DNA of 64,000 bases from contig NZ_MJAH01000007.1 in the NCBI RefSeq assembly GCF_001746295.1, forward strand, positions 272,792-336,791, given 5' to 3'. Both the position numbers and the translations under genes were made by a program. Numbering within the stretch: position 1 is the first letter of the stretch; each line of letters starts with the position of its first letter. Source of the stretch: Streptomyces sp. LUP47B (GTDB lineage: Bacteria; Actinomycetota; Actinomycetes; Streptomycetales; Streptomycetaceae). This document shows positions 1 through 64,000 of this stretch, one piece after another. The notes beneath the pieces are model-generated. The model was given only the letters and a program-made list of their open reading frames with translations. It was not told where the DNA came from and made no database searches.

Positions 1-2
1 TC

Positions 3-872
3 GAGCTCCCGGAGTTCGCCGCCGGGGCACATGTCGACGTACTGGTGGACGGTGCCGCCGGGCTGGTCCGCCAGTACTCCCTGTGCGGGCCGCCGCACGA
101 CCGCGCCCGCTACCGGCTGGCGGTGCTGGCCGAGGCGGCGTCGCGCGGCGGCTCGCTGGGGATGCACCGCCTCCGCGCGGGCGACAGACTGCGGATCTCG
201 CGGCCGCGCAACAGGTTCGGCGTCTCGGACCGGGCCCGTCGCCATCTGCTGGTGGCCGGCGGTATCGGCGTGACTCCCCTGTTGGCCATGGCGCACGCGC
301 TCGAAGCCGGCGGCGCGGAGTACGAGTTGCACTACTGCGCCCGTAGCCGGGCGGAGTCGGCGTTCCTCGACGAGTTGGAGAGGAACCCCCGCGTGCGGCT
401 CCACTTCGACGACGGACCGGACGAGCAACGCCTCGGCATCGCCACCGACTTGGGCCCGCCCGACCCCGACACCGCGCTCTACGTCTGTGGCCCCGGCGGC
501 TTCATGGACTTCGTGATCTCCTCCGCCCTTGGCGCGGGATGGCCTGCCGAAGCGATCCACAAGGAGCGCTTCGCACCCGTGGAGGACGTCGCCGCCCACA
601 CGGCCGGCGGGGCTTTCACGGTGCGGCTCGCCAAGACCGGCGGTGAGTTCGAGATCAAGGACGGCGAGAGCGTCCTCGATGTCCTGCTCGCGGCCGGCGT
701 CGACGCCCCCTACTCCTGCCAGCAGGGAATCTGCGGCGACTGCATCGTGCGCGTACTCGCCGGAGAGCCCGACCACCGCGACGACGTCCTGACCGACCGT
801 GAACGCGCCGACGGCATGTTCACCACGTGCTCGTCCCGAGCACTCTCACCGATTCTGGAGCTGGACCTATGA
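3..872 (+). CDS. PDR/VanB-type oxygenase reductase, 5' end outside window
   Basis: Electron-transfer partner of an aromatic oxygenase, moving electrons from NAD(P)H through flavin to a plant-type [2Fe-2S] centre. The frame is open from the window edge, so the N-terminus is missing; 289 codons are visible. In order along the visible part: flavin-site RQYSLCG (near residue 23), nucleotide-binding GGIGVTPLL (near 86), YVCGPGGFM (near 159), and C-terminal cysteines 239, 244, 247 and 276 in CQQGICGDC...FTTC. The flavin, NAD, ferredoxin order is that of phthalate dioxygenase reductase and VanB. The matching oxygenase is not in the window and should lie just upstream. The stop overlaps the next start as ATGA, so the two are probably co-translated. 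The family is clear; the substrate is unknown. Confidence 0.9.
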   Translation, partial: ELPEFAAGAHVDVLVDGAAGLVRQYSLCGPPHDRARYRLAVLAEAASRGGSLGMHRLRAGDRLRISRPRNRFGVSDRARRHLLVAGGIGVTPLLAMAHALEAGGAEYELHYCARSRAESAFLDELERNPRVRLHFDDGPDEQRLGIATDLGPPDPDTALYVCGPGGFMDFVISSALGAGWPAEAIHKERFAPVEDVAAHTAGGAFTVRLAKTGGEFEIKDGESVLDVLLAAGVDAPYSCQQGICGDCIVRVLAGEPDHRDDVLTDRERADGMFTTCSSRALSPILELDL

Positions 873-1273
873 CCACCACGTCCCCCGCAAACACCGAGGC
901 CGTCCAGGCGATCGAGCAGGCAGAGGCCGCATGGCTCGTGGCTCTCGTCGAGGGCGAGAAAGCGTTGATCCCCCTCATGCTCGAGGACAGCCGCGTCGTC
1001 CATGGCCCGGTCGGGAAGGTCGACGACCGGGAGACCTGGGCCCACTTCCATGTGACCCGCCGTCGCTCCGTCGCCGCGAAGGCCACGGAACTCGAGATCA
1101 CTGTGCGTGGCAACACCGCGATCACCACGAGCTTCCACGAGATGTACACCGTCCTCGACGAGAGCATCGCGCCGTTCCCGATGCAGGAGGTGGTGACGAA
1201 GGTCTGGGAGGAGACCCCGGAGGGCTGGCGCCTGGCGCACATGGTCATGGGCAGGCGTTTCCCGCCGGTCTGA
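869..1273 (+). CDS. Small NTF2/SnoaL-like protein (copy 1)
   Basis: A 134-residue protein of the NTF2-like fold, shared by small isomerases, cyclases and ring-hydroxylating dioxygenase beta subunits. The ATG at 869 overlaps the reductase stop. It shares a pattern with the protein at 14251-14667: an EA..AWLVA segment near residue 17, LML-D...VHGP near 42, a TE box mid-protein, and a C-terminal EGWRL-HM...RR. The two are paralogues inside one probable regulon. No catalytic residue can be assigned from sequence alone. A role as small subunit or accessory factor of the aromatic pathway is inferred from context. Confidence 0.8.
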   Translation: MTTTSPANTEAVQAIEQAEAAWLVALVEGEKALIPLMLEDSRVVHGPVGKVDDRETWAHFHVTRRRSVAAKATELEITVRGNTAITTSFHEMYTVLDESIAPFPMQEVVTKVWEETPEGWRLAHMVMGRRFPPV

Positions 1274-1310
1274 CGTCCCGGAACGGCCGACGGCATGACC
1301 CTCACACCGC

Positions 1311-1327
1311 TGTTCGATGAACGGACA
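1311..1327 (+). promoter_or_regulatory. IclR-type box 1 (upstream of aldehyde dehydrogenase)
   Basis: TGTTCGATGAACGGACA, an imperfect palindrome with 6 of 8 pairs matching, about 90 bp before the aldehyde dehydrogenase start. Closely related 17-mers occur at 12012, 13381 (minus strand) and 16868. Its place suggests a second promoter inside the + strand gene run. Binding by the IclR protein at 13443 is inferred. Confidence 0.6.
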
Positions 1328-1416
1328 AGAGGGTTCAGGGCATGCCGTCGGTCATGGAGAGTCCGAGGTACATGGTTCGTGCGGCGATCGCCGCCGTTAC
1401 AGAGGTGAGGCACCAC

Positions 1417-2907
1417 ATGTCAGCCACTGAGACAGAGGCACCCACGTCCGGCGCGGTCCGGACCAGCGACCTCCTCATCGCGGGCGAGCACGTCGCGGCC
1501 AGGGACGGCCGCTACTTCCATACGACCGAGGCCCTCACCGGTGAACCGATCGCGCGGGTCGCGGCAGCCTCCGTCGAGGACGTCAACCTCGCGGTGGACG
1601 CGGCGGCGGCCGCCCTTGAGGAGTGGTCGAGCCTCCCGCCGGCCGCGCGCCGGTCGGTTCTGGAGCGGGCAGCCGTCCTGCTCGGCGAGCGCACCGACGA
1701 CATCGTCGCCACGATGAGCCGCGAGATGGGTGCCACCCTCCCCTGGTGCGGCTTCAACGTGCACGTCGCGAAGGGCATGCTCGTCGAGGCGGCGGCCCAG
1801 GCGTACGCGGCCGTCGGCGAGGTCATCCCGTCGGACGTGCCCGGCCTCACCGCCCTCGGCGTACGTCAGCCGGTCGGCGTCGTCGTCGGCATCGCACCCT
1901 GGAACGCGCCGCTGATCCTCGGCGTACGGTCCATCGTGTGGCCGCTGGTGTGGGGCAACACCGTGGTGCTGAAGTCCTCCGAGCAGACACCGCTCACCCA
2001 GGCCGCCATCGTCCAGGTGCTGCACGACGCCGGCGTACCCGCCGGAGCGGTCAACCTCATCAGCAACGCGCCCGAGGACGGCCCGAGCGTCGTCGAGGCA
2101 CTGATCGCCCATCGCGCCGTGACGCGCGTGAACTTCACCGGGTCCAGCCGGGTCGGCCGTATCATCGGCGAACTCGGCGGCCGCCACCTCACCCGCGTGG
2201 TGCTCGAACTCGGTGGCAAGGCGCCTTTCCTGGTCCTTCCCGACGCCGATCTGGAGGAGGCCGCCGCGGCGGCCAGCTTCGGTGCCTTCATGAACCAGGG
2301 CGAGATCTGCATGTCGACCGAGCGCGTCATCGTGGACAGGACGGTCGCCGACGAGCTCTCCTCCCGCCTGGCCGAGCGCGCCACCAAGCTCGTCGTCGGA
2401 CCCCCGAGCGACCCCGCCTCGCAGGTCGGTCCACTGGTCCACGGCGCCGCCCGCGACCACGTGGTCGCGCTGATCGAGGACGCCCGCGCCAAGGGTGCAC
2501 AGGTCCTGGCGGGCGGCACGGCCGACGGCCTGTTCGTACACCCCACCGTGCTGCGCGGGGTCACTCCGGACATGCGCATCTACACCGAGGAGACCTTCGG
2601 ACCGGTGGTCTCGATCATCGAGGTGGATTCCACCGACGAAGCCGTCACGGTGGCCAACGACACCGAGTACGGGCTCTCCGCCGCGATCTTCGGCAAGGAC
2701 GCGGCCGCCGCTCTCGACGTGGCCCGCCGCATCAAGTCGGGCATCTGCCACATCAACGGCGCCACCGTGCACGACGAACCCCAGATGCCCTTCGGCGGCG
2801 TCGGTGCCAGCGGCTGGGGCCGGTTCGGATCCCGCGCCGCGCTGGAGGAGTTCACCGAACTGCGCTGGATCACCATCCAGTCCGGCTCCCGCCACTACCC
2901 CATCTGA
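1417..2907 (+). CDS. NAD(P)-dependent aldehyde dehydrogenase (aryl aldehyde type)
   Basis: A 496-residue aldehyde dehydrogenase oxidising an aldehyde to its acid, the expected length for the family. The catalytic pair is visible: Glu264 in LELGGKAP and Cys298 in NQGEICMS. The cofactor segment APWNAPLIL and the C-terminal PFGGVGASGWGR are typical of the salicylaldehyde/vanillin dehydrogenase branch, so an aromatic aldehyde is likely. The start at 1417 is preferred over an in-frame ATG at 1342 because AGAGGTGAG sits just before it. It lies behind IclR box 1. A likely feeder is the thiamine-diphosphate enzyme at 10195-11892, if that is a decarboxylase producing the aldehyde; this is inference. 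Confidence 0.9.
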   Translation: MSATETEAPTSGAVRTSDLLIAGEHVAARDGRYFHTTEALTGEPIARVAAASVEDVNLAVDAAAAALEEWSSLPPAARRSVLERAAVLLGERTDDIVATMSREMGATLPWCGFNVHVAKGMLVEAAAQAYAAVGEVIPSDVPGLTALGVRQPVGVVVGIAPWNAPLILGVRSIVWPLVWGNTVVLKSSEQTPLTQAAIVQVLHDAGVPAGAVNLISNAPEDGPSVVEALIAHRAVTRVNFTGSSRVGRIIGELGGRHLTRVVLELGGKAPFLVLPDADLEEAAAAASFGAFMNQGEICMSTERVIVDRTVADELSSRLAERATKLVVGPPSDPASQVGPLVHGAARDHVVALIEDARAKGAQVLAGGTADGLFVHPTVLRGVTPDMRIYTEETFGPVVSIIEVDSTDEAVTVANDTEYGLSAAIFGKDAAAALDVARRIKSGICHINGATVHDEPQMPFGGVGASGWGRFGSRAALEEFTELRWITIQSGSRHYPI

Positions 2908-2909
2908 GG

Positions 2910-3098
2910 ATGCGGCGAGCTCGTACGGCGCACGTGACACGGCGTGCGCCGCGCTCCCGGCCCCTGCTTCCGTGGCTGTGGGGCCTTGCTGCGGCCTTCA
3001 GCCCGGCGTTGGGAGCGGCATGGCTGGCGGACGCCCGAGAGACAGAGGCCTCCCAGCGGCTCGACCGAGAGCTGGAGGAGTTCTTCCGGTCCGTCTGA
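2910..3098 (+). CDS. Possible small membrane protein, 62 residues
   Basis: A short frame begins two bases after the aldehyde dehydrogenase stop. The predicted product has an arginine-rich N-terminus, one hydrophobic stretch (LLPWLWGLAAAFSPALG, about residues 19-35) and an acidic tail LDRELEEFFRSV, the shape of a single-pass membrane peptide. Third codon positions are mostly G/C, but there is no good ribosome-binding site and no recognised family. It could be a real small protein in the operon or a chance frame. Confidence 0.35.
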   Translation: MRRARTAHVTRRAPRSRPLLPWLWGLAAAFSPALGAAWLADARETEASQRLDRELEEFFRSV

Positions 3099-3104
3099 CG
3101 AGGC

Positions 3105-3118
3105 CCCTGGTACCAGGG
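3105..3118. promoter_or_regulatory. 14-bp perfect palindrome before the 3145 gene
   Basis: CCCTGGTACCAGGG is perfectly self-complementary and ends 26 bp before the next start codon. It could be an operator or a small RNA hairpin. No second copy was noticed, so no regulator is assigned. Confidence 0.35.
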
Positions 3119-3144
3119 ATCTCCACCCCTCCGAGGAGTCAACA

Positions 3145-3744
3145 ATGTCGCAGGCCGACAACGACCGCCACGAGATACGGCAACTCATCGAGAACTGGGC
3201 GCTGTGGCGCGACGCCGGGGACTGGGACCGCTTCGCCACGGTCTGGCATCCGCTCGACGGCCGGATGAGCGCCACCTGGTTCCAGGGCAGCGCCACCGAC
3301 TTCATCAAGGCCAGCCGCGAGGGCTTCGAGAACGGCGTCAGCATCCTGCACTTCCTGGGCGGCCACACCGCGGACATCGTCGGCGATCGGGCCATCGTCC
3401 AGACGAAGATGACGATCAATCAGCGCGCGAGCGTCGACGGCGTCGAGGTCGATGTCGTGTGCACCGGCCGCTTCTACGACTTCCTCGCCCGCCACGAGGG
3501 TCGCTGGACCCTCGTACGCCGGCAGCCGATCTACGAGAAGGACCGGCTCGACGTCGTGGACCCCGCTGCCTCACTGACACTGGACCCCGACCTGCTGAGC
3601 CAGTTCCCAACCGGCTACCGGCACCTGGGTTACCTGCAGACCAAGACGGGCTTCACGGTGAAGGACGGGCTTCCCGGCCTCACCGGCACAGCAGTCGAGC
3701 AGCTCTACGGCGAAGGCAAGCAATGGCTGGCGGAGGCCCGATGA
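3145..3744 (+). CDS. SnoaL-like (NTF2-fold) protein
   Basis: A 199-residue member of the NTF2-like superfamily, longer than the two small copies at 869 and 14251 and not closely similar to them. The N-terminal helix reads IRQLIENWALWRDAGDWDRF, followed by VWHP and a C-terminal sheet with RW-LVRRQPIYEKDRL. Such proteins in aromatic operons act as hydratases, isomerases or dioxygenase-like subunits, and no specific reaction can be read here. The start at 3145 follows CCGAGGAG. The stop overlaps the next start as ATGA, tying it to maleylacetate reductase. Confidence 0.8.
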   Translation: MSQADNDRHEIRQLIENWALWRDAGDWDRFATVWHPLDGRMSATWFQGSATDFIKASREGFENGVSILHFLGGHTADIVGDRAIVQTKMTINQRASVDGVEVDVVCTGRFYDFLARHEGRWTLVRRQPIYEKDRLDVVDPAASLTLDPDLLSQFPTGYRHLGYLQTKTGFTVKDGLPGLTGTAVEQLYGEGKQWLAEAR

Positions 3745-4796
3745 AGTTCACCCACGCGACCCTTCCCCAGCGGGTGGTGTTCGCCGCCGGTGAGTCACCC
3801 GCCGCCGTGGCGGCGGAGGTCGAGGCACTCGGCGGCTCCAAGGTCATGTTGATCGCGTCGGACCGCGAGAAGGAGCTGGCCGACCCGATCGCCAAGGAGA
3901 TCCCCGTCGTCCTGCGTCACGAAGAGGTCGTGATGCACGTACCCGTCGAGGTCGCGGGGCGAGCCCTGCGGACGGCGGTCGACGCGGGCGCGGACATCCT
4001 GGTCAGCGTCGGCGGCGGCTCGACCACGGGGCTGGCCAAGGCGGTGGCGCTGACCACCGGGCTGCCGATCGTCGCGGTGCCCACCACCTACGCGGGCTCC
4101 GAGGCGACCAACGTGTGGGGCCTGACCGAAGGCGAGACCAAGACCACCGGCGTGGACGACAAGGTGCTGCCCGCCTCGGTGGTCTACGACGCCGCTCTGC
4201 TCACCTCCCTGCCCGGCGAGATGACCGTGGCCAGCGGCCTGAACGCGATGGCGCACTGCGTGGACTCGATGTGGGGACCCCGCACCGACCCGATCGACCG
4301 GGCGCTGGCGCAGGAGGGCATCCGCGCACTCGCGACCGGTCTCCCGTCGGTGGCCGCCGACTCGACCGGCGTCGAGGGCATCGAGCAGACGCTGTACGGC
4401 GCCTACCTCGCCGCCGTCGCGTTCGCCTCGGCGGGCTCCGGGATGCATCACAAGATCTGCCATGTCCTCGGCGGCATGTTCAACCTCCCGCACGCACAGA
4501 CCCACGCGGTCGTACTGCCCTACGTGCTGGCCTTCAACGCCCCCCACGCCCCCGAGGCGGAATCCCGCATCGCCCAGGCATTCGGCTCCCGGACGGCCGG
4601 CGCCGGCCTGGCCGCCCTGCGCGAGGCACTGGACGCGCCGAGGGCACTGCGCGACCACGGCATGCCCGAGGACGGCATCGCCAAGGCACTGGGGCCGATC
4701 ACGAAGGCGATCCCCGACAACAACCCGGTCGCTGTCACCGACGAGAACCTGACCGCGCTGCTGAGGGCGGCATGGGCCGGCGACCCGATCAACTGA
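3741..4796 (+). CDS. Maleylacetate reductase
   Basis: A 351-residue iron-alcohol-dehydrogenase-fold enzyme reducing maleylacetate to 3-oxoadipate with NAD(P)H, the step after hydroxyquinol cleavage. Visible family segments are the dinucleotide motif [12 protein letters not shown] (about residue 91), [15 protein letters not shown] (about 114) and the histidine-rich [20 protein letters not shown] (about 236). The length matches maleylacetate reductases. The next gene, 11 bp downstream, is a hydroxyquinol-type dioxygenase, which makes the assignment firm. The first codon overlaps the stop of the preceding gene. Confidence 0.92.
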
Positions 4797-4807
4797 AGGA
4801 GGCCGTC

Positions 4808-5746
4808 ATGGCTACCTACGTCAACCCCGGTTCGGCCCAGGCCGGTGCCCACGGCACCATCTACCGCGAGGTGTCGCCCGAGCAGCAGGCGGTGGAGCAG
4901 CAACTCGTCGACAACGTCGTGGCCTCCTTCGACGCCTGCCAGGACCCGCGGCTGCAGGAACTCATGACCTCCCTGGTCAAACACCTGCACTCCTTCATCC
5001 GCGAGGTCCGGCTGACCGAGGAGGAGTGGGGGACGGCGATCGACTTCCTCACCAAGGCCGGTCACATCACCGACGAGGTCCGGCAGGAGTTCATCCTGCT
5101 CTCCGACACCCTCGGCGCGAGCATGCAGACCATCAACGTCAACAACCAGGCCTACAAGGGCGCCACCGAGGCCACCGTCTTCGGGCCGTTCTTCGTCGAG
5201 GACTCCCCCGCCATCGAACTCGGCGACGACCTGGCCTTCGGTGCCCCCGGCGAGCCCTGCTGGGTCGAGGGCACCGTCACCGACACCGACGGCACCCCGC
5301 TCGCCGGCGCACTCATCGAGGTCTGGGAGGCCGACGAGGACGGGCTGTACGACGTGCAGTACGAGGCCGGCAAGCGCGCAGGCCGGGCCCACCTCTCCTC
5401 CGCGGCAGACGGCGGCTACCGCTTCTGGGGCCTCACCCCGACGCCGTACCCCATCCCCGACGACGGCCCCGTCGGCAAGATGCTCGACGCGGTCGGCCGC
5501 TCACCGCTGCGCGCCGGCCACCTGCACTTCATGGTGTCCCACGAAGGCGCGCGCACGCTCGTGACCCACATCTTTCCCGAGGGCGACCCCATCGGCCGCA
5601 AGGACACCGTCTTCGGCGTGAAGGACTCACTGATCAAGCGATTCGAGCGGCAGCCCGCCGGCACGCCGACACCCGACGGTCGCGTCATCGACGGCACGTG
5701 GAGCCGGGTGCGATTCGACATCGTCCTTGCCCCCAAGGGCGTGTGA
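4808..5746 (+). CDS. Hydroxyquinol 1,2-dioxygenase (intradiol)
   Basis: A 312-residue non-haem Fe(III) intradiol dioxygenase opening 1,2,4-trihydroxybenzene between its adjacent hydroxyls to give maleylacetate. The four metal ligands are visible as Tyr181, Tyr214 (in PTPYPIP), His238 and His240 (in GHLHF); the 33-24-2 spacing equals that of known hydroxyquinol dioxygenases. The N-terminal helical dimerisation domain ([16 protein letters not shown]) is present. AAGGAGG stands before the ATG at 4808. Its pairing with maleylacetate reductase supports hydroxyquinol rather than catechol as substrate. This is the last aromatic gene of the + strand run. Confidence 0.93.
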
Positions 5747-5760
5747 CCCGCCTGCCGCCA

Positions 5761-5775
5761 TGACCGTCGCGGTCA
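5761..5775. terminator. Short hairpin after dioxygenase gene
   Basis: TGACCG-TCG-CGGTCA, a 6-bp stem with a 3-nt loop 15 bp after the dioxygenase stop and 79 bp before the next gene. There is no T run. It may end the catabolic transcript or be an operator for the PAP2 gene. Confidence 0.35.
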
Positions 5776-5853
5776 ACCCTGACTATCGTCAAGGGCCGGA
5801 GTTGCCGTTCGGCCCGGGTTCCACGCGGGCCCCCGCTTCTACCTTCGGGCCTC

Positions 5854-6840
5854 ATGGAACAAGAACCGCGAAGGAAAGTCCCGGCCGTTCGGCAGTTCGG
5901 CGCCTTGGCCGTCCTGGGCGTGGGCGCAGGAGTCGTCACTTGGCTGTCCCCCGGCGGGCTGGGCGAGGCCGGTCCGGTCGATGTCACGGGTGGCGCTTCG
6001 GCATCCGTGTACCGCTCGGTGACCAGGGCGGCGGAGGATGCGCCGTCGTGGCTGGGCCTCTTCCTGGAAGTGGCCACCGAGGGCACCCTCGTGATCCTCG
6101 GAATATTGCTGGTCTGGATGTGGGGGACGGCAATCCGCCGCAACGACACACGGGAGATCGCCGGGTCCGTGCTGACCGGCCTCGGCACCTTCGCTGCCTA
6201 TGCGGTGAGCGAAGCGGTGAAGCTCGTGGTGGACGAGGAGCGTCCTTGCCGTGCGGTACGCGCGGGCGCCGAAGCCCTCGCGGAATGTCCCGGGTCAGGA
6301 GACTGGTCATTCCCGAGCAACCACGCCACCCTCGCCGTCGGCCTGGCCGTCGGTCTTGCCGTGCTGCGGCCCCGCCTCGCCTGGATCACGCTCCCCGTGG
6401 CCGGGGCCGCCGCGCTGCTGCGCGTGCTGGTGGGGGTTCACTACCCGCACGATGTGCTCGCCGGCGCGACGCTCGGCGGCGCTGTCGTGGCGGCGGTGCT
6501 GCTTGCGTTCCTGCCCGTTGCCCAGGTGGCGGCATCACGGCTGGGAAGGCTGAGGCGGAATGATCCCGGCCTCGTGGGCCACCACCGCGGCAGCGGCCCG
6601 GTTGTCGACGCCCAGCCTGGCCAGGATGGAACTGACATGGGCTTTGACCGTTCCCTCCACCACGTGGAGCCGCCGGGCGATCTGGCCGTTCGACAGCCCG
6701 CTTCCGACAAAGGCCAGTACCTCCCTTTCCCGGGTGGTGAGGGCGGCGACCCGATGCCGGGCGGCGGAGCGCCGGCCGGCCAGGGTGCCCACTCCCGTCG
6801 CCGCCAGGTGCGCGATGACCCGGGCCGCGACCTTCGGTGA
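5854..6840 (+). CDS. PAP2-family membrane phosphatase with abnormal C-terminal extension
   Basis: An integral membrane lipid or diphosphate phosphatase. All three PAP2 motifs are present: K-x6-RP in KLVVDEERP, PSNH in FPSNHA, and R-x5-H-x3-D in RVLVGVHYPHD. Several hydrophobic helices surround them. The recognisable protein ends near 6545 (about residue 230, the usual family length), yet the frame stays open to 6840. The extra hundred residues lie entirely antisense to the response regulator gene and are hydrophilic and low-complexity. Loss of an original stop, or a frameshift near 6545, is likely. It is not obviously connected with the flanking catabolic genes. Confidence 0.75.
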   Translation: MEQEPRRKVPAVRQFGALAVLGVGAGVVTWLSPGGLGEAGPVDVTGGASASVYRSVTRAAEDAPSWLGLFLEVATEGTLVILGILLVWMWGTAIRRNDTREIAGSVLTGLGTFAAYAVSEAVKLVVDEERPCRAVRAGAEALAECPGSGDWSFPSNHATLAVGLAVGLAVLRPRLAWITLPVAGAAALLRVLVGVHYPHDVLAGATLGGAVVAAVLLAFLPVAQVAASRLGRLRRNDPGLVGHHRGSGPVVDAQPGQDGTDMGFDRSLHHVEPPGDLAVRQPASDKGQYLPFPGGEGGDPMPGGGAPAGQGAHSRRRQVRDDPGRDLR

Positions 6841-7215
6841 CAGATAGGCGGCGCCTTCGGCCACCGCGCGGACTCCGGTGATCAGTTCCTCCGGCTCGCC
6901 CGACTTGATCAGGAAGCCCGCCGCACCACCACCGAGCGCCTTGAGGATGTAGTCGTCCTCACCGAAGGTCGTCAACATGATGACGCTCGTGGTCGGCACC
7001 GTGGTGTGGATCTCCGCGGCGGCGTCGATGCCGTTGAGCCCCGGCATACGGATATCGAGCACGGCCACCGCGGGACGATGGCGCCGGGCCAGTTCCACGG
7101 CGTCGTGCCCGTCGACGGCCTCGGCGGCGACTTCGATGTCCGGATCCGTGGCAAGGACTGCGCGCACCCCCGCGCGGATCATCGGCTCGTCGTCGGCGAC
7201 CAGCACCCGGATCAT
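6535..7215 (-). CDS. NarL/LuxR-type response regulator
   Basis: A 226-residue two-component response regulator. The receiver domain (about 1-120) has the acidic pocket VADDEP, the phospho-acceptor Asp in VLDIRMPG (about 54), the Thr in MLTTFGEDDY and the conserved Lys in FLIKSG. The C-terminal LuxR helix-turn-helix begins LTTREREVLAFVGSGLSNGQ. It starts 7 bp after the sensor kinase stop, so the two form an operon and a cognate pair. Its 3' end overlaps the open frame of the PAP2 gene on the other strand. Targets are not evident. Confidence 0.93.
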   Translation of the reverse strand: MIRVLVADDEPMIRAGVRAVLATDPDIEVAAEAVDGHDAVELARRHRPAVAVLDIRMPGLNGIDAAAEIHTTVPTTSVIMLTTFGEDDYILKALGGGAAGFLIKSGEPEELITGVRAVAEGAAYLSPKVAARVIAHLAATGVGTLAGRRSAARHRVAALTTREREVLAFVGSGLSNGQIARRLHVVEGTVKAHVSSILARLGVDNRAAAAVVAHEAGIIPPQPSQP

Positions 7216-7222
7216 CGAACGC

Positions 7223-8671
7223 TCACGGGGTGATCGTGTCCAGGTACACCAAGGTGTCCTGCCGGAAGCACAGTTGGTAGGCGTCGCCGGACCGGTCGTC
7301 GAACCGGTTGGCCGTCATCGCGTAGTACTCGCACGTTGTGCCGTCTCCCGTCGGCTCGGCAGTCAGCGGTCGATGGTTCGTCTGCCGATCCGGCAGGAGA
7401 CGCTCCACCTCGGCACGATCTTGCCCCACATGAAGGCGGGCGTAGTCGCGGGGGTCCAGGACCGACTGTGCCGCCGACAGCGTCTCCCAGCCCATGAGAG
7501 CCCCGCTCAACAACGCTCCCGTCACGAGCGGCACCATGACCGCGGCGACCAGGGCCCGGCCGGCCCGGCGCCGAGCGCGGCGATGTTCCTGCGGCAACTC
7601 GTCACCGCGAGGGGCTGCCGGCACGAGCGGCAGCGGTGGCGAGGGTGTGTGCGGGATCCGCGCGACGACTGCATAACCACCGTCGCGCGGACCGTGGTCG
7701 AACGAACCGCCGGTGAACCGCACACGTTCTTCGAGACCGATCAGACCACGCCCTCCACTACGAGGCCGCGGACGCTGGTCGGCCGCAGACGAGGGCGGGC
7801 CGTTCTCCACGACGACCTCTGTTTCTGTTGCCGTGTGGGTCACATGGACAGTCGCGGTCGCGCCGGACGCGTGCTTGGCAACGTTGGTGAGAGCCTCCTG
7901 CACGACCCGGTGAGCCGCCCGTTCGACCACGGACGGGAGATCGTCCGCCTCGCCGTCGATGCGCAACTCCACCGTGAGGCCGGCCGCGGAAGCCTCGGAG
8001 GTGAGACTGGTGATGCTGGAGTTGCCGGGGGCCATCGCCGTTGTGTCGGTCTCCTCCCGCAGGACACCGATCACCTCACCGAGACGCTCCACCGCGGCCG
8101 CGGCTCTGGCCCGGATGTCCCCGGCGGCTCTTTGGTGGTGTTCCTCAAGGTCCGGCGCGAGTTTGAGTGCGCCGGCCGACAGGGCTATCAGGCTGAGGTC
8201 GTGGCCGAGTACGTCGTGCATGTCCTGGGCGATCCGCGCCCGTTCACGCAACCGGGCTTGATCGGCGATCAGTTGCTGCTCGCGTTGCAGCTGATCGGCA
8301 CGTTCCCAGCCGGCCCGGACAAGCTGCTGATACTGGCACCAGAAGCGGCCCGCGAACCATGGCAGCATCGTGGCGGCAACCACCACTGCCACAAACCGGC
8401 CGGCCAGGGGCAGCCAGGCAGGAACGACGGACAAGGCCACCACACTGGCCGCGAGAATCGCGACCAGCACGAGCGCAGTCGGCGCCGTCCGTCCAGGCCG
8501 TCGTCCTGCCAGGAACGCGGCGACGGCAGCCGGGAAAGCCCACCACAAGCTCATCAAGCTCAGACCGGCAGCTACCCCGGTGGCCGCCGTGAGAGCAGTC
8601 CCGGGGTCAAGTGCCCGCCGAGGTAGGGCAGTTCCGGCAACCGTGTCACCGTTGATCGTTGCGATGTCCAC
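7223..8671 (-). CDS. Sensor histidine kinase with C-terminal membrane-anchored outer domain
   Basis: A HisKA_3-type kinase of about 482 residues. Hydrophobic helices (LTAATGVAAGLSLMSLWWAF; VLVAILAASVVALSVV; FVAVVVAATMLPWFAG) lead to the phospho-His box ARIAQDMHDVLGHDLS, the N box VVQEALTNVAKHA and the G box GRGLIGLEERV. Unusually, another helix (AVMVPLVTGALLSGALMG) follows the ATPase domain. It leads to about 80 residues with DYARLHVGQDRAEVERLLPD and two cysteines (TCEYYA, LCFRQD), resembling the SmpA/OmlA (BamE-like) fold and probably outside the cell. No ATG fits; GTG at 8671 is chosen because upstream codons look non-coding, and this start is uncertain. Confidence 0.85.
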   Translation of the reverse strand: MDIATINGDTVAGTALPRRALDPGTALTAATGVAAGLSLMSLWWAFPAAVAAFLAGRRPGRTAPTALVLVAILAASVVALSVVPAWLPLAGRFVAVVVAATMLPWFAGRFWCQYQQLVRAGWERADQLQREQQLIADQARLRERARIAQDMHDVLGHDLSLIALSAGALKLAPDLEEHHQRAAGDIRARAAAAVERLGEVIGVLREETDTTAMAPGNSSITSLTSEASAAGLTVELRIDGEADDLPSVVERAAHRVVQEALTNVAKHASGATATVHVTHTATETEVVVENGPPSSAADQRPRPRSGGRGLIGLEERVRFTGGSFDHGPRDGGYAVVARIPHTPSPPLPLVPAAPRGDELPQEHRRARRRAGRALVAAVMVPLVTGALLSGALMGWETLSAAQSVLDPRDYARLHVGQDRAEVERLLPDRQTNHRPLTAEPTGDGTTCEYYAMTANRFDDRSGDAYQLCFRQDTLVYLDTITP

Positions 8672-8768
8672 GGAGGTGACGGTACGGACATCGGGCACCG
8701 TCCGACCACTGCCGAAAGTCCAATCCGCACCGGCGACGCGACACCCGTTGTGGATGCGGGCATCGAGG

Positions 8769-9320
8769 TCACCGGACGGGCAGCAACTCCGCGAGATCGC
8801 GCACAGGTCGCGAACCGTCCCAGTCGACCGATGCCCGCCAGACGGATGTGAAGATTCCCCGAGTTGTCCCGTTGTCCTCGACAAGCTCGATCATGCCCGG
8901 GGCGTCTTCACCCGCCTCCACGAAGAAGACCTCACCCCCCGGGACACGGTCGTGGAAAAGCACCGACGCTCCGCTCGCCTCACGACGTGCGACCTCGTCG
9001 CTGACGTTCGGCACGGCCTTGGCGATGTGATGGAAGCCGTAGCCACGGCGTTCGTAGGCATCCCGGTAGATGGACGGCTCGTCGTCGAGGGTTTGGATCA
9101 GCTCGACCATCGTGTGTCCCGAGAAGGCGAGGGCGAGGGTGAACTCGGCCCTTCCCGGCTCACCGAGGTAGGTGGAGCCCGCGCCGCCGATCCTCTCGTT
9201 CACGAACCAGGGGCCGACGCCGAGTTCGGCGGTCCACCAGCGCATTCCGGCGGTGAGGTCGGGGACCGTGTACGCGAACTGGATGATGGCGTCGGTCGGC
9301 TGGCCGAAGGGAAACTCCAT
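8769..9320 (-). CDS. VOC-family (glyoxalase/dioxygenase fold) protein
   Basis: A 183-residue vicinal-oxygen-chelate protein with two beta-alpha-beta-beta-beta repeats. The first begins DAIIQFAYTVPDLTAGMRWW and carries GHTMVELIQ; the second begins GYGFHHIAKAVPN and ends APGMIELVED. Candidate metal ligands are His in FHHIA and Glu in MIELV and MVELI. VOC proteins include isomerases, lyases and extradiol dioxygenases, and the subtype cannot be fixed. It is the last gene of a three-gene operon with the TPP enzyme and an SDR, 21 bp after the SDR, so it probably processes a product of that pair. Confidence 0.82.
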   Translation of the reverse strand: MEFPFGQPTDAIIQFAYTVPDLTAGMRWWTAELGVGPWFVNERIGGAGSTYLGEPGRAEFTLALAFSGHTMVELIQTLDDEPSIYRDAYERRGYGFHHIAKAVPNVSDEVARREASGASVLFHDRVPGGEVFFVEAGEDAPGMIELVEDNGTTRGIFTSVWRASVDWDGSRPVRDLAELLPVR

Positions 9321-9341
9321 GGTGGTTGTCCTCGCTCGTCT

Positions 9342-10160
9342 CTATGCCGACGGGCGGGTGAAGCCGGTGGCACCGCCGTCCACCGGGAGGGCCGCGCCCG
9401 TGATGTAACTGGCTTCGGAGGACGCCAGGAAGAGGACGGCGTCGGCGAGCTCGTCCGGTTCTCCTTCTCGGAGCATGGGAGTGCTGACCCTTACCCGCTC
9501 CCGGAAGGCCTCGGCTCCGCCGGGCGGAAGGCCCGTCGTACGTGCGGCGATGTCGGTGTTCATGCCGCCCGGAATGACGATGTTGACCCGGATTCCGTCG
9601 CCGATGACTTCGGCGGCGAGGATGCGTGTCAGGTGCTCGAGGGCGGCCTTGCTGGTCCCGTAGGCGGCGGTCCCCGCGCTGGCCCGCCGGCCGGCCGCCG
9701 AGCCGCAGAAGACGACGGCCCCGCCGGGTGCGAGCAAGGGCCTGAGCCCCTGCATGAGGAAGAACGAGCCCTTGACGTTGGTGTCGAACACCATGTCCCA
9801 GGTGGCTTCGTCCATGTCGTCGAGGCGTTTGATGCCCGCCTGCCCGGCATTGAGGAAGGCGGCATCGAGGTGGTCGACCTGTGCGGCGACCTCTGTGACG
9901 GCGGCCTTGATGCCGGCCACTGAGGAGAGGTCGGCCGCCACGGCGATCGTGCCCTCGCCGATCAGATCGCTCGCGAGCTTCAGCTGGTCCGGGTCCCGCG
10001 CGATGATGATCACGCGTGCGCCCTCGCGCGCGAAGGCCTGTGCGGCCGCCAGACCCAGGCCTCTGCTGCCGCCGGTGACGAGACAGGTCTTTCCGTGGAA
10101 TCGATGACGCCGGTCGTCGACGGCCCCGTCGCTGCTTCCGGCGTCAGTCGTGTCGTTCAT
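9342..10160 (-). CDS. SDR-family oxidoreductase
   Basis: A 272-residue classical short-chain dehydrogenase. The NAD(P)-binding TGGSRGLG is near residue 30 and the adenine-pocket residues follow in IIARDPDQL. The usual NNAG is changed to LNAGQAG. The active site is Ser in FCGSAAG and Tyr-x3-Lys in AAYGTSKAAL. The tail ITGAALPVDGGATG is typical of the family. It lies 34 bp after the TPP enzyme gene and 21 bp before the VOC gene, with AGGAGAG ahead of the ATG. A hydroxyacid, alcohol or ketone intermediate of the aromatic pathway is the probable substrate, by inference. Confidence 0.88.
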   Translation of the reverse strand: MNDTTDAGSSDGAVDDRRHRFHGKTCLVTGGSRGLGLAAAQAFAREGARVIIIARDPDQLKLASDLIGEGTIAVAADLSSVAGIKAAVTEVAAQVDHLDAAFLNAGQAGIKRLDDMDEATWDMVFDTNVKGSFFLMQGLRPLLAPGGAVVFCGSAAGRRASAGTAAYGTSKAALEHLTRILAAEVIGDGIRVNIVIPGGMNTDIAARTTGLPPGGAEAFRERVRVSTPMLREGEPDELADAVLFLASSEASYITGAALPVDGGATGFTRPSA

Positions 10161-10194
10161 GGACTCTCCTTCGTGGGGGATCAGGAGTGGCGGT

Positions 10195-11892
10195 TCACGC
10201 GTCGATCTCGACGCCGCCGAACGGAGCTCCGCCGTTCAGGACGCGCTCCTCGGGCGGAATGGGCGCGAGGCTCACCCGTACGTCGATGCACGTCGGTCGG
10301 CGGGACGCCAGAGCGGCGTCGATCGCCGGGCGGAGCTGGTCGATTTCCGTGACGTCGACGCCGTCCGCACCGAGAGCCCGTGCGACGCCGCTGTAGGAGC
10401 CGTTCTGCAGGCGGTTGTTGGTGACGCGGTCCTGTCCGAAGAAGAACTGCTGGGTGTGCAGGGTGGCGCCCCAGGCCTGGTTGTTGAGGACGATCACGAT
10501 GACGGGGAGTCCAGCGCGAACGAGGGTGTCGAACTCGCCGAGGCTGTAGCCGACGGCGCCGTCGCCGGTGACGAGGATGGTCGCCTTGTCGGGGGTCGCG
10601 TACTGCGCTCCGACGGCCACGCCGAAGTTGCTCCCCATCGCGCTGAGGTAGCCGTGTCCGAGGTAGTGGGCCAGCGGGGCGAGGGCGATCGTCTCGGAGA
10701 GCCACAGCTCGGTCAGGGCGCCGTCGACGACCACGTTGGCGCCGTCGGGGATGCTCTCGGCGATCGTGCGGACCGCGAGGTACGGGTGGATCGCGTCGTC
10801 CTCGTGCTCCTCGGTTTCGGCGGCGAGCGCGGATCGCCGGGTGGCCGAGATGTCCCGCAGGGTCCTCAGCCAGGCGTCGCGTCCCGAGGGCACGGGCCTG
10901 TCGCCCAGGCGCTCGTTCAGCAGGCCGATCGTGCCGATCGGGTCGGCCTGGATGCCGAGTTCGACGTCCTGCAGGCGGCCCAGTTCACGGCCGTCGGGGT
11001 CGATCTGGAAGATCCGCGCGCTCTTGGGGAGCAGTCGGCCCGTGCCGAACTGGGTGGCGAGTCCGAAGCGCAGCCCCAGCAGCAGGACCAGGTCGGGCCG
11101 CTCGTCCTCGGGGACGGTGGCCAAGGTTTGGACGAAGCCGACCTGCTGCTCGGAGCCGACGATGGCCCCGAGGCCCTCCCAGTCGGAGAAGAGGGGTACT
11201 CCCGCGCGGGCGGCGAACTCATGCAGTTGTGCCCGTGCCTCGGCGGTGACGAAGGACTTGCCGACCAGCGCGATCGGCCGCTGGGCGGAGCCGAGCGCCT
11301 CGAAGATCCGGTCGACGCCGGCGGCGGGGGCGATACCGGTGCCGTCGATCTCGACGCGGTAGTCCTCGGCCTCGTCGACGTCGACCTGCTGGCGCAGGAC
11401 GTCCCAGGGAATGTCGAGGAGCACCGGGCCCTTGGGCTCCGACTGCGCGATACGGATCGCCTGGGCGACCAGGCGGGGGATCAGCTCGGTGCGGGTGACG
11501 CGGTGCGCGAACTTGGTCACCGGGGCCGCCATGGCGACCTGGTCGAAGCCGGCCTGCTGGTCGTTGACCTGGTCCGTCTCGAGAGGTCCGGAGCCCACGA
11601 CGTAGAGGACCGGGGTTCGGTCCAGATGGGCGTTGGCGACGGAGGTCAGGACGTTGGTGAAGCCGCCGCCGGCCGTGACGACGGCGACCCCCAGGTTTCC
11701 GGTGACGCGCGCATAGCCCTCGGCCGCATGGCCGGCGTTCATTTCGTGGCGCACGTCGACGATCCGGAGCTTGGCATCCAGGGCGTCCTGGAGGATGCCG
11801 TCGATATGTGCTCCGGGCAGGCCGAAGGCGACGTTGACTCCGGCTCGCTGCAGGGTGCGCACGACGAGCCCACTACCGGTTGCGGGTGCCAT
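10195..11892 (-). CDS. Thiamine-diphosphate-dependent enzyme (decarboxylase/lyase type)
   Basis: A 565-residue enzyme of the acetolactate synthase/benzoylformate decarboxylase superfamily. The N-terminal domain carries the cofactor-activating Glu50 in DVRHEMNAGHAAEGYAR. A central binding domain (about 190-320) follows, and the C-terminal domain has the GDG...NN cofactor motif (GDGAVGYSLGEF to VLNNQAWG). It is not obviously a biosynthetic acetolactate synthase, since no regulatory subunit gene follows and the neighbours are catabolic. The likely role is decarboxylation of an aryl 2-oxoacid to the aldehyde, or cleavage of an acyloin-type C-C bond. The ATG at 11892 begins the homologous region. 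IclR box 2 lies 120 bp upstream. Confidence 0.85.
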   Translation of the reverse strand: MAPATGSGLVVRTLQRAGVNVAFGLPGAHIDGILQDALDAKLRIVDVRHEMNAGHAAEGYARVTGNLGVAVVTAGGGFTNVLTSVANAHLDRTPVLYVVGSGPLETDQVNDQQAGFDQVAMAAPVTKFAHRVTRTELIPRLVAQAIRIAQSEPKGPVLLDIPWDVLRQQVDVDEAEDYRVEIDGTGIAPAAGVDRIFEALGSAQRPIALVGKSFVTAEARAQLHEFAARAGVPLFSDWEGLGAIVGSEQQVGFVQTLATVPEDERPDLVLLLGLRFGLATQFGTGRLLPKSARIFQIDPDGRELGRLQDVELGIQADPIGTIGLLNERLGDRPVPSGRDAWLRTLRDISATRRSALAAETEEHEDDAIHPYLAVRTIAESIPDGANVVVDGALTELWLSETIALAPLAHYLGHGYLSAMGSNFGVAVGAQYATPDKATILVTGDGAVGYSLGEFDTLVRAGLPVIVIVLNNQAWGATLHTQQFFFGQDRVTNNRLQNGSYSGVARALGADGVDVTEIDQLRPAIDAALASRRPTCIDVRVSLAPIPPEERVLNGGAPFGGVEIDA

Positions 11893-12011
11893 TGGGTGAT
11901 CCGCCCTTCGGGACGTACTCAGGGGTTCGACAGAAGTAAGGGGAAACGGGGCCATGTCACGGTCCGTGCGTACCGGAGTCTCGGGCGCGGCCCGGGGGAC
12001 GGCAATGGCCG

Positions 12012-12028
12012 TGTTCGTTGGATGGTCA
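12012..12028 (+). promoter_or_regulatory. IclR-type box 2 (upstream of TPP-enzyme operon)
   Basis: TGTTCGTTGGATGGTCA in the 203-bp gap between the FAD monooxygenase stop and the TPP enzyme start. It differs from the consensus of the four boxes (TGTTCGTTGGAYGGACA) at one position. The location fits control of the operon at 11892-8769. Confidence 0.62.
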
Positions 12029-12095
12029 ACGCCTTGTTCGACGGGGGGAGGTCGAGACTCGTCGGACTTCGCCGGGACTGGGCGTCGGGGCTGAT

Positions 12096-13295
12096 TCACA
12101 CCGAGGCCGAGACGGCGACCTCGGGGTCGTACTCGTAGATCCAGCCGTTGGCCCTGAGGGGGTCGGCCTGCGAGTACGCCAGGTCGCGGGCCTGCTGCTC
12201 GGGGCCGTCCGGAAGGTGGTTGATGTGGGAGCGTCCGTGGGAGATCTCCTGCAGGCGTGCCGTGCGGCGTCGGCGGAGTTCTTCGTAGCGTCCCAGCGCC
12301 GCCGATGGGCTCTCCGGGTCCTCCGCGAGACAGAGGGCAAGGACGGCGGCGTCCTCGATCGCCTGGGCGGCGCCCTGGGCGAAGAACGGGAACATCGGGT
12401 GGGCCGCGTCACCCAGCAGGGTCGCGTTGCCGCGGTGCCAGTGGTCGAGGGGCTCGCGGTCGAGCAACGCCCAGCGTCCCGGTGTGTCGGCCGACCTGAT
12501 CAGCTCCACCAGACGCGGATCCCAGCCGTCGAACTCGTCGAGCAGTTCCTCGAGCGTCGCGGTGGCCGTCCATGACTCGACACTGCTCGCGCCTGCCGGT
12601 GCGAAGGCGACGAGGTTGACGTAGTCGCCGCCGGAGACCGGGTAGTGCACGAGGTGGTGGTCGGGGCCGATCCAGAGGGTCTGGGCGTGCCGCCTGGCGA
12701 ATGCGGGTGCCTTGTGCGCCGGTACGAGGGCGCGGTAGGCGCAGATGCCCGACTCCCTGGTCTGCGTGGGGCCGACGATCGCGCCGCGCACCCGCGAGTG
12801 GACTCCGTCGGCTCCGATGAGGATGTCCGGGCGCACTGTTTCGCCGTCCTCGAACCGCAGCACCGCCTGGTCGCCTTCGAACTCGACCGCGACGCAGCGC
12901 CTGCCGAGATGGAGCGAGTCCGCGGGGACGGCCGACCTCAGGGCATTCAGCAGGTCGGCGCGATGGGCGGTGTAGGTGTGCTCGCCGTACAGGCGTTTGC
13001 AGCCGTCCTGGAGGTTCTCCGCGGAGAGGACGGTGCCGTTCTCCCAGCGCCGGAACTCCCAGCCGATCTCCATCTGCACAGCGCGCTCGATGAACCGGTC
13101 CAGCACGCCGAGACGCCGGAGCAGGCGGGCGGCGTTGGGGGCGATCACCAGGCCGGCGCCGACCTCGGTGAGGGCTGCGGCCTGCTCGTAGACGTCACTG
13201 TGAAAGCCCTTGTCGCGGAGGAAGGCCGCGGCGGCGAGGCCTCCGATGCCGCCGCCGAGGATGGCGATCCTGGGGCCTGCTTCCGTAGTCATCAT
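12096..13295 (-). CDS. FAD-dependent aromatic monooxygenase (salicylate hydroxylase-like)
   Basis: A 399-residue class A flavoprotein hydroxylase. The FAD-binding GGGIGGLAAAAFLRD is near residue 13, the GADGVHSRVRG motif is mid-protein, and the second FAD motif LLGDAAHPMFPFFAQG is near 285. The family hydroxylates phenolic acids with NAD(P)H and O2; the salicylate hydroxylase branch does so with loss of the carboxylate. Beside hydroxyquinol dioxygenase, an attractive reaction is decarboxylating hydroxylation of a dihydroxybenzoate to hydroxyquinol, but this is inference. Two ATG codons in tandem (13295, 13292) make the exact start ambiguous. It is divergent from the IclR gene, with box 3 between them. 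Confidence 0.88.
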   Translation of the reverse strand: MMTTEAGPRIAILGGGIGGLAAAAFLRDKGFHSDVYEQAAALTEVGAGLVIAPNAARLLRRLGVLDRFIERAVQMEIGWEFRRWENGTVLSAENLQDGCKRLYGEHTYTAHRADLLNALRSAVPADSLHLGRRCVAVEFEGDQAVLRFEDGETVRPDILIGADGVHSRVRGAIVGPTQTRESGICAYRALVPAHKAPAFARRHAQTLWIGPDHHLVHYPVSGGDYVNLVAFAPAGASSVESWTATATLEELLDEFDGWDPRLVELIRSADTPGRWALLDREPLDHWHRGNATLLGDAAHPMFPFFAQGAAQAIEDAAVLALCLAEDPESPSAALGRYEELRRRRTARLQEISHGRSHINHLPDGPEQQARDLAYSQADPLRANGWIYEYDPEVAVSASV

Positions 13296-13380
13296 GCTCT
13301 TTCACTCCCGTTGACCTCTGGCGAGGTGGTGACTGGCTGCCTGCAAGAGTTCGGCAAAGTACGCGCTGAAAGAACAGCAT

Positions 13381-13397
13381 CGTCCATCCAACGAACA
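13381..13397 (-). promoter_or_regulatory. IclR-type box 3 (divergent FAD monooxygenase / iclR promoter)
   Basis: On the minus strand this reads TGTTCGTTGGATGGACG. It lies 45 bp before the IclR start and about 85 bp before the monooxygenase start, the place expected for an autoregulatory operator serving both directions. Confidence 0.65.
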
Positions 13398-13442
13398 TTG
13401 GAGGTAGAGTCACCGGCGCCACGCAGGATGAAGGAGAGGCCC

Positions 13443-14222
13443 ATGCCTCGTGCGAACGAGCCAGGACGCACTGTCAGCTCCCGACTCTGGGATCTGCTGT
13501 TCGCCTTCGACCCCAACAACACCGAGCTGACCCTCGCCGATCTGGTCCGGCGTACCGGCATGCCGCACGCCACCGCCAGGCGTCTGACGCTCGAACTCGT
13601 GGAGGCAGGCGCACTGGAACGCACCAGCGACAACCGCTTCGCGATCGGCCTGCCGTTGTGGCGACTCGGGACCCTCGCACCACGCGCCGAGACGCTGCGC
13701 AGTGCCGCGCAGCCCTTCGTGGAGGACCTGTACACGGCTCTTCGCCAGCATGTGCAGCTGGCTGTGCTCCAGGGAGACCAGGCCGTGATCATCGAGCGCT
13801 TGTCGGCCGTGAACGCCGTCGGTCTGACGTCACAGATCGGCGGCCAGTTGCCCCTGCACTGCTCGGGCGTCGGCAAGGTACTGCTGAGCCACAGCAGTCC
13901 GGCGTTCATCGATGAGGTGCTGGCCGGAAGACTGCGACGCTTCACTCCCAGAACGATCGTGGACCCGGCCGAACTCCGTGGCCAGCTCGCGTCCTGTCGC
14001 TCGACCGGGACGGTGGTCGTCAAGGAAGAGCTGAGCGAAGGGGCCGAGTCGGTCGCGACGCGCATCGTCGACGGCCACGGCAAAGTCGTCGCGGCCCTCT
14101 CCGTCGTGGTGGCCGCGGGCTCGATCAAACTGCAGGCCGCCGTTCCCTCGCTGGTCGCGAGCGGACTGGGGCTGTCCAGGAGTCTGGGCTGGCGGCCGGG
14201 CATCCCGATCCGCACCTCGTGA
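13443..14222 (+). CDS. IclR-family transcriptional regulator
   Basis: A 259-residue regulator. The N-terminal winged helix has LTLADLVRRTGMPHATARRL as recognition region (about 31-50). The C-terminal effector domain includes LPLHCSGVGKVLLS and a later EELSEGAESVATRI, the usual ligand-pocket segments of the family. The ATG at 13443 follows GAAGGAGAG; an in-frame ATG 15 bp earlier lies inside that site and is less likely. IclR proteins commonly control aromatic catabolism. Four similar boxes at promoters of surrounding transcription units make it the probable local regulator. The effector is unknown. Confidence 0.92.
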   Translation: MPRANEPGRTVSSRLWDLLFAFDPNNTELTLADLVRRTGMPHATARRLTLELVEAGALERTSDNRFAIGLPLWRLGTLAPRAETLRSAAQPFVEDLYTALRQHVQLAVLQGDQAVIIERLSAVNAVGLTSQIGGQLPLHCSGVGKVLLSHSSPAFIDEVLAGRLRRFTPRTIVDPAELRGQLASCRSTGTVVVKEELSEGAESVATRIVDGHGKVVAALSVVVAAGSIKLQAAVPSLVASGLGLSRSLGWRPGIPIRTS

Positions 14223-14250
14223 TCTCTCGGGGGGCGAGGGAACCGGCGCG

Positions 14251-14667
14251 TCATGCCGACGGTTGCCGCCGGGAGAGCTGCATGTGGCCGAGGCGCCATC
14301 CCTCGTCGGTCGAGAACCAGACCCGGGTGGCGACGGCCTGGACAAGGAACGGCGGCAGGTCGGGCAGGCGCCGGATTAGCATCTTCTGGAAGCACGTCAC
14401 GATGGCCCGTCCGCCCCGCTCCCGACAGGTCACCTCGGTGGTCTCCGCCTCGACGGTGGCTCCCATGGACGCGCCGTAGCTGAGGAAACTCTCGCGTTCC
14501 TGGATGTTCCCGGCCGGGCCGTGGACGATCACGCAGTCGGGGAGCATGAGTTGACGCTGTTCCTCGTCGCCTTTGGTGATCGCGACGAGCCACGCGTCCT
14601 CCGCCTCGGCGACCGTGGCCGGTGTGCGGACGTCGTTCCTGCTCGCCTCCGGGTGTGTCGTGGTCAT
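14251..14667 (-). CDS. Small NTF2/SnoaL-like protein (copy 2)
   Basis: A 138-residue paralogue of the 869-1273 protein with the same sequence skeleton: EAEDAWLVAI near residue 21, LMLPDCVIVHGPAGN near 40, TEVTC mid-protein, and DEGWRLGHMQLSRR at the C-terminus. The start at 14667 is preceded by CAGGAG. It overlaps by ATGA the stop of a short upstream frame (14664-14843). It is convergent with the IclR gene, 28 bp apart. Function is as uncertain as for copy 1, but two copies in one regulon suggest a genuine part in the pathway. Confidence 0.82.
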   Translation of the reverse strand: MTTTHPEASRNDVRTPATVAEAEDAWLVAITKGDEEQRQLMLPDCVIVHGPAGNIQERESFLSYGASMGATVEAETTEVTCRERGGRAIVTCFQKMLIRRLPDLPPFLVQAVATRVWFSTDEGWRLGHMQLSRRQPSA

Positions 14668-14843
14668 TGTGCGACTCCTGTCCGAGGGTGCCTGCTGATC
14701 GTGTCTCGAGGGGGATGTGGAGTTCGCCGCTGAGGAGTGCGGTGAGGAGGTGCCGCGTCGTTGCGTATCCGGGTGAGATCGCCGGCCGCGTTGAGCACCG
14801 CGGTGACGTGACCACGCTCGTCGACCTCGTACTGGTACGCCAT
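14664..14843 (-). CDS. Short frame coupled to NTF2-like copy 2, possible gene remnant
   Basis: Encodes 59 residues beginning MAYQYEVDERGHVTAVLNA and ending in a proline/arginine-rich stretch. Its stop overlaps the NTF2-like start as ATGA, the arrangement of translational coupling. The first 30 codons have strong G/C third positions and read like real protein; the rest do not. It may be a leader peptide or the 5' remnant of a lost gene. No family is recognised. Confidence 0.28.
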   Translation of the reverse strand: MAYQYEVDERGHVTAVLNAAGDLTRIRNDAAPPHRTPQRRTPHPPRDTISRHPRTGVAQ

Positions 14844-14921
14844 GGCCCGCCGCGACTACCGCTTTCGCGGAGCCGCGGCGGACACTCCGGTTGTCCCGGC
14901 GCCGGCGTGCTCGTCGGATGG

Positions 14922-16631
14922 TCAGCCGTCGAGGGTGTGCGGGTCGTCGTCGAGATGAGCCTGGTCCACGCCACCGGGCCCGCCCACCAGGGTGAGCGCC
15001 GCCGCCACCAGAGCAGCCACTCCACCGAGGACGAACGCCAGGGAGTAACTGCTGCTGAGGGCGTGGAAAGCGACGTCCTTGAGCGGGTTGAAGGGGATGA
15101 CGTGGCCGTCCGGCGAAGTGATGCTGCCCGGCACCGAGTTGGCACCGAGCGGGCCCGAGCCCACGGCGTGCACCGCCGCCTCCAGCTGCGGTTTCTGATC
15201 CGCGGGAGCGTGGGCCGGAGCGGCCTGGAACGCCGCGTAGGCCTTGCTCAGGCTCGGGTTGTCGGCCAGGTTGCGGGCGATCTCCTTGGCGGCCTTGCTC
15301 AGTGCGACAGCGCCCATGATCGCGGGGCCGAGGGCGAACCCGAGGTCCCGGAACGTGCTCGTGGCTCCGCTGGCCATGCCGGCGAGGTGGTTGGGCAGCG
15401 TGTTGACCGCGACCGCGCTGATGGCGGCGAAGGCGAGTGCCGAGCCGACGCCGGCGAGGATCAACGGGCCGACGATGGCGGTGATGGTCCGATCGCTCGT
15501 CGGAACGCCCGCGAACCACAGCCCGCTTGAGCCGATGAGAGCCAGGCCGGTGAAGAGCACCCACCGGGGGTTGTAGCGCTCGAGCAGCTTGGAGGTGAGC
15601 GGCAGCTGTACGAGGCCGATGCCGCCGAAGAAGAGGTAGGCGACGGATGCCTTCAGCGGGCTGATTCCCTGGACGACGGTGAGGCGGATGCTGGTGGAGT
15701 ACATGATCGCGAGGAAGCCGAACATCCCGATCACGGTGACCACCGAGTTCACGGCGAACGCCCGGTTCTTGAAGACGCTCAGGAGAAGGAGCGGCGCGTC
15801 CGCGCGGTTCTCCACGAAGACGAACAGCGCGAGGAGCAGGGCCGCGGCGAGGAACGCGATGACGATCTGCGGGCTCCCCCAGCCGCTCTCGGAACCCTGG
15901 ATCACGGCGTAGAGCAGAGCGAACAGGCCGAGTGCGGAGGTGATCTGTCCCGGCCAGTCGAGGGAACGGCCCTCGGGTGAGGAGGAGTTGCGGGCGATGG
16001 CCAGCGACAGGAGCGCGCTCACCGCGGCGATGACCAGGACACCGACGTAGGCCCAGCGCCAGTTGGCGTTTCCGGCCCAGCCGCTGTGGATCTTGGTCGA
16101 AAGGCCCGCAAGGAGCGGTCCGAGGAAGCCGCCGATCGACAGTGCGGCGGCCCAGACCGCCACGCCCCGCGCGCGGGTGGCGGTGGTGTGCGTGCCGGCC
16201 GCCACCATGGCGAGGCTCGTCGGGAAGATGGCCGCGGCCCCGATGCCGCTGAGAAGCTGGGCGAGGATCAGCAACGACACCCGGGTGTCGGTCGAGTATC
16301 CCGAACCCGGCACCAGGACCGCGAGCGTCGAGCCGACCGCGATGAGTGCGGCGCCCCCCACGAGCAGACGCTTACGGCCGAACAGGTCACCGAACACACC
16401 GAAGCCCAGCTCCAGTGCGGCCACGGGAAGCATGAACGCGTCGGTGATCCACGTCAGTTGGGCCGAGGACGGCGCGAGGTCCTGCTGGATGAGCCCGTTG
16501 ATGAGCGAGGGGACGGCAAGGGCCATCTGCGCGAGGCACACGGCGAGGACCACCGCGGCCAGGGTGCCCGAGGTCAGGGTGTATCTGCCGCCCTCTCCCT
16601 CTGCCACCTTGGGTGAATCGATCTGAACCAT
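14922..16631 (-). CDS. MFS transporter, probably 14-helix (DHA2-like)
   Basis: A 569-residue major facilitator. The loop motif GDLFGRKRLLVGGA follows helix 2, and ISAVAVNTLPNHLAGMASG is the sort of segment seen in drug or aromatic-acid exporters. A polar stretch of about 70 residues between the last two helices (PADQKPQLEAAVHAVGSG) is typical of DHA2 members. The ATG at 16631 follows CAAGGAG. It sits in the IclR region, with box 4 in the divergent promoter toward the 16967 SDR. It may import the aromatic substrate or expel toxic phenols; direction cannot be told from sequence. Confidence 0.88.
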   Translation of the reverse strand: MVQIDSPKVAEGEGGRYTLTSGTLAAVVLAVCLAQMALAVPSLINGLIQQDLAPSSAQLTWITDAFMLPVAALELGFGVFGDLFGRKRLLVGGAALIAVGSTLAVLVPGSGYSTDTRVSLLILAQLLSGIGAAAIFPTSLAMVAAGTHTTATRARGVAVWAAALSIGGFLGPLLAGLSTKIHSGWAGNANWRWAYVGVLVIAAVSALLSLAIARNSSSPEGRSLDWPGQITSALGLFALLYAVIQGSESGWGSPQIVIAFLAAALLLALFVFVENRADAPLLLLSVFKNRAFAVNSVVTVIGMFGFLAIMYSTSIRLTVVQGISPLKASVAYLFFGGIGLVQLPLTSKLLERYNPRWVLFTGLALIGSSGLWFAGVPTSDRTITAIVGPLILAGVGSALAFAAISAVAVNTLPNHLAGMASGATSTFRDLGFALGPAIMGAVALSKAAKEIARNLADNPSLSKAYAAFQAAPAHAPADQKPQLEAAVHAVGSGPLGANSVPGSITSPDGHVIPFNPLKDVAFHALSSSYSLAFVLGGVAALVAAALTLVGGPGGVDQAHLDDDPHTLDG

Positions 16632-16966
16632 GGACGACTCCTTGGTGCGAAGCGCTGCTGCGGGAACCGGCGTCCGCTGCCGGACCCTGCTGTGGGTGCT
16701 TGTTGTCGCGGTCATCCCGGCAACACCGCTGCCGTACCGCCTCTGAGCTCGCGGAGTGTCTCCGCGTCGCCCATCCACCGGACCTGATTCAGAGGGCTGC
16801 TCGGCGCGATGGCGACCGGCCGAGCAGCGTCAAGCTAGGGAGTGACCCCCGTCACGCTCAACGGTCATGTTCATTGGACGGACAAGCCGCCGCTCATCCG
16901 CGGTCCCGAAGCGCACCATCCGTGCAGGACGGCCTCGCCGTGGCCGCCCGGAGGGAGTGGTGACTC
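16632..16966. promoter_or_regulatory. Divergent promoter region, 335 bp
   Basis: The gap between the MFS gene (leftward) and an SDR gene (rightward). It holds IclR box 4 near its SDR side and no convincing coding frame. Leftward transcription needs a leader of up to about 230 nt if it starts near the box. Confidence 0.5.
16868..16884 (+). promoter_or_regulatory. IclR-type box 4 (SDR / MFS divergent promoter)
   Basis: TGTTCATTGGACGGACA, differing from the four-box consensus only at position 6, located 83 bp before the SDR start at 16967. Confidence 0.62.
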
Positions 16967-17713
16967 ATGACTGGGAGACTGGCGGGCAGGACCGCCGTCG
17001 TGACCGGGGGCAGTACGGGCATCGGGCAGGAGATCGCCCGCAGGCTCGCGGCGGAGGGCGCGGACATCGCCGTGGCGGACATCGATCCGGCCGAGGAGAC
17101 GCGCGAACTCGTCACACAGACCGGTCGGCGGTTCTTCAGCGACAAGGTCGACGTCTCGGACGAGGACGCGATCCAGGAGTTCGCCGCCCGGGTCCGACGT
17201 GAGCTCGGCGCCGCCGACATCCTGGTGAACAACGCGGCCGTCGTACTGCTCGCCGACATCGACCACGTGACCTTCGACGAGTGGCGTCGCACCTTCGCCG
17301 TCAACGTGGACGGCCCCTTCCTGGCCTCCAAGGCGTTCCTGCCGGACCTGAAGGAGTCCGGGGCGGGACGGATCATCAACATCACGTCGTCGAGCTACTG
17401 GACTCCACCGCCCCCCTTCGTCTCCTACATCTCCTCCAAGGGCGCGCTGAACGGGCTCACCTCTGTCCTGGCCGCCAACCTCGCCGCGCACCGCATCACC
17501 GTCAACGGCGTCGCGGCGAGCTTGGTCCGCACGGCCACGGCCGCGGAGAAGACGAGCGAGGAATTCTTCGAGCAGACCGTGCGGATGCAGAACATCAAGC
17601 GGGTGCAGATGCCGGCCGACGTCTCGGGTGTCGTCGCGTTTCTCGCCTCCGACGACGCCGCGTTCATCACGGGGCAGATCGTCGTCGCGGACGGCGGAAG
17701 CACGCGCCGCTGA
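16967..17713 (+). CDS. SDR-family oxidoreductase
   Basis: A 248-residue classical short-chain dehydrogenase. Cofactor motif TGGSTGIG is near residue 14; DIDP at the end of the second strand suggests NAD preference. NNAA replaces the usual NNAG. The active site is Ser in NITSSSY and Tyr-x3-Lys in VSYISSKGAL. The tail ITGQIVVADGGSTRR is typical. It lies behind IclR box 4, so it probably belongs to the aromatic regulon. A second SDR (9342-10160) is only distantly alike, implying two different alcohol/ketone steps. Confidence 0.88.
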   Translation: MTGRLAGRTAVVTGGSTGIGQEIARRLAAEGADIAVADIDPAEETRELVTQTGRRFFSDKVDVSDEDAIQEFAARVRRELGAADILVNNAAVVLLADIDHVTFDEWRRTFAVNVDGPFLASKAFLPDLKESGAGRIINITSSSYWTPPPPFVSYISSKGALNGLTSVLAANLAAHRITVNGVAASLVRTATAAEKTSEEFFEQTVRMQNIKRVQMPADVSGVVAFLASDDAAFITGQIVVADGGSTRR

Positions 17714-17869
17714 GGCGTCTCGTCGGAACCAACCGCTGGATCCGCACGGTAGAGCGACGAGATCACTCGATCGTGAGTTCCTCCACGGCCGCCCCCTGGG
17801 TGCCGCGATGCTCGCAAGGGCGGTGCGCGCCCAGGGCCGCCTGGCCGTACGACGGACGAGGGAGACGGC

Positions 17870-18154
17870 GTGACGCGAGATGCGGAACCGCGCGGAGGCG
17901 GGAACAGCGACAGCCAGGCACTTCTGCTGGCTGCCGGACTGGCCGATCTCGCGGTGAGCACTGTGGGTTCGGCCCTGGGGACGGTGCGAGGGCTGTTGCG
18001 CCGGTCGGACGCCACCGAGCTGGCCGGGGAGGCGGAGCGCGAACTCGTGGCGCGGGGGCGTCTGGTGCTGGACCGGTATGCGGCCGTGCCTCCGGCCCAC
18101 TTGGAGATCCTCGCCCAGCGCGCCCTGGCCCGGAAGGCCGCCGGTGGCGTATGA
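17870..18154 (+). CDS. Small protein preceding polyprenyl synthase
   Basis: A 94-residue protein with a moderately hydrophobic, alanine-rich segment (ALLLAAGLADLAVSTVGSAL, about 16-35) and an amphipathic second half (EAERELVARGRLVLDRYAAV). No family is recognised. The GTG start follows GAGGGAG. Its end overlaps the polyprenyl synthase start by 11 bp, so translation is probably coupled. It may be a partner or membrane tether of the synthase; this is inference. Confidence 0.6.
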   Translation: MTRDAEPRGGGNSDSQALLLAAGLADLAVSTVGSALGTVRGLLRRSDATELAGEAERELVARGRLVLDRYAAVPPAHLEILAQRALARKAAGGV

Positions 18155-19199
18155 GCGGTGGGAGCCGACCCTGTTCAAGGCCCGCGTGGACGAGGTGCTG
18201 CGGGGGTTCGTCGCCCGGGAGGCCGACGAGTTCGCGGCCGTCGATCCGATGCTCGGCGCCGTGGCCGAGAGACTGGAGGCGGCGGTCACGCACGGCAAGC
18301 GGCTGCGGGCGGCGTTCTGCTACTGGGGGTGGCGGGCGGTGGGGCAGCCGGACAGCGACGCACTGGTGCGGGCGGCCGCCTCGATGGAACTGGTGCATGC
18401 CGCCGCGGTCGTGCACGACGACCTCATCGACGACAGCCCGCTGAGGCACGGCCGGCCCACGACCCACGTCGCCCTGCGCGCGGCCGTAGGGGACCGTCCC
18501 GACGCCGATGCCGCCGGGCGGTCCTTGGCGATGCTGGTGGGAGACCTGCTCATGGCGCTGGCCGGGCAGTTGTTCGCGGCCAGCGGTCTGCCCGCCGCGT
18601 ATCTCGTCCGGGCCCGCCCGTTGTGGGCGGTGATGGCCCGTGAGCTGATCGCGGGCGAGTGTCTGGAGATCCTGCGTACCGGTGCCGGTCCGGACACCGA
18701 GGCGTCGCTGAAGGTGATCCGCTACAAGACCGCCAAGTACACGGTCGAACAGCCCCTGTTGATCGGTGGTGCGCTGGCCGGCGCGAGCATGCGGCTTCGC
18801 GAGGGCTACTCGGCGTACGGACTGCCGCTGGGCGAGGCGTTCCAGCTGCGGGACGACCTGCTCGGACTCTTCGGGGACCCCGAGCTCACCGGCAAGGCCA
18901 ATGCCGACGACGTGCGCGGCCGACGGCCCACCGCGCTGCTGGCGGAGACATGGCGGCTCGCCGACGACGCGGAGCGGGAGTCGCTGGACACGCTGCTGGG
19001 CCGGGACGACCCGGACGGCAACGCGCTGGACGCGGTGCGCGAGGTGATGCGCCGGCTGAAGGCGCCCGACCGCATCGAGAGCATGATCGGGGCACGGGTC
19101 GAGGAGGCTCTCGACGTCCTGCACGAACTGGATCTCCCGGCGCACGCCGAGGGCGGACTGACCGCGCTCGCGCATTCCGCGGCGGTACGCCTGTCCTGA
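18144..19199 (+). CDS. Polyprenyl (geranylgeranyl-type) diphosphate synthase
   Basis: A 351-residue trans-isoprenyl diphosphate synthase condensing isopentenyl diphosphate onto an allylic diphosphate. The first Asp-rich motif is in VVHDDLIDDSP (about 92) and the second in FQLRDDLLGLFGD (about 233). YKTAKYT and GKRLRAAFCYW are also typical. Product chain length cannot be read with certainty; small residues before the first motif would favour C20 or longer. The GTG at 18144 is the only start that keeps the N-terminal helix and overlaps the preceding gene. The following gene, 83 bp on, encodes an MpaB/Lcp-type oxygenase. Confidence 0.88.
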   Translation: MAYERWEPTLFKARVDEVLRGFVAREADEFAAVDPMLGAVAERLEAAVTHGKRLRAAFCYWGWRAVGQPDSDALVRAAASMELVHAAAVVHDDLIDDSPLRHGRPTTHVALRAAVGDRPDADAAGRSLAMLVGDLLMALAGQLFAASGLPAAYLVRARPLWAVMARELIAGECLEILRTGAGPDTEASLKVIRYKTAKYTVEQPLLIGGALAGASMRLREGYSAYGLPLGEAFQLRDDLLGLFGDPELTGKANADDVRGRRPTALLAETWRLADDAERESLDTLLGRDDPDGNALDAVREVMRRLKAPDRIESMIGARVEEALDVLHELDLPAHAEGGLTALAHSAAVRLS

Positions 19200-19282
19200 C
19201 CGCTCGCATCCGGCCCGAGCCCTGCCCCCTGCCCTGACCCCGCCTGTCGTGAACGTTCCAGAGGAAGACGAGGAACCCTGCC

Positions 19283-20437
19283 GTGGCCTACACCGACGCA
19301 TCGCTGGACGCCCTGCGGCGAACCGGGGACGAACTCGCCGACGCCACCGTCGCCGAGCTCTTCGCACGCGGGGAGGTGGGCACGTTCAACACCCTGATGC
19401 GGTATGTCTCCACGGCAGGGGCTCCCCTGCCGGAGGATCTGCCGGACGTCGCGCGTGAGTACCTCGAAGCCACCCGCACTCCGCCGTCCTGGGTGGACTG
19501 GGCGGAGATGGAGAAGGCCCGGCTGTTCTTCATCGACAACAACGTGCACATCTCCACCGCGCTGTCCTTCGCCTCGATGCCCGCCTGCTACGTCGTGCCG
19601 CACGTGGCGAAGCTGCTGTCGGCCAGTCACGGCCTGCAGTACCCGTCCAAACGGATGGCGGAGACCGGGCAGTTCACCGTTCATCTGATGCAGCCCGACG
19701 CCTTCGAGGCCGGCAGCCGCTTCATCCCCGCCGCCCAGAAGGTCCGCCTCCTGCACGCCTCCATCCGCCACCACCTCACCCGCGAGAACAGCTGGGACAC
19801 CTCAGCACTCGGGACGCCGATCTGCCAGGAGGACATGATCGGCGGGCAGATGTTCTTCTCCCTGCTCGTCCTGGACAGCCTGCACCGCCTCGGCATCCAC
19901 ATGTCGACCGAGGGCGCGGAAGCGTACTACTACGCGTGGCGCGTGGTCGGCGCCATGCTCGGCGTCGACCAGGACGCCGTCCCCCGAACCCTCGACGAGG
20001 CCCGCCGGTTCCTCGACCTGTACATGGTCCGGCACATGGGACCTTCCGAGGAGGGCGCCCATCTGACCACACAGCTGATCGACCTCTACGAGGAGGTGGT
20101 GCCCGGCACCTTCTTCGACCCCATCGTCTCCGCCCTCATCCGCCACCTCATCGGCGACACCTGCGCCGACTGGCTCCACGTGCCGCGCACCTCGTGGGAC
20201 ACCGTCGTCAAGGCCGTGCCCCACCTCCTCGGGGTCCTGGAGACCATCGAGGACCGCTCCCCGCTCGGCGCCTGGGCCCTGGACCGCCTCGGCCACCTCA
20301 CCACGGTCCTCGAACTGTCCTCGCTCACCCGTGGACGCGTCATGCACTACGCGATCCCCGAGACGCTCAAGAAGGACTACGGCATCACCGGCGTACCCCG
20401 CACCCGCCGGTGGACCCCACCGACTCCCACCGTCTGA
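19283..20437 (+). CDS. MpaB/Lcp-type oxygenase (DUF2236)
   Basis: A 384-residue member of the DUF2236 family, which includes MpaB and the latex-clearing haem oxygenase Lcp that cleaves polyisoprene. The core segment KVRLLHASIRHHL (about 153-165) holds Arg and His residues at the place of the Lcp haem-pocket residues, and QFTVHLMQPDAFEAGSRF precedes it. There is no signal peptide, so it should act in the cytoplasm or at the membrane, unlike secreted rubber oxygenases. GTG start after GAGGAA. Its position behind a polyprenyl synthase suggests oxidation of an isoprenoid chain made by its neighbour. Substrate and haem content are inferred. Confidence 0.78.
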   Translation: MAYTDASLDALRRTGDELADATVAELFARGEVGTFNTLMRYVSTAGAPLPEDLPDVAREYLEATRTPPSWVDWAEMEKARLFFIDNNVHISTALSFASMPACYVVPHVAKLLSASHGLQYPSKRMAETGQFTVHLMQPDAFEAGSRFIPAAQKVRLLHASIRHHLTRENSWDTSALGTPICQEDMIGGQMFFSLLVLDSLHRLGIHMSTEGAEAYYYAWRVVGAMLGVDQDAVPRTLDEARRFLDLYMVRHMGPSEEGAHLTTQLIDLYEEVVPGTFFDPIVSALIRHLIGDTCADWLHVPRTSWDTVVKAVPHLLGVLETIEDRSPLGAWALDRLGHLTTVLELSSLTRGRVMHYAIPETLKKDYGITGVPRTRRWTPPTPTV

Positions 20438-20460
20438 CGACCCCCCGCGATTTTAGTATT

Positions 20461-20490
20461 TTGACATAGGTTTCTTTTCATAGGTAACTT
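20461..20490 (+). promoter_or_regulatory. Promoter for MarR gene, probably leaderless
   Basis: An AT-rich island with a -35-like TTGACA (20461-20466), 18 bp, and a -10-like TAACTT (20485-20490). The GTG start is only 7 bp further on, where transcription should begin, so the mRNA may be leaderless. A direct repeat CATAGGT (20465, 20479) overlaps the promoter and could bind the MarR protein. Confidence 0.5.
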
Positions 20491-20496
20491 TGTGTC

Positions 20497-20979
20497 GTGA
20501 CCGGAATCAGTGAGGCTCCCGCGAGCCAGGGTGTCGACCAGGTGGCCGCAGGCCTCGTGGCGTGCCTGCCCACGCTGAACCGGTACGTCAAACAGAGCAT
20601 CGACCGGCGATGGCCGTATCCCAAGCTCCCCGAGCGGCAGTTGGCCCTGCTCCAGTACGTCGCCGAGCACGACGGCGCGACCGTCCACCAGGCTGCCGAC
20701 GCGCTGCGGATGATGCCGAACAACGTCAGCGCCCTGGTCACCCGCCTCACCGACGCGGGTCTGCTGGAACGGCACCAGGACGAGGCCGACAAGCGTGTCG
20801 CGCACCTGCGTGTCACCGCCAAGGCGCGTCAACGCATCCGCCAGGCCGAGGACGTCGCGGCGCGACAGCTCGCGGCCGCGCTGCGGACCCTCACGGACGG
20901 CGACCGCGACGCCCTCGGCTCGGCGCTCGGCGCCCTCGAGGCTCTCACCCGGCGCCTGCGCGACCACTCCGCCACCTGA
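20497..20979 (+). CDS. MarR-family regulator
   Basis: A 160-residue MarR protein. Its winged helix spans ATVHQAADALRMMPNNVSAL with the wing DEADKRVAHLRVTAKA, flanked by the N- and C-terminal dimer helices. It lies directly upstream of a DHA2 exporter in the same direction, a common drug-responsive pair in which MarR represses both itself and the pump. The GTG start sits at the expected transcription start. Confidence 0.9.
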   Translation: MTGISEAPASQGVDQVAAGLVACLPTLNRYVKQSIDRRWPYPKLPERQLALLQYVAEHDGATVHQAADALRMMPNNVSALVTRLTDAGLLERHQDEADKRVAHLRVTAKARQRIRQAEDVAARQLAAALRTLTDGDRDALGSALGALEALTRRLRDHSAT

Positions 20980-21130
20980 CCGTCCGGTCCGGACGCCGTA
21001 CGCCTCCTGCCCTCGCCGCTGCTGCGGCAGGGCCGGGTGTGCTGCCCCCTGCGCAGCCGCCGCACACGGCTCGCCCCCACTTGTCCACGCGCCCCAGCCG
21101 CGCGCCGCACATCCCGAGGACAGCTCACAC

Positions 21131-23542
21131 ATGTCTGTCACCGCTGTTTCCACAGCGCCCACACCCGTGTCCGACCCCCATCCCCGCGGTCTTCGCGCCA
21201 ACCCCTGGCTGACGCTGATCGCCGTCGCGCTCGGCCTGTTCATGGTCGGCCTCGACGGTTCCGTCGTCTCGATCGCCAACGCCGAGATCGCCCGCGACCT
21301 GAACGCCACCACCGCCGAACTGCAGTGGGTCACCAACTCATACCTCCTCGCCCTCGCCGCCGCCCTCATCCTCGGCGGCAAGCTCGGCGACCGCTTCGGG
21401 CGACGCACGGTCTACCTCGTCGGCGTCGTCGGATTCACCCTCGCGTCCGTCGCGATCGGCCTCGCCGGTTCGATCGAGGGTGTCATCGCCTTCCGGGCCC
21501 TGCAGGGCCTCTTCGGCGCGATGCTCATGCCCAACACCCTGGCGTTGCTGCGTGCGGTCTTCCCGCCGAAGAAGTTCGGCATGGCGGTCGGTATCTGGGC
21601 GATGATCTCGTCCGTCGCCACCGCGCTCGGCCCGATCGTCGGCGGACTGCTCGTCCAGCATGTCAACTGGGAGTCCGTCTTCTACATCAACGCCCCCATC
21701 GGCGTGATCGCCCTGGTCTTCGGTCTCGTGGTACTGCCACAGTCCAGGAACGAGGCGGCGGCGAGCGAGAAGTTCGACGTGGCCGGCGTCGTTCTGCTCG
21801 CGCTCGGCCTGCTCGCCGTCGTCTTCGGCGTCGTCAAGGGCGAGACGTGGGGCTGGACTTCGGCCGACACGCTCGGCGTGATCGCCGGGGGTCTGATCGT
21901 CCTTGTCCTCTTCGGCTGGTACGAGACCCGCGTCGCGCACCCTCTCCTGCCCATGCGGCTGTTCCGCAACCCGGCCCTGACCATCGGTACGGTCGTCACC
22001 GCGCTGAACTTCTTCGTCCTGCTCGGTGTGATCTTCTTCGTGATGCTGTACCTGCAGAACGTGCACGGCTTCACGCCCGTGGAGTCCGGTGTGCGCACCC
22101 TGCCGCTCAGCCTCGCCTCCATGGTGGCCTCGCCGCTCGGCGCGAAGCTCACCGAGAAGTTCGGCCCGCGTCTGACCATGCCGCTCGGGATGGTGCTGCA
22201 GGCCGGCGCCGCGTTCACGATGCTCGCGTGGAGCGCCGACTCCTCGTACGCCGCCATGTGGCCGCCGTTCGTCGCGCTCGGTCTCGGCGTCGGCATCGTG
22301 ATGGCCGCGTCCTCCGACGCGATCGTCGGCAACGCCCCCGTCAAGGACGGCGGTATCGCCGGTGGCCTCCAGGCCACGTCGCTCCAGGTCGGCGGCGCGC
22401 TCGGCACCTCGGTGCTCGTCTCCCTCATCAGCAGCCGCGTCGGCTCCACGCTCACGGACTCACTGACCGACGCCGGCGTGCCCCACTCGGCGGCCGCTCG
22501 CTTCGAGGAGGCGAAGGACGCGGTCGCGATGGGCGTCACCCCGGTCTCCGACGCGATGCCCGCCCAGCTCAGGGCGGCGGTGGTGGAGGGCAGCCACACC
22601 GCGTTCATGAACGGCGTCCACACCGCCGTCCTGGTCACCGGCGTCCTCGCCCTGGTGGGCGCCGCCCTCGCGGCGTTGGGCCTCCGCGGCCGGGAGGACG
22701 GGCCCCACGAGCACACCGAGAGCACCGAGAGCACCGAGCACGACGCGAAGGCGCCGAACCCCGCCGCAGTCCGGTCCTCCGCCGGCGTCCCGGTCGGCGG
22801 GCACGTCATCGGCGCCGAGTCGGCACCCGTGCCGCGGGCGGTCATCACCCTGATCTCGCTGGGCGGGCGGCAGCTGGGCCGCATGGTGGCCCACTCGGAC
22901 GGCGCGTACACGATGGACGCGCCGGGCGCGGGAAGCTACGTGCTCATCGCCTCCGCCGAGGGCTACCAGCCGCAGGCGTCCACTGTCGTCGTCGGCGGCG
23001 AGCCGGTCTCGTACGACATCCTGCTCTCCGGCACCAGCGGCCTGGTCGGCACGGTCAGGTCGGCCGACCTCGGGAAGCCGGTCGCCGGCGCCATGGTGGT
23101 CGCGGCCGACGTGCGCGGCGAGGTGCGCGCCGCCGGGCTCTCCGACGCGGACGGCACCTTCGCCTTCGGCGAGCTGGCGCCCGGCCCGCTGACCCTCGCG
23201 GTGACCGCGGCCGGCTACCGGCCGATCGCGCTGCCCGTCGAGATCGCCGCGCAGGGCGTCACCAGGACCGAGCTCGAACTCTCCCCCGGGCTGCACGCGC
23301 GGGGCAGTGTCCAAGCCGCGGGCCGGCCGCTGAACGACGCGCGGGTCACGCTCATCGACACGGCGGGCAACGTGGTGGCCACCGCGACCACCGGCGAGGA
23401 CGGCGCCTATGCCTTCACCGACCTCGACGGCGGCGAGTACACGGTCACCGCAGCCGGCTACCCGCCGAAGGCCACCCAGGTGACCGTGCACGGCTCGGGC
23501 GTGGAAAGCCACGACATCGAGCTCGCCCACCCGGGCGAGTGA
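21131..23542 (+). CDS. DHA2-type MFS exporter with three C-terminal Ig-like repeats
   Basis: An 803-residue fusion. Residues about 25-520 form a 14-helix drug:proton antiporter (LDGSVVSIANAEIARDL, GGKLGDRFGRRTVYLVG). An acidic low-complexity linker (TESTESTEH) follows. Then three repeats of about 80 residues resemble carboxypeptidase regulatory-like or transthyretin-like domains, each with a G-V-x-x-A--P...A-V core and a DGAY or DGTF turn (about 550-635, 636-720 and 721-803). An even number of helices would put the repeats in the cytoplasm. Plain DHA2 pumps end near 520. It is regulated by the MarR protein upstream, and two hairpins terminate it. Confidence 0.9.
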   Translation: MSVTAVSTAPTPVSDPHPRGLRANPWLTLIAVALGLFMVGLDGSVVSIANAEIARDLNATTAELQWVTNSYLLALAAALILGGKLGDRFGRRTVYLVGVVGFTLASVAIGLAGSIEGVIAFRALQGLFGAMLMPNTLALLRAVFPPKKFGMAVGIWAMISSVATALGPIVGGLLVQHVNWESVFYINAPIGVIALVFGLVVLPQSRNEAAASEKFDVAGVVLLALGLLAVVFGVVKGETWGWTSADTLGVIAGGLIVLVLFGWYETRVAHPLLPMRLFRNPALTIGTVVTALNFFVLLGVIFFVMLYLQNVHGFTPVESGVRTLPLSLASMVASPLGAKLTEKFGPRLTMPLGMVLQAGAAFTMLAWSADSSYAAMWPPFVALGLGVGIVMAASSDAIVGNAPVKDGGIAGGLQATSLQVGGALGTSVLVSLISSRVGSTLTDSLTDAGVPHSAAARFEEAKDAVAMGVTPVSDAMPAQLRAAVVEGSHTAFMNGVHTAVLVTGVLALVGAALAALGLRGREDGPHEHTESTESTEHDAKAPNPAAVRSSAGVPVGGHVIGAESAPVPRAVITLISLGGRQLGRMVAHSDGAYTMDAPGAGSYVLIASAEGYQPQASTVVVGGEPVSYDILLSGTSGLVGTVRSADLGKPVAGAMVVAADVRGEVRAAGLSDADGTFAFGELAPGPLTLAVTAAGYRPIALPVEIAAQGVTRTELELSPGLHARGSVQAAGRPLNDARVTLIDTAGNVVATATTGEDGAYAFTDLDGGEYTVTAAGYPPKATQVTVHGSGVESHDIELAHPGE

Positions 23543-23546
23543 CACT

Positions 23547-23578
23547 CGCCGGTCCGGACACGCCCGTCCGGACCGGCG
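23547..23578 (+). terminator. Hairpin terminator 1 after exporter
   Basis: Perfect 13-bp arms (CGCCGGTCCGGAC and its complement) around a 6-nt loop, starting 5 bp after the exporter stop. Confidence 0.7.
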
Positions 23579-23594
23579 ACGAGGAAGCACGAAC

Positions 23595-23654
23595 CCGGTG
23601 TCGAGGGGCCCGTGGTGACAGACCACCACCGGCCCCTCGGCACCGGCCGTTTTT
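23595..23654 (+). terminator. Hairpin terminator 2 with T run
   Basis: A long stem: 16-nt outer arms CCGGTGTCGAGGGGCC and GGCCCCTCGGCACCGG (one T-G wobble), extended by an inner TGGTG/CACCA, followed by TTTTT at 23650-23654. It is the clearest intrinsic terminator in the window and separates the exporter from the glycosidase operon. Confidence 0.85.
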
Positions 23655-23666
23655 CACCCCCCTCGT

Positions 23667-23682
23667 GTAACGCTCAGGTTAC
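23667..23682. promoter_or_regulatory. Inverted repeat GTAAC-N6-GTTAC
   Basis: A small dyad 100 bp before the GH1 gene, just after the terminator. Its GTAAC core recurs in the 19-bp element at 23740. It may be a second operator of the glycosidase operon. Confidence 0.35.
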
Positions 23683-23739
23683 GAAACCCCGCTGCACCCT
23701 TCCCCGCCTGCCGATCCCGGTCTACGTTCCAGCGAAAAC

Positions 23740-23758
23740 CAACCACATGGTAACTGTT
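23740..23758 (+). promoter_or_regulatory. 19-bp element shared with tetR upstream region (copy 1)
   Basis: CAACCACATGGTAACTGTT, 22 bp before the GH1 start. It matches the element at 33067-33085 at 17 of 19 positions. Here it is bounded by CCAAC and GTTGG arms. It probably binds the TetR protein at 32235-32858. Confidence 0.6.
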
Positions 23759-23780
23759 GGCGTCAGGAAGGCACTCGACG

Positions 23781-24983
23781 ATGACCGATCTCGCTCCCGG
23801 ATTCCTCTGGGGCGCATCCACCGCACCGCACCAGATCGAAGGCAACAACCTCAACAGCGACTTCTGGGCGAACGAGGGACGCATCCCGGGCATGGAGCGC
23901 AGCGGCGACGCCTGCGACAGCTACCACCGCTACCGCGAGGACATGCGGCTGCTCGCGGACGCCGGGCTCAACGCCTACCGGTTCGGCATCGAGTGGGCCC
24001 GTATCGAGCCCGTCCCCGGCATGGTCTCGCGGGCCGAACTCGCCCACTACCGGCGCATGATCGACACGGCGTTCGAACTCGGTCTGACGCCGGTCGTGAC
24101 CCTGCACCACTTCACCAGCCCGCTCTGGTTCGCCGAGGAAGGCGGCTGGCTCGGCGAGCGCGCGGTCGACCGGTTCCGGACGTACGTCGAGACGGTCGCG
24201 CCGATCCTCGAAGGCGTCGAGTGGATCGTCACCATGAACGAGCCGAACATGCTGGCCATCATGGCCGGCATGGCGCGGGCCCTGCAGAACCCGCAGGCCG
24301 ACGGGGAGTGGCAGAGCCCCACCCTCGACAACGAGGGCCCGCGTCCGCCGCTGCCTGCCCCCGACCCGGCCATCGGCGCACGGTTCGTCGAGGCGCACCA
24401 CGCCGCGCGGGAGGTGCTGCGCGAGCGCACCGGCGCCAAGGTCGGCTGGACGGTCGCCAACCGCGCCTTCGTGGCCCGTCCCGGGGCGGAGGAGAAGAAG
24501 CGGGAGCTCGAGTACATCTGGGAGGACCTCTACCTGGAAGGGGCGCGCGGCGACGACTTCGTGGGCGTGCAGTCGTACTCCAGTCAGTGGGTCGGCCCGG
24601 AGGGCGTCGAGCCCTACCCTCCGCACCCGGACAACACGCTCGTGGGGACCGCCTACCGGCCCGACGCGCTGAGCATCGCGGTACGGCACACCGCCGAGGT
24701 CACCGACGGCCTGCCGATCCTGGTCACCGAGAACGGCATCGCCACCGGTGACGACAGCCGCCGTATCGCCTACACGGGCGAGGCCCTGGAGCATCTCGGC
24801 AAGGCGATCGCCGACGGGGTGGACGTACGCGGCTATCTGCACTGGAGCCTGCTCGACAACTACGAGTGGGGCCACTGGGCGCCGACGTTCGGCCTGGTCG
24901 CGGTCGACCGCGAGACGTTCGAGCGCCGGCCCAAGCCCTCGCTGGCCTGGCTGGGCGAGACCGCCCGCCACGGCCGGATCTGA
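23781..24983 (+). CDS. GH1 beta-glycosidase
   Basis: A 400-residue glycoside hydrolase family 1 enzyme releasing a beta-linked sugar from a small glycoside. FLWGASTAPHQIEG near the N-terminus binds the substrate. Acid/base Glu154 lies in TMNEPN, the nucleophile Glu317 in VTENG, and YLHWSLLDNYEW is the conserved C-terminal aglycone-side segment. There is no signal peptide, so it is cytoplasmic. ATG at 23781 after AGGAAGG; an upstream in-frame TTG is rejected. At 400 residues it is slightly short for GH1. First gene of a five-gene run with two other glycosidases and a transporter. Confidence 0.9.
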   Translation: MTDLAPGFLWGASTAPHQIEGNNLNSDFWANEGRIPGMERSGDACDSYHRYREDMRLLADAGLNAYRFGIEWARIEPVPGMVSRAELAHYRRMIDTAFELGLTPVVTLHHFTSPLWFAEEGGWLGERAVDRFRTYVETVAPILEGVEWIVTMNEPNMLAIMAGMARALQNPQADGEWQSPTLDNEGPRPPLPAPDPAIGARFVEAHHAAREVLRERTGAKVGWTVANRAFVARPGAEEKKRELEYIWEDLYLEGARGDDFVGVQSYSSQWVGPEGVEPYPPHPDNTLVGTAYRPDALSIAVRHTAEVTDGLPILVTENGIATGDDSRRIAYTGEALEHLGKAIADGVDVRGYLHWSLLDNYEWGHWAPTFGLVAVDRETFERRPKPSLAWLGETARHGRI

Positions 24984-25009
24984 CCGCACCGGCACTCGGA
25001 GGACACATC

Positions 25010-25819
25010 GTGCAGATATCCGTACCCGACGTCTCGTCGAAGTCCCTGGCCGAACTGGTCTCGCTGTCCGGACGGCGCGCCGTCGTGACCGGCGCGGGCC
25101 GGGGACTGGGCCGGGCCGTCGCCGAGCGGCTGGCCGAGGCGGGAGCGGACGTGCTCGTCGCGGACATCCACGACGATCTCGCCACCGCCGTCGCCGAAGA
25201 CCTCGGCGCCCGGGGTCGGGGCCGCGCCCTGGCCGCCCGTCTGGACGTCACCGACACCGACAGCGTCGTTGCCGCCGCCGACCTCGCGGTCCGCGAGCTC
25301 GGCGGGATCGACATCTGGGTGAACAACGCCGGGGTCTTCCCCAGCGTCCCCGCCCTGGAGATGTCCGACCAGGCCTTCGACGAGGTGTTCGCCGTCAACA
25401 CCCGTGGGGTCTTCCTCGGCTCCCGGGAGGCCGCGCGCCGGATGAGCGGGGGCGTCATCGTCAACGTCGTGTCGACGGCCGGGTTCCGCGGGACGGCCCC
25501 CGGGCTCGCGGCCTACGTCGGCTCGAAACACGCGGCCCGCGGCCTCACCCGGCAACTCGCCCTGGAATTCGCCCCGTTCGGCATCCGTGTGCTGGGCGTC
25601 GCACCGACCTTCGTGCCGACCGAGGGCAACATGGCGGCGGCCGCGGCGGCCGGGGTCCCGCTGGACTCCGAGGCGCTCCTGTCCGTGATGCGGCCAGGCC
25701 CGCTCGGCCGGCTCGGTGTGCCGGACGACATCGCCCGGGTGGTGCTGTTCTGCGCGAGCGACCTCTCGGCCTTCATGACGGGCAGCACGCTCCTCGCCGA
25801 TGCCGGTGAGACCGCGTAA
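25010..25819 (+). CDS. SDR-family oxidoreductase in glycosidase operon
   Basis: A 269-residue short-chain dehydrogenase: cofactor motif TGAGRGLG near residue 27, DIHDD at the end of strand 2, WVNNAG near 103, active-site Ser in VVSTAGF and Tyr-x3-Lys in AAYVGSKHAA. GTG start after CGGAGGAC, 26 bp after the GH1 stop. Inside a glycoside operon it may oxidise a released sugar or an aglycone hydroxyl. A sugar dehydrogenase role is possible but not shown. Confidence 0.86.
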   Translation: MQISVPDVSSKSLAELVSLSGRRAVVTGAGRGLGRAVAERLAEAGADVLVADIHDDLATAVAEDLGARGRGRALAARLDVTDTDSVVAAADLAVRELGGIDIWVNNAGVFPSVPALEMSDQAFDEVFAVNTRGVFLGSREAARRMSGGVIVNVVSTAGFRGTAPGLAAYVGSKHAARGLTRQLALEFAPFGIRVLGVAPTFVPTEGNMAAAAAAGVPLDSEALLSVMRPGPLGRLGVPDDIARVVLFCASDLSAFMTGSTLLADAGETA

Positions 25820-25871
25820 CCGCACATCACCCCCAACACCCCCACCGCACCGAGCCCCCGGTAGGAACTCC

Positions 25872-27683
25872 ATGCTCTCGCCCCGTACCACCCCCACCCG
25901 CGACCTCGTCGGCCTCGACGGCCTGTGGCGGTTCGCTCCCGGCACCCGGGCCGGCGCCACCCCGTGGGCGTCACGGCTCGCCCCGCCGCTCGAAGTCCCC
26001 GTCCCCGCCAGCTACAACGACCTGTTCGTGGACCCGGAGATCCGTGACCACGTCGGGGTCGTCTGGTACCAGCGCGAGGTACGCGTGCCCCGCGGCTGGA
26101 CCGGCGAGCGCGTGGTCCTCCGCTTCGGCTCGGTCACCCACGCCGCGCAGGTCTACGTGGACGAGCGGCTCGTGGCCGAACACACCGGCGGCTACACGCC
26201 GTTCGAGGCGGACCTGACCGGTGTCGTCGAGCCCGGGACCGCGTTCCGGCTGACGGTCGGCGTCGACAACCGGCTGACGAACGGGACGATCCCGCCCGGC
26301 ACCGTCACGACCGGCCCCGACGGCCGCGAACGGCAGTCGTATCTGCACGACTTCTACAACTACGCGGGCATCGCCCGCCCGGTCCGCCTGTACAGCACGC
26401 CGACGACCTTCGTCGAGGACGTCACCGTGGTCACCGGACGCGACGGGGCGGCCGGTACCGTCGGCTACCGCGTGGAGACCGCCGGCGAACACACCGACAC
26501 GGTCACCGTGCGGGTGCGCGCGGTGGACGAGGCCGGCCGGACCGTCGCGGAGGGAGAAGGCCCCGAGGGCGTCCTGCGCATCGAGGACGTCACGCTCTGG
26601 CAACCGGGCGCGGCCTACCTGTACGACCTCGTCGTGGAGTTGGCCGTGGACGGCGAGACCCTGGACAGCTACACCCAGCCCTTCGGTGTCCGTACCGTCG
26701 AGGTGCGCGGCACCGAGTTCCTCATCAACGGCGAACCCTTCTACTTCACCGGCTTCGGCAAGCACGAGGACACCCCCGTCCGCGGCAAGGGCCACGACGA
26801 CGCCTACCTCGTCCACGACTTCCAGCTCATGCAGTGGACCGGCGCCAACTCCTTCCGCACCTCCCACTATCCCTACGCCGAGGAGGTGCTGGACTTCGCC
26901 GACCGGCACGGCATCGTCGTCATCGACGAGACCGCCGCAGTCGGCCTCAACCTGGGCGTCCAGGGCGGACTCACCGGCGTTCCGCCGACCCCGACCTTCG
27001 CCCCGGAGAACTTCGGTGGGACCACCCGGGACGTCCACGCCCAGCACCTGCGGGAGCTGATCGAGCGGGACAGGAACCACCCGAGCGTGGTCATGTGGTG
27101 CCTCGCCAACGAGCCCGCCTCCAACGAGGACGGAGCCCGCGAGTACTTCGAGCCGCTCGTCGAACTGGCCCGCAAGCTCGACCCGACCCGGCCCCTCACC
27201 TACGCCGCCGTCATGTTCGCGACCCCGCAGAACGACCTGATCGGCGACCTGTTCGACGTCCTGAGCATCAACCGCTACTACGGCTGGTACCTGTTCACGG
27301 GCGACCTCGCGACCGCCGAGGGGTATCTCGAGCAGGATCTGCGCGGCTGGGTCCAGCGCTTCGGCAAGCCGGTCATGATGTCCGAGTACGGCGCCGACAC
27401 CCAGCCGGGCCTGCACTCCGTCTGGGACACCCCGTGGAGCGAGGAGTACCAGAGCGACTTCCTCGCCATGTACCACCGGGTCTTCGACCGCATCCCCGAG
27501 TTCGTCGGCGAGCACGTGTGGAACTTCGCCGACTTCCAGACCTCGCCCGGCATCCACCGGGTCGACGGCAACAAGAAGGGCGTGTTCACCCGCGACCGGA
27601 AGCCGAAGTCGGCCGCGTTCGCCCTGCGCGGGCGCTGGCTCCCACTGGGCGGCCGCAAGCCCGGGCAGATCACGGCCGACTGA
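25872..27683 (+). CDS. uidA: Beta-glucuronidase (GH2)
   Basis: A 603-residue family 2 glycosidase, the same length as E. coli GusA. The sugar-binding jelly roll and Ig-like domain precede the catalytic barrel. Acid/base Glu414 is in LANEPAS and nucleophile Glu505 in MSEYGAD, each one residue from the E. coli positions. The glucuronate-recognising Asn-x-Lys is present as Asn567/Lys569 in GNKKG, and INRYYGWY is shared with glucuronidases. This supports hexuronide rather than galactoside specificity. It is cytoplasmic, 52 bp after the SDR. It would release glucuronic acid from plant or xenobiotic glucuronides imported by the transporter downstream. Confidence 0.93.
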   Translation: MLSPRTTPTRDLVGLDGLWRFAPGTRAGATPWASRLAPPLEVPVPASYNDLFVDPEIRDHVGVVWYQREVRVPRGWTGERVVLRFGSVTHAAQVYVDERLVAEHTGGYTPFEADLTGVVEPGTAFRLTVGVDNRLTNGTIPPGTVTTGPDGRERQSYLHDFYNYAGIARPVRLYSTPTTFVEDVTVVTGRDGAAGTVGYRVETAGEHTDTVTVRVRAVDEAGRTVAEGEGPEGVLRIEDVTLWQPGAAYLYDLVVELAVDGETLDSYTQPFGVRTVEVRGTEFLINGEPFYFTGFGKHEDTPVRGKGHDDAYLVHDFQLMQWTGANSFRTSHYPYAEEVLDFADRHGIVVIDETAAVGLNLGVQGGLTGVPPTPTFAPENFGGTTRDVHAQHLRELIERDRNHPSVVMWCLANEPASNEDGAREYFEPLVELARKLDPTRPLTYAAVMFATPQNDLIGDLFDVLSINRYYGWYLFTGDLATAEGYLEQDLRGWVQRFGKPVMMSEYGADTQPGLHSVWDTPWSEEYQSDFLAMYHRVFDRIPEFVGEHVWNFADFQTSPGIHRVDGNKKGVFTRDRKPKSAAFALRGRWLPLGGRKPGQITAD

Positions 27684-27932
27684 CACCCGCGACTGCGCGA
27701 GGGCACCTCGGGACACCGGTTCAGGAGACTGCGGTGAGGGGCCGGAGGACGCGCAGGGGCGTCATCACGGGATCCCGGCGCCGTGGCCCGATGCCGGCCG
27801 CAGGGCTCCGCGGCCCTACGGCGGCCCCGTCCCCGGCGCACGAGACGGCCGGTGTTCCGGCCCCGCCCAGTCCCGCCCTCTCCCCCACGGGTTGCCACCG
27901 CCCGCCAGCGATCATGTGACAAAGGAGTCCGC

Positions 27933-29285
27933 ATGCCTCACGACGACCGGGACGTCAGCGTGGTGGTTCCCCTTGCGAAGGCGACACCGCAGGACGCCGT
28001 CGCAGCTCCCAACGAGCCGCCCGACACGCCCGAGATCGAGGCACCCCCGCTGCGGAGGGTCGGCAGGGGCTACCTCCTGTGGCTCATGACCGCCAGCTTC
28101 GGTGGCTCCCTGGCCCTCATGGTCCCCCTGTCCTACTCGCTCGCCGTGCGGATCGACGACCTCGCCCCCGGGCACGAGGAGCAGCTCGGGTACGTCACCG
28201 GCTCCGCCCAGGTCGTCTACCTGGTCCTCAGCCCCCTGATCGGCCTCTGGAGCGACCGGACGCGGTCCCGGCTCGGCCGCCGGACCCCCTTCATGATCGG
28301 CGGCACCCTGCTCGGCACCGTCGCGCTCGTCGGGGTCGCCCTCGCGCCGTCCGTTCTCCTGCTGGGCCTCGCCTGGGTCGTCGGCATGATCGGCTGGTCC
28401 ACGACCGGGCAGGCCATCCAGAACATCCAGGCCGACCGGGTGCCCGAGGAGCAACGGGGCCGAATCTCCGCGCTGACCAGCGTCATGACCCAGATCGCCC
28501 CGGTGGTCGGCATCGGCCTCGCCTACGTGGTGGCCTCCAGCACCTTCCTGGTGTTCCTGCTCCCGGGTGTCCTGGGCGCCGCCCTCGTGGTGCTGTTCCC
28601 GGTGTTCAAGCCCGAGGGCGACTCCCGCGCGCTGGTGCACACCGCAGGCGTGACGCTGCGGAACATGATCACCAGCTATGGCTTCAACGCGCGCAAGTAC
28701 CCGGACTTCGGCTGGAACTGGCTCGGCCGCTTCGTGTTCTTCATGGGGCTGTACTTCAACACGACCTTCGGCACCTTCTTCTACGCGCAGCGGCTCGACC
28801 TGCCGGTCAAGGAGGTCGCCGGGATCGTGGCGGTCATCGGGACCATCGGTGTGGTGGCCGCGGCGGGCGGTGCCATCGGGGGCGGCTTCCTCTCCGACAA
28901 GCTGGGACGGCGCAAGCTGTTCACCCTGATCGGCTCCGCGGTGTTCGTCGCCGGGGCCGTCACCGAGGCGTTCGCCCACTCGCTGCCCCAACTGGTCGTC
29001 GGCGCCGTGCTGATGCAGTTCGCCATCGCGGTGTTCGGCGCCGTCGACCAGGCGATCGTGTTCGCCGTCCTGCCGGACCGGGCCGAGGCGGGCCGCTACC
29101 TCGCCGTCGTCGGTTTCGCGCAGAAGATTCCCAGCGCCGTCGCCCCGCTGATCGCCCCGCTCGTCATCACCCTCGGCGTCGGTGCCGGGGGCGAGAAGAA
29201 CTACACCCAGCTCTATCTGATCGGCGCGGTCCTGGCGCTGGTCGGCGGCCTCATCGTCAAGTTCAAGATCAAGTCGGTGCGTTAG
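27933..29285 (+). CDS. MFS sugar/glycoside transporter
   Basis: A 450-residue twelve-helix transporter of the major facilitator superfamily, with features of the GPH-like glycoside branch. After a hydrophilic 45-residue N-terminus, the first helices hold LSPLIGLWSDRTRSRLGRR, the loop motif after helix 2. The second half repeats it as GGGFLSDKLGRRKLF. AAAGGAG precedes the ATG. It sits between beta-glucuronidase and rhamnosidase genes, so uptake of glycosides or glucuronides by proton symport is the probable job. A 249-bp gap before it shows no frame of interest. Confidence 0.86.
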   Translation: MPHDDRDVSVVVPLAKATPQDAVAAPNEPPDTPEIEAPPLRRVGRGYLLWLMTASFGGSLALMVPLSYSLAVRIDDLAPGHEEQLGYVTGSAQVVYLVLSPLIGLWSDRTRSRLGRRTPFMIGGTLLGTVALVGVALAPSVLLLGLAWVVGMIGWSTTGQAIQNIQADRVPEEQRGRISALTSVMTQIAPVVGIGLAYVVASSTFLVFLLPGVLGAALVVLFPVFKPEGDSRALVHTAGVTLRNMITSYGFNARKYPDFGWNWLGRFVFFMGLYFNTTFGTFFYAQRLDLPVKEVAGIVAVIGTIGVVAAAGGAIGGGFLSDKLGRRKLFTLIGSAVFVAGAVTEAFAHSLPQLVVGAVLMQFAIAVFGAVDQAIVFAVLPDRAEAGRYLAVVGFAQKIPSAVAPLIAPLVITLGVGAGGEKNYTQLYLIGAVLALVGGLIVKFKIKSVR

Positions 29286-29348
29286 CCGCCGCTCCCGTCC
29301 CGGCCTCCCGAGAAGCGTTCGTTCCACCGAGTTCCGAGAAGGCACACC

Positions 29349-32012
29349 ATGCCCGACGCACCGTACGACCTGGCCATCGACAGCGGCGGGGACGCCTTCC
29401 CCGTGTCCGGGCCCACACCCCGGCTGTCGTGGAAGCCGCCGTCGGACGCGGCGGGCCCGGTGGCGTACGAGGTGGAGTGCACCGTCGACGGCGAGGCGCG
29501 GCCCGCCGTGACCACCGCCGTGGGCGGGCACCGCTTCTTCCCCTGGCCGTGGGCGGCGCTGGACAGCGGGCGCCGGGTGGTGTGGCGGGTCCGGGCACTC
29601 GGCACCGACGGCGGCTCGCCGTGGTCGCGGTGGCACACGTTCGAGAGCGGTCTGCTCGCCGCCGACTGGCGGGCACGCTGGATCAGTCCCGCCGAGTCCG
29701 CTGACCGCGGCTACGGCGAGCGGCCCGCCTACGTCCTGTCGACCCGGTTCACGGCAGGCTCCGGAGTGCGCTCAGCGCGGCTGTACGCGACGGCACTCGG
29801 GGTGTACGAGGCGTACGTCAACGGCGAGCGGGCCGGTACGGCCGAACTGTCGCCGGGGTCCACCTCGTACGACCGCACGCTCTACGCCCAGGCGTCCGAC
29901 GTCACGGCCGCCGTCGAGACGGGCGACAACCGCTTGGAGATCCTGCTGTCCGACGGCTGGTACCGGGGTCAAGTGGGCGCCTTCCGCCTCCCCGCCGGCT
30001 GGGGCACCGTGCCCGGAGCGCGGGCCGAACTGCATCTTTTCTACGAGGACGGCGCACGGCAGGTCGTCCGCACCGACGGGACGTGGACGAGCGCGGAGTC
30101 GGCCATCACCCGTGCCGACCTCATGGACGGACAGACCACCGACTTCCGCGTCCGCCCCGGGACCGGCCGGCCCGTCCTCGTCGACCAGGTGGAGGCGCCT
30201 ACGGTCGACTGGTCGCCGGCACCCCCGGTGCGGGTGGTCGAGTCGCGCCCGGCACGATCGGTCGAACAGCTCGACGACGGCGTGTGGATCGCCGACTTCG
30301 GCCAGAACGCCTCCGGGTGGATCGCGCTGCGCGACCTCGGTCCGGCCGGCACCCGCACGATCGTCGACCACGGCGAACACCTCGGCCCCGACGGCGATCT
30401 GACGACCGCCCACCTGGACTCCACGCGCCCCGGCCAGGCACCGATCCCCTTCGTCCAGCGCGACGTGGCCGTCTCCGCGGGAGGAGGCGAGACGTTCGAG
30501 CCGCGCCACACCGTCCACGGTTTCCGGTACGCCCGCATCCGGCGCGACGCCGCCCCGCTCGACCCGGCGACACTCGTCATGCGGGTCGTCCACTCCGACC
30601 TGCGCCGCACCGGCACCTTCGCCTGCGGCCACCGGGACCTCGACCGCCTCCACGAGATCGCCGAGTGGAGTTTCCGCGGCAACGCCGTCGACGTGCCCAC
30701 GGACTGCCCGACCCGCGAACGCCTCGCCTGGACCGGCGACTACCAGGTCTTCGCCCCCACCGCGACACGCCTCTACGACGTCCTGGGGTTCAGCCGCAAG
30801 TGGCTGCGCTCGGTGCGCGACGACCAGTTGCCCGACGGCCGGATCGCCAACTTCTCGCCGGACGGGCGCCGTATCAAACACCACTTGGACGACCAGTTCG
30901 CCATGATGACCGGCTCGGCGGGCTGGGGAGACGCCGTCGTCGCCGTCCCGTGGGAGCTGTACGAGTCGTACGGCGACCGGGAGATCCTCGCCGAGAACTG
31001 GGAGGCGATGGTCCGCTGGGTGGAGTGGGCACTCACGACCGCCCGCACCGCCCGCCACCCGTCCCGGGTCGAGCGTTCGGCCGAACCGCTGCCGCACGAG
31101 CAGTACCTCTGGGACGGCTCCTTCCACTGGGGAGAGTGGACCGAGCCCAAGGCCAAGGCGGCCGACGGCACCCGTGTCGACCCGGTCAAGGACGATCCCG
31201 TCGCCTGGTTCATGGCCGACAAGGGCGAGGTGGGCACATCGTTCCTGTACCGCTCGACGGCGACCCTGGCCCGCGTCGCCCGGGTTCTGGAGCGCACCCG
31301 GGAGTCGGACCGCTACACGGCGATCGCCGAACGGATCCGCGACGCCTGGCGTACGGAGTTCCTCTCCCCCGACGGCCACACCGCCGGTGACACCCAGGCC
31401 GGTTACGTTCGCGCGCTGTCCCTCGGGCTCGTCCCCGACGAACTGCGCGGGGCCGCCGCCGCGCGGCTGGTCGAGCTGATCCGCGCCGCCGGCACCCACC
31501 TCACCACCGGCTTCCTGGCGACCGGCGAACTTCTCCCCGTCCTGGCCGACTCCGGTCACGCCGACGTCGCCTACGAGGTGCTCCTGCAGCGCACCGCACC
31601 CTCCTGGCTGTACATGCTCGACCGCGGCGCGACCACCATCTGGGAGGACTGGGAGGGCATCGACGACACCGGCACCGCCCACGACTCGCTCAACCACTAC
31701 AGCAAGGGCGCGGTGATCCGCTTCCTGCACACCCACACCCTGGGGCTGCGGCAGACGCCGGGGTCGATCGCCTGGGAGTCCTTCGACGTCGCGCCAGTCC
31801 CGCACCCGTCCGTGCCGTGGGCCCGGGGCACCCACGAGTCCCCGCAGGGCACGATCGCCGTCGAGTGGCGCACCACCGGCGACACCCTCACCATCACGGT
31901 CGACGTCCCACCGGCCACCACCGCCCGCATCGTCTTCCCCGACGGCACGGTCGAGGAGCCTCTGGCTCCCGGCAGGTTCAGCGCCACCCGGCGCGTGGGG
32001 AAGGCGAATTGA
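29349..32012 (+). CDS. GH78 alpha-L-rhamnosidase
   Basis: An 887-residue family 78 enzyme cleaving terminal alpha-L-rhamnose from plant glycosides such as flavonoids and saponins. N-terminal beta-sandwich domains (a fibronectin-like PTPRLSWKPP and the ARLYATALGVYEAYVNGER carbohydrate module) precede the (alpha/alpha)6 barrel. The signature DCPTRERLAWTGDYQVFAPT is near residue 452 and the catalytic-region TTIWEDWEG is near 760. It has no signal peptide and acts inside the cell. Last gene of the operon, 63 bp after the transporter. Together with GH1 and beta-glucuronidase it can strip mixed sugar chains. Confidence 0.93.
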   Translation: MPDAPYDLAIDSGGDAFPVSGPTPRLSWKPPSDAAGPVAYEVECTVDGEARPAVTTAVGGHRFFPWPWAALDSGRRVVWRVRALGTDGGSPWSRWHTFESGLLAADWRARWISPAESADRGYGERPAYVLSTRFTAGSGVRSARLYATALGVYEAYVNGERAGTAELSPGSTSYDRTLYAQASDVTAAVETGDNRLEILLSDGWYRGQVGAFRLPAGWGTVPGARAELHLFYEDGARQVVRTDGTWTSAESAITRADLMDGQTTDFRVRPGTGRPVLVDQVEAPTVDWSPAPPVRVVESRPARSVEQLDDGVWIADFGQNASGWIALRDLGPAGTRTIVDHGEHLGPDGDLTTAHLDSTRPGQAPIPFVQRDVAVSAGGGETFEPRHTVHGFRYARIRRDAAPLDPATLVMRVVHSDLRRTGTFACGHRDLDRLHEIAEWSFRGNAVDVPTDCPTRERLAWTGDYQVFAPTATRLYDVLGFSRKWLRSVRDDQLPDGRIANFSPDGRRIKHHLDDQFAMMTGSAGWGDAVVAVPWELYESYGDREILAENWEAMVRWVEWALTTARTARHPSRVERSAEPLPHEQYLWDGSFHWGEWTEPKAKAADGTRVDPVKDDPVAWFMADKGEVGTSFLYRSTATLARVARVLERTRESDRYTAIAERIRDAWRTEFLSPDGHTAGDTQAGYVRALSLGLVPDELRGAAAARLVELIRAAGTHLTTGFLATGELLPVLADSGHADVAYEVLLQRTAPSWLYMLDRGATTIWEDWEGIDDTGTAHDSLNHYSKGAVIRFLHTHTLGLRQTPGSIAWESFDVAPVPHPSVPWARGTHESPQGTIAVEWRTTGDTLTITVDVPPATTARIVFPDGTVEEPLAPGRFSATRRVGKAN

Positions 32013-32234
32013 GACGACGTCGACCGTGAGGGTTCCGTCGCCACGGTGGCTGGGAGCGGAACGCCGAGGACGACGCCGCGGGCGGTTCGCCACCGGGGTG
32101 AGGGGGTGTGCAGAACGGTCCGCGGGGCGGGCAGCGTCTCTCATCGCCTCCACACCGGGCGGCCATGCCGGTTGGGCTTCACGACGCGCCGGCTCGGCCC
32201 GTAGAACGGTCAGGGCGCCGTGATGGCCCGCTGC

Positions 32235-32858
32235 TCAATCTTCGTCGTCTGCCTCTGCTTCTGCGGCCTGCGGGAAGGTCATCCGCATGAAGGCCCGGAC
32301 CGGCCCGACGATGTCGAGATCCTGGTCCAGCAGCCACTGCAACTGCAGGCCGTTGAGCACGGCTTGGAGCAGCGTGGCCGCGTGGTCGGGGGCGAGCGCT
32401 TCGTTCAGTTCTCCGCGCTCGGCCTTCCCGCTCATGCCTCGGGCGAACTGTTCGCGCCCCCAGGCGTAGCGCTGCGCGAAGTAGTCGTGCGCGGGGTGCT
32501 CCGGACGGGAGGCGGCCGCCGCGAGCTCGATCCACAGGCGCATCAGTTCGGGGGACTTCTGGTGGTGGCGCAGCAGATCGCCGAGGTAGGGCGCCAGATG
32601 GTCCATGTCCGGCACCTGTGACTCGGCGTATTGCCGCTCCTCGGCGTCGCGTTCGGCGAGCACGGCGGCCAACAGGTCGTCCTTGTTGCGGAAGTGGTGC
32701 AGCAGCCCGGCGTGGGTGATGCCGGCCCGCTCGGCGATGTCACGCAACGAAGCCTTCGTGAATCCGTGTTCCGCGAAGCTCTCACGCGCCGCCCGGACGA
32801 TCTCGGCCCGCCTGGCGGGGGTCTTGGTGTACGGGCCGCGGGCCTTGGCCTGGGTCAC
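32235..32858 (-). CDS. TetR-family regulator of glycoside operon
   Basis: A 207-residue TetR repressor. The N-terminal HTH contains SLRDIAERAGITHAGLLHHF followed by the helix-4 NKDDLL. The helical C-terminal domain (LAPYLGDLLRHHQKSPELM) binds an unknown ligand. GTG at 32858 is chosen over a longer form to 33008 because GAGGAAG lies just before it. It is convergent with the rhamnosidase gene. The 19-bp element shared between its upstream region and the operon promoter suggests that it represses both. A sugar or aglycone inducer is likely by context. Confidence 0.88.
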   Translation of the reverse strand: MTQAKARGPYTKTPARRAEIVRAARESFAEHGFTKASLRDIAERAGITHAGLLHHFRNKDDLLAAVLAERDAEERQYAESQVPDMDHLAPYLGDLLRHHQKSPELMRLWIELAAAASRPEHPAHDYFAQRYAWGREQFARGMSGKAERGELNEALAPDHAATLLQAVLNGLQLQWLLDQDLDIVGPVRAFMRMTFPQAAEAEADDED

Positions 32859-32905
32859 AGGGCGCTTCCTCTTTTCGAATCCCGCATCACGGTTCTCAAA
32901 ACCTT

Positions 32906-32916
32906 CCAAGGCTTGG
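32906..32916. promoter_or_regulatory. Palindrome CCAAGGCTTGG before tetR
   Basis: An 11-bp palindrome (CCAAG-G-CTTGG) within an AT-richer patch about 50 bp before the TetR GTG start. It could be a TetR operator or part of the promoter. Confidence 0.35.
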
Positions 32917-33066
32917 CATTTCGTCACCTGCCCGGCAGCCTGGGCGGCTACCGTCGCGGGCACAAAGGGCGAACCGCCGCGTTTTCGAGCCACGTACGCC
33001 CTGATCACGAACAGGGTCTCCCATGTTCCCGCACCTCCCGCTGCGGTTTGCCTTCCGAATGAAATT

Positions 33067-33085
33067 CAACCACGCGGTAACTGTT
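33067..33085 (+). promoter_or_regulatory. 19-bp element shared with GH1 promoter (copy 2)
   Basis: CAACCACGCGGTAACTGTT, about 210 bp upstream of the TetR start. It is identical to the element at 23740 except for two central bases. Confidence 0.6.
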
Positions 33086-33344
33086 CCCGCGACTGGATCC
33101 CTTGGCGGATCCGCGACCGTCGCAGCACCTTGACCACCCGCACACCGGCCCCACGGGCCCGCATGTGGCGGTCGGCGCGACGCAGCACCTCCCGCCGCGG
33201 GACGTGTCATCGCCGACATCCCGGCGCCCTGTCTCGAACCGAACCCACCGCCCAGCCTGTCCGCCGCTATGGCGAGAGCCTCACCGGCCCCCTCGACACC
33301 AAGCCCCGGCCCGATAAGCCAACTGCCCGCCTCGGACTGGGGCG

Positions 33345-33746
33345 TCAGGGTGTGGTGGTGGTCGGGGACCGGTGTTCGCGGATCTGGGCATGGTGCTCTG
33401 CGACCCAGGTGATCAGGGACGTGACCACGTGGTGGAGGCTGCTGCCCAGCGGAGTGAGGGCGTACTCGACACGCGGGGGTACCTCCGCGTAGGCGGTCCG
33501 GGTCACCAGACCGTCCTGCTGGAGCCGGCTCATGGTGAGGCTGAGCATCCGCTGGGAAATGCCAGGGACTGCGCGCTGCAGCTCGGTGTAGCGCAGGGGG
33601 CCGGTTTCCAGTACGGAGATCACCAGCATGCTCCACTTGTCGCCGACCCGGTCCAGGATCTGCCGGACGAAGTCCATCTGCTCGGCGGGGATTCTGGCGC
33701 ACGGCCCCCCGGCTGCGGCGGCTTTGGCTCGGCCTGCGGTGTCCAT
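33345..33746 (-). CDS. HxlR-family regulator
   Basis: A 133-residue HxlR winged-helix protein: DKWSMLVISVLETGPLRYTE (about 37-56), the PGISQRMLS recognition helix and the PPRVEYALTPLG wing. A cysteine near residue 16 (GGPCARIP) precedes the first helix, where redox-sensing HxlR/YodB-type proteins carry theirs. ATG 33746 fits the GGAAGGGA site better than the ATG at 33755. It is divergent from a thioredoxin-fold gene 105 bp away, which it probably controls in response to thiol stress or electrophiles. Confidence 0.9.
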   Translation of the reverse strand: MDTAGRAKAAAAGGPCARIPAEQMDFVRQILDRVGDKWSMLVISVLETGPLRYTELQRAVPGISQRMLSLTMSRLQQDGLVTRTAYAEVPPRVEYALTPLGSSLHHVVTSLITWVAEHHAQIREHRSPTTTTP

Positions 33747-33787
33747 GGCGCACATTCCCTTCCGGCACGCACATCGATGTGCCTTTT

Positions 33788-33803
33788 GTACGGCCTTCCA
33801 TAC
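33788..33803. promoter_or_regulatory. Possible HxlR operator
   Basis: GTACGGCCTTCCATAC, an interrupted GTA...TAC dyad in the short divergent region between the HxlR and DsbA-like genes, of the kind bound by HxlR proteins. A single copy only. Confidence 0.35.
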
Positions 33804-33851
33804 TGGTCCATCATGGCGCTGCGCACAAACAGTAGGAATTGGAGGTGAGTC

Positions 33852-34493
33852 ATGCGCGTCGAAGTCTGGTCCGAGATCACCTGTCCCTGGTGCGGCCTGG
33901 GCAGCCACCGCCTGGACCGCGCCGTGCAGCCGTTCGGGCACGGCGACGAGGTCGAAGTGGTCCACCGCTCGTTTCCGCTCAGCGACCGTTACCCGGTCGG
34001 CAGCGTCATCAGCGTGCGCGAGGCCACACTGCGCAACTACGGCCTGGCCGGCGCCCGTCTGGAGGCTGCGACCGGTCGGGTCGAGGCATTGGCCGAGCAG
34101 GAGGGCCTGAGCCCCTACCGGGTGCTGGAGAACGAGGTCGGCAACACCCGGCTCGCCCACGAGTTCCTTGCCCACGCCTCAGTGGAGGGCAAGAACCGCC
34201 TCGCGTGGGACACGATCTTCCGGGCCTACTTCGGTCAGGCGCGGCCCGTCTTCGGCCTCGACGAACTGCTCGACCTTGCCGACGAGATCGGCCTGGAGCG
34301 CGAGGAGACCCGGCGCGTGCTCACCGACGGCCGGTACGCCGTCGCCGGAGCGCAGGACAGCGACACGCTGCTCGACATCCTGCGCCAGGCATGGGACGAC
34401 ACCCACCCCACCGTTGTCGTCGCCGGCGACAACGCGGCGGTCTGCGGCCCGGACGGCTGCGCGGTTCCGGTCGCTGCCGCCGCCCATCTCTGA
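33852..34493 (+). CDS. DsbA-like (FrnE type) oxidoreductase
   Basis: A 213-residue thioredoxin-fold protein of the FrnE/DsbA branch. The active site CPWC is at residues 11-14, directly after the first beta strand (VEVWSEIT). An inserted helical domain and the end VCGPDGCAVP, which supplies a second cysteine pair, follow. No signal sequence, so it is cytoplasmic. GGAGGTG before the ATG. It is probably regulated by the divergent HxlR gene and co-transcribed with the SDR 68 bp downstream. Confidence 0.88.
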   Translation: MRVEVWSEITCPWCGLGSHRLDRAVQPFGHGDEVEVVHRSFPLSDRYPVGSVISVREATLRNYGLAGARLEAATGRVEALAEQEGLSPYRVLENEVGNTRLAHEFLAHASVEGKNRLAWDTIFRAYFGQARPVFGLDELLDLADEIGLEREETRRVLTDGRYAVAGAQDSDTLLDILRQAWDDTHPTVVVAGDNAAVCGPDGCAVPVAAAAHL

Positions 34494-34561
34494 TCCACAC
34501 GCCCGCCGGGACATCCGGTCCCCGCATGTCCCGGCGACCACGACAAGAAAGAGTGCTAACT

Positions 34562-35242
34562 GTGCCCACTGCTGCCATCGTCGGCGCCGGCCCCGGTATG
34601 GGCCTGGCCATCGCCCGCACCTTCGGAAGCCGCGGCTTCGACGTCGCCCTGATCGCCCGCACCAAGGAAAAGCTCCAGACGCTGGTCGGACAGCTCGGTG
34701 AGGAAGGCATCACGGCCGAGGCGTTCCCCGCCGACGTCCTGGACCGGCCCTCCCTGACCGCCGCCCTGGACGCCGTGAAGACCCGCTTCGGCGCCATCGA
34801 CGTACTGGAGTACTCACCCGCCCCGCACTCCCCGGTGCCCGGTCACACCCTGGCCGCCCCCTCCGAGGTCACGGTGGACAATCTGCAGCCGCAGATCGAA
34901 TACGTCTTCTACGGCGCCCTCACCGCGGCCCAGGCGGTGCTGCCCGCGATGCGGGAGGCGGGCGCCGGGACCCTGCTGTTCACCACTGGCGGCGGGTCGG
35001 TGGATCCCGTCCCCATGCTCGGCAACGTCAACGCCGCCGCTGCTGCCCTGCGCAACTGGGTCATCAACCTGGACAAGGAACTGGCCGGCAGCGGTGTGCA
35101 CGCCGCCCACGTGGCGATCAGCGTGTGGATCGGCGGGGGCGGACCCGAGGGCTTCCCGACGGCCACACCCGAGCAGATCGCCCCCCTGTACTGGGACCTG
35201 CACGAAAACCGCGACCGCTCCGAGGCCGTCTTCAACGCCTGA
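34562..35242 (+). CDS. SDR-family protein with atypical active site
   Basis: A 226-residue Rossmann protein with the dinucleotide motif GAGPGMGLA near residue 8 and the NADP-type ARTKEK after strand 2. The normal NNAG is replaced by LEYSPAP. No clear Ser/Tyr-x3-Lys triad is seen: TTGGGS occupies the Ser region and NAAAAAL the Tyr/Lys helix. It may bind cofactor without classical catalysis or be a divergent reductase. GTG at 34562 starts exactly at the Rossmann strand. It follows the DsbA-like gene. Confidence 0.8.
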   Translation: MPTAAIVGAGPGMGLAIARTFGSRGFDVALIARTKEKLQTLVGQLGEEGITAEAFPADVLDRPSLTAALDAVKTRFGAIDVLEYSPAPHSPVPGHTLAAPSEVTVDNLQPQIEYVFYGALTAAQAVLPAMREAGAGTLLFTTGGGSVDPVPMLGNVNAAAAALRNWVINLDKELAGSGVHAAHVAISVWIGGGGPEGFPTATPEQIAPLYWDLHENRDRSEAVFNA

Positions 35243-35306
35243 CTCACTGGTCCACCCCACTCCGGGGATGGGCGTCCGTTCCCTCCCTGACCGCTCCATC
35301 GGCATC

Positions 35307-35470
35307 ATGGAGTTCGCCGCCGCACTCGGCCGGATCCGTCCCGCCGGCGGCCGGCATCGCCCCGTGCTAACCCGTCGGCCGCGACCGGCCTGGCCGTGGT
35401 GATGGTGCCGACCACGATCACCCACGCCCGCCGCGAGGAACCCGGCGCGATCGTTGCACGGCGCGGGAAG
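35307..35470 (+). pseudogene. DoxX-like membrane protein remnant
   Basis: The 315-bp gap 35243-35557 contains two frame-shifted pieces that together read like the middle of a DoxX-family protein. MEFAAALGRIRP... is in one frame, then SAATGLAVVMVPTTITHARR in another from about 35370. No start, ribosome-binding site or intact frame remains. The resemblance is by eye, so confidence is limited. Confidence 0.4.
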
Positions 35471-35557
35471 TCACGCCGCGCAGTGGGCCGTTCGCGCGGC
35501 GGGCCGACGATCCAAGGGGCATCCGCACCCGATCCGGCGCGGATGCCACCACAGACC

Positions 35558-35974
35558 TCAGAACATGGTGTTGTCGTTGGCGCTCTTCTCCGGCACCTCC
35601 TGGACCACGTCCCAGTGCTCGACGATCTTCCCGTCGGAGAGGCGCCAGAAGTCCGCGACGGCCATGCCGCGGTCGCCGGGCTTGAGGTGCAGGTTGCCGT
35701 GGGTGACCACCAAGTCCCCTTCGGCGATCACGCGCTTGATCTCCAGACGCAGCTCGGGGAACTGCCCGCGCAGCCAGTGGACATAGCCGACGAACGCCTG
35801 CGCCCCGTCCTGCGCCCCAGAGTTGTGCTGGGTGTAGCTGTTGCCGAGGTGGGTTTCGGCGGCCCGTTCCGGCTGGTAGTCGTTGAACGCCTGCTCGTAG
35901 AAGGCGATCACGAGCGCCTTGTTGTCGTCAGCGGACAGGAGAATCTCCCGACTCGCGGTGGTGCGGAGAGGCAT
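35558..35974 (-). CDS. SnoaL-like ester cyclase-type protein
   Basis: A 138-residue NTF2-fold protein close to the SnoaL polyketide-cyclase pattern: NKALVIAFYEQAFNDYQPERA, then YTQHNSGAQDG, a mid-protein HGNLHLKPGDRG and the end KIVEHWDVVQEVPEKS. Such proteins are frequent in stress and detoxification groups and often lack a known reaction. The start codon overlaps the preceding stop (ATGA), making it the last gene of a four-gene unit running left from 37841. Confidence 0.85.
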   Translation of the reverse strand: MPLRTTASREILLSADDNKALVIAFYEQAFNDYQPERAAETHLGNSYTQHNSGAQDGAQAFVGYVHWLRGQFPELRLEIKRVIAEGDLVVTHGNLHLKPGDRGMAVADFWRLSDGKIVEHWDVVQEVPEKSANDNTMF

Positions 35975-36384
35975 CAGTCGGTCATGGCGTCGCGGACGAG
36001 AGCGGTGTCGACGAACTGCTCGAAGCGCACGATGAGTCCGCCGCGTACGACGAAGTGGTGGGCGACCCGCACGTTGATCCGCTTGCCGGTGGCCTTGTTG
36101 GTCGCGGTGTAGCGGGCCAGGACGACGACGTTCTCGCCGTCGACGACGTAGGTGTCGTCGTGGGCGGTCCAGCCGTCCCAGTCCTTGCCGAGCTGTTCCA
36201 TGACGTTGGCGGTGACGCCGTCGGGGGTGCGGTAGGTGCCGGCCAGCGGGAAGCCGGCCATCTCGGTCCACTCGACGTCGGGCGCGAGGGTGGCACGCAG
36301 GGCTTCGAGGTCCCCGGCGGCGGAGGCCAGGTATTGGCGCCGTACGACGTCGGCGGGTGCGGTGGAGGTGGTGAACTCGCTCAT
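35974..36384 (-). CDS. NTF2-like protein
   Basis: A 136-residue NTF2-fold protein, different from its neighbour: ADVVRRQYLASAAGDLEALR, then LAPDVEWTEMAGFPLAGTY and RVAHHFVVRGGLIVRFEQFVD. The pattern is of SnoaL_2-type proteins. It begins two bases after the MBL-protein stop and overlaps the next gene by ATGA. Function unknown; co-translation with MBL and SnoaL partners suggests a shared detoxification role. Confidence 0.84.
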   Translation of the reverse strand: MSEFTTSTAPADVVRRQYLASAAGDLEALRATLAPDVEWTEMAGFPLAGTYRTPDGVTANVMEQLGKDWDGWTAHDDTYVVDGENVVVLARYTATNKATGKRINVRVAHHFVVRGGLIVRFEQFVDTALVRDAMTD

Positions 36385-36386
36385 GA

Positions 36387-37193
36387 TCAGCCCCACTTCA
36401 TCTCGCCCTTGGCGACCTTCGCACCGATCTGGGCGGCGATCAGCATGCCGTTGTCCGGGTAGCGCGCGATGAGCGCCTCGGTGAGCGCGGCGCCGTCGGC
36501 CGCCTTGCCGAGCTCCTCCTCGAAGGCGAGCAGGTAGTCGCGGGTGGCGGTGATGGCCGTGGCGTCGGCGGCGGTGTCGGGCAGGCGGTGGCCGGGGACG
36601 ACCAGCTGCGGGTTCAGGGCGGCCATCTCGTCGAGCAGGTCGATCCAGGCGGCACGGGACTCGGGGGTGGCGGTGTCGGCGACCCAGACGTGCTCCTGCT
36701 GGAACAGCAGGACGCCGCCGAGCAGGGCGCGGGACTCCGCCTGCCACAGGTAGTGGCGGTCGGGCAGTTCGTCGGAGCCGCCCTTGAGCTCGAAGCGGTG
36801 GCCTTCGAGGGTGAGGTCGCCGGTCAGCGGGGTGAGGTCGACGAGGCGGGTGGGCAGGTTCGGGCCGAGGGCCGCCCACGCCTTGAGCTTGCCCTCGTAG
36901 GAGTGCTTGATGTGCTCGATGACGATCGGGGTGGCGACGAAGACCGCGTCGGGGAAGGCGTCGGCGATCACCTCGGCGCCGAAGTAGAAGTCGGGGTCGG
37001 CGTGGGAGACGAAGACGGTGGTGAGGTTCTTGCCGGAGTCGAGGATCTCGGCGGCCAGGCGGTGGCCGTCGGCGCGGGTGAACGCGGCGTCCACCAGCAG
37101 GGCGTCGGTCTCGCCGGTGACGAGGGTGGCGGTCTTGTTCTTGGATCCGGCGGGGAAGTCGAGGTCGAGGATCTTGAAGTCGAGGGCGCTCAT
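36387..37193 (-). CDS. MBL-fold hydrolase with variant metal motif
   Basis: A 268-residue metallo-beta-lactamase-fold protein. The usual HxHxDH is replaced by SHADPDFYFG (about 64-73), keeping the first His and the Asp pair but with Phe where the last His is expected. Later metal positions include GGVLLFQQEHVWVAD and VPGHRLPD. This variant occurs in a subgroup of MBL proteins of uncertain substrate. The gene leads a tight pair with the NTF2-like gene and follows the thioredoxin-fold gene by 36 bp. Confidence 0.85.
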   Translation of the reverse strand: MSALDFKILDLDFPAGSKNKTATLVTGETDALLVDAAFTRADGHRLAAEILDSGKNLTTVFVSHADPDFYFGAEVIADAFPDAVFVATPIVIEHIKHSYEGKLKAWAALGPNLPTRLVDLTPLTGDLTLEGHRFELKGGSDELPDRHYLWQAESRALLGGVLLFQQEHVWVADTATPESRAAWIDLLDEMAALNPQLVVPGHRLPDTAADATAITATRDYLLAFEEELGKAADGAALTEALIARYPDNGMLIAAQIGAKVAKGEMKWG

Positions 37194-37229
37194 GCTCGGG
37201 GCTCCTTGGAGGGGTGGAGGGTTGCGGGG

Positions 37230-37841
37230 TCAGTTGAGGTGTGCGAGACGCCGGTCCACCTCGTCGGCGGTGGCGTGTCCGAGTGCCAGGGGGACGATGT
37301 GCTCGCCGTCGATGGCGAGGAGGGTGGGGAAGCTGGAGACTCCGAGCCGGCCCGCGCGGCGGAAGTCGGTGTGGGCCGCGGTCTGCGCTTCTGGCGCTTC
37401 GAAGGCGGCGACGACGGCGTCCGCGTCGAGCCCGGCCGCCTGGGCGACCGTCCGGTACGTGGCCGCCTCCGACAGGCTCAGGCCGTCGACGTAGAAGGCG
37501 TGCTGCAAGGCCATGGCCAGCTCCGCCGCGCGGTCGGGGGCCACGTGACGCAGGGCTGCGACGCCGCGGGCGGCGGCCTCGGAGTCCATCACGAACGAAC
37601 CGTCGGCGATCAGCCGCTCGTAGGCCTCGCCGAACTCGGCGCCGGTCTGCTCGGCGATCTGGGCGTTGGCCCCCTGGACGTAGCCGAAGTCGCGGATCGG
37701 GACCCGGCGGCTTCCGGTGAAAAGACCGCCGGAGACGACCTCGACCGGCAGGTCGGGGTGGCGCGTGGTGATCTCGCGCAGAGTCGCGGTGAATCCGTGC
37801 GACCAGCCGCAATAGGCGTCGAAGACGTAGACGAGCTTCAT
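37230..37841 (-). CDS. DsbA-family thioredoxin-fold protein with CGWS site
   Basis: A 203-residue DsbA/HCCA-isomerase-like protein. The active-site position after the first strand (VYVFDAYCGWSHGF) carries Cys-Gly-Trp-Ser, so only the first cysteine remains. This suggests a glutathione- or mycothiol-linked transferase or isomerase rather than a disulfide exchanger. The cis-Pro segment VSSFPTLLAI is present. It is first of a leftward operon (DsbA-like, MBL, two NTF2-like) behind an inverted repeat probably bound by the MarR protein at 37994. Confidence 0.86.
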   Translation of the reverse strand: MKLVYVFDAYCGWSHGFTATLREITTRHPDLPVEVVSGGLFTGSRRVPIRDFGYVQGANAQIAEQTGAEFGEAYERLIADGSFVMDSEAAARGVAALRHVAPDRAAELAMALQHAFYVDGLSLSEAATYRTVAQAAGLDADAVVAAFEAPEAQTAAHTDFRRAGRLGVSSFPTLLAIDGEHIVPLALGHATADEVDRRLAHLN

Positions 37842-37886
37842 CGAAGACCTCGGCAGAGAGGGACACCCGCCGGTTGCGAGCGATTC

Positions 37887-37917
37887 ATCTGACCAAACAG
37901 TAACTGATGCGTCAGAT
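37887..37917. promoter_or_regulatory. Inverted repeat in MarR / DsbA-like promoter
   Basis: ATCTGAC (37887-37893) and GTCAGAT (37911-37917) form 7-bp arms, with an inner CTGA-TGCG-TCAG at 37904-37915. It lies about 50 bp before the DsbA-like start, and the MarR gene ends upstream of it. An ACCA-N4-GTAACTG core at 37892 resembles the 19-bp elements at 23740 and 33067. Confidence 0.55.
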
Positions 37918-37993
37918 ATTTCTCGGCCTGTGTGAACTGGGACACACAAGCGCCGCCCATGCCATTAGACCTGCGCTGTCGCCGGTCCGCAGG

Positions 37994-38488
37994 TCAGGGA
38001 AGCCGAGGCAGCACATCCCTGGCCGTGTGGCTGAGGATCCGGAGGTCCTCCGCGAACCGCTCGCGGTCCGCCGCCGGGAGGGGCTCCACGAAGTACCGCT
38101 TGATGTTCTCCAGGTGCACCCTGGCAGCGCGTACGACCGTCTCCTCGCCCAGCGGGGTCAGCCGCACCAGCTTCCCGCGCCGGTCGTCGGGGGACTCCGC
38201 GCGCGTCACGAATCCGGCCGTCTCCATGCGGTCCACCAGGCGGGTGGCGCCGCCGGTGGTCAGGACCTGCTCCTGCGCGATGGCCCGCATGGAAAGCCCC
38301 GGCTCACCGGCCCGCCCGAGGATCAGCAGCGCCTCGAAGACCAGATGGCTGACGCCGCACTCCACCTCGAGCGCCCGGCCGAGGATGTACTCCAGCCGGT
38401 TCGCCGCCCCCTGCAGTCGCCCGAACGCCAGGATGAGCTCATGGTCGGCCGCCTCCTTCGCCGTCCCGATCTCCGCTTCCTCATCCAC
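37994..38488 (-). CDS. MarR-family regulator
   Basis: A 164-residue MarR protein: dimer helix with ANRLEYILGRALEVECGVS, winged helix SMRAIAQEQVLTTGGATRLV and wing ESPDDRRGKLVRLTPLG. A cysteine near residue 44 could serve as a redox sensor, as in OhrR-like proteins, though this is only positional. GTG start at 38488; an ATG four bases in is out of frame. It probably represses the redox operon downstream through the 37887-37917 repeat. Confidence 0.9.
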   Translation of the reverse strand: MDEEAEIGTAKEAADHELILAFGRLQGAANRLEYILGRALEVECGVSHLVFEALLILGRAGEPGLSMRAIAQEQVLTTGGATRLVDRMETAGFVTRAESPDDRRGKLVRLTPLGEETVVRAARVHLENIKRYFVEPLPAADRERFAEDLRILSHTARDVLPRLP

Positions 38489-38620
38489 GGCCGCGCTGCC
38501 CCTCTCGTCGTCTCAGTACCACCGTACCGATCACGTACGGAGGGGACGGTGCCCCCAGGTCTCCTGCCACACGGTTCGCGTCGCGATCCCGAGCCGGCAG
38601 GAGACCCCTCGTCGAACCGT

Positions 38621-38721
38621 TCAGTTGATACGGACGATCTTCCAGAACTGGTCGTCGATGTTCAGGCCGTTCCACTGCACGACTGCCGCGCCGTTGCTGA
38701 TGGAGGACTGGGCGACGGCGG
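38621..38721 (-). pseudogene. Ricin-type lectin C-terminal remnant
   Basis: On the minus strand a short tail reads SISNGAAVVQWNGLNIDDQF and ends KIVRIN-stop, typical of the last beta-trefoil (CBM13/ricin) repeat of a secreted glycosidase or lectin. Upstream of it the sequence switches to unrelated DNA coding on the other strand, so only the last 33 codons survive. It marks a recombination joint near 38722. Confidence 0.6.
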
Positions 38722-38722
38722 C

Positions 38723-39386
38723 GTTGACTTCGTACGCCCCGACGACCCCGAACTCGACTGCTACAGGCTCCTCCTGGCACCCTCGCTCTACCTGGTCGCG
38801 GAGGCAGCCGCGGCGAACCTCGCCCGGTTCACCGAGGGCGGGGGCACGCTGGCCGTCGGCTTCCACAGCGGCATGGTCGACGAGAACGCCCATGTGTACC
38901 TGGGCGGTTACCCGGGCGCGTTCCGCGACGTCCTCGGTGTGGTCACCGACGCGAGAGGACCGGCCTGACGGGCGACGTGGCACCGGGCGCCACGGCCGAC
39001 CTGTGGTCCGAACGCATACGGCTGACCGGCGCTCAGGCCGTCGCCTCCCACGCCGACGGCCCACTGGCCGGCCACCCCGTCGGCACCCGCCACCGGCACG
39101 GGAACGGCACCGCCTGGTATCCGGGCACCCACCCCGACCAGGACACGCTCGCCGCCCTGATCGACCGCATCCGCCAGGAGGCCGGCGTCAAGAGCAGGAC
39201 GCACCAGCCGGGATCGAGGTCGTCCGGCGCCGCGGCGCAAAGGCCGACAACCTGTTCCTCATCGACCACACCGGCAAGGGCGCCGAAGCACCTGCCGAAG
39301 GGGGCGAACTCCTCACCGGCACCCCGGTCACCGGAACCGTCACCGTCCCACCGGGAGGCGTCGCCGTGGTCCGCGAGCCCCGCTGA
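38723..39386 (+). pseudogene. GH42 beta-galactosidase C-terminal remnant
   Basis: Three successive frames give consecutive pieces of the C-terminal part of a family 42 beta-galactosidase. First comes VDFVRPDDPELDCYRLLLAP with VDENAHVYLGGYPGAFRD (to 38968), then ATADLWSERIRLTGAQAV with TAWYPGTHPDQDTLAAL, and last GIEVVRRRGAKADNLFLIDH with VPPGGVAVVREPR-stop at 39386. The catalytic barrel is missing and there are two frameshifts, so it is dead. The joint with the lectin tail is abrupt. Confidence 0.75.
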
Positions 39387-39409
39387 TCCAGCTACCGCGC
39401 GTCGGCGGG

Positions 39410-40405
39410 TCAGCCGAGGCCATCTGCCCCCACGGTCACGGCGGACTCGTCGAGCAGGGCGTCGGAGACGGGCACTGGCTTCCCGTCGAGGTCGAGGACC
39501 GGGGTGGCCTCCTTGTACCAGGACTCGATCACGGCGTTGCCCCAGAAGTCGCGGCGGCGGTCGTCGTTGACGTTCCAGCGGTACGTCTCGTGGTCGGGGT
39601 CTCCGGTGTAGTAGTCGGAGGTGTAGATCTCCACCCGGTGGCCGTCGGGATCGCGCAGGTAAAGGTAGAAGGCGTTGGAGACGCCGTGCCGTCCCGGGCC
39701 GCGTTCGATGTGGTGTTCCTTGCGGATCGAGCCGAAGAGGTCCGCTGCGCGCAGGACTTGGTGGGATTCGTGGGTGGCGACGCCGAGGTGGTGCAGGCGG
39801 GGTCCGGCGCCGCCGGTGAAGGCAACGTCGTGGACGGTCTGCTTGCGGTACATCCAGGCCGCGTACAGCTCGTGCTCGTCACCCTCGATGGTCTCCGAAC
39901 AGCCGAAGCCGAGGGACTGATAGTGGGCGTAGGCGGCCGGGACGTCGGGGGTGCAGATGTTGAAGTGGTCCAGGCGGGCCACCTCGGCGCCGTGGCGCAG
40001 GTCGTAGCGCTGAATGAGGCGTTCGGCACGCTCGATGTCGTGGAAGAACTCGACGGGGAAGCCGAGCGGGTCGATGACGCGGACGGCGTCGCCGACACCG
40101 GGCGTGCCTTCGCCTTTTCGGAGGCGCCGTACCGGTCGGCCGAGTCGGCGGAAGAACTTCTCCGCCTTGTCGACGTCCTCGGGAGTGCGGACCCGGTAGG
40201 CGAGGTGGTCGAGGGCGGCGAGCTCGCCCCTGCGCAGGACGAGGGAGTGGTGTGTCAACTCGTCGGTGCCGCGCAGGCAGAGGGTGTCGGCGTCCTCGTA
40301 CTGGACGTGGAAGCCGAGCATGTCGACCCAGAACCAGCGGGCCGCCGCGAGGTCGGTGACGGCGAGCTGGGCGTAGGCGGAGCGGATCACATCCGGCGCG
40401 GTCAC
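39410..40405 (-). CDS. hpaD: Homoprotocatechuate 2,3-dioxygenase
   Basis: A 331-residue extradiol dioxygenase opening 3,4-dihydroxyphenylacetate to 5-carboxymethyl-2-hydroxymuconate semialdehyde. The metal ligands are His147 (RLDHFN), His206 (RLHHLG) and Glu259 (GHRVEIY). Second-sphere residues known from Brevibacterium HPCD are also in place at matching spacing: Trp184, His192, Arg235 and His240. DYYTGDP follows. The C-terminal lid is somewhat shorter than in HPCD. GTG start overlaps the stop of the dehydrogenase gene (GTGA). It is the last gene of a leftward operon of hpa-type enzymes. Confidence 0.95.
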   Translation of the reverse strand: MTAPDVIRSAYAQLAVTDLAAARWFWVDMLGFHVQYEDADTLCLRGTDELTHHSLVLRRGELAALDHLAYRVRTPEDVDKAEKFFRRLGRPVRRLRKGEGTPGVGDAVRVIDPLGFPVEFFHDIERAERLIQRYDLRHGAEVARLDHFNICTPDVPAAYAHYQSLGFGCSETIEGDEHELYAAWMYRKQTVHDVAFTGGAGPRLHHLGVATHESHQVLRAADLFGSIRKEHHIERGPGRHGVSNAFYLYLRDPDGHRVEIYTSDYYTGDPDHETYRWNVNDDRRRDFWGNAVIESWYKEATPVLDLDGKPVPVSDALLDESAVTVGADGLG

Positions 40406-41883
40406 GAGGCGGCTCCGAAGCGAGGGGTGTGAACGTCACCCAGGGCGACGTGGACGATCTTGGATTCGGTGTAGAAGTCGATGGAGTGGGCGCCGCCCTC
40501 GCGGCCCACGCCGGACGCCTTGACTCCGCCGAAGGGAGTACGCAGGTCACGGACGTTGTGCGAGTTGAGCCAGACCATGCCGGACTCGACGGCGTGCGCG
40601 ATGCGGTGGCCGCGCTTGAGGTTCGACGTCCAGATATAGGCGGCCAGGCCGAACTGGGTGGCGTTGGCCAGTTCGATCGCCTCGGACTCGTCGTCGAACG
40701 GGGCGACGGCCACGACGGGGCCGAAGATCTCCTCCTGGAAGATCCGGGCGTCGCGCTCGACGTCCGCGAAGACCGTCGGCTGGAGGTAGTTGCCGTCGGC
40801 GAGGTGGTCGGGCCGGGTGCCGCCGGCGACCAGGCGGGCCTCCTTCTTGCCGATCTCGACGTAGTTCAGAACGCGTTCGTAGTGCTCCGGGTGGACCAGC
40901 GCCCCCACCTCCGTGGCCGGGTCGGAGGGCGGCCCGACGCGGACGTTCGCGGCCCGCTCCGCCAGGCGACGGGTGAACTCCTCGTACACCGGGCGCTCCA
41001 CCAGGACACGTGAACCGGCCGTGCAACGCTCGCCGTTGAGGGAGAACACGCCGAAGACGACCGAGTCGAGGGCGGCTTCGAGGTCGGCGTCCGCGAAGAT
41101 GACGGCCGGGGACTTGCCGCCCAGCTCCATCGAGGTGGTCTTCAGGTGCTGAGCGCCGGCGCGGATGATGTGGCGGCCCGTGTCGGTGGAGCCGGTGAAG
41201 GAGATCAGCGGTACGTCCGGGTGGTCGACCAGTGCCTGGCCCGCCTCCTCGCCGATGCCGTGCACGATGTTCACCACGCCCGCCGGAACCCCGGCCTCGG
41301 AGAAGATCTCCGGCCACAGCGAGGCCGACAGCGGGGTCCACTCGGCGGGCTTGAGCACCAGCGTGCACCCGGAGGCCAGGGCCGGGGCCAGCTTCCAGCT
41401 CTCCAGCATGAAGGGGGTGTTCCACGGCGTGATCAGTCCGGCCACGCCGACCGGCCTGCGCACTACGTAACTGAACTGCTCGTCCCCCTGGCGGAAGGCC
41501 TCCTCGCCGAGGGCGACGATCACGTCGGCGAAGTAGCGGAAGTTCTCCGCGGCACGCCGAGCCTGGCCGCGGGCCTGGGTGATGGGCAGCCCCGTGTCGT
41601 ACGACTCGAAGGACGCCAGCCGCTCGTGGCGGGCCTCGACGGCGTCCGCGATCCTGACCAGAACGTTGGCACGCTCCCGATTGCCGAGGGACGACCAGGC
41701 GGGGAAGGCTGACCTGGCGGCCGCCACCGCCCGTTCGACGTCGGCCGGGCCGCCGGCCGCGGCCTTCGCGTAGGGCGTGTTGGTCACCGGATCGGACACG
41801 GGGAACGTCCGTCCGTCGGCGCTGTAGACCGACTCGCCGCCGATCCAGTGCTGGATGACGGGAGGCAGGTTCTCGGTGCTCAT
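40402..41883 (-). CDS. hpaE: 5-carboxymethyl-2-hydroxymuconate semialdehyde dehydrogenase
   Basis: A 493-residue aldehyde dehydrogenase, next enzyme after HpaD. The substrate-channel ITPWNTPFMLESWKLAPAL, catalytic Glu in MELGGKSP and catalytic Cys in NGERCTAGSR are all present. The C-terminal NSHNVRDLRTPFGGVKASG matches the 2-hydroxymuconic semialdehyde dehydrogenase branch. The start is two bases after the aldolase-family gene and the end overlaps hpaD, so the genes form one translational unit. The neighbour fixes the substrate more firmly than the sequence alone would. Confidence 0.93.
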   Translation of the reverse strand: MSTENLPPVIQHWIGGESVYSADGRTFPVSDPVTNTPYAKAAAGGPADVERAVAAARSAFPAWSSLGNRERANVLVRIADAVEARHERLASFESYDTGLPITQARGQARRAAENFRYFADVIVALGEEAFRQGDEQFSYVVRRPVGVAGLITPWNTPFMLESWKLAPALASGCTLVLKPAEWTPLSASLWPEIFSEAGVPAGVVNIVHGIGEEAGQALVDHPDVPLISFTGSTDTGRHIIRAGAQHLKTTSMELGGKSPAVIFADADLEAALDSVVFGVFSLNGERCTAGSRVLVERPVYEEFTRRLAERAANVRVGPPSDPATEVGALVHPEHYERVLNYVEIGKKEARLVAGGTRPDHLADGNYLQPTVFADVERDARIFQEEIFGPVVAVAPFDDESEAIELANATQFGLAAYIWTSNLKRGHRIAHAVESGMVWLNSHNVRDLRTPFGGVKASGVGREGGAHSIDFYTESKIVHVALGDVHTPRFGAAS

Positions 41884-41885
41884 GG

Positions 41886-42812
41886 TCAGGCTCCGATCTG
41901 TGCGGTGAGGTCGCCGCCCTCGGCCAGCAGCGCGCGGATCTTCGTCAAGCCCGCGTCCGTTGGCCCGGTCAGCGGCGGGCGGACGTGGGCGGAGGCGATG
42001 CGGCCCTGCTGGGCGAGGACCCACTTGGCGGGCGCCGGATTGGTCTCGACGAACAGCAGGTCGACCAGCGGGTGCAGGCGGTAGTGCAGGTCACGGGCCG
42101 CGTCGAAGTCGCCGGCCTCCCACAGTTCGTACATCCGAGCCACCGCGGTGGGGGCCAGGTTGGCCACGGCCGACACGAAGCCCGCCCCGCCGAGTGCCAT
42201 CAGCGGCAGGCAGAGCAGCTCGATGCCCGACCACACCAGCAGCGAGCGGCCGCAGGCATGCAGTACGCGGGAGAAGTGCTCGAAGTCCTTCGTGGTCTCC
42301 TTCACGCCGACGAAGTTGTCGAAGTCGGTGAACAGCCGCTTGACCGTGTCCGGGGCGATGTCGACGGCAGTGCGGGAGGGCACGTTGTAGGCGACGATCG
42401 GCAGGTCCGGGAACTCCCGGGCCACCCTCGCGTACCACTGGTAGAGGGCCTCCTGGGTGGGCCGCGCGTAGTACGGCGTGATGACCAGGGCCGCGTCGGC
42501 GCCCAACTCCTGAGCCGCTGCGGTGAGTTCCAGGGCCTCGTCGAGCTTGTGGGAGCCGGTGCCGGGCAGGAAGGGCACCCGGTCGCCGATCTCCTCGACC
42601 GCCGTGCGCATCGCGGCGATCCGCTCGGTGACGCTCTGCGCGCTCGGCTCGCCCGTCGATCCGCCGAGCGAGATGCCGTGCGAGCCGGACTCCAGCTGGA
42701 AGCGGATCAGGTCACGCAGGCTGTCGTGGTCGAGGGCACCGTCCGCGGTGAACGGTGTGACGACGGGGGCTATGGACCCGCGGATGGCCGACGGGTCGCT
42801 GCGGAACTTCAC
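41886..42812 (-). CDS. DapA-family aldolase in hpa operon
   Basis: A 308-residue class I (Schiff-base) aldolase of the dihydrodipicolinate synthase family. GGSTGEPSAQS is the pyruvate-binding loop, Tyr142 lies in AYNVPSRT and the imine-forming Lys171 in VGVKETTKD. In this operon it is a strong candidate for the last step, cleavage of 2-oxo-4-hydroxyheptanedioate to pyruvate and succinic semialdehyde, normally done by the unrelated HpaI. GTG at 42812 overlaps the previous stop (GTGA) and follows AAGGGAG. An in-frame GTG at 42830 is less likely. Confidence 0.85.
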   Translation of the reverse strand: MKFRSDPSAIRGSIAPVVTPFTADGALDHDSLRDLIRFQLESGSHGISLGGSTGEPSAQSVTERIAAMRTAVEEIGDRVPFLPGTGSHKLDEALELTAAAQELGADAALVITPYYARPTQEALYQWYARVAREFPDLPIVAYNVPSRTAVDIAPDTVKRLFTDFDNFVGVKETTKDFEHFSRVLHACGRSLLVWSGIELLCLPLMALGGAGFVSAVANLAPTAVARMYELWEAGDFDAARDLHYRLHPLVDLLFVETNPAPAKWVLAQQGRIASAHVRPPLTGPTDAGLTKIRALLAEGGDLTAQIGA

Positions 42813-44239
42813 TGTGTTTCTCCCTTGCACCAGTTCTCGTAGGCGTCCCGCCAGGCCGGACCCAGCGGATACAGGCCGTCGACGCTTTCGCCCGCGGCGA
42901 CCTGCTCGGTGATGAAGCGCTCCTGCCGTTCCTGTTCGCGGCAGTCGGCGATCAGTTCCTCGGCGAGGTCGGGCGGTACGACGACCACGCCGTCGGCGTC
43001 GCCGACGATCAGGTCGCCGGGCTGAACCAGAGCCCCGCCGCAGGCGATGGGCACCCCGGTGTCCCAGGGAACGTGCCTGCGGCCGAGGACGGAGGGGTGG
43101 GCACCGGCCGCGTAGACGGGCAGGCCCAGGCCGGTGATGGCGGCGGCGTCGCGGACGGCGCCGTCGGTGACGACACCGGCCGCGCCCCGCCGGGCGGCTC
43201 TCAGCGCGAGAATGTCGCCGAGCGTGCCCGCGGTCGGGTCCCGCCGGGCATCCATCACCAGGACATGCCCGGGACGCAGCTCCTCGATCGCCCGCTTCTG
43301 GGCGTTCATGCCGGTGCCGTACCGCTTGAACAGGTCCTCACGGAGCGGCAGATAGCGCAGGGTGTGGGCCACGCCCACCATCGCCGTGGCGCTGACCGGC
43401 CGTACACCGTCGATCGACATGTGCGGCAGACCGCGCGAGCGCATCTGCGCGCTCAGCGTCGCCACGGCGACCGAGCGAAGTCCGTCGGCAAGGTCGTCGG
43501 CCAGCAGCGGCTTGGCCACGTACCCCGACCCGTAGGCCGATTCCTCCTCGGCCCGGTCGGTCCTGGGCTGCGCGCCCCACGGCTCCAGGTCGTGATCGGC
43601 GTCGGCAATCGGGTTGCGCAGCACTCCTGTGCTCAACCGGCCGTCGCCGACCTCGACTTCGACCACGTCGCCCGGTCCGACCACCGAGGCCCCGGCCGGG
43701 GTACCGGTGAGGATCACATCCCCGGGTTCCAGGGTGAGCAGCCTGGACAGGTCCGCGACCAGCTCCCCGAACGGGAACAGCAGCGTGTCGGTCGTGTCGT
43801 CCTGGACCAGCTCACCGTTGACCCAGGTCCGCAAACGCAGCGCGTCGGGGTCGAGTCCGGCGGCGTCCAGCAGCCGTGGCCCGATCGGGGTGAAGCCGTC
43901 CGCGCCTTTGGAGCGCAGGTTGGAGCCGCGGTCGGCGTACCGCAGGTCGTAGACGCCCGCGTCGTTGGCGGCGGTCACCCAGCGCACGTGGCGCCAGCCG
44001 TCCTCCGGGCGCACCCGGCGGGCGCGCGTACCGATGACCAGGGCGATCTCGCCTTCGAAGCCCAGGAGTCGGCAACCCCGCGGCCTGATGATCGCCTCCT
44101 GCGTGCCGGCCAGGGACGACGGCGGCTTAAGGAAATAGGAGGGGTGGGCGGGGGTCCGGCCGCGCTCCTCGGCGCGGCTGCGGAAGTTGAGGTGGACAGC
44201 GATGATCTTCGATGGGGGGTTCCCCAAGGGGTGCGACAC
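42809..44239 (-). CDS. Fusion of FAH-family isomerase/decarboxylase and RraA-like domain
   Basis: A 476-residue two-domain protein. Residues 1-215 are a fumarylacetoacetate-hydrolase fold like HpaG, with metal-site acids in FEGEIALVIG and NDAGVYDLRYADRG and the segment GDVILTGTPAG. Residues about 240-450 are RraA/HMG-aldolase-like, with DARRDPTAGTLGDILALRA, VTDGAVRDAAAI and GDADGVVVVPP. The first part should perform the decarboxylation/isomerisation after HpaE. The second part could be a metal-dependent aldolase for the final cleavage, or a regulatory domain. Its stop overlaps the DapA-like start. HpaG in other bacteria is usually a tandem FAH duplication, not this fusion. Confidence 0.87.
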   Translation of the reverse strand: MSHPLGNPPSKIIAVHLNFRSRAEERGRTPAHPSYFLKPPSSLAGTQEAIIRPRGCRLLGFEGEIALVIGTRARRVRPEDGWRHVRWVTAANDAGVYDLRYADRGSNLRSKGADGFTPIGPRLLDAAGLDPDALRLRTWVNGELVQDDTTDTLLFPFGELVADLSRLLTLEPGDVILTGTPAGASVVGPGDVVEVEVGDGRLSTGVLRNPIADADHDLEPWGAQPRTDRAEEESAYGSGYVAKPLLADDLADGLRSVAVATLSAQMRSRGLPHMSIDGVRPVSATAMVGVAHTLRYLPLREDLFKRYGTGMNAQKRAIEELRPGHVLVMDARRDPTAGTLGDILALRAARRGAAGVVTDGAVRDAAAITGLGLPVYAAGAHPSVLGRRHVPWDTGVPIACGGALVQPGDLIVGDADGVVVVPPDLAEELIADCREQERQERFITEQVAAGESVDGLYPLGPAWRDAYENWCKGETQ

Positions 44240-44248
44240 CGGGCTCCT

Positions 44249-45304
44249 TCAGCTGCCGGACGACTCGCCGTGACCGCGGACCCGCTCGCGCAGGGCGAGC
44301 AGTCCGTGCACCGCGTCGAGGGAGGGGGACGGGACACCGGTGCGGCGCGCGAGTTCGCGTACGGCACCGACGAGGGCGTCGAGTTCGAGGGGCCGGCCGC
44401 GGTTCGCGTCCTGCAGCATCGAGGTGCGGAACGCGCCGAGCTTGCGGGCGATGTCGAGCCGGTCGTCGGCCGTCATGGCGCTCTCGATGCCGAGAGCGGC
44501 ACCGACGGCCGCCGTCTCGTCGAACATGGCGGCACACACCTGCCGTACGTCCGGGTCGTCGAGGATGTCCAGGACGGTGGCGCCGGTGAGCGCGCTGACG
44601 GGGTTGAGGTTGACGTTGCCCAGGAGCTTCTCCCAGACGTCCCGGCGGATGTCGGTGCTGGGTTCGGGGCGGACGGGGCCCCTGGAGAGGGCTTCGGCGC
44701 ATTGCGTGACGCGCTGGGAGATGCCGCCCAGCGGATCACCGATGATCAGACGGGAACCGCTGACAAGTGTGACCCGGCCCGGTCCGTCGACCGCGCTGCT
44801 GAAGTGCGCCACTCCGTGCATGACCCGCTCGGCGGGCAGGAACCGCAGCAGTTGCCCGTCGGGGTCGACCGATCTCAGCACGGGATCCTGTCCGGTGTGC
44901 TCGGCGGTGGACGGCAACCACCAGGGCACTCCGTTGGCCACGACCAGCACGTCCGAGCCGTGCTCGACCCAGGTACGGATACTGCGGGCGGCCGGAAGCA
45001 GGTACTGGCTCTTGACGCAGACGACGGCCAGGTCCGGAACGGGGAGCCGAGCGGCGTCGTGCGCGGTGGGGAAGTGGTGACGGACCTCGGCTCCCGTTGA
45101 CGGGCCGTCTGCCGTCTCCCCGCCGCGCAGCAGGAGTCCTTGCACGGCGATCGCGTCGAGGTGCGGGCCCGGCCGTCCGAGCAGAGAGACCTCGACGCCC
45201 GAGGCGGTGAACGCCCCGGCGAGGGTGGCGCCGACGGCGCCCGGGCCCACGACGGTGATCCTCGGTGGCCGGCCGCTCGGCGGAGATGCGGGTGGATGCG
45301 ACAA
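44249..45304 (-). CDS. Ketopantoate reductase-family dehydrogenase
   Basis: A 351-residue NADP-dependent 2-oxoacid reductase of the ApbA/PanE type. The cofactor motif VVGPGAVGATLAG is near residue 18 and VVCVKSQYLLPAA near 93. The catalytic-helix Lys is in KLLGNVNLNPVSALTG (about 234). The TTG start is supported by AAAGGAGG ten bases upstream. It is first gene of the leftward hpa operon, 9 bp before the FAH-RraA fusion, so a catabolic 2-oxoacid is more likely the substrate than ketopantoate. Confidence 0.87.
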   Translation of the reverse strand: MSHPPASPPSGRPPRITVVGPGAVGATLAGAFTASGVEVSLLGRPGPHLDAIAVQGLLLRGGETADGPSTGAEVRHHFPTAHDAARLPVPDLAVVCVKSQYLLPAARSIRTWVEHGSDVLVVANGVPWWLPSTAEHTGQDPVLRSVDPDGQLLRFLPAERVMHGVAHFSSAVDGPGRVTLVSGSRLIIGDPLGGISQRVTQCAEALSRGPVRPEPSTDIRRDVWEKLLGNVNLNPVSALTGATVLDILDDPDVRQVCAAMFDETAAVGAALGIESAMTADDRLDIARKLGAFRTSMLQDANRGRPLELDALVGAVRELARRTGVPSPSLDAVHGLLALRERVRGHGESSGS

Positions 45305-45388
45305 CGCCGTCGCACCTCCTTTTCGGGTGTGGTCGTGGGCTGGTGTGACCGTTCGCAGCGAGCATGCGCCGCCTCACCGCCCGCAACA

Positions 45389-45436
45389 ATGTCGGTGCCT
45401 CCACTCACAGACGTTGCGTGATGTAGATTCCGACAT
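45389..45436. promoter_or_regulatory. PucR half-sites in divergent hpa / pucR promoter
   Basis: ATGTCGG (45389-45395) and CCGACAT (45430-45436) are exact inverted half-sites, 41 bp centre to centre, close to four helical turns. They lie 22-69 bp before the PucR start. A third CCGACAT occurs at 47124 ahead of the class II aldolase gene. Confidence 0.5.
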
Positions 45437-45457
45437 CCCTTTGAAACGGAGGCCGGC

Positions 45458-47083
45458 ATGACCGCGATGCCCCTCGAGCAGCTCGTCGAGGCCCTGCGAG
45501 GCGGTGTCATCACCCTGCTGTCCGACGGCGCCGCGGCTGAGTGGCGCGTCACCGGCGCCGAGTTGCTGGACCACCCGGAGGCGCTTGCGACCACCGCGCC
45601 CGGACACCTGTTGCTCGGGGTCGGCCTGGACGTCGCCGATCGCGAGGCGTTGGGTGCCGCGTTTCGGACGGCGGCGGACCGGTCCTGCGCACTCGCCGTC
45701 AAGTGCCCCACTCCCCCGCCACCGGAGGTGTCGGCGCAGGTCGCCACGACCCGCGTCCCCGTCCTGGCCGTCGCTCCGCGGGTGCCGTGGACGCGGGTGC
45801 AGCGCCTGGTCACGACGATCCTGGCCGCGCGCCGGGCGGTCGCGGAACCGGGCGGCGGCGGGACCACGGGCGGCGACCTGTTCTCCCTGGCCAACGCGGT
45901 CGCCGGAATCGTCGGCGGCGCAGTCGCGATCATGGACACCCAGCAGGTGGTGGTCGCCTACTCGAACCTGCCCGACCAGCCCATCGACGAGACCCGGCGG
46001 CGCGGGATCCTGGGCAGGCGGGTGCCCGAGGACGCGCTCGCCGATCACCTGAACCGGGAGGTGTGGGTGAGCGACACGGTCGTACGCCAGCACCGGCCCG
46101 GCGATCTGCCGCGCACGGCCGTGGTCATCAGGGCGGGCGAGGACGTACTCGGCTCCCTCTGGGTCGCGTTCCCCGACGAGGCCGCGGCCGCCGACTGCGG
46201 GCCCACCTTGCAGGAGGCGGCCCGGGTCGCGGCACTGCACATGCTGGCGCTGCGCCGTCAGGTCGACGCCGAGCAGGAGAGCCGCGACCTCGGCCTGCGC
46301 CACGCGCTGGAGGGCCGGTCGGGGCAGGGCGACCCGCCCGGTGGTGTCCGCCTTCCCGCCGTGCTGGTCGGGCTGGCCGAGGCGGTACAGGAGCGCGACG
46401 GCGAGGAGTCATGGGAAGCCGGCACCGCGGCCCGCCGCCGCGCAGCTCTGCTTCGGGCGCTGGACCTGGCCGTCCTCGACGGGCGCTCCCTCGGGTACGA
46501 ACCGGCGGCAGCCCTGCTCGGGGACCGCGTCTACGTGCTGCTGCCGGCCGCAGGTTCCGGCTCCGTGTCCACCGGTGTCCTGCTGGACCACCTCCTGGAC
46601 CGGGCCCGGCACAGCTTGCACCGGTCGTTCACGGCGGTCGACTCCCCCACGGTCGCAACGGCTTCCGCCCTGCTCGCGGCCCGCCGCGACATCGACGCCG
46701 CGCTCGACCACCTCCGGGAGCGACGGGCCGGACCTGGCGCGTACCACGCCGAGGACCTGCGCCCGGAGCTGGTGCTGCGGCGGCTCGTCGGCGCCGTACG
46801 CGAGGACGCCGAACTGCGCACCGGCATCGCGGAACGCCTGCGGGCACACGACGCCGAACACGGCACCGACTACTGCGCCACGCTGCTCACCTATCTGCGG
46901 CATTTCGGCGATGTCGCCGCGGCCAGTGGCGAGTTGCACATTCACCAGAACACGTTGCGGCTGCGGTTGCGCCGGGCCGAGGAACTCTTCGACGTAGCGC
47001 TCGCCGATCCGACAAGGCGCCTTCTGCTGACGCTGGAACTGACGGCCCTGACCGGCCTGTCGGAGCCACCGACGAGGGGCTGA
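45458..47083 (+). CDS. PucR/CdaR-family transcriptional regulator
   Basis: A 541-residue regulator. The N-terminal PucR-type ligand domain includes VPVLAVAPRVPWTRVQRLVT, followed by a GAF-like middle (LANAVAGIVGGAVAIMDTQQ). The C-terminal helix-turn-helix DVAAASGELHIHQNTLRLRL (about 491-510) is the PucR_2 DNA-binding pattern. It is divergent from the hpa operon and upstream of the aldolase/transporter genes. It is likely an activator of both, responding to an aromatic acid. Confidence 0.9.
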   Translation: MTAMPLEQLVEALRGGVITLLSDGAAAEWRVTGAELLDHPEALATTAPGHLLLGVGLDVADREALGAAFRTAADRSCALAVKCPTPPPPEVSAQVATTRVPVLAVAPRVPWTRVQRLVTTILAARRAVAEPGGGGTTGGDLFSLANAVAGIVGGAVAIMDTQQVVVAYSNLPDQPIDETRRRGILGRRVPEDALADHLNREVWVSDTVVRQHRPGDLPRTAVVIRAGEDVLGSLWVAFPDEAAAADCGPTLQEAARVAALHMLALRRQVDAEQESRDLGLRHALEGRSGQGDPPGGVRLPAVLVGLAEAVQERDGEESWEAGTAARRRAALLRALDLAVLDGRSLGYEPAAALLGDRVYVLLPAAGSGSVSTGVLLDHLLDRARHSLHRSFTAVDSPTVATASALLAARRDIDAALDHLRERRAGPGAYHAEDLRPELVLRRLVGAVREDAELRTGIAERLRAHDAEHGTDYCATLLTYLRHFGDVAAASGELHIHQNTLRLRLRRAEELFDVALADPTRRLLLTLELTALTGLSEPPTRG

Positions 47084-47123
47084 TGTCATATCCGCCACCG
47101 CTCCACCGGATTCACTGTCGAAC

Positions 47124-47130
47124 CCGACAT
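47124..47130 (+). promoter_or_regulatory. Third PucR-like half-site
   Basis: CCGACAT in the 139-bp gap between pucR and the class II aldolase gene. With the next three bases it reads CCGACATTGG, matching the reverse of the first half-site (CCGACATTGT) better than the second. Short motif, so low confidence. Confidence 0.3.
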
Positions 47131-47222
47131 TGGCTCGCGAGCGGTCGCGCACCCATGCTCCTGCACACCGAGGCCGTCGCCCGATACCGGCGATGCCCAC
47201 GCAGCAATCAAGGAGCACGGCA

Positions 47223-48002
47223 GTGACCGTTCTGGACACCCCGACGAGCACGGCGAAACCGGCGTACATGAGTGATGCGGAGTGGCGGGCGCGGCTCGAA
47301 CTCGCCGCCTGTTACCGCGTCTTCCACCACCTCGGTTGGGTGGAGATGGTCTTCAACCACATCACCGTCCGGGTGCCCGGCGAGGAGGGACACCTCCTGA
47401 TCAACCCGTTCGGCCTGATGTACGACGAGGTGACCGCCTCGAACCTGGTGAAGATCGACCTCGACGGCAACGTCCTGTCGGACTCGGACTGGCCCGTCAA
47501 CGAGGCGGGGCTGCTGATCCACTCGGTGATCCACGCCAACCGGCCCGACGCGCACTGCATCATGCACACCCACACCACCGCCGGCACCGGAGTCGCCTGT
47601 CTGCGCGGTGGGCTGGACCCGGACAACTTCTACGCCGCCCAACTGCACGACATGGTCGCCTACCACGACTTCGAGGGCATCACCGTCGACCCGGAGGAGA
47701 AGCCACGGCTGGTGGCCGACCTCGGCGACCGCGGCCTGATGATCCTGCGCAACCACGGCCTGCTGTCGGTGGGACCGACCGTCCCCGCCGCCTTCGCCGC
47801 CCTGTGGACTCTGCAACGGGCCTGTGAGATCCAGCTCGCCGCCCAGCAGTCCGGGCAGCCGCTGACCCCGGTGAGCCGGGAGGCGGCAGAGCGCTCGACC
47901 AAGGAGTCCTTCCAGATGGGCGACCGTACGGAGGCGGGCAGGACCCTGTTCGACGCACTGCGCCGCAGGATCGACCGCGTCGCCCCCGACTACGCCGTCT
48001 GA
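47223..48002 (+). CDS. Class II aldolase/adducin-family protein
   Basis: A 259-residue zinc aldolase-fold protein related to fuculose-phosphate aldolase. Metal ligands are visible in HCIMHTHTTAG (two His) and LRNHGLLSVG (His), and FNHITVRVPGEEGHLLINPFG is the N-terminal signature. GTG start after AAGGAG. Members of this branch include decarboxylases and aldolases in aromatic catabolism. Its place between pucR and a transporter suggests a substrate-side reaction in the same pathway, perhaps decarboxylation or retro-aldol cleavage; this is inference. Confidence 0.84.
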   Translation: MTVLDTPTSTAKPAYMSDAEWRARLELAACYRVFHHLGWVEMVFNHITVRVPGEEGHLLINPFGLMYDEVTASNLVKIDLDGNVLSDSDWPVNEAGLLIHSVIHANRPDAHCIMHTHTTAGTGVACLRGGLDPDNFYAAQLHDMVAYHDFEGITVDPEEKPRLVADLGDRGLMILRNHGLLSVGPTVPAAFAALWTLQRACEIQLAAQQSGQPLTPVSREAAERSTKESFQMGDRTEAGRTLFDALRRRIDRVAPDYAV

Positions 48003-48093
48003 CGCCCCTGCCGGTGACACGCCTACCGCACCACGCCGTCTGACACCTCCCGCTCCCCGGGCCAACGACGACCCGACGACGATCGGACTTCCC

Positions 48094-49434
48094 ATGTCCC
48101 CATCCGCTCAGACATCCGGCAACCGGAGTCAGCACCGCACGGTCGCGCTCGCCGCCATGGCGGGCACCACCATCGAGTGGTACGACTTCTTCATCTACGC
48201 CCTGTGCACCGGACTGGTGTTCGGCAGCGAGTTCTTCGACGGGCTCGGCGAGGACTCGCTGGTCATCTCCTTCGCGACCATCGGCATCAGCTTCTTCTTC
48301 CGGCCGGTCGGAGCAGCACTCGCCGGCCACCTCGGTGACCGGCTCGGCCGCCGCGCGATGCTGATCGCCACCCTGTTGCTCATGGGCGTCTCCACCACCC
48401 TGATCGGCCTGGTGCCGTCGTCCGCCTCCATCGGCATGAGCGCCCCGGTCATCCTGGTCCTCCTGCGCATCCTTCAGGGCCTGTCCGCCGGCGGCGAGTG
48501 GGGCGGCGCCGCGCTGATCTCCGTGGAGCACGCACCGCCGGGACAGCGTGGAAGGTTCGGCTCCTACCCCCAGCTCGGCGCACCGCTCGGCCTGCTGCTG
48601 GCCAACGGCGCCCTGGCGGCCGTCACCGCGCTCACCACGGATGACCAGTTCCTCGCCTGGGGCTGGCGCATCCCCTTCCTGCTCAGCGTCGTCCTCGTCG
48701 CCGCCGGGTTCGTCATCCGCCGCAAGGTCGAGGAAAGCCCCGTCTACCGGGAGCTGAAGGAGTCCGGGAACCGGTCGCGTGCCCCGCTCGCCCTGCTGTT
48801 CAAGCAACACTGGCCGCTCGTCGTGGCCGGTGCCCTGCTCTTCGCCGCGAACAACGCCGTCGGCTACATGACCACCGGCGGCTACGTCCAGAGCTACTCC
48901 GTGAACCACCTGGGCATGGACCCGACGCTGATCCTCATCTGCGTCATGGTCGCCGCGGTCGGCTGGCTGGCCAGCACCCTCGCGGGCGGCCGGTTGTCCG
49001 ACCGGTTCGGCCGCCTCCGTGTCTACCGCATCGGCTTCGTCATCCAACTCGCCTGGATGTTCCCGTTCTTCGCCCTGCTCAACACGGCGAATACCGGCCT
49101 CGTCGTGCTGGCGCTGCTCCTGTACAGCATCGGCTTGGGGCTCACCTACGGTCCGCAGGCCGCACTGTTCGCCGAGCTGTACCCGACCGCCGTCCGGTAC
49201 AGCGGTGCGGCCCTGTCGTACGCCATCGGAGCCGTCCTCGGCGGCGCCTTCGCCCCCATGATCGCCGAAGCCCTGCAGTCCGGCACCGGCACCGTGTACT
49301 CCGTCGCCGTCTACCTCGCGGGCGTGACGGTGATCGGGCTCGCCGTCACCTTCGTCCTCAAGGAGCGCCAGGACGTACCGCTCAGCGAGGCCGAGGCCGG
49401 CGAGAAGGACGAGCAGACGGTCGTGACCGCCTGA
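48094..49434 (+). CDS. MHS-family (citrate/shikimate-type) MFS transporter
   Basis: A 446-residue twelve-helix metabolite:proton symporter. The family signature GTTIEWYDFFIYA is in helix 1, and AALAGHLGDRLGRRAMLI is the loop after helix 2. RILQGLSAGGEWGGAALIS forms helix 4 and LTYGPQAALFAELYPTAVRYSGAA lies near helix 10. This family carries organic and aromatic acids such as shikimate or protocatechuate. It follows the class II aldolase gene by 91 bp. Uptake of the hydroxyphenylacetate-type growth substrate is the natural guess. Confidence 0.92.
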   Translation: MSPSAQTSGNRSQHRTVALAAMAGTTIEWYDFFIYALCTGLVFGSEFFDGLGEDSLVISFATIGISFFFRPVGAALAGHLGDRLGRRAMLIATLLLMGVSTTLIGLVPSSASIGMSAPVILVLLRILQGLSAGGEWGGAALISVEHAPPGQRGRFGSYPQLGAPLGLLLANGALAAVTALTTDDQFLAWGWRIPFLLSVVLVAAGFVIRRKVEESPVYRELKESGNRSRAPLALLFKQHWPLVVAGALLFAANNAVGYMTTGGYVQSYSVNHLGMDPTLILICVMVAAVGWLASTLAGGRLSDRFGRLRVYRIGFVIQLAWMFPFFALLNTANTGLVVLALLLYSIGLGLTYGPQAALFAELYPTAVRYSGAALSYAIGAVLGGAFAPMIAEALQSGTGTVYSVAVYLAGVTVIGLAVTFVLKERQDVPLSEAEAGEKDEQTVVTA

Positions 49435-49496
49435 GCGACGACAGACCGGCCGATGCAGCCCAACGCCCCGCCCCCCACACATCGAGGAGCTCACGC

Positions 49497-50573
49497 ATGA
49501 CCGAGCCGCACACCGCCCCCATCCGCCAGGCATCCCCCGAAGCCCACCCCCACGGAGCCCTGACGCGCCGCCGCCTGTGGCAGCTCGGCGCCACCGCGGC
49601 ACTCGGCGCCGGCGCAGCGTCGCTGCTTCCCGGGCGTGCCTCCGCCCAGACCTCGGCGTCCGCGGCCCCCACCGCGCAGGACTACTTCGACCGCGCAACC
49701 GAACTGGCCGGCGACAACCCGGTCCTCAAGAGCATCGTCAGCGCGCTCACCGCCGGCTACACCCCGCCGAGGCCCGCAGCTCCCGCGCCGCTGCGGATCT
49801 TCGACAACGTCGCCGTCCTCAGCGTTGGTTTCGTGTCGGCCACGGCGATCCTCACCCCACGCGGCATCATCCTCATCGACGCCCTCGACAACCCGGACGA
49901 GGCGGAGCGGTACATCGTCTCCGGACTGCGCAGCCTGGGGGCCGACCCTTCGACGATCAAGTACGTCGTGGTCACCCACGGCCACGGCGACCACTTCGGC
50001 GGCGCCCAGTACCTGGCCGACCGGTACGGAGCCCGGGTCATGATGGCCCCGGCCGACTGGGACCTCCTCGCCTCCACGTCCCCGGCCAACGCACCCACCC
50101 GCGACCTGGACATCGCCGACGGCCAGAAGCTGACGCTGGGCGGTACCACCGTGACGCTCCACCACACGCCGGGACACACACCCGGCACCGTCTCGCCGGT
50201 CTTCCCGGCCCGTTGGCGGGGCCGCACCCACGCGGCGATGCTGTGGGGCGGGACCAACCCGCCCGCCGCCACCGCGGGCAAGGAGACGTACCTCTCCTCC
50301 GCCCTCACCTTCGCTTCCCGGACGAGGCGGGTCGGCGTCGACGTCGAACTGAGCAACCACGGCTTCGCCGACTACGGCCTCGAGCGCATGGAGGAGCTGC
50401 GCAGCGCGCCGAACGGTCGCGAGAACCCGTTCATCGTGGGCACCTCGACAGCACAGCGCTTCATGAAGATCGTGGAGACCATGCTGCGCGGCCGCATCGC
50501 CCAGGATCAGGAGGCCACCACGACTGCGACGACGATGGCGGCCACGAGCGCCCCCGCGGAAGGCTGCTGCTGA
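49497..50573 (+). CDS. Tat-exported MBL-fold hydrolase
   Basis: A 358-residue metallo-beta-lactamase-fold protein with a twin-arginine signal (TRRRLWQLGATAALGAGAAS, cleavage probably after the Ala-rich RASA near residue 51). The complete metal motif THGHGDHFGG is near residue 162, with later His in HHTPGHTPG and a His in SNHGFADYG. The C-terminus ends in two cysteines. It acts outside the membrane. It follows the MHS transporter by 62 bp and may act on the external substrate, for example opening an ester or lactone. Reaction unknown. Confidence 0.88.
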   Translation: MTEPHTAPIRQASPEAHPHGALTRRRLWQLGATAALGAGAASLLPGRASAQTSASAAPTAQDYFDRATELAGDNPVLKSIVSALTAGYTPPRPAAPAPLRIFDNVAVLSVGFVSATAILTPRGIILIDALDNPDEAERYIVSGLRSLGADPSTIKYVVVTHGHGDHFGGAQYLADRYGARVMMAPADWDLLASTSPANAPTRDLDIADGQKLTLGGTTVTLHHTPGHTPGTVSPVFPARWRGRTHAAMLWGGTNPPAATAGKETYLSSALTFASRTRRVGVDVELSNHGFADYGLERMEELRSAPNGRENPFIVGTSTAQRFMKIVETMLRGRIAQDQEATTTATTMAATSAPAEGCC

Positions 50574-50589
50574 GGTTCGCGACAGCACG

Positions 50590-50622
50590 ACGGTCACCGA
50601 CTGCCCGCGCAGCGGTGACCGT
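50590..50622 (+). terminator. Hairpin after MBL gene
   Basis: 10-bp perfect arms ACGGTCACCG and CGGTGACCGT around a 13-nt loop, 17 bp after the MBL-protein stop. No T run. Confidence 0.6.
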
Positions 50623-50886
50623 GGACCGCTGACAGAGGACGAGGCAGTTGCCGCGGGTGAGCCTCGACGACGGCCGAGTTCAACCGACACCGACAGGTGA
50701 GACGGACGCAGTGGCCGATGTTCGGGCTGGCATCGATCCAGCCGTAGTCCTTCTGACCGCCGCACTGCGCCGGACGACCAACTGCGGAGACCTGCCCTCG
50801 GGGCGGTGGAGGTGAGCCGGGCAGCAGGAGACACACCTCGCCGGTCCGCCTGCTCCTGTGGCCCGCGACGGGTGGCCGCAACTGCC

Positions 50887-50918
50887 TTGCCTTTGACGCG
50901 CACGTCAGGGGCTAGCGT
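50887..50918 (+). promoter_or_regulatory. MerR-type promoter with dyad in long spacer
   Basis: -35-like TTGCCT (50887) and -10-like TAGCGT (50913) are 20 bp apart, the long spacing of MerR-controlled promoters. The spacer holds TGACG...CGTCA inside a wider dyad. It precedes the oxidoreductase at 50991 and the MerR gene behind it. Confidence 0.6.
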
Positions 50919-50990
50919 CTGCGCACCGCAGCCGGACCGGTTCGGCTGCGGTGCCCGCGCTCACCCTCCGACCCGTCCAGGAGCCCCGAC

Positions 50991-52025
50991 ATGGCCGCTG
51001 TCCTGCCCTCCACGACCCGCGAGATTCTGCTGGCCGACATCCCCGACGGGCTGCCCGGGCCCGAGCACCTCACGGTCGCGCGGAAGCCGGTCCCGGTCCC
51101 CGGTCCGGGACAAGTCGTGGTCCGCAACCGGTACTTCCTTGTGTTCCCCGGGCTGCGAACTCTGATCGGCGGCCAGGCCGACGGCGTACCGCTGCCCCGC
51201 ATCCACGCCGGTGACGCGCTGTTCGGTCCCGCTGTCGGTGAGGTCGTCGCGGCCGGGCCCGGCGGTCCGCTGCGCCTCGGGGACACCGTCATGCACATGC
51301 TCGGTTGGCGCGAGCATGCGCTGCTGCCGGCGGCCGACTGCACTCCACTGGCCGATGCCCTGCCCGACCCGGTGGCCCACCTGTCGTCCGGGTCGGCGGC
51401 TTACGGAGCACTGACCCGGCTCGCTGAAGTCCGCCCCGGCGACACCGTGTTCGTCACGGGCGCTGCGGGAGCCGTGGGAACGCTGGCGGGTCCCGTCGCG
51501 CGTCTGCTGGGGGCCACGAGGGTCATCGGGAGCACTCGTTCGCCGGGCAAGGCCGAGCGGCTGGGGGCCGAACTGGGCTACGACGCGGTCGTGGTGCCGG
51601 GATCCACGCCGATCGACCGGCAACTGGCCGCAGCGGCGCCGGACGGCATCGACGTACTGCTGGACACGGTCGGCGGTGAGCAGCTGGCGGCGGCGGTTCG
51701 CGCCGCGCGCCGGGGTGCCCGTTTCGCGCTGGTCGGCGCGCTGGCAGGACAGTTGTCGCCCCACCGGGACGGTGGCAGCGCACCCGCGGAGATCGACACC
51801 TTCCGGCTCGTCAACCAAAGCATCTCGCTGCACGGCTACAGCGGCGCGGACCATCCGGAGGTGACGGTGGAATGGACCAAGCGCTTCGGAGAATGGCTGC
51901 GGTCCGGCGAGATCACCTTCCCGCATGTACGGATCCCGGGCATGGATCGCGCGCCTCGGGCGTTGGAGGAACTGTTCGAGGGGCGGCACTTCGGGACCGT
52001 GGTCGTGGAGTTGCCGACAGGATGA
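50991..52025 (+). CDS. MDR-family NADP-dependent oxidoreductase
   Basis: A 344-residue zinc-free medium-chain reductase of the CurA/leukotriene B4 dehydrogenase type, reducing the C=C bond of enones or enals with NADPH. The N-terminal PLPRIHAGDALFGPAVGEVV precedes the Rossmann segment VFVTGAAGAVGTLAGPVA and IGSTRSPGKAERL. DVLLDTVGGEQL follows. A MerR gene follows 58 bp downstream in the same direction and the promoter has MerR architecture, so it is probably induced by reactive electrophiles. Confidence 0.9.
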   Translation: MAAVLPSTTREILLADIPDGLPGPEHLTVARKPVPVPGPGQVVVRNRYFLVFPGLRTLIGGQADGVPLPRIHAGDALFGPAVGEVVAAGPGGPLRLGDTVMHMLGWREHALLPAADCTPLADALPDPVAHLSSGSAAYGALTRLAEVRPGDTVFVTGAAGAVGTLAGPVARLLGATRVIGSTRSPGKAERLGAELGYDAVVVPGSTPIDRQLAAAAPDGIDVLLDTVGGEQLAAAVRAARRGARFALVGALAGQLSPHRDGGSAPAEIDTFRLVNQSISLHGYSGADHPEVTVEWTKRFGEWLRSGEITFPHVRIPGMDRAPRALEELFEGRHFGTVVVELPTG

Positions 52026-52083
52026 AGCGTCGTCACGCTCGGCTCGCGGCGACGGAGGCTGCGGCTGAGGCGTGAGGTCGGAC

Positions 52084-52464
52084 ATGCGGATCGGAGATGC
52101 GGCGGCAGCGGCGGGGACCACCCCGCGGGCACTGCGGTTCTACGAGGAACGAGGCCTGCTGCCACCACCGCGGCGCACCGCCACCGGGCAGCGTGAGTAC
52201 GGACCGGGCGAGGTGGCCAGAGTCCGCCTCATCCGTGAACTGCTGGCGCTCGGACTCACCGTCGAGGATCTCCGCGGCGTCGCCGACCGGATCGGCCTCC
52301 TGGTCGAGAATCCACAACAGCGGTGCGGACGCCCCGACTCCGACATCCCCGGCTCCGGGGTGGTCGACCGCAGACTCGCGGCCCTCGACGCCGAGATCGA
52401 CCGCCTGACCCGGCTGCGCGCCCGTCTGGCACTGCGCACATACCGACAGAATCCCCGGTGTTGA
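52084..52464 (+). CDS. MerR-family regulator
   Basis: A 126-residue MerR protein: N-terminal winged helix MRIGDAAAAAGTTPRALRFY and RTATGQREYGPGEVARVRLI, then the dimerisation helix RRLAALDAEIDRLTRLRARL. A single cysteine (QQRCGRP) lies between them and another is the last residue, few for a metal sensor. It more likely senses electrophiles or drugs. ATG 52084 is preferred; GTG at 52072 is possible. It probably controls the adjacent oxidoreductase. Confidence 0.88.
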   Translation: MRIGDAAAAAGTTPRALRFYEERGLLPPPRRTATGQREYGPGEVARVRLIRELLALGLTVEDLRGVADRIGLLVENPQQRCGRPDSDIPGSGVVDRRLAALDAEIDRLTRLRARLALRTYRQNPRC

Positions 52465-52561
52465 CGTCGCAAGCGAGGGTCTTGGACTGGAACGCGCACC
52501 CACCGGCGGCGAGCACGCCGGGCGAGCCGGTTGCCGTACTGCACGCACCGTGCATCCCGTC

Positions 52562-52678
52562 GTGCCGCCCCGCGTCGACTACGAACTCACCCCACTCGGC
52601 CGGACGCTCCTCGACCGGGCTCTGACCCACATCGACGACATCGACAAGGCCCGGGACGCGTACGACACCCGCACCTGA
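52562..52678 (+). pseudogene. HxlR regulator C-terminal remnant
   Basis: Within the gap 52465-52783, 38 codons read PPRVDYELTPLGRTLLDRAL and end DAYDTRT-stop. This is the wing and last helix of an HxlR regulator; compare PPRVEYALTPLG in the intact gene at 33345. The DNA-binding core is absent. The rest of the gap shows nothing recognisable. Confidence 0.65.
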
Positions 52679-52783
52679 GACGCACCACCCCGTCCTCGTC
52701 ACGTACGAACGGGGTGTTTCCGTTCTGCGAACAGGGCGCCGGGACAGGGGACGAGGGCCGGCCACCGGTGTGACCATGTCCGC

Positions 52784-53090
52784 ATGCTCCCGGGAGAAGA
52801 TCGCGCCGCCCTTAGGGTGCTGGTGGTGTGCATGGCGGCAGGGGGCACGACTCTGCTCGACCAGTCGGTCCTCAACCTCGCTGTGCCGACGCTGCGTCAG
52901 TCGCTGGACGCGGGTTCCACCGATGTGCAGTGGATCGTCGCCGGATACTCGCTGCCCTTCGGCCTGATGCTGGTGCCGGGCGGCATCCTCGGTGACGCGC
53001 GCGGGCACAATGGGCTGTTCCTCGTGTCGGCCCGGGTGATCGTCCTGGCCACCCTCGACTTCGGCACCTCCGTCCTCGGCGTGCCTTCAG
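52784..53090 (+). pseudogene. MFS exporter N-terminal fragment
   Basis: About 100 codons match the first three helices of a DHA2-type exporter (LDQSVLNLAVPTLRQSLDAG, then [22 protein letters not shown]). The homology ends at 53090, where the frame runs into an ABC ATPase fragment. The open frame continues to 53557, but the product would be a chimera. The gene is truncated and not functional as a transporter. Confidence 0.7.
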
Positions 53091-53557
53091 GGTCGGCGAC
53101 CGCGCCTCCCGGCTCGCCCGGGCCCGGGAACTGCTCGATCGGGTGGCGCTGCCGGTATCGACGCCGGAGCGCCGCCCGGCGGAGCTGTCCGGCGGCCGGC
53201 GACAGCGCGCCGCGATCGGCCGCGCCCTGGCGCTCTCCCCCCGACCTGGTGGTCTGCGGCGAGCCGGTGTCCGCACTCGACGTCTCCGTGCAGGCGAAGG
53301 TCCTCGACCTGCCCGCCGAACTGCAGGCCGACACCGGGGTGGCGTACCTGTTCATCTCGCACGACCTGGCCGTCGTGCGCCGGATCGCCCACCAGGTCGC
53401 CCTCATGGGGGCCGGCCGCATCGTCGAGACGGGCACCGCCGACGACCTGTTCACCCGCCCCCGCCACTCCCACATCCGCGAACCGCTCGCGGCGATCCCC
53501 GGCGACCGTTACCCCAGGACCGCCACCGAACCCCTGGAAACGAAGGAGCACGCATGA
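53091..53557 (+). pseudogene. Oligopeptide-type ABC ATPase fragment, frameshifted
   Basis: The C-terminal half of a Dpp/OppF-like ATPase. The signature [19 protein letters not shown] is in one frame. The rest ([15 protein letters not shown], then [20 protein letters not shown]) is in the next frame. The switch is at a run of six C after CTCT near 53238, where five would keep the frame, so one inserted C explains it. The Walker B Asp is also changed to Gly (VVCGEP for the usual DEP). The 5' half is missing. It overlaps the DUF1684 gene by ATGA, showing the old operon order. Confidence 0.75.
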
Positions 53558-54378
53558 CCGTTCAGGACACCACCGCAGACCTTTCCGCCTTCACCCGCGA
53601 CTGGCAGGAGTGGCACACCAGGCAGGAGGCACGCCTCGCCGACCCGCACGGGTTCCTCGCGATCACCGGCCTGCACTGGCTCGTCGACGAACCGCAGCGT
53701 TTCCCCGACGCTCCGGGCGCCTGGTCGACCGGCGCCGGCGGGGTCGTCGTGGTCCTCGACGACAGCGAGGAACTGGTCGTCGACGGCACCCCCGTGCGCG
53801 GCGAGCACCGCTTCGGGGTGCTGCCGGAACGCGGCGGAGTCAACGCGGTCTGGGGCGACGCGGTGATCGAGGTGGCCAAGCGCGGCGGACACGACATCCT
53901 CCGTCCCCGGCACCCGGACGCGTCCCTGCGCACCGCCTTCACCGGCACGCCCGCCTACGCCCCGCACCCACGCTGGTCCGTGGCCGGCCGGTACACGGCC
54001 TTCGACGAGCCGCGGCCCACGACGGTGGGCGCCGCGGTCGAGGGCCTTGAGCACGTGTACGACGCGCCGGGCCGGATCGACTTCGAGCTGGACGGCCGGG
54101 AGTTGGCCCTGACCGCGTTCCCCGGACACGCTCCGGGCAGTCTGCTGGTGCTGTTCACCGACGCGACCTCCGGCGTCACCACCTACGCGGCCAACCGGGC
54201 CCTCGCCCTCGACCCGCCCGCCACCGACGGCACCGTCCTCCTGGACTTCAACCGGGCGGCGAACCTGCCGTGCGCCTACACCGATCTGGCCACCTGCCCG
54301 CTGCCGCCGGCCGAGAACAGGCTGCCCGTGGCGATCGAGGCCGGGGAGAAGATCCCCCGCGAGCGCGGCGGGTCCTGA
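53554..54378 (+). CDS. DUF1684-family protein
   Basis: A 274-residue protein of the DUF1684 family. Its hallmark near the C-terminus is [20 protein letters not shown] followed by [18 protein letters not shown]. The N-terminal half has [20 protein letters not shown] and TGLHWL. No signal peptide, reaction unknown. It was probably the partner of the ABC transporter whose ATPase fragment overlaps its start, and of the LLM flavoenzyme that follows by 48 bp. These three often travel together in actinomycetes. Confidence 0.82.
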
Positions 54379-54426
54379 CCAGCCGGCGTCACCGGGACCA
54401 TCACTACCAAGAGGGACGCACCCCGC

Positions 54427-55500
54427 ATGAGTACCCCCACGATCAGCTCGCTGGCCTTTCTCACCCCGGGCAACTTCGCCGACGACGACCCGTACCCCGG
54501 TCTGGAGGAGACACTCCAGCTGTTCGAGTACGGCGAACGCCTGGGCTTCGACGGAGCCTGGATCCGGCAACGCCATCTTGAACACGGTGTCGGCTCGGCC
54601 GCGGTCTTCCTCGCCGCGGCCGGCCAGCGCACCGAGCGGATCGAGCTGGGGACCGCGGTCATCCCGATCGGGTACGAGAGCCCGTTCCGGCTCGCCGAGG
54701 ACCTGGCGCTGGCCGACGTGCTGTCCCGTGGCCGGTTGCAGGTCGGATTCAGCACCGGAATGCCGCACGCCGAACTCCTCGGCGACCTGGTGTACGACGG
54801 GGACTGGCGCGGCTTCGACCTGTCCTACGGCAGGATCGCCCGGGTCGTCGAGAACCTGCGCGGCGGCTACCTCGGCGGCCCGGACACGGTGATCCAGTCA
54901 CCGGGCAACACCCAGCGACCACGCCTGCAACCGCACAACCCCGGCCTGGTGGACCGGGTCTGGTACGGCGGCGGCAGCCGGCGCTCGATCCGGTGGGCAG
55001 CAGAGCACGGGCTGAACCTGCTCAGCGGCAACATCGTCACCGGTGAGAGCACCGACGACTTCACCACGGCCCAACTCACCCTGCTCTCCCAGTACCGACG
55101 CACTCTCGCCGAGGACCGCCCGACACGGGTGGCGCTCGGCCGGGTGATCGTGCCGTTCGACAGCGCGGACGCAACCACCCGCGCCCGCTACCGGGACTAC
55201 GCGGCCAGTCGGCACGCGCGCACCCTGGCCCCACAGGGCCCGAGGCGGACCCTGTTCGCCCCGGACGTGGTCGGGACCGCGGAACAGATACTGGAGCAAC
55301 TGGCCGCGGATCCCGTGGTCGCCGCCGTGTCGGAGCTGCGCCTTGAGCTGCCGTACGAGTTCCACCGGGGCGACTACGAGCAGATCCTTCACGACGTACG
55401 GCACCTGATCGCACCAGAGCTGGGCTGGCGGCCCGACACCGCGCTGAACCAGGCAGCGTCGATCAATGAACTCCGCCGCCTCGGGTCTCCCACCGTCTGA
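54427..55500 (+). CDS. LLM-class flavin-dependent oxidoreductase
   Basis: A 357-residue luciferase-like monooxygenase with a TIM barrel binding reduced flavin (F420H2 or FMNH2). LFEYGERLGFDGAWIRQRHL is the N-terminal signature; IELGTAVIPIGYESPFRLAEDL follows, and LSRGRLQVGFSTGMP lies in the phosphate-binding region. WYGGGSRRSIRWAAEHGLNL is near residue 178. The substrate is unknown. It remains intact although the transporter part of the operon has decayed. Confidence 0.9.
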   Translation: MSTPTISSLAFLTPGNFADDDPYPGLEETLQLFEYGERLGFDGAWIRQRHLEHGVGSAAVFLAAAGQRTERIELGTAVIPIGYESPFRLAEDLALADVLSRGRLQVGFSTGMPHAELLGDLVYDGDWRGFDLSYGRIARVVENLRGGYLGGPDTVIQSPGNTQRPRLQPHNPGLVDRVWYGGGSRRSIRWAAEHGLNLLSGNIVTGESTDDFTTAQLTLLSQYRRTLAEDRPTRVALGRVIVPFDSADATTRARYRDYAASRHARTLAPQGPRRTLFAPDVVGTAEQILEQLAADPVVAAVSELRLELPYEFHRGDYEQILHDVRHLIAPELGWRPDTALNQAASINELRRLGSPTV

Positions 55501-55616
55501 CTCTTCCAGAAGCACCTATCCATCCGACCTCTACTTCAACTTTCTCCCTCGCACTCACCATTGACACTCCCCCATGCCTCCTCAATCATCAAGACATCCG
55601 ATGACTGGGAGCCGCC

Positions 55617-57965
55617 ATGAGTACGTATCCAAGACGTCATGTCCTCGGCGTCACGGCGGGTGTCGCTGCCTCAGCCGCTCTTTCCTTCGCCTCCACGACC
55701 GACGCCCAGGCTGCTCAGGCGGTCGCACAGCAGAGCCCGACATGGGCACCCGTGCCCGCGCCGGTTCCCGTCCCCCTCGACAGCCTCTACGACAACGACG
55801 CCATCGACACGGCCTCCGCGCGAGGCGGCGACTTCGACGGCTCCGGCTACACGTTCCCCGGCGAGGAACTCCCGGCCGGCCAGGTGGAGGTGGACGGCGT
55901 TCCGTTCGTCTTCCCGTCCTCGGCGCCAGGCGCCAAGAACAACGTCGTCGCGCTCGGTCAGCGCATCGACCTGCCCAAGGGCCGCTACATGGCGGCCTAC
56001 TTCCTCACCTCGGGGAGTTACGGCAACGCCTCGGGCAAGGCGACGGTGCACTACGCGGACGGTTCGACCACGACGGCCGGTCTCACCGGAGCGGACTGGT
56101 ACGCGGCGGGCGGTTCCCTGTCGGCGCCGTACCGCTACGGTCCGGACGGCGCGAAGGACGAACACAGCGTCGGCATCGGCACATCGGAGGTATGGGTCGA
56201 TCCGCAGCGCGAGGCGATCGCCGTCACCTTGCCGACCACCCACGCACCCGAGGCCAACCAGACCTCGCTGCACGTGTTCGCGCTCTCCCTCCAGCCGGTA
56301 GCCCAGGGACGCGCACTGATCCTGCGCGACGCCCACTCCACGAACTCGCTCCTGACGTCCACCGGCGCCCAGAGCGTCGAGGCCACGGTCGTCAACGCGG
56401 GTACCGCCGCCGTCCTGGCCGGCGACGACGTGGCGGTGCAGGTCACGGTGCCGGGCGCCCGGACCGTGGAGCCCGCCGCCATCCGCCGCCTCGACCCCGG
56501 CGAGCAGGCTCGCGTCCGCATCGGCATCCGCAACCGCACGGGGACGGCACCCGGCACCTCCCAGGACGGCGTGGTGACGGTCACCGGCCGCGGCGCCACG
56601 GCCGCCACCCAGCGCAGCCGGCTGTCCCTCGGCGTCGCCGACTACCAGCCGACCGAGACCTCCCTCTCCGGTCACCAGGCGCCGTACTGGTTCCACCGCG
56701 CCAAGTTCGGCATCTTCATCCACTGGGGCGTCTACTCGGTGCCCGCCTGGGCGCCGGTCGGCACGCAGTACGCCGAGTGGTACTGGGACCAGATGCAGGA
56801 CCCGAACAACCCCACGTACGCCCACCACCGGGACACCTACGGCGAGAACTTCGCCTACGACGACTTCATCCCGCGCTTCACGGCGGAGAAGTTCGACCCG
56901 CGGTCCTGGGTCGAGTTGTTCCGGGACGCCGGCGCCCAGTACCACGTGCTGACCTCCAAGCACCACGAGGGATTCGCCCTCTGGGACACCAAGGTCTCCG
57001 ACCGCAACGCCGTGAAGATGGGCCCGAAGCGGGACCTGATCAAGGAGCTGTTCGAGGCGTCCCGGCGCTACACGCCCGAGCTCCACCGCGGCCTCTACTT
57101 CTCGATGCCCGAGTGGTTCAACCCGGACAACCCCTGGATGGGCCACGCCCCGCGCAACCCGTACACCCTCGACCCCGTGCCCTACACCGGGTACACCGCG
57201 GGCAAGGACTTCGTGAAGGACTACCAGGCTCCGCAGATGCTGGAGCTGATCCACGGTTACGACCCGGAGCTCATCTGGTGCGACATCGGCGGTGCCAACG
57301 ACAGCGTGCACGTGCTCGCCGAGTACTTCAACCACGCCAAGAACCGGTCCCGTCCCATCGACGTCACCGTCAACAACCGTTCGGGCATCTCCTTCCACGA
57401 CTTCACGACGCCCGAGTACACGACGTACGACAACACCGTGATCGCCAAATGGGAGTCCAGCCGCGGCCTGGACCCGTTCAGCTACGGCTACAACCAGGCC
57501 ACCCCCGACGGCTCCTACATGACGACGGAACAGGTCGTGCACAGCCTGGTCGACATCGTCTCCAAGAACGGCAACTTCCTGCTCGACATCGGCCCACGCG
57601 CCGACGGCACCATCCCGGAGATCATGCAGACGCGACTGCGTGAGACGGGTCAGTGGCTGAAGACGAACGGCGAGGCCGTCTACGACACCACGTACTGGTC
57701 GAAGATGGCGGAACTCGGCGACGACATCCGCTTCACCGTCCGCCCGAACCGAGCCTTCTACATCCACTCCCTGGCCCAGCCCGGCTCACGCCTCACCGTC
57801 GAGGCACCGGTCCCGATCCGCAGCGGTGACACGGTGACGATGCTGGGCCACGACCGGCCACTGAAGTGGACCCTCAGCAAGGGGGCGCTGGTGATCGACG
57901 TCCCCGCGGCGGCCCGCAAGGCGGGACAGCATGTCTGGGTCTTCAAGGTGACGTGGAACGCCTGA
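55617..57965 (+). CDS. Secreted GH29 alpha-L-fucosidase
   Basis: A 782-residue exported glycosidase. The signal peptide reads YPRRHVLGVTAGVAASAAL with a twin-Arg, cleaved near DAQAAQA (about 38). A beta-sandwich/NEW3-like region of about 330 residues precedes the family 29 barrel (KFGIFIHWGVYSVPAW, YHVLTSKHHEGFALWD). Catalytic Asp556 lies in ELIWCDIGGAN. The C-terminal KNGNFLLDIGPRADGTIPE and a small beta domain close the protein. It releases fucose from external polymers. It is not obviously in an operon. Confidence 0.92.
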   Translation: MSTYPRRHVLGVTAGVAASAALSFASTTDAQAAQAVAQQSPTWAPVPAPVPVPLDSLYDNDAIDTASARGGDFDGSGYTFPGEELPAGQVEVDGVPFVFPSSAPGAKNNVVALGQRIDLPKGRYMAAYFLTSGSYGNASGKATVHYADGSTTTAGLTGADWYAAGGSLSAPYRYGPDGAKDEHSVGIGTSEVWVDPQREAIAVTLPTTHAPEANQTSLHVFALSLQPVAQGRALILRDAHSTNSLLTSTGAQSVEATVVNAGTAAVLAGDDVAVQVTVPGARTVEPAAIRRLDPGEQARVRIGIRNRTGTAPGTSQDGVVTVTGRGATAATQRSRLSLGVADYQPTETSLSGHQAPYWFHRAKFGIFIHWGVYSVPAWAPVGTQYAEWYWDQMQDPNNPTYAHHRDTYGENFAYDDFIPRFTAEKFDPRSWVELFRDAGAQYHVLTSKHHEGFALWDTKVSDRNAVKMGPKRDLIKELFEASRRYTPELHRGLYFSMPEWFNPDNPWMGHAPRNPYTLDPVPYTGYTAGKDFVKDYQAPQMLELIHGYDPELIWCDIGGANDSVHVLAEYFNHAKNRSRPIDVTVNNRSGISFHDFTTPEYTTYDNTVIAKWESSRGLDPFSYGYNQATPDGSYMTTEQVVHSLVDIVSKNGNFLLDIGPRADGTIPEIMQTRLRETGQWLKTNGEAVYDTTYWSKMAELGDDIRFTVRPNRAFYIHSLAQPGSRLTVEAPVPIRSGDTVTMLGHDRPLKWTLSKGALVIDVPAAARKAGQHVWVFKVTWNA

Positions 57966-57998
57966 CCGACGACGCCGAAGCGGCAGCCCTCACTCAGG

Positions 57999-59009
57999 TC
58001 ACGTGGTGTTCCACGCCGGTCTGGTGGGGGCTTGCCGCACTGCCACCAAGCCGTAGGAGGACGTGACCGCTCGCGGTCCGCTCAACGTCTTCCGGACGCC
58101 TCCGAAGCATTCTTTTGCGCCGCCGGCCGCAGGACTGAAGCAGGCCTGCACCGGCGTTCCGGGGCCGACCACGCTCATGAGGGTGTGGACGTAGGTGTCC
58201 GCCTCCTTGCGGGTGGTGACCTGGGCGCTGCGGAGGGAGCCGTGCCGGCCTCCCACCCGCATCTCGACGCGGTCCTTCACGACGGCGCCCCACATCCGGG
58301 CCCAACTCGTCCCGCATTCCTGGCTGTAGCGGATCTGGATGAAGGCACCGGTGGCGGTCTCGTGTTCGGCCAGGGTCAGCGGCTCGGCAGCGCAGCGCGT
58401 CGCGATCGGGTCCTTGTTCTGACAGGCCGTGTGCCGGCAGAGCGCCCCGGTGGCCGCGGAGGGCGTGGGGGACGCCGGCGCCTCCTCTTGGTGCGTGGGG
58501 GGAAGGTGGGTGAGTACGAGCGCCCCGAGGACGACGGCACAAGTCGACACGAGCGCGGTGACGATGTTCACGCGCCAGCGGCCGGTTGAGCTGGTGCGCG
58601 TGTCGTCGGCGCCGCTCGGAGCCGGCTCGCCGGTGTCGGTGGTGGTGTCGGCGGCGGTGTCGGGTGGGACAGTGGCGAAGCCCGGGGTCGGTGTGTCCAT
58701 CTCGGTGGCGGCCGTGTTCTGTCGAACCGGTGTCCCCCGTCTCGTCCCGGTGTCCTCCGTCGTCCGATGCGTGCGGGCGATGTCCAGGAGCGCGAGCGAA
58801 TGGTCGGCGGGTTCGTCGGCGAGACGGCACAGCTCCTTGACCGCGCTGCGCGGTGGCAGGCTCTTGCCGTTGAGGTAACGCTCCCAGGACGACTTGCTGT
58901 ACGTGGTCTCGTTCGCGAGCTGCGCGAGGCTCAGTCCGGTGCGCTGCCGCAACTTCTGGAGTACGGCGGCCAGTCGCGCGCACGGCGGGGAGGGTGCGCC
59001 GGCTGTCAT
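57999..59009 (-). CDS. Membrane-anchored XRE regulator with DUF2690 outer domain
   Basis: A 336-residue one-component protein. An N-terminal helix-turn-helix (SLAQLANETTYSKSSWERYL, then NGKSLPP) is followed by a long polar Thr/Pro-rich linker. One transmembrane helix (VNIVTALVSTCAVVLGALVL, about 150-169) leads to a C-terminal domain with paired cysteines (CRHTACQNKDP...CAAEP; IQIRYSQECGTSWARMWGAV), a DUF2690 pattern that should lie outside the cell. It overlaps the preceding XRE gene by ATGA. The layout suggests direct signalling from the wall to DNA. Confidence 0.88.
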   Translation of the reverse strand: MTAGAPSPPCARLAAVLQKLRQRTGLSLAQLANETTYSKSSWERYLNGKSLPPRSAVKELCRLADEPADHSLALLDIARTHRTTEDTGTRRGTPVRQNTAATEMDTPTPGFATVPPDTAADTTTDTGEPAPSGADDTRTSSTGRWRVNIVTALVSTCAVVLGALVLTHLPPTHQEEAPASPTPSAATGALCRHTACQNKDPIATRCAAEPLTLAEHETATGAFIQIRYSQECGTSWARMWGAVVKDRVEMRVGGRHGSLRSAQVTTRKEADTYVHTLMSVVGPGTPVQACFSPAAGGAKECFGGVRKTLSGPRAVTSSYGLVAVRQAPTRPAWNTT

Positions 59010-59836
59010 CCGCGCAACGCCTTCCACGAGCGCGGCCCCAGCATGCCGTCGACGGTGAGGCCCGCGCGGTCCTGGAACGCCTTGACCGCCCGCAGCGTCA
59101 GCGGGCCGAACATGCCGTCGATTCCTCCGGGTGAGATGCCTGCCCGGCGCAGCAGACACTGTGCCTCGGCGACGTCGGCACCGGTGGCGCCGTAGACGAT
59201 CTCGGTGTTGCGGCCCTTGTTGATGCCCGCCGACCAGCGGCCGTCGACCCGTGTGATGCGGCAGGTGTAGGAGGGCGGCGGGGAGGCCGCGGTGGTGCGG
59301 GGCGAAGTGGTGACGGCTGCCCGACCGGCTTCGTCGTCGAGGCGGAGCATGAGCAGCAGCGCCGCCGTAAGGGCTACGGCGAGGGCGGCGATGCCCGCTG
59401 TGAGAGCGATGTGCGGGAAGCGACCGGGGGCCGGTCCGGTGGCACGGGGTGGCGTGTGTGCGGTCGCTGCGGCGGGTGGCCGGGGATGCGGGGTCGCCGG
59501 GTCGGCCGGTTGCTCCTGTTCCCGCTCGCGCTGCTCGCTCTGCTGCTGTGCGGCGGGCTTGGCGCGGCGGCTGTTCCGGGAGTCGGCGGCGATCTCGTGC
59601 AGCGCGAGCAGGGGGACGGGGTCGGTGCCGGTGATCCGGGCCAGTGCCTCCACGGCCTCGCGCGGTGGCAGCGACGTGCCGCCCAGGTAACGCTCCCACG
59701 ACTTGGCGCTGTAGCCGGTCTTGACCGCGAGCTGTCGCATCGTCAGCTCGCTGTGGTCCTTCAGCCGACGTAAGCGGGTCACCAACTGCCGTGCGCTGGG
59801 GTCGAGTTCCCCGGGCAGCGTTCTGGAGCGCGGCAT
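59006..59836 (-). CDS. Membrane-anchored XRE regulator with peptidoglycan-binding domain
   Basis: A 276-residue relative of the next gene. The HTH (MRQLAVKTGYSAKSWERYLG, then TSLPP) uses nearly the same recognition sequence. A Gln/Pro-rich linker and one helix (IALTAGIAALAVALTAALLL, about 144-163) follow. The outer part ends in a PG_binding_1 domain (AQCLLRRAGISPGGIDGMFG, then VKAFQDRAGLTVDGMLGP). A membrane-bound DNA-binding protein with a peptidoglycan-reading tail is an obvious candidate wall sensor. It is divergent from two secreted peptidoglycan-binding genes. Confidence 0.9.
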   Translation of the reverse strand: MPRSRTLPGELDPSARQLVTRLRRLKDHSELTMRQLAVKTGYSAKSWERYLGGTSLPPREAVEALARITGTDPVPLLALHEIAADSRNSRRAKPAAQQQSEQREREQEQPADPATPHPRPPAAATAHTPPRATGPAPGRFPHIALTAGIAALAVALTAALLLMLRLDDEAGRAAVTTSPRTTAASPPPSYTCRITRVDGRWSAGINKGRNTEIVYGATGADVAEAQCLLRRAGISPGGIDGMFGPLTLRAVKAFQDRAGLTVDGMLGPRSWKALRG

Positions 59837-60119
59837 GTTTCCCCAAAGCGGTCGTCAGCGTGGTCGTGTGCGTGAGCAGCGGCCCCCTCCGCTTCTGCGC
59901 ATTCTGCATGAGCACGCCACATCTGTCACAGGTGTCCCACATCGCCGTCCCAGCGGATGCCGTCGTCCCAGGTCAGCAAGGTGGTCGTCCCGTAAGACCG
60001 CCACCTGGGCCGCCGCCATGGCCGTCGCGCCCGGATGCCAGGCACCTTGGTCCCGCCACCTGGCCCGCTCGGCCTGATCGGCGTGACAGGTGCGAACCCC
60101 ACAAACGAAAGAGGAACCC

Positions 60120-60566
60120 ATGCGACCGAACGCTCTGGGCAGGACCATCGCAGGCGTCATCGCCGTTGTCGGCCTCGCCGCCGGCAGTGTGGCGACCGCG
60201 GGCACCAGCTTCGCGGCGACCACGAGCACCGCGCAGACGACGGCCGTCGCCCAGCCCGCCGCCGTGGCCGCGACGCAGAACTTCGGCCTGACCTCGGCCG
60301 AGGCCAAGAACGTCCAGAACTTCCTCGCGGCCAACTGGGGTTACACGGGCGGCATCGACGGTCAGCTGGGCACCAACAGCTGGAAGGCCTTCCAGCGCTG
60401 CCTGGCCACGTACTGGGGCTACACGGGCGACATCGACGGGGACCCGGGCCCCAACACCATCAAGGCGCTGCAGCGTCTACTGAAGGACTCCTACGGCTAC
60501 ACGGGCGCCATCGACGGCATCGCCGGTTCGGGCACTCGGGCGGCGTTCAAGCGATTCGCCGCCTGA
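60120..60566 (+). CDS. Secreted three-repeat peptidoglycan-binding protein
   Basis: A 148-residue exported protein. The signal peptide ends near GTSFAATT (about 33). After a short Ala/Gln spacer come three repeats of about 33 residues with cores NWGYTGGIDGQLG, YWGYTGDIDGDPG and SYGYTGAIDGIAG, a PG_binding_1-like pattern. There is no catalytic domain, so it should bind the wall or act as partner. ATG at 60120 after GAAAGAGGA. It is divergent from the membrane-bound XRE pair. Confidence 0.87.
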   Translation: MRPNALGRTIAGVIAVVGLAAGSVATAGTSFAATTSTAQTTAVAQPAAVAATQNFGLTSAEAKNVQNFLAANWGYTGGIDGQLGTNSWKAFQRCLATYWGYTGDIDGDPGPNTIKALQRLLKDSYGYTGAIDGIAGSGTRAAFKRFAA

Positions 60567-60608
60567 CCGGTACGACCCGCCCGACCGGGCCGACCGTCGA
60601 GTGACCGG

Positions 60609-60645
60609 CCGCGGCCCGTCCTTGCCCCGCAAGGACGGGCCGCGG
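60609..60645 (+). terminator. Perfect 17-bp stem terminator
   Basis: CCGCGGCCCGTCCTTGC, loop CCC, then the exact complement. It lies 42 bp after the first peptidoglycan-binding gene and just before the next gene's leader. Without a T run it may end, or reduce, read-through between the two. Confidence 0.75.
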
Positions 60646-60708
60646 ATGTGTGTTCCCCGCTCCCCCGTCCCCACCCACGCTCGTCCAGAGAAGGAGAACC
60701 TCGCCGCC

Positions 60709-62355
60709 ATGGGAAGACCCGCAGTCGTCGTTCGCGCAGAAGACAAAAACCCACCCCACCGGGTCGCGCACCGCACCCGGTCGGGCTGGCGGATCCGCGT
60801 CGGGACGTTCGCCGCCACCGCGGCGATGGTCTCGGCCGGCATCGTGCTCGGTGCCGGCCCGGCGTCGGCGGCGCCCGCCCCCATCAGGCTGACCTCCGCG
60901 TCCTGCCCCAACGAGATCGTGCAGGGCCAGGCCAGCGGCTGTGTCACCGAGTTGCAGACCCTGCTCAACGCGCACGGCGCCGGTCTGGTGGTGGACGGTC
61001 AGTTCGGGTCGGCCACGCTCTACGCGGTCCGTGAGTACCAGGCCGCCACCGCCATCGCCGTGGACGGCCGGGTGGGCCCCGCGACCAAGAGCAAGCTGTA
61101 CGCGACCGGCGGCTCGGCGCCCGCCCCCGTCAACCTCAACTCCTCCTCGTGCCCCGCGAACATCGTGCAGGGCGCCAAGGGCGGATGCGTCACCGAACTC
61201 CAGCGGCTGCTCATCCACCACGGCTACACCGTCGACGTGGACGGCGACTTCGGCGCTGGGACCGCGAGTGCCGTCCGCAGCTTCCAGTCCGCCCACGGAC
61301 TCACGGTCGACGGCCAGGTCGGCACGAACACCAAGCGAGAGCTGTACGACACCGACGAGTCACCCTCGACGGGCGTGGACCTGAGGTCGGCGTCCTGCCC
61401 GGCGAACATCGTGGAGGGACAGAGCGGCGGTTGCGTCGCCACGCTCCAGTCCCTGCTGAACGGCAAGGGGCAGAGCCTCGCCGTCGACGGCAGCTTCGGC
61501 CCGCAAACCCTGGCGGCCGTGAAGGCGTTCCAGTCCGCGAGCGGCCTCACCACGGACGGCCAGGTCGGCCCGAACACCAAGGCCGCCCTGTACTCGAACA
61601 TCGGCGGTGGAGGCGGCAACGGCGCGCCCGCGCCGATCAACCTGAACTCCGCCTCCTGCCCGAACGAGGTTGTGCAGGGCCAACGCAGCGGCTGTGTCAC
61701 CGAGTTGCAGAGCCTGCTCAACCACCACGGGGCCGATCTCGCCGTCGACGGCGACTTCGGTCCGCTCACCGACAGTGCCGTCAGGGACTTCCAGGCCGAG
61801 AAGGGCCTCTCGGTCGACGGCGATGTGGGCCCGAACACGAAGGCCGCCCTGTACGGTGCGGTCACCCCGCCGTCGTCGCCCCCGCCCGGCGGCGGGTACG
61901 CCAAGATCCTCGACGTGGCGGCGGCAGAGGTGGGCACGGTCGAGGGCAGCGCCCGCGCGAACAGCTACGGCTCGTCCGTGGGGCTTTCGCTGTCCACGAG
62001 CAACTACGCCTGGTGCGCGACCTTCGTGAGCTGGGTGGCCAAGCAGACCGGAGCCAGCTCCTACCGCAACACCTACGTCTCGGGCTGGGTCAAGCAGGCC
62101 CGGGCCGGCAACTACCACCTGTCGGTGACCACCAACCCGCAGCCGGGCGACATCGTGGCCTTCGACTGGGACGGCGGAAGCGACTTCACCGGTGGTCACG
62201 AGCACATAGGCATCGTGCGCACAGCGCTCTCAGGGTCGTCCTTCACCACCGTCGAGGGCAACACGAGCAATCCCAACGGCGGCAGCGACGGCGTCTACGT
62301 CAAGTCCCGTTCCACGAACAGCGGTTACGACGTGGTCTTCATCCGGGTCCGCTGA
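60709..62355 (+). CDS. Secreted CHAP-domain hydrolase with four peptidoglycan-binding repeats
   Basis: A 548-residue wall enzyme. An Arg-rich N-terminus and hydrophobic segment (VGTFAATAAMVSAGIVLGAG) end at PASAAPAP. Four repeats of about 80 residues each start with a paired-cysteine box (SASCPNEIVQGQASGCVTEL and similar) and end in a VDGxVGP-type PG_binding_1 core. A Pro/Gly linker leads to the CHAP domain (about 430-548). This has the catalytic Cys in YAWCATFVSWVAKQTG, then QPGDIVAFDWDG and the catalytic His in GHEHIGIV. It should cut peptidoglycan cross-links or amides. AAGGAG lies before ATG 60709. Confidence 0.92.
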   Translation: MGRPAVVVRAEDKNPPHRVAHRTRSGWRIRVGTFAATAAMVSAGIVLGAGPASAAPAPIRLTSASCPNEIVQGQASGCVTELQTLLNAHGAGLVVDGQFGSATLYAVREYQAATAIAVDGRVGPATKSKLYATGGSAPAPVNLNSSSCPANIVQGAKGGCVTELQRLLIHHGYTVDVDGDFGAGTASAVRSFQSAHGLTVDGQVGTNTKRELYDTDESPSTGVDLRSASCPANIVEGQSGGCVATLQSLLNGKGQSLAVDGSFGPQTLAAVKAFQSASGLTTDGQVGPNTKAALYSNIGGGGGNGAPAPINLNSASCPNEVVQGQRSGCVTELQSLLNHHGADLAVDGDFGPLTDSAVRDFQAEKGLSVDGDVGPNTKAALYGAVTPPSSPPPGGGYAKILDVAAAEVGTVEGSARANSYGSSVGLSLSTSNYAWCATFVSWVAKQTGASSYRNTYVSGWVKQARAGNYHLSVTTNPQPGDIVAFDWDGGSDFTGGHEHIGIVRTALSGSSFTTVEGNTSNPNGGSDGVYVKSRSTNSGYDVVFIRVR

Positions 62356-62362
62356 GCCGAAC

Positions 62363-62399
62363 TGCCGGAGTCCTCGGTGGCCTTCCCAGGACTCCGGCA
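62363..62399 (+). terminator. Hairpin terminator after CHAP gene
   Basis: 12-bp perfect arms TGCCGGAGTCCT and AGGACTCCGGCA around a 13-nt loop, 7 bp after the stop. Confidence 0.75.
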
Positions 62400-62537
62400 C
62401 CGGCGACTGCTTCAGCGGGTGCGCAGAGAAGTCGTACGACAGTCTGCGGCCGGGATCGGCATACCTGGCAGCCCGCACAAGGGCCAGCCATCCCAAAACG
62501 ATGGTCACCGGGCGGCGTTGCGGGGAAAATGGCCGGC

Positions 62538-63356
62538 ATGACGTACGAAGGCTCCTCCATCGACCCGTCCAAGCCCAGCATCGCCCGCGTGTACGACTAC
62601 CTGCTGGGCGGCAAGGACAACTACGCCGTGGACCGGGAGATCGGCGATGTGTTCAAACGCGACCTGCCCGGCTCGGTGGCCATTGCCTTCGCCAACCGCT
62701 CGGCCCTGACCCGCGCGGTCGGGGAGATCGTGAAAACCACCGGCATCCGGCAGTTCATCGATCTCGGCAGCGGCCTGCCGACCGCCGACAACGTCCATCA
62801 GGTCGCGCAGCGCCACGCACCCGACGCCCGCGTCGTCTACGTCGACATCGACCCCCAGGTCCTCGTCCACGGCCGGGCGCTGCTGGAGAAGGACGAGCGC
62901 ACCCGGGTCGTCGCGGTCGACGTGCGCGACCCCGAAGGCATCCGCTCCCACCCCGACACCGTCGACATGATCGACTTCACTCGTCCCGTCGGCGTCATCT
63001 TCAGTGCGATCCTCCACCACGTGAACGACGACGAGGACCCGGCCGCCATCGTCCGCTACTGGCGCGACCAAGTGCCCTCCGGGAGCTACTTCTTCATCAG
63101 CCACTTCCGCTCCGGCAACAACCCGGAGACGCGGGAGGCCGAGAAGGTCCTCCAGCAGACGTTCGGTCGCGGCCGGTGGCGTACCGACGCGGAGATCGCC
63201 TCCCTCCTCGACGGCCTGGAGATCCTCGACCCCGGTATCGTCCCCGCACCCCTGTGGCGCCCCGACCAGACCGACACCCCCTGGAACAACAGCGGGGAAC
63301 GGCAACTCACGGTCTGGGAACACCTCATCGCCGCCGCCCTGGCCCGCAAACCCTGA
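62538..63356 (+). CDS. SAM-dependent methyltransferase (PF04672/DUF574 type)
   Basis: A 272-residue protein of an actinomycete-expanded methyltransferase family. The hallmark N-terminus KPSIARVYDYLLGGKDNYAV is present, followed by the SAM site IRQFIDLGSGLPTADNVHQV and VYVDIDPQVLVHGRALL. The end EHLIAAALARK is typical. Substrates of the family are mostly unknown. ATG 62538 has better spacing to GGGGA than ATG 62529, though either is possible. It stands alone between a terminator and a convergent gene. Confidence 0.9.
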   Translation: MTYEGSSIDPSKPSIARVYDYLLGGKDNYAVDREIGDVFKRDLPGSVAIAFANRSALTRAVGEIVKTTGIRQFIDLGSGLPTADNVHQVAQRHAPDARVVYVDIDPQVLVHGRALLEKDERTRVVAVDVRDPEGIRSHPDTVDMIDFTRPVGVIFSAILHHVNDDEDPAAIVRYWRDQVPSGSYFFISHFRSGNNPETREAEKVLQQTFGRGRWRTDAEIASLLDGLEILDPGIVPAPLWRPDQTDTPWNNSGERQLTVWEHLIAAALARKP

Positions 63357-63481
63357 ACGTCCCGGTCGACGTTGAGGTGCCGGCTCAGAACACCTCTCCT
63401 GGCAGCGCGGGAGCCTCGCGCGTGGCGCACACCACCGGCGTCACCAGGTCACTGACCGCGCCGCAAGACCTCAGCGGACGT

Positions 63482-64000
63482 TCAGGCGTCCGCGCGGCGG
63501 GCCAACAGGACCGAGTCCTCGGCCTCGACCGGTCCACCGTCCCGCTTGAGCGTACGGGTGCGTTGCTCCACGACGACGGGCTCGAAGTCGTCCGGCAGAC
63601 CGGGGAGGAGTTCCGCGGCCAGGAACATCGCCTTGCGGTGGCTCTCGGAGAGCTGCGTGAACTCGTGGGACGGCGCATGCCCGACCACCAGGAGCGACCC
63701 GCCCGGGGCGACGGCTGCGGCGAGCCGGCGGGTCACGTCGACCATGCCGCCGTCGGGGGCGTGCAGGTAGTGGGTGGTGACCAGGTCGTACGAGCGGTCA
63801 CCGGCATCGAAGGTCCTTGCGTCCACCCGCCACCAGTCGACGCGGTCGGCCACACCGGCCTGCTCGGCGTGGCCGGCGGCGCGGGCCAGGCCCTCTGCCG
63901 AGAAGTCGGCGCCGGTCACACGCCAGCCCTGACCGGCCAGCCAGACGACGTCACCGCCCTCTCCGCATCCGACGTCCAGTGCCGTGCCAGGGGTGAGGTC
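63482..64000 (-). CDS. Class I SAM-dependent methyltransferase, 5' end outside window
   Basis: The visible 172 codons are the C-terminal part of a Rossmann methyltransferase. SAM motif I ALDVGCGEGGDVVWLA stands near the window edge, followed by VTGADFSAEGLARA (acidic loop), RVDARTFDAGDRSYDLVTTH and AVAPGGSLLVVGHAPSH. The pattern resembles thiol/tellurite-type or general detoxification methyltransferases. The start lies beyond 64000. It is convergent with the previous gene; the 125-bp gap holds a weak GAGGTG-N11-CACCTC hairpin. Confidence 0.88.
   Translation of the reverse strand, partial: DLTPGTALDVGCGEGGDVVWLAGQGWRVTGADFSAEGLARAAGHAEQAGVADRVDWWRVDARTFDAGDRSYDLVTTHYLHAPDGGMVDVTRRLAAAVAPGGSLLVVGHAPSHEFTQLSESHRKAMFLAAELLPGLPDDFEPVVVEQRTRTLKRDGGPVEAEDSVLLARRADA

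Follow-up and report, generated by a model that had tools for sequence, protein, structure and literature searches.

Two-component long-chain synthases such as HexA/HexB and HepS/HepT consist of a catalytic subunit and a small non-catalytic protein that is encoded with it. Among haem enzymes, both LcpK30 and t-anethole oxygenase cleave C=C bonds (PMC5522427, PMC12724181). The proximal ligand of LcpK30 is His198, and its distal side is closed by Lys167; activity requires R164 and T168, which together with H198 are described as crucial active-site residues, while Glu148 is the base within an otherwise hydrophobic tunnel and is needed for full rubber cleavage (PMC5522427). Lys occupies the position of LcpK30 residue 167 in 59% of 495 Lcp sequences (PMC5522427). 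Cleavage inside a biosynthetic pathway is known from MpaB, which acts on a farnesyl side chain in the formation of mycophenolic acid (PMC12724181). Here we describe a Streptomyces cassette in which a gene of the MpaB/Lcp family follows a polyprenyl diphosphate synthase (PPS) gene and a small coupled gene.

Gene layout

The window, i.e. the whole stretch of 64,000 nucleotides that was analysed, is part of an 11.0-Mb genome whose nearest relatives are Streptomyces. A sequence-only reading had proposed that a small coupled protein, a PPS and an oxygenase are encoded in tandem, and all three genes are indeed present on the + strand, in a unit of only 2.6 kb:

17870..18154, + strand: small helical protein of 94 aa, of no known family; putative PPS partner
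18144..19199, + strand: trans-polyprenyl diphosphate synthase (PPS), GTG start (PF00348, E 3e-41)
19283..20437, + strand: haem oxygenase of the MpaB/Lcp family (PF09995), predicted to be cytosolic

The GTG start of the PPS gene at 18144 falls within the 3' end of the small gene, so that the two genes overlap by 11 nt; the ATG at 18078, where the listed ORF begins, is an upstream over-extension and was corrected to this GTG. The same 11-nt spacing is kept in 97 of the 111 loci measured and is 20 nt in a divergent clade, and the identity of the overlap across loci points to translational coupling. The GTG of the oxygenase gene at 19283 lies 83 nt past the PPS end at 19199 and is preceded by a ribosome-site-like stretch, GAGGAAGACGAGGA. 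No terminator-like site was found on the + strand between 17700 and 20700, and an Rfam scan of 17000-21000 gave no match.

Distribution and mobility of the cassette

A close orthologue of the oxygenase was found in 96 of 296 Streptomyces genomes and the small protein in 97. The two occur together in 96 genomes, the oxygenase never occurs alone, the small protein occurs alone in one, and 199 genomes have neither (Fisher p ~2e-78, which is descriptive only, the genomes being related). About one third of the sampled Streptomyces species therefore carry the cassette. The lone small-protein genome, G141, holds only a deletion remnant, which consists of the box described below and ~41 codons from the start of the small gene. 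This remnant lies at about 9820-10090 of locus L081, and its box differs by one base.

The order and strand small gene-PPS-oxygenase are the same in 79 of 80 named loci taken from the GTDB species set. Locus L102 was considered as a counterexample and rejected, since a scaffold join with N and a transposase-like sequence precede the oxygenase there. In a further 34 loci (oxygenase identity at least 63%), the PPS gene is in place throughout, and the small protein, although missed by BLAST in two of them, is present there as an ORF. The cassette also occurs in the same order on five Streptomyces plasmids. Meanwhile, eight genomes of g239, a genus that belongs to the same order but to a different family, have the oxygenase at 67-69% identity; in seven of them it is adjoined by the PPS gene and accompanied by a recognisable small protein, and the eighth is cut at a contig end. 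No orthologue outside Streptomyces turned up when 397 genomes of the phylum were sampled, no PPS neighbour was seen beside distant oxygenase relatives (28-35% identity), and a phage search gave distant matches only. The genome search for the same pair, as the sequence-only reading had proposed, thus excludes adjacency in this strain alone, given the 96 genomes, the plasmids and g239.

The protein distances of the three genes are correlated, with r of 0.87-0.91 across 110 loci and of 0.67-0.80 when the main clade is taken by itself, against a permutation maximum of 0.28. The oxygenase is the most conserved of the three (median distance 0.13, versus 0.22 and 0.30 for its partners). As order and co-occurrence hold across genomes, the three genes form a true unit.

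The surroundings of this unit change from locus to locus: the upstream flanks of 112 loci fall into 85 contexts and the downstream flanks of 109 loci into 84, and the neighbours in the gene tables of the cassette loci are unrelated. A comparison of neighbours in the 20-kb loci found no constant neighbour gene. The differing flanks indicate that the unit moves as a cassette, and they place the upstream SDR gene (16967-17713) and the downstream MarR/MFS pair outside it. The cassette is a self-contained, horizontally moving unit.

Several individual loci deserve mention. In the window, the MarR gene (20497-20979) adjoins the MFS transporter gene (21131-23539, + strand), and the transporter has, in one open frame, a C-terminal tail with three CarboxypepD_reg (carboxypeptidase-regulatory-like) repeats. 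One genome has two cassettes (G248:C1:7592594 and 201074; L065), whose oxygenases are 86% and 65% identical to the window copy. A second PPS-like gene (32% identity) lies directly upstream of the cassette in G622 (L199:7124-7951). In g239, a gene for a NIT/HATPase sensor kinase is found downstream of the cassette (L203 10915-13968, with equivalents in L205-L208), and it resembles the first gene of a 'conservon'. Distant oxygenase homologues (26-29%) are present in G278:C77, G195:C21, G053:C9, G087:C22, G221:C91 and G118:C1, several as tandem pairs; their alignments cross a single in-frame TGA, which may be a true stop near the C-terminus.

A conserved box upstream of the cassette

When 112 upstream regions were compared by k-mers and by columns, a conserved block emerged, whose parts in the window are as follows:

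17742..17812, + strand: conserved upstream block
17742-17747, + strand: CCGCAC, part of the block
17763-17779, + strand: box TCACTCGATCGTGAGTT, ~100 nt upstream of the small gene
17807-17812, + strand: GATGCT, in a -10-like position at a fixed distance downstream of the box

The best k-mer is present in 49 of the 112 upstream regions and in none of the control regions, and a 20-mer seed is found with at most five mismatches in 86 of the 112 loci. A degenerate exact pattern was searched for in 121 genomes: of its 13 matches, 12 lie at the cassette, whereas the reversed-pattern control has none. We infer that the block is a promoter/operator, and the position of the box suggests a site for an activator or a repressor.

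The genome under study has one other site with no more than two mismatches to the box (it has two). This site resembles the SOS box of lexA, which we take to be a coincidence. We rejected control of the cassette by LexA on two grounds: an SOS box requires A at position 10, where all 86 aligned cassette boxes carry T, and the four bases at the SOS spacer are conserved in these boxes. The box was also compared with the BldM site, whose published form is TCAC-N8-GTGA; the spacing in the cassette box is N6.

The synthase and the small protein

The PPS motifs DDxID, GKR, FQLRDD and KT are invariant in 20 relatives. In the second DDxxD the third Asp is replaced by Gly, as it is in the nearest solved relatives, 3lk5 (a GGPP synthase) and 8f8f (an FPP synthase). 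Before the first DDxxD, at the two positions that limit chain length, the cassette PPS has Ala at both -4 and -5, which is smaller than the Trp at -5 of 8f8f and similar to the Cys-Ala of 3lk5. Small residues at this place suggest a product chain of C20 or longer. The best NCBIfam score of the PPS lies under every equivalog cut-off (215 bits versus 600).

The small protein is annotated by NCBI as 'polyprenyl synthetase', although it has no domain in common with that family. It has no Pfam or NCBIfam match, and fold and profile searches found no relatives in the PDB. Residues G23, R45, D47, R62, G63, E79 and A82 are invariant, and its AlphaFold model has three helices, with pLDDT 76 and a pTM of 0.31, i.e. 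a low global confidence. The translational coupling, together with the analogy to two-component synthases, suggests that the small protein may be a partner of the PPS.

The oxygenase

The sequence-only reading had assigned the oxygenase to the MpaB/Lcp family, and this is borne out by the PF09995 match (66.8 bits, cut-off 23) and by a preserved haem pocket. Against LcpK30 (5o1l/5o1m), phmmer gives E ~8e-31, and the structural model (pLDDT 78, weaker towards the C-terminus) has a TM of 0.77 to 5o1l and of 0.51 to 8s1j, a t-anethole oxygenase. The haem-pocket residues R124, T128, R155, H158, R162 and R287, which are the equivalents of LcpK30 R164, T168, R195, H198, R202 and R328, are present in 114 of 114 orthologues. 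Judged by these residues, the protein should bind haem b.

Two other positions differ. The base E148 of LcpK30 is V108 here and Val in 109 of the 114 orthologues, so any C=C chemistry would need another base or none. The distal ligand K167 is E127 here, with Glu in 104 and Asn in eight of the 114 orthologues, and the enzyme probably lacks the Lys-closed resting state. The proposed kinship with Lcp thus stands for family, fold and haem pocket and fails at E148 and K167; with both changed, the protein is not a rubber oxygenase of known type, and Lcp chemistry cannot simply be transferred to it. In agreement with the sequence-only reading, a signal peptide is lacking: neither the window protein nor its orthologues have a strongly hydrophobic N-terminal segment such as a secretion signal would need, and across the orthologues the highest 15-aa KD mean within the first 45 residues is 1.09. 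The substrate should accordingly come from inside the cell.

A proposed pathway and its alternatives

The strict co-inheritance of PPS and oxygenase across many contexts argues for a functional link between them. We propose a minimal pathway in which an isoprenoid chain is made by the PPS and then attacked at C=C by the oxygenase, and we regard the chances of this proposal as about even. The PPS, complexed with the coupled small helical protein, would use IPP and an allylic primer from the host and form an all-trans prenyl diphosphate of about C20 or longer. The haem-b oxygenase, with O2, would then attack a C=C bond of this chain, or of the alcohol freed from it by host phosphatases. The most likely outcome would be cleavage to an aldehyde or ketone apo-isoprenoid, and epoxidation or hydroxylation would be less likely.

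The chain-making step is derived from the PPS sequence, whose motifs are intact. The cleavage step is derived from the chemistry of the family, and the loss of E148 makes it less secure; in its favour are the fold match to two C=C-cleaving haem enzymes and the equivalents of R164, T168 and H198, which all orthologues keep. Against the pathway as a whole stand the Val at E148 and the Glu or Asn at K167, the lack of a phosphatase, cyclase or transferase gene in the cassette, and the oxygenase relatives at 28-35% identity that have no adjoining PPS. In addition, PF09995 leaves the substrate unfixed, since the alkenes attacked within the family include rubber, NBR, anethole and farnesyl phthalide.

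This chemical breadth also favours the strongest alternative, that the oxygenase epoxidises, hydroxylates or desaturates the PPS chain, or a host product derived from it (such as a prenylated quinone or a terpene whose cyclase is encoded outside the cassette), without cleavage. The loss of both the catalytic base and the distal Lys of Lcp fits such a reaction, and the large Streptomyces genomes that carry the cassette can supply partner enzymes in trans. However, no third partner is constantly adjacent, and the two solved structures that the model resembles belong to C=C-cleaving enzymes. We consider non-cleaving oxidation a possible explanation, though an appreciably less probable one than the minimal pathway.

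The haem protein might instead be a globin-like gas or redox sensor, or a regulator of the complex of PPS and small protein. The globin fold of LcpK30 resembles globin-coupled sensors (PMC5522427), two catalytic residues are changed, and the oxygenase has diverged less than its partners have (0.13 versus 0.22 and 0.30). Yet the invariant residues include the catalytic R164 and T168 and thus go beyond those that anchor the haem, and no sensor-output domain is fused to the protein, which makes a sensor improbable.

The sequence-only reading had also named an apo-carotenoid-like product, for which no specific support was found. If the PPS gave GGPP to carotenoid synthesis and the oxygenase made apo-carotenoids, this would suit the predicted GGPP or longer product and the cleavage of isoprenoid C=C bonds known in the family; however, a strong lycopene-cyclase match is missing from 41 of the 96 cassette genomes. 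Such a match is present in 55 of 96 cassette genomes and 91 of 200 others, a weak association (p = 0.06) in a test that covers cyclic carotenoids, and we think carotenoid cleavage very unlikely. Still less credit can be given to a family-2 encapsulin with the PPS as cargo and the small protein as loading element. Among the NCBIfam models that match the PPS, f2_encap_cargo4 ranks second (E 2e-55), but its 189 bits are below the cut-off of 450. The PPS has no long extension at its N-terminus, and the 20-kb cassette loci have no constant neighbour gene. Finally, an intracellular Lcp that degrades rubber or polyisoprene would have family and fold in common with the oxygenase, but the lack of a secretion signal, the absence of E148 and K167, the pairing with a chain-making enzyme and the presence of the cassette in about a third of the sampled Streptomyces make this reading barely tenable.

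Returning to chain synthesis followed by C=C attack, a broader and more tentative picture can be drawn, which we hold to be rather doubtful as a whole. A widespread mobile pathway of Streptomyces and a related family would make a dedicated prenyl diphosphate with the help of an accessory subunit of a new type, and a globin-fold haem oxygenase of altered chemistry would cleave it in the cytosol. The products would be small apo-isoprenoids of a so far unrecognised class, perhaps volatile compounds or signals, and the pathway would be controlled by a regulator of its own with roughly one binding site per genome.

Each enzyme comes from a known family, while the mobile three-gene arrangement, the small protein, the altered oxygenase site and the private box appear to be undescribed. 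A search of open-access PMC text found nothing on the gene pair, which may have been described elsewhere. Streptomyces terpenoids have been sought mainly via terpene cyclases, and the cassette, which has none constantly nearby, could escape such mining, common and self-contained as it is in about a third of the sampled species and in a second family. Cleavage of prenyl chains by the oxygenase, if confirmed, would extend a family known mostly for rubber degradation by a biosynthetic branch that works in the cytosol and has a changed active site.

Comparison with known systems

The closest sequence relatives of the cassette PPS are actinobacterial short-chain synthases (3lk5, 8f8f and the mycobacterial GFPPS model NF042416), with which it has the catalytic motifs in common. 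In contrast to them, it is preceded by a coupled small protein and has Ala, not Trp, at -5. The encoding of a small protein alongside a catalytic synthase is analogous to HexA/HexB and HepS/HepT; however, the small protein of the cassette has no sequence or fold match to any solved protein. With MpaB and the bacterial members of its family (t-anethole oxygenase 8s1j, Nro1), the cassette oxygenase has PF09995 in common, whereas MpaB is a fungal protein bound to the ER, with a prenylated phthalide as its substrate, and the cassette has no genes for an aromatic substrate. LcpK30 of Streptomyces sp. K30 resembles the oxygenase in its fold, proximal His, haem-anchoring Arg and active-site R164 and T168, but LcpK30 is secreted and degrades rubber, whereas the cassette oxygenase lacks a signal peptide and is encoded in an operon with a PPS.

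Follow-up and report, generated by a model that had tools for sequence, protein, structure and literature searches.

Paired membrane-anchored HTH proteins, a conserved operator-like element and small secreted, mostly wall-binding proteins in Streptomycetaceae: a candidate regulatory unit

The four genes and their products

The window, i.e. the whole stretch of 64,000 nucleotides of Streptomyces sp. LUP47B DNA that was analysed, carries two adjoining genes for putative regulators, here called A and B, which diverge from two genes for proteins predicted to be secreted:

59836-59006, minus strand: regulator A, 276 amino acids, with HTH_31 (17-76), a long helix, a flexible linker, one membrane helix (about 143-169) and an outside PG_binding_1 domain (218-274), by Pfam, hydropathy and AlphaFold2
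59009-57999, minus strand: regulator B, 336 amino acids, with HTH_31 (12-67), one membrane helix (about 149-167) and an outside DUF2690 domain (195-282), by Pfam and hydropathy
60120-60566, plus strand: small secreted peptidoglycan-binding (PGB) protein, the divergent partner, 148 amino acids, by Pfam (PG_binding_1, E 1.4e-9, 38.4 bits, cut-off 23) and a signal-peptide rule
60609-60645, plus strand: terminator-like stem of 17 pairs between the secreted PGB gene and the CHAP gene
60709-62355, plus strand: secreted hydrolase of 548 amino acids, with four PG_binding_1 stretches and a CHAP domain (E 4.4e-13), by Pfam

The original prediction, made from the sequence of the window, described A and B as an ATGA-coupled pair of XRE proteins with nearly identical recognition helices, one membrane helix each and different outer ends, and this description was borne out in all its parts. 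The start of B (ATG 59009, stop 57999) overlaps the stop of A (start ATG 59836, stop 59006) as ATGA. The helix region reads YSAKSWERYLGGTSLPP in A and YSKSSWERYLNGKSLPP in B, and S-W-E/D-R-Y-L is common to the recognition helices of A and B with almost no exceptions. HTH_31 was matched in A with E 7.1e-14 (52.3 bits) and in B with E 6.1e-14 (52.5 bits; cut-off 27). Outside the membrane A ends in a peptidoglycan-binding domain (PG_binding_1, E 2.8e-16, 59.9 bits, cut-off 23), and B in a DUF2690 domain (E 2.1e-13) whose six cysteines are invariant across 43 aligned domains. It should be mentioned that PGB domains can serve as structural anchors instead of sensors.

Kyte-Doolittle hydropathy gave one hydrophobic segment each in A and B of the window, and one in 64/64 A and 62/64 B sequences of the whole collection; the two B sequences without such a segment (L077 and L152) are both cut by contig ends. 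The AlphaFold2 model of A has its membrane helix at 143-169. The charge distribution was consistent, by the positive-inside rule, with a cytoplasmic HTH domain in 60/64 A and 45/61 B proteins, the bias being opposite in 5 of the 61 B proteins and absent in 11.

Structure comparisons were less informative. The HTH domain in the model of A resembles ClgR, Cro, P22 c2 and SinR, with weak Foldseek E values (0.007-0.03), and a sequence search of solved structures with this domain yielded a single weak match (E 0.6, a designed protein). The DUF2690 domain of B is modelled as all-beta. Its best Foldseek match was CrdA (E 1.4e-3), with none at 1e-3 or better; in the comparison with CBM56/carbohydrate-binding modules the best VIA-align match, which stood amid unrelated Ig-like matches, was 5t7a (Z 7.0, rmsd 2.7, 88 aligned), and because a Z of 7.0 falls in the 'common arrangement' range we read no function from it. 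No lipocalin was among the matches listed for this domain, which excludes nothing, and the sequence search of solved structures returned for it one meaningless match (E 0.7). PADLOC gave no match for A, B or the small secreted protein.

The predicted repeat numbers of the two divergent proteins also stood: three Y-T-G-x-IDG repeats can be recognised by eye in the small protein, one stretch of which was scored by Pfam, and the CHAP protein has four PG_binding_1 stretches in addition to CHAP in the Pfam scan. With PG_binding_1 above the cut-off in both A and the small secreted protein, both are predicted to bind peptidoglycan. We call a protein secreted on the basis of a signal-peptide rule of our own making; for the CHAP protein the N-terminus was read by eye, and its start was taken as ATG 60709 instead of that of the longer listed ORF. 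The 134-nt intergenic RNA between the two secreted genes had a fold z of -3.68.

An operator-like element in the spacer and elsewhere

New in this work is a 65-bp operator-like element, which lies between the two divergent units together with two promoter-like blocks:

59930-59994, minus strand: operator-like element, 65 bp, with GGGACG-like half-sites and a TGACCTG core; match to model R1 with E 3.5e-10 (whole own genome)
59901-59929, minus strand: promoter-like GTGACA-N17-CAGAAT of the A-B operon, directly adjoining the element; 9/12 matches, shuffle mean 0.0
60019-60051, plus strand: promoter-like conserved block of the secreted gene (consensus TGGC-N19-GCAnTCTCGT), from the information profile of 46 non-redundant loci

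The element is made up of GGGACGTCCCA-N5-TGACCTGC and additional GGGACG half-sites, and the copy in the window was not part of the training alignment of model R1. The element alignment comprises 49 sites over 68 bp with a single internal gap in one row. There are two strong sites in the 11-Mb genome of the strain, both in A-B spacers, the next match having an E of 0.007. The element stands in fixed register with the secreted gene's promoter-like block, the exact 17-bp offset being kept in 27/35 loci. In 42/64 loci GCAGAATG occurs in the 200 bp preceding A. Upstream of A the element was not recognisable in five loci (L068, L072, L078, L082 and L137); at loci of other genera it was found in 7 of 20, and was weak or absent in the remaining 13.

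The neighbourhood is conserved, as the original prediction had anticipated: of 64 loci that have A, 63 have B adjoining it, and at 56/65 loci a signal-peptide gene diverges from the pair, four loci being counted twice in both figures. The conserved partner is small, and no catalytic domain was recognised in it: among 28 divergent partners scanned with Pfam, 21 had PG_binding_1, four had Inhibitor_I36 and three gave nothing useful. The secreted partner is thus sometimes other than a PGB protein. At some loci (L018, L079) it resembles the outer module of A itself. As judged from sequence, A-B-like pairs in Streptomyces and related genera usually adjoin a small, putatively secreted and mostly wall-binding protein and a conserved candidate DNA control site.

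The CHAP gene adjoins the module at 13/65 loci, which come from 12 distinct genomes; at two of these loci, L153 and L154, A shares only 47 and 45% identity with A of the window. A scan of the window and of 11 CHAP loci showed no significant element beside CHAP; the one weak, partial match, in L131, had an E of 0.019. We rejected CHAP as part of the unit defined by the element, the terminator-like stem lying in between and the element being absent there; the predicted hydrolase is outside the conserved core and is a neighbour in a subset of loci.

We also had to reject the idea that the element is restricted to A spacers, as sites were found before genes far from A-B pairs. At sites outside A spacers a signal-peptide gene was present on the palindrome side in 11/19 cases and on the other side in 0/20, compared with 192/4000 random points; L215, itself an A spacer (A-type locus in G087), was left out of this test. 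No secreted gene was found, by rule or by reading, at 6 of the 20 distant sites fetched. Not counted as targets were the partial matches L217 and L221, which precede a dnaK-like gene in two genomes, a match inside a coding region (L103), L123 and L207, which are the same place in G055 beside transposase genes, and L213, L214 and L222. In a survey of 101 genomes, only those with an A match had the element at a cut-off of E 1e-6; at a cut-off of 1e-22 for A, 34 had both, one had A only and none had the element only. Because the model was trained at A loci, this co-occurrence is partly circular.

Comparison with known systems

It is instructive to compare A and B with the transmembrane transcription regulators ToxR, CadC and TcpP, whose single chain likewise unites a DNA-binding domain with a membrane helix and a domain outside the membrane, and which do without a kinase. 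The predicted domains would place A and B in this group, both having a DNA-binding domain above the Pfam cut-off and a membrane helix in the same chain, and single-pass is the commonest layout among such regulators in the passages available of a survey (PMC10269533). The main text of that survey, as far as available, does not contain XRE, HTH_31, peptidoglycan, Actinobacteria or DUF2690. A and B differ from ToxR, CadC and TcpP in being an overlapping pair, both with HTH_31, with PGB and DUF2690 outside, and in their conserved divergent secreted partner. In the co-component systems VtrA/VtrC and ToxR/ToxS, too, one regulatory output is served by two membrane proteins whose genes overlap or adjoin, but, according to the available parts of the sources, only one partner has a DNA-binding domain, the other being a lipocalin-like sensor in VtrA/VtrC (PMC9214523; ToxS from PMC10269533). 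A and B both carry an HTH domain, and we did not retain them as a co-component system of the VtrA/VtrC type, B having HTH_31.

The element shares with the DevR/OsdR sites the palindromic character and G-rich half-sites, and one OsdR site listed in the accessible part of PMC5069765 holds GGGGACGATCGTCCCC. It differs from these sites in having GGGACGTCCC without a spacer, as well as TGACCTGC and repeated half-sites at fixed offsets.

Open-access titles and opening lines of abstracts linked no bacterial regulator to the string GGGACGTCCC. In one open-access library, as far as its texts were accessible, DUF2690 was named only in a fungal secretome study, and no description of the module stood among the matches listed; the passages available of PMC13118837 do not mention the module.

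A proposed wall-to-gene circuit and its alternatives

We consider it likely (probability about 0.7) that in Streptomycetaceae A and B work as a pair, anchored in the membrane, to regulate transcription of the genes for small secreted, mostly wall-binding proteins. The domains, the pairing, the single membrane helix and the conserved element, which keeps its register with the promoter-like block and recurs ahead of other small secreted genes, are all read from sequence and point to this role. The similar HTH domains would face the cytoplasm and bind, probably together as a heteromer, GGGACG-type half-sites in the 65-bp element, between the putative promoters of A-B and of the divergent secreted gene. 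The outer domains, peptidoglycan-binding in A and cysteine-rich, all-beta in B, may report a property of the wall; the level at which the small secreted protein is expressed would change with this signal, and so, by autoregulation, would that of A-B itself. With the element placed upstream of the promoter-like block, we prefer activation to repression.

The part of the original prediction according to which the putative sensors work without a kinase is supported by the A-B/secreted-gene unit, which contains none, and the tight pairing of two single-pass HTH proteins with outside domains beside a divergent secreted wall-binding gene was confirmed. The further claim, that the sensors switch on matching wall enzymes, holds only in part. 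The conserved divergent partner and the operator-like element in the spacer fit a switch of this kind, but wall enzymes as its targets found no support: no catalytic domain was recognised in the conserved partner by Pfam, and the CHAP neighbour is present at 13/65 loci only, behind a terminator-like stem and, in the window, free of the element. That A and B directly switch on divergent wall enzymes, CHAP included, in response to wall damage therefore appears quite improbable to us, even with CHAP beside diverged modules and the partial match in L131 in its favour; the stem separates the secreted genes, the CHAP loci scanned otherwise gave no significant match to the element, and most module loci lack CHAP altogether.

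It is also conceivable, and in our judgement unlikely, that an unlinked regulator binds the element, or that the element forms part of a sigma-factor promoter, with A and B doing something else at the membrane. The fixed register between the element and the secreted gene's promoter-like block, as in a compound promoter, and the sites far from any A-B pair would suit this explanation, and the contact of A and B with DNA is itself a prediction. Against it stand the confinement of the element to genomes with A in the partly circular survey of 101 genomes, a consensus different from the OsdR consensus AGGGCCGATCGGCCCT given in the available part of PMC5069765, and the result of Rfam, which at E 0.1 found no match over 59600-60800 of the window.

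RodZ, too, has an HTH domain, a membrane helix and an outside domain, its domains being named HTH_25 and DUF4115. This shared layout, with the HTH at the N-terminus, would allow A and B to be morphogenetic scaffolds whose HTH domains bind proteins instead of DNA, which we hold to be very improbable. The Pfam scan at E 0.1 gave HTH_31 and neither HTH_25 nor DUF4115, on which ground membership of RodZ was rejected; the outside domains are different, and the conserved recognition-helix residues and the operator-like element beside the genes argue for DNA as the ligand.

To our knowledge, signalling from the wall to the genes without a kinase or an anti-sigma factor has been little explored in Gram-positive cells. 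If our reading of A and B as a regulator pair is correct, it suggests a role for DUF2690. More speculatively, and with little probability, the unit could work as a thermostat of wall occupancy, in which the PGB domain of a heteromeric A/B would compete for the same wall sites with the secreted PGB protein under its control, so that the cell would read how much of the wall remains uncovered, while the promoter slot would take other cargo, such as the I36-family proteins; such cargo would make the slot a plug-in secretion circuit.

Since the unit is compact and conserved and offers two regulators, predictions of the DNA site and of the targets, and a soluble HTH fusion, each step of the proposed circuit can be tested in laboratory Streptomyces. 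The fusion, which joins the HTH domains of A and B in one natural soluble protein, was encountered once, in G056.

Regulators A and B and the conservation of the pair

The genes of regulators A and B are joined by an ATGA overlap and are separated from a divergent secreted gene by an operator-like element. Signal peptides, gene starts and membrane helices were called by simple rules of our own.

Features of the window
59836-59006, minus strand: regulator A, HTH_31 above the Pfam cut-off, C-terminal PG_binding_1
59009-57999, minus strand: regulator B, HTH_31 above the Pfam cut-off, C-terminal DUF2690
59930-59994: the element, 65 bp
60120-60566: divergent small protein, 148 aa, three Y-T-G-x-IDG repeats
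60709-62355: 4xPGB-CHAP protein, 548 aa, divergent from A-B (PGB, peptidoglycan-binding)

The AlphaFold2 model of A (mean pLDDT 83.3, pTM 0.43) has a helical HTH bundle whose last helix is long, followed by a disordered linker, a helix spanning 143-169 and a C-terminal domain. In Foldseek searches the C-terminal domain resembled a C. difficile PGB protein (E 5.7e-5) and SleB (E 4.1e-4), and the HTH weakly resembled ClgR, Cro, P22 c2 and SinR (E about 0.007 to 0.03). Six cysteines are invariant in the outside domain of B (n=43 sequences), and this domain was modelled as a confident all-beta fold (pLDDT 91.7, pTM 0.78), its structural matches being weak and generic. In domain content A and B fit the transmembrane transcription regulators surveyed in PMC10269533. 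They resemble the co-component pairs of PMC9214523, with the difference that both A and B carry an HTH, and they are unlike RodZ in Pfam content. The closest named A protein found was that of Streptomyces canus DSM 40017 (88% identity). Two kinase-like proteins of the same LUP47B genome, on contigs C32 (L019:2084-3628) and C23 (L021:3698-5323), end in a module 39-41% identical to the outside module of A (query residues about 180-275), this module being present on kinases as well as on HTH proteins.

Protein A matched 43 of 101 Streptomyces genomes at E 1e-20 or better. Pooling 34 regions from that search, 31 named loci of another collection, the window and a copy on contig C6 of LUP47B, and leaving out L084 (without PGB end), L078 (fused) and L148 (A truncated where the contig stops), gave 64 loci with A; 60 are distinct, the same contig being in both collections for L051=L135, L052=L138, L053=L143 and L060=L156. 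B lies next to A in 63/64 loci (59/60 distinct); only L082 departs from this, its second XRE gene scoring under our rule for B. The B gene runs off the contig in L077 and L152, and in L063 it changes frame ahead of DUF2690. The pair occupies several chromosomal places, by reading for instance near argS and lysS or between folD and mdh. The neighbourhood of the original prediction is thus conserved as regards the A-B pair, and its divergent gene with a signal-peptide pattern is usual (56/65 loci, counting L078; 53/61 distinct).

The C6 copy (L018:6911-9290) is a second full module: a secreted PGB gene runs divergently from genes for A-like and B-like regulators, and the element is present. C32 (L019:10135-12028) carries a third XRE-DUF2690 gene, preceded by a short XRE gene and lying, by reading, between folD and mdh; the element model found no significant copy in this 18-kb locus, the best match (E 0.052) lying away from the XRE-DUF2690 gene. 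Of 20 loci outside Streptomyces but within its family, 19 have a second XRE gene next to A, with DUF2690 recognisable in 18. The family set gave matches in 43/61 genomes and 14/17 genera, XRE-only matches included, and the class set gave matches in 15/197 genomes, all Streptomyces, the only genus by which the family is represented there.

The recognition helices are near-invariant (S-W-E/D/Q-R-Y-L) across 64 A and 64 B sequences. In genome G056 a single open frame of 207 residues (L078:6357-6977, minus strand, C9) joins an A-type to a B-type HTH, without membrane helix or outside domains, and elsewhere in this genome the element (E 5.8e-8) accompanies a PGB-repeat gene. Taken as a functional fusion, L078 suggests, as a single case, that the HTH domains of A and B work as one unit; it may instead be a decaying locus. 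The charge bias around the membrane helix follows the cytoplasmic-HTH pattern in 60/64 A proteins (equal in 4/64), and is less clear for B (45/61, equal in 11/61, opposite in 5/61).

The element upstream of A

Within 350 bases upstream of A, the top TGGGACGTCCCA match and the top TGACCTGC-N-GGGACG match, found separately, were exactly 17 bp apart in 27/35 loci. Scored jointly, the two parts had at most 8 mismatches over 26 positions in 31/35 loci, L068, L072, L078 and L082 exceeding this limit. Counted on either strand, GGGACG has 109 copies in the 12,250 bases upstream of A against 808 in 514,030 other bases of the same loci (8.90 vs 1.57 per kb), and the element's palindrome (at most 2 mismatches) has 27 against 18, an enrichment that is no independent test because the motif was first spotted by eye in these regions. 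The element was aligned from 49 non-redundant sites (at most 6 mismatches; 68 bp, one row with an internal gap), the window site (7 mismatches) lying outside this set. The sequence-only model found two strong sites in LUP47B: that of the C6 copy (1.7e-12), which was used in training, and that of the window (3.5e-10), which was not. The third-best match has E 0.007. The consensus differs from that of OsdR as given in PMC5069765.

The palindrome lies 95-239 bases (median 117) from the secreted start codon in 51 loci (at most 6 mismatches), and in 46 non-redundant loci the element and a promoter-like TGGC-N19-GCAnTCTCGT keep one ungapped register over about 120 bases. On the A side the distance is not constant between loci. 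Because of this fixed register on one side and varying distance on the other, the element appears to belong first to the secreted gene. It plausibly controls A-B as well: in the window a promoter-like GTGACA-N17-CAGAAT lies directly next to it, and GCAGAATG occurs within 200 bp upstream of A in 42/64 loci, against a background of 45 in 1.63 Mb (both strands of these loci, window excluded). Since the element is upstream of the promoter-like block and not over it, its placement would favour activation over repression.

The element away from A

With one mismatch allowed, GGGACGTCCCA-N5-TGACCTGC had 26 matches in 24/101 genomes (reversed control, 1), and 18 of the 26 fall in A spacers, the DNA upstream of A. 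The other eight precede small signal-peptide genes (L110, L114, L115, L116; L114 and L116 on the opposite flank of an A-B pair), a PGB-repeat gene (L106) or an XRE gene (L122), or lie inside a coding region (L103) or beside transposase genes (L123).

From among the matches listed for the model, 20 sites counted as non-A-spacer were taken (E 4e-11 to 7e-4). A signal-peptide gene starts 60-300 bp off on the palindrome side at 11/19 sites (binomial p 1.6e-10), omitting L215, which turned out to be an A spacer in G087, at an A-type locus missed by the protein A search (12/20 with it); on the opposite side there was none at 20 sites, and random points of module loci gave 192/4000. Reading added L210 (PGB-repeat gene) and L208 (secreted hydrolase-like protein) as positives missed by the rule, and L223, L224 and L225 as weak ones; no secreted gene was read at L207, L213, L214, L217, L221 or L222. 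At L208 (G068:C1:614203-614266, E 8.2e-9) the downstream product, judged by eye, is presumably an Rv2525c-type glycoside hydrolase-like protein with a Tat-like signal. The partial matches of L217 and L221 (near base 1600), upstream of a dnaK-like gene in each of two genomes (E 1.9e-5 and 9e-5), may be chance or a different signal.

In the 101 genomes, an A match at least as good as E 1e-22 and an element of 1e-6 or better occurred together in 34, A alone in one (G088, on inspection with XRE-DUF2690 genes lacking PGB) and the element alone in none, in a test that is partly circular and whose two cut-offs both miss the A-type genome G087 (element 1.5e-5). With A at 1e-20 the counts were 34 with both and 9 with an XRE match only, and at 1e-24 they were 33 with both and G055 with the element only. 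Among the matches listed, nine non-A-spacer sites reach 1e-6, all in genomes of the A-and-element set (chance about 6e-5): G089, G013, G055, G068, G006, G051, G056, G090 and G045, the last matched at first by HTH only and found on inspection to have a full A with adjoining B. Seven of the 20 loci from other genera, representing six genera, gave the element at E 1.2e-8 or better (L251, L253, L254, L256, L261, L268, L269); in the other 13 it was weak or without match.

The secreted partner, the CHAP gene and other window content

By our rule, L052, L138, L071, L072, L074, L078, L081, L082 and L134 are without a divergent signal-peptide gene. Among 28 divergent secreted proteins scanned, 21 matched PG_binding_1 and four Inhibitor_I36; those of L063, L068 and L080 matched no family at E 0.01. 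At L076, in the argS/lysS place, an I36 protein sits in the slot where relatives hold a PGB protein, so the secreted cargo can be swapped in place.

The CHAP gene, included in the predicted neighbourhood, did not share the conservation of the divergent signal-peptide gene: it adjoins the module at 13/65 loci alone, in 12 distinct genomes (window, L051=L135, L126, L127, L128, L130, L131, L132, L134, L153, L154, L155), with L129 and L133 stopping short of its expected place. Upstream of CHAP in the window lies a terminator-like stem of 17 pairs. When the element model was run over the window and 11 CHAP loci, nothing significant lay beside CHAP, the one match near it being weak and partial (L131, E 0.019).

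Elsewhere in the window, the translations at 39410-48002 read by eye like a gene run for aromatic-compound catabolism, with what we take to be dioxygenase, aldehyde dehydrogenase, dihydrodipicolinate-synthase-like and fumarylacetoacetate-hydrolase-like genes.
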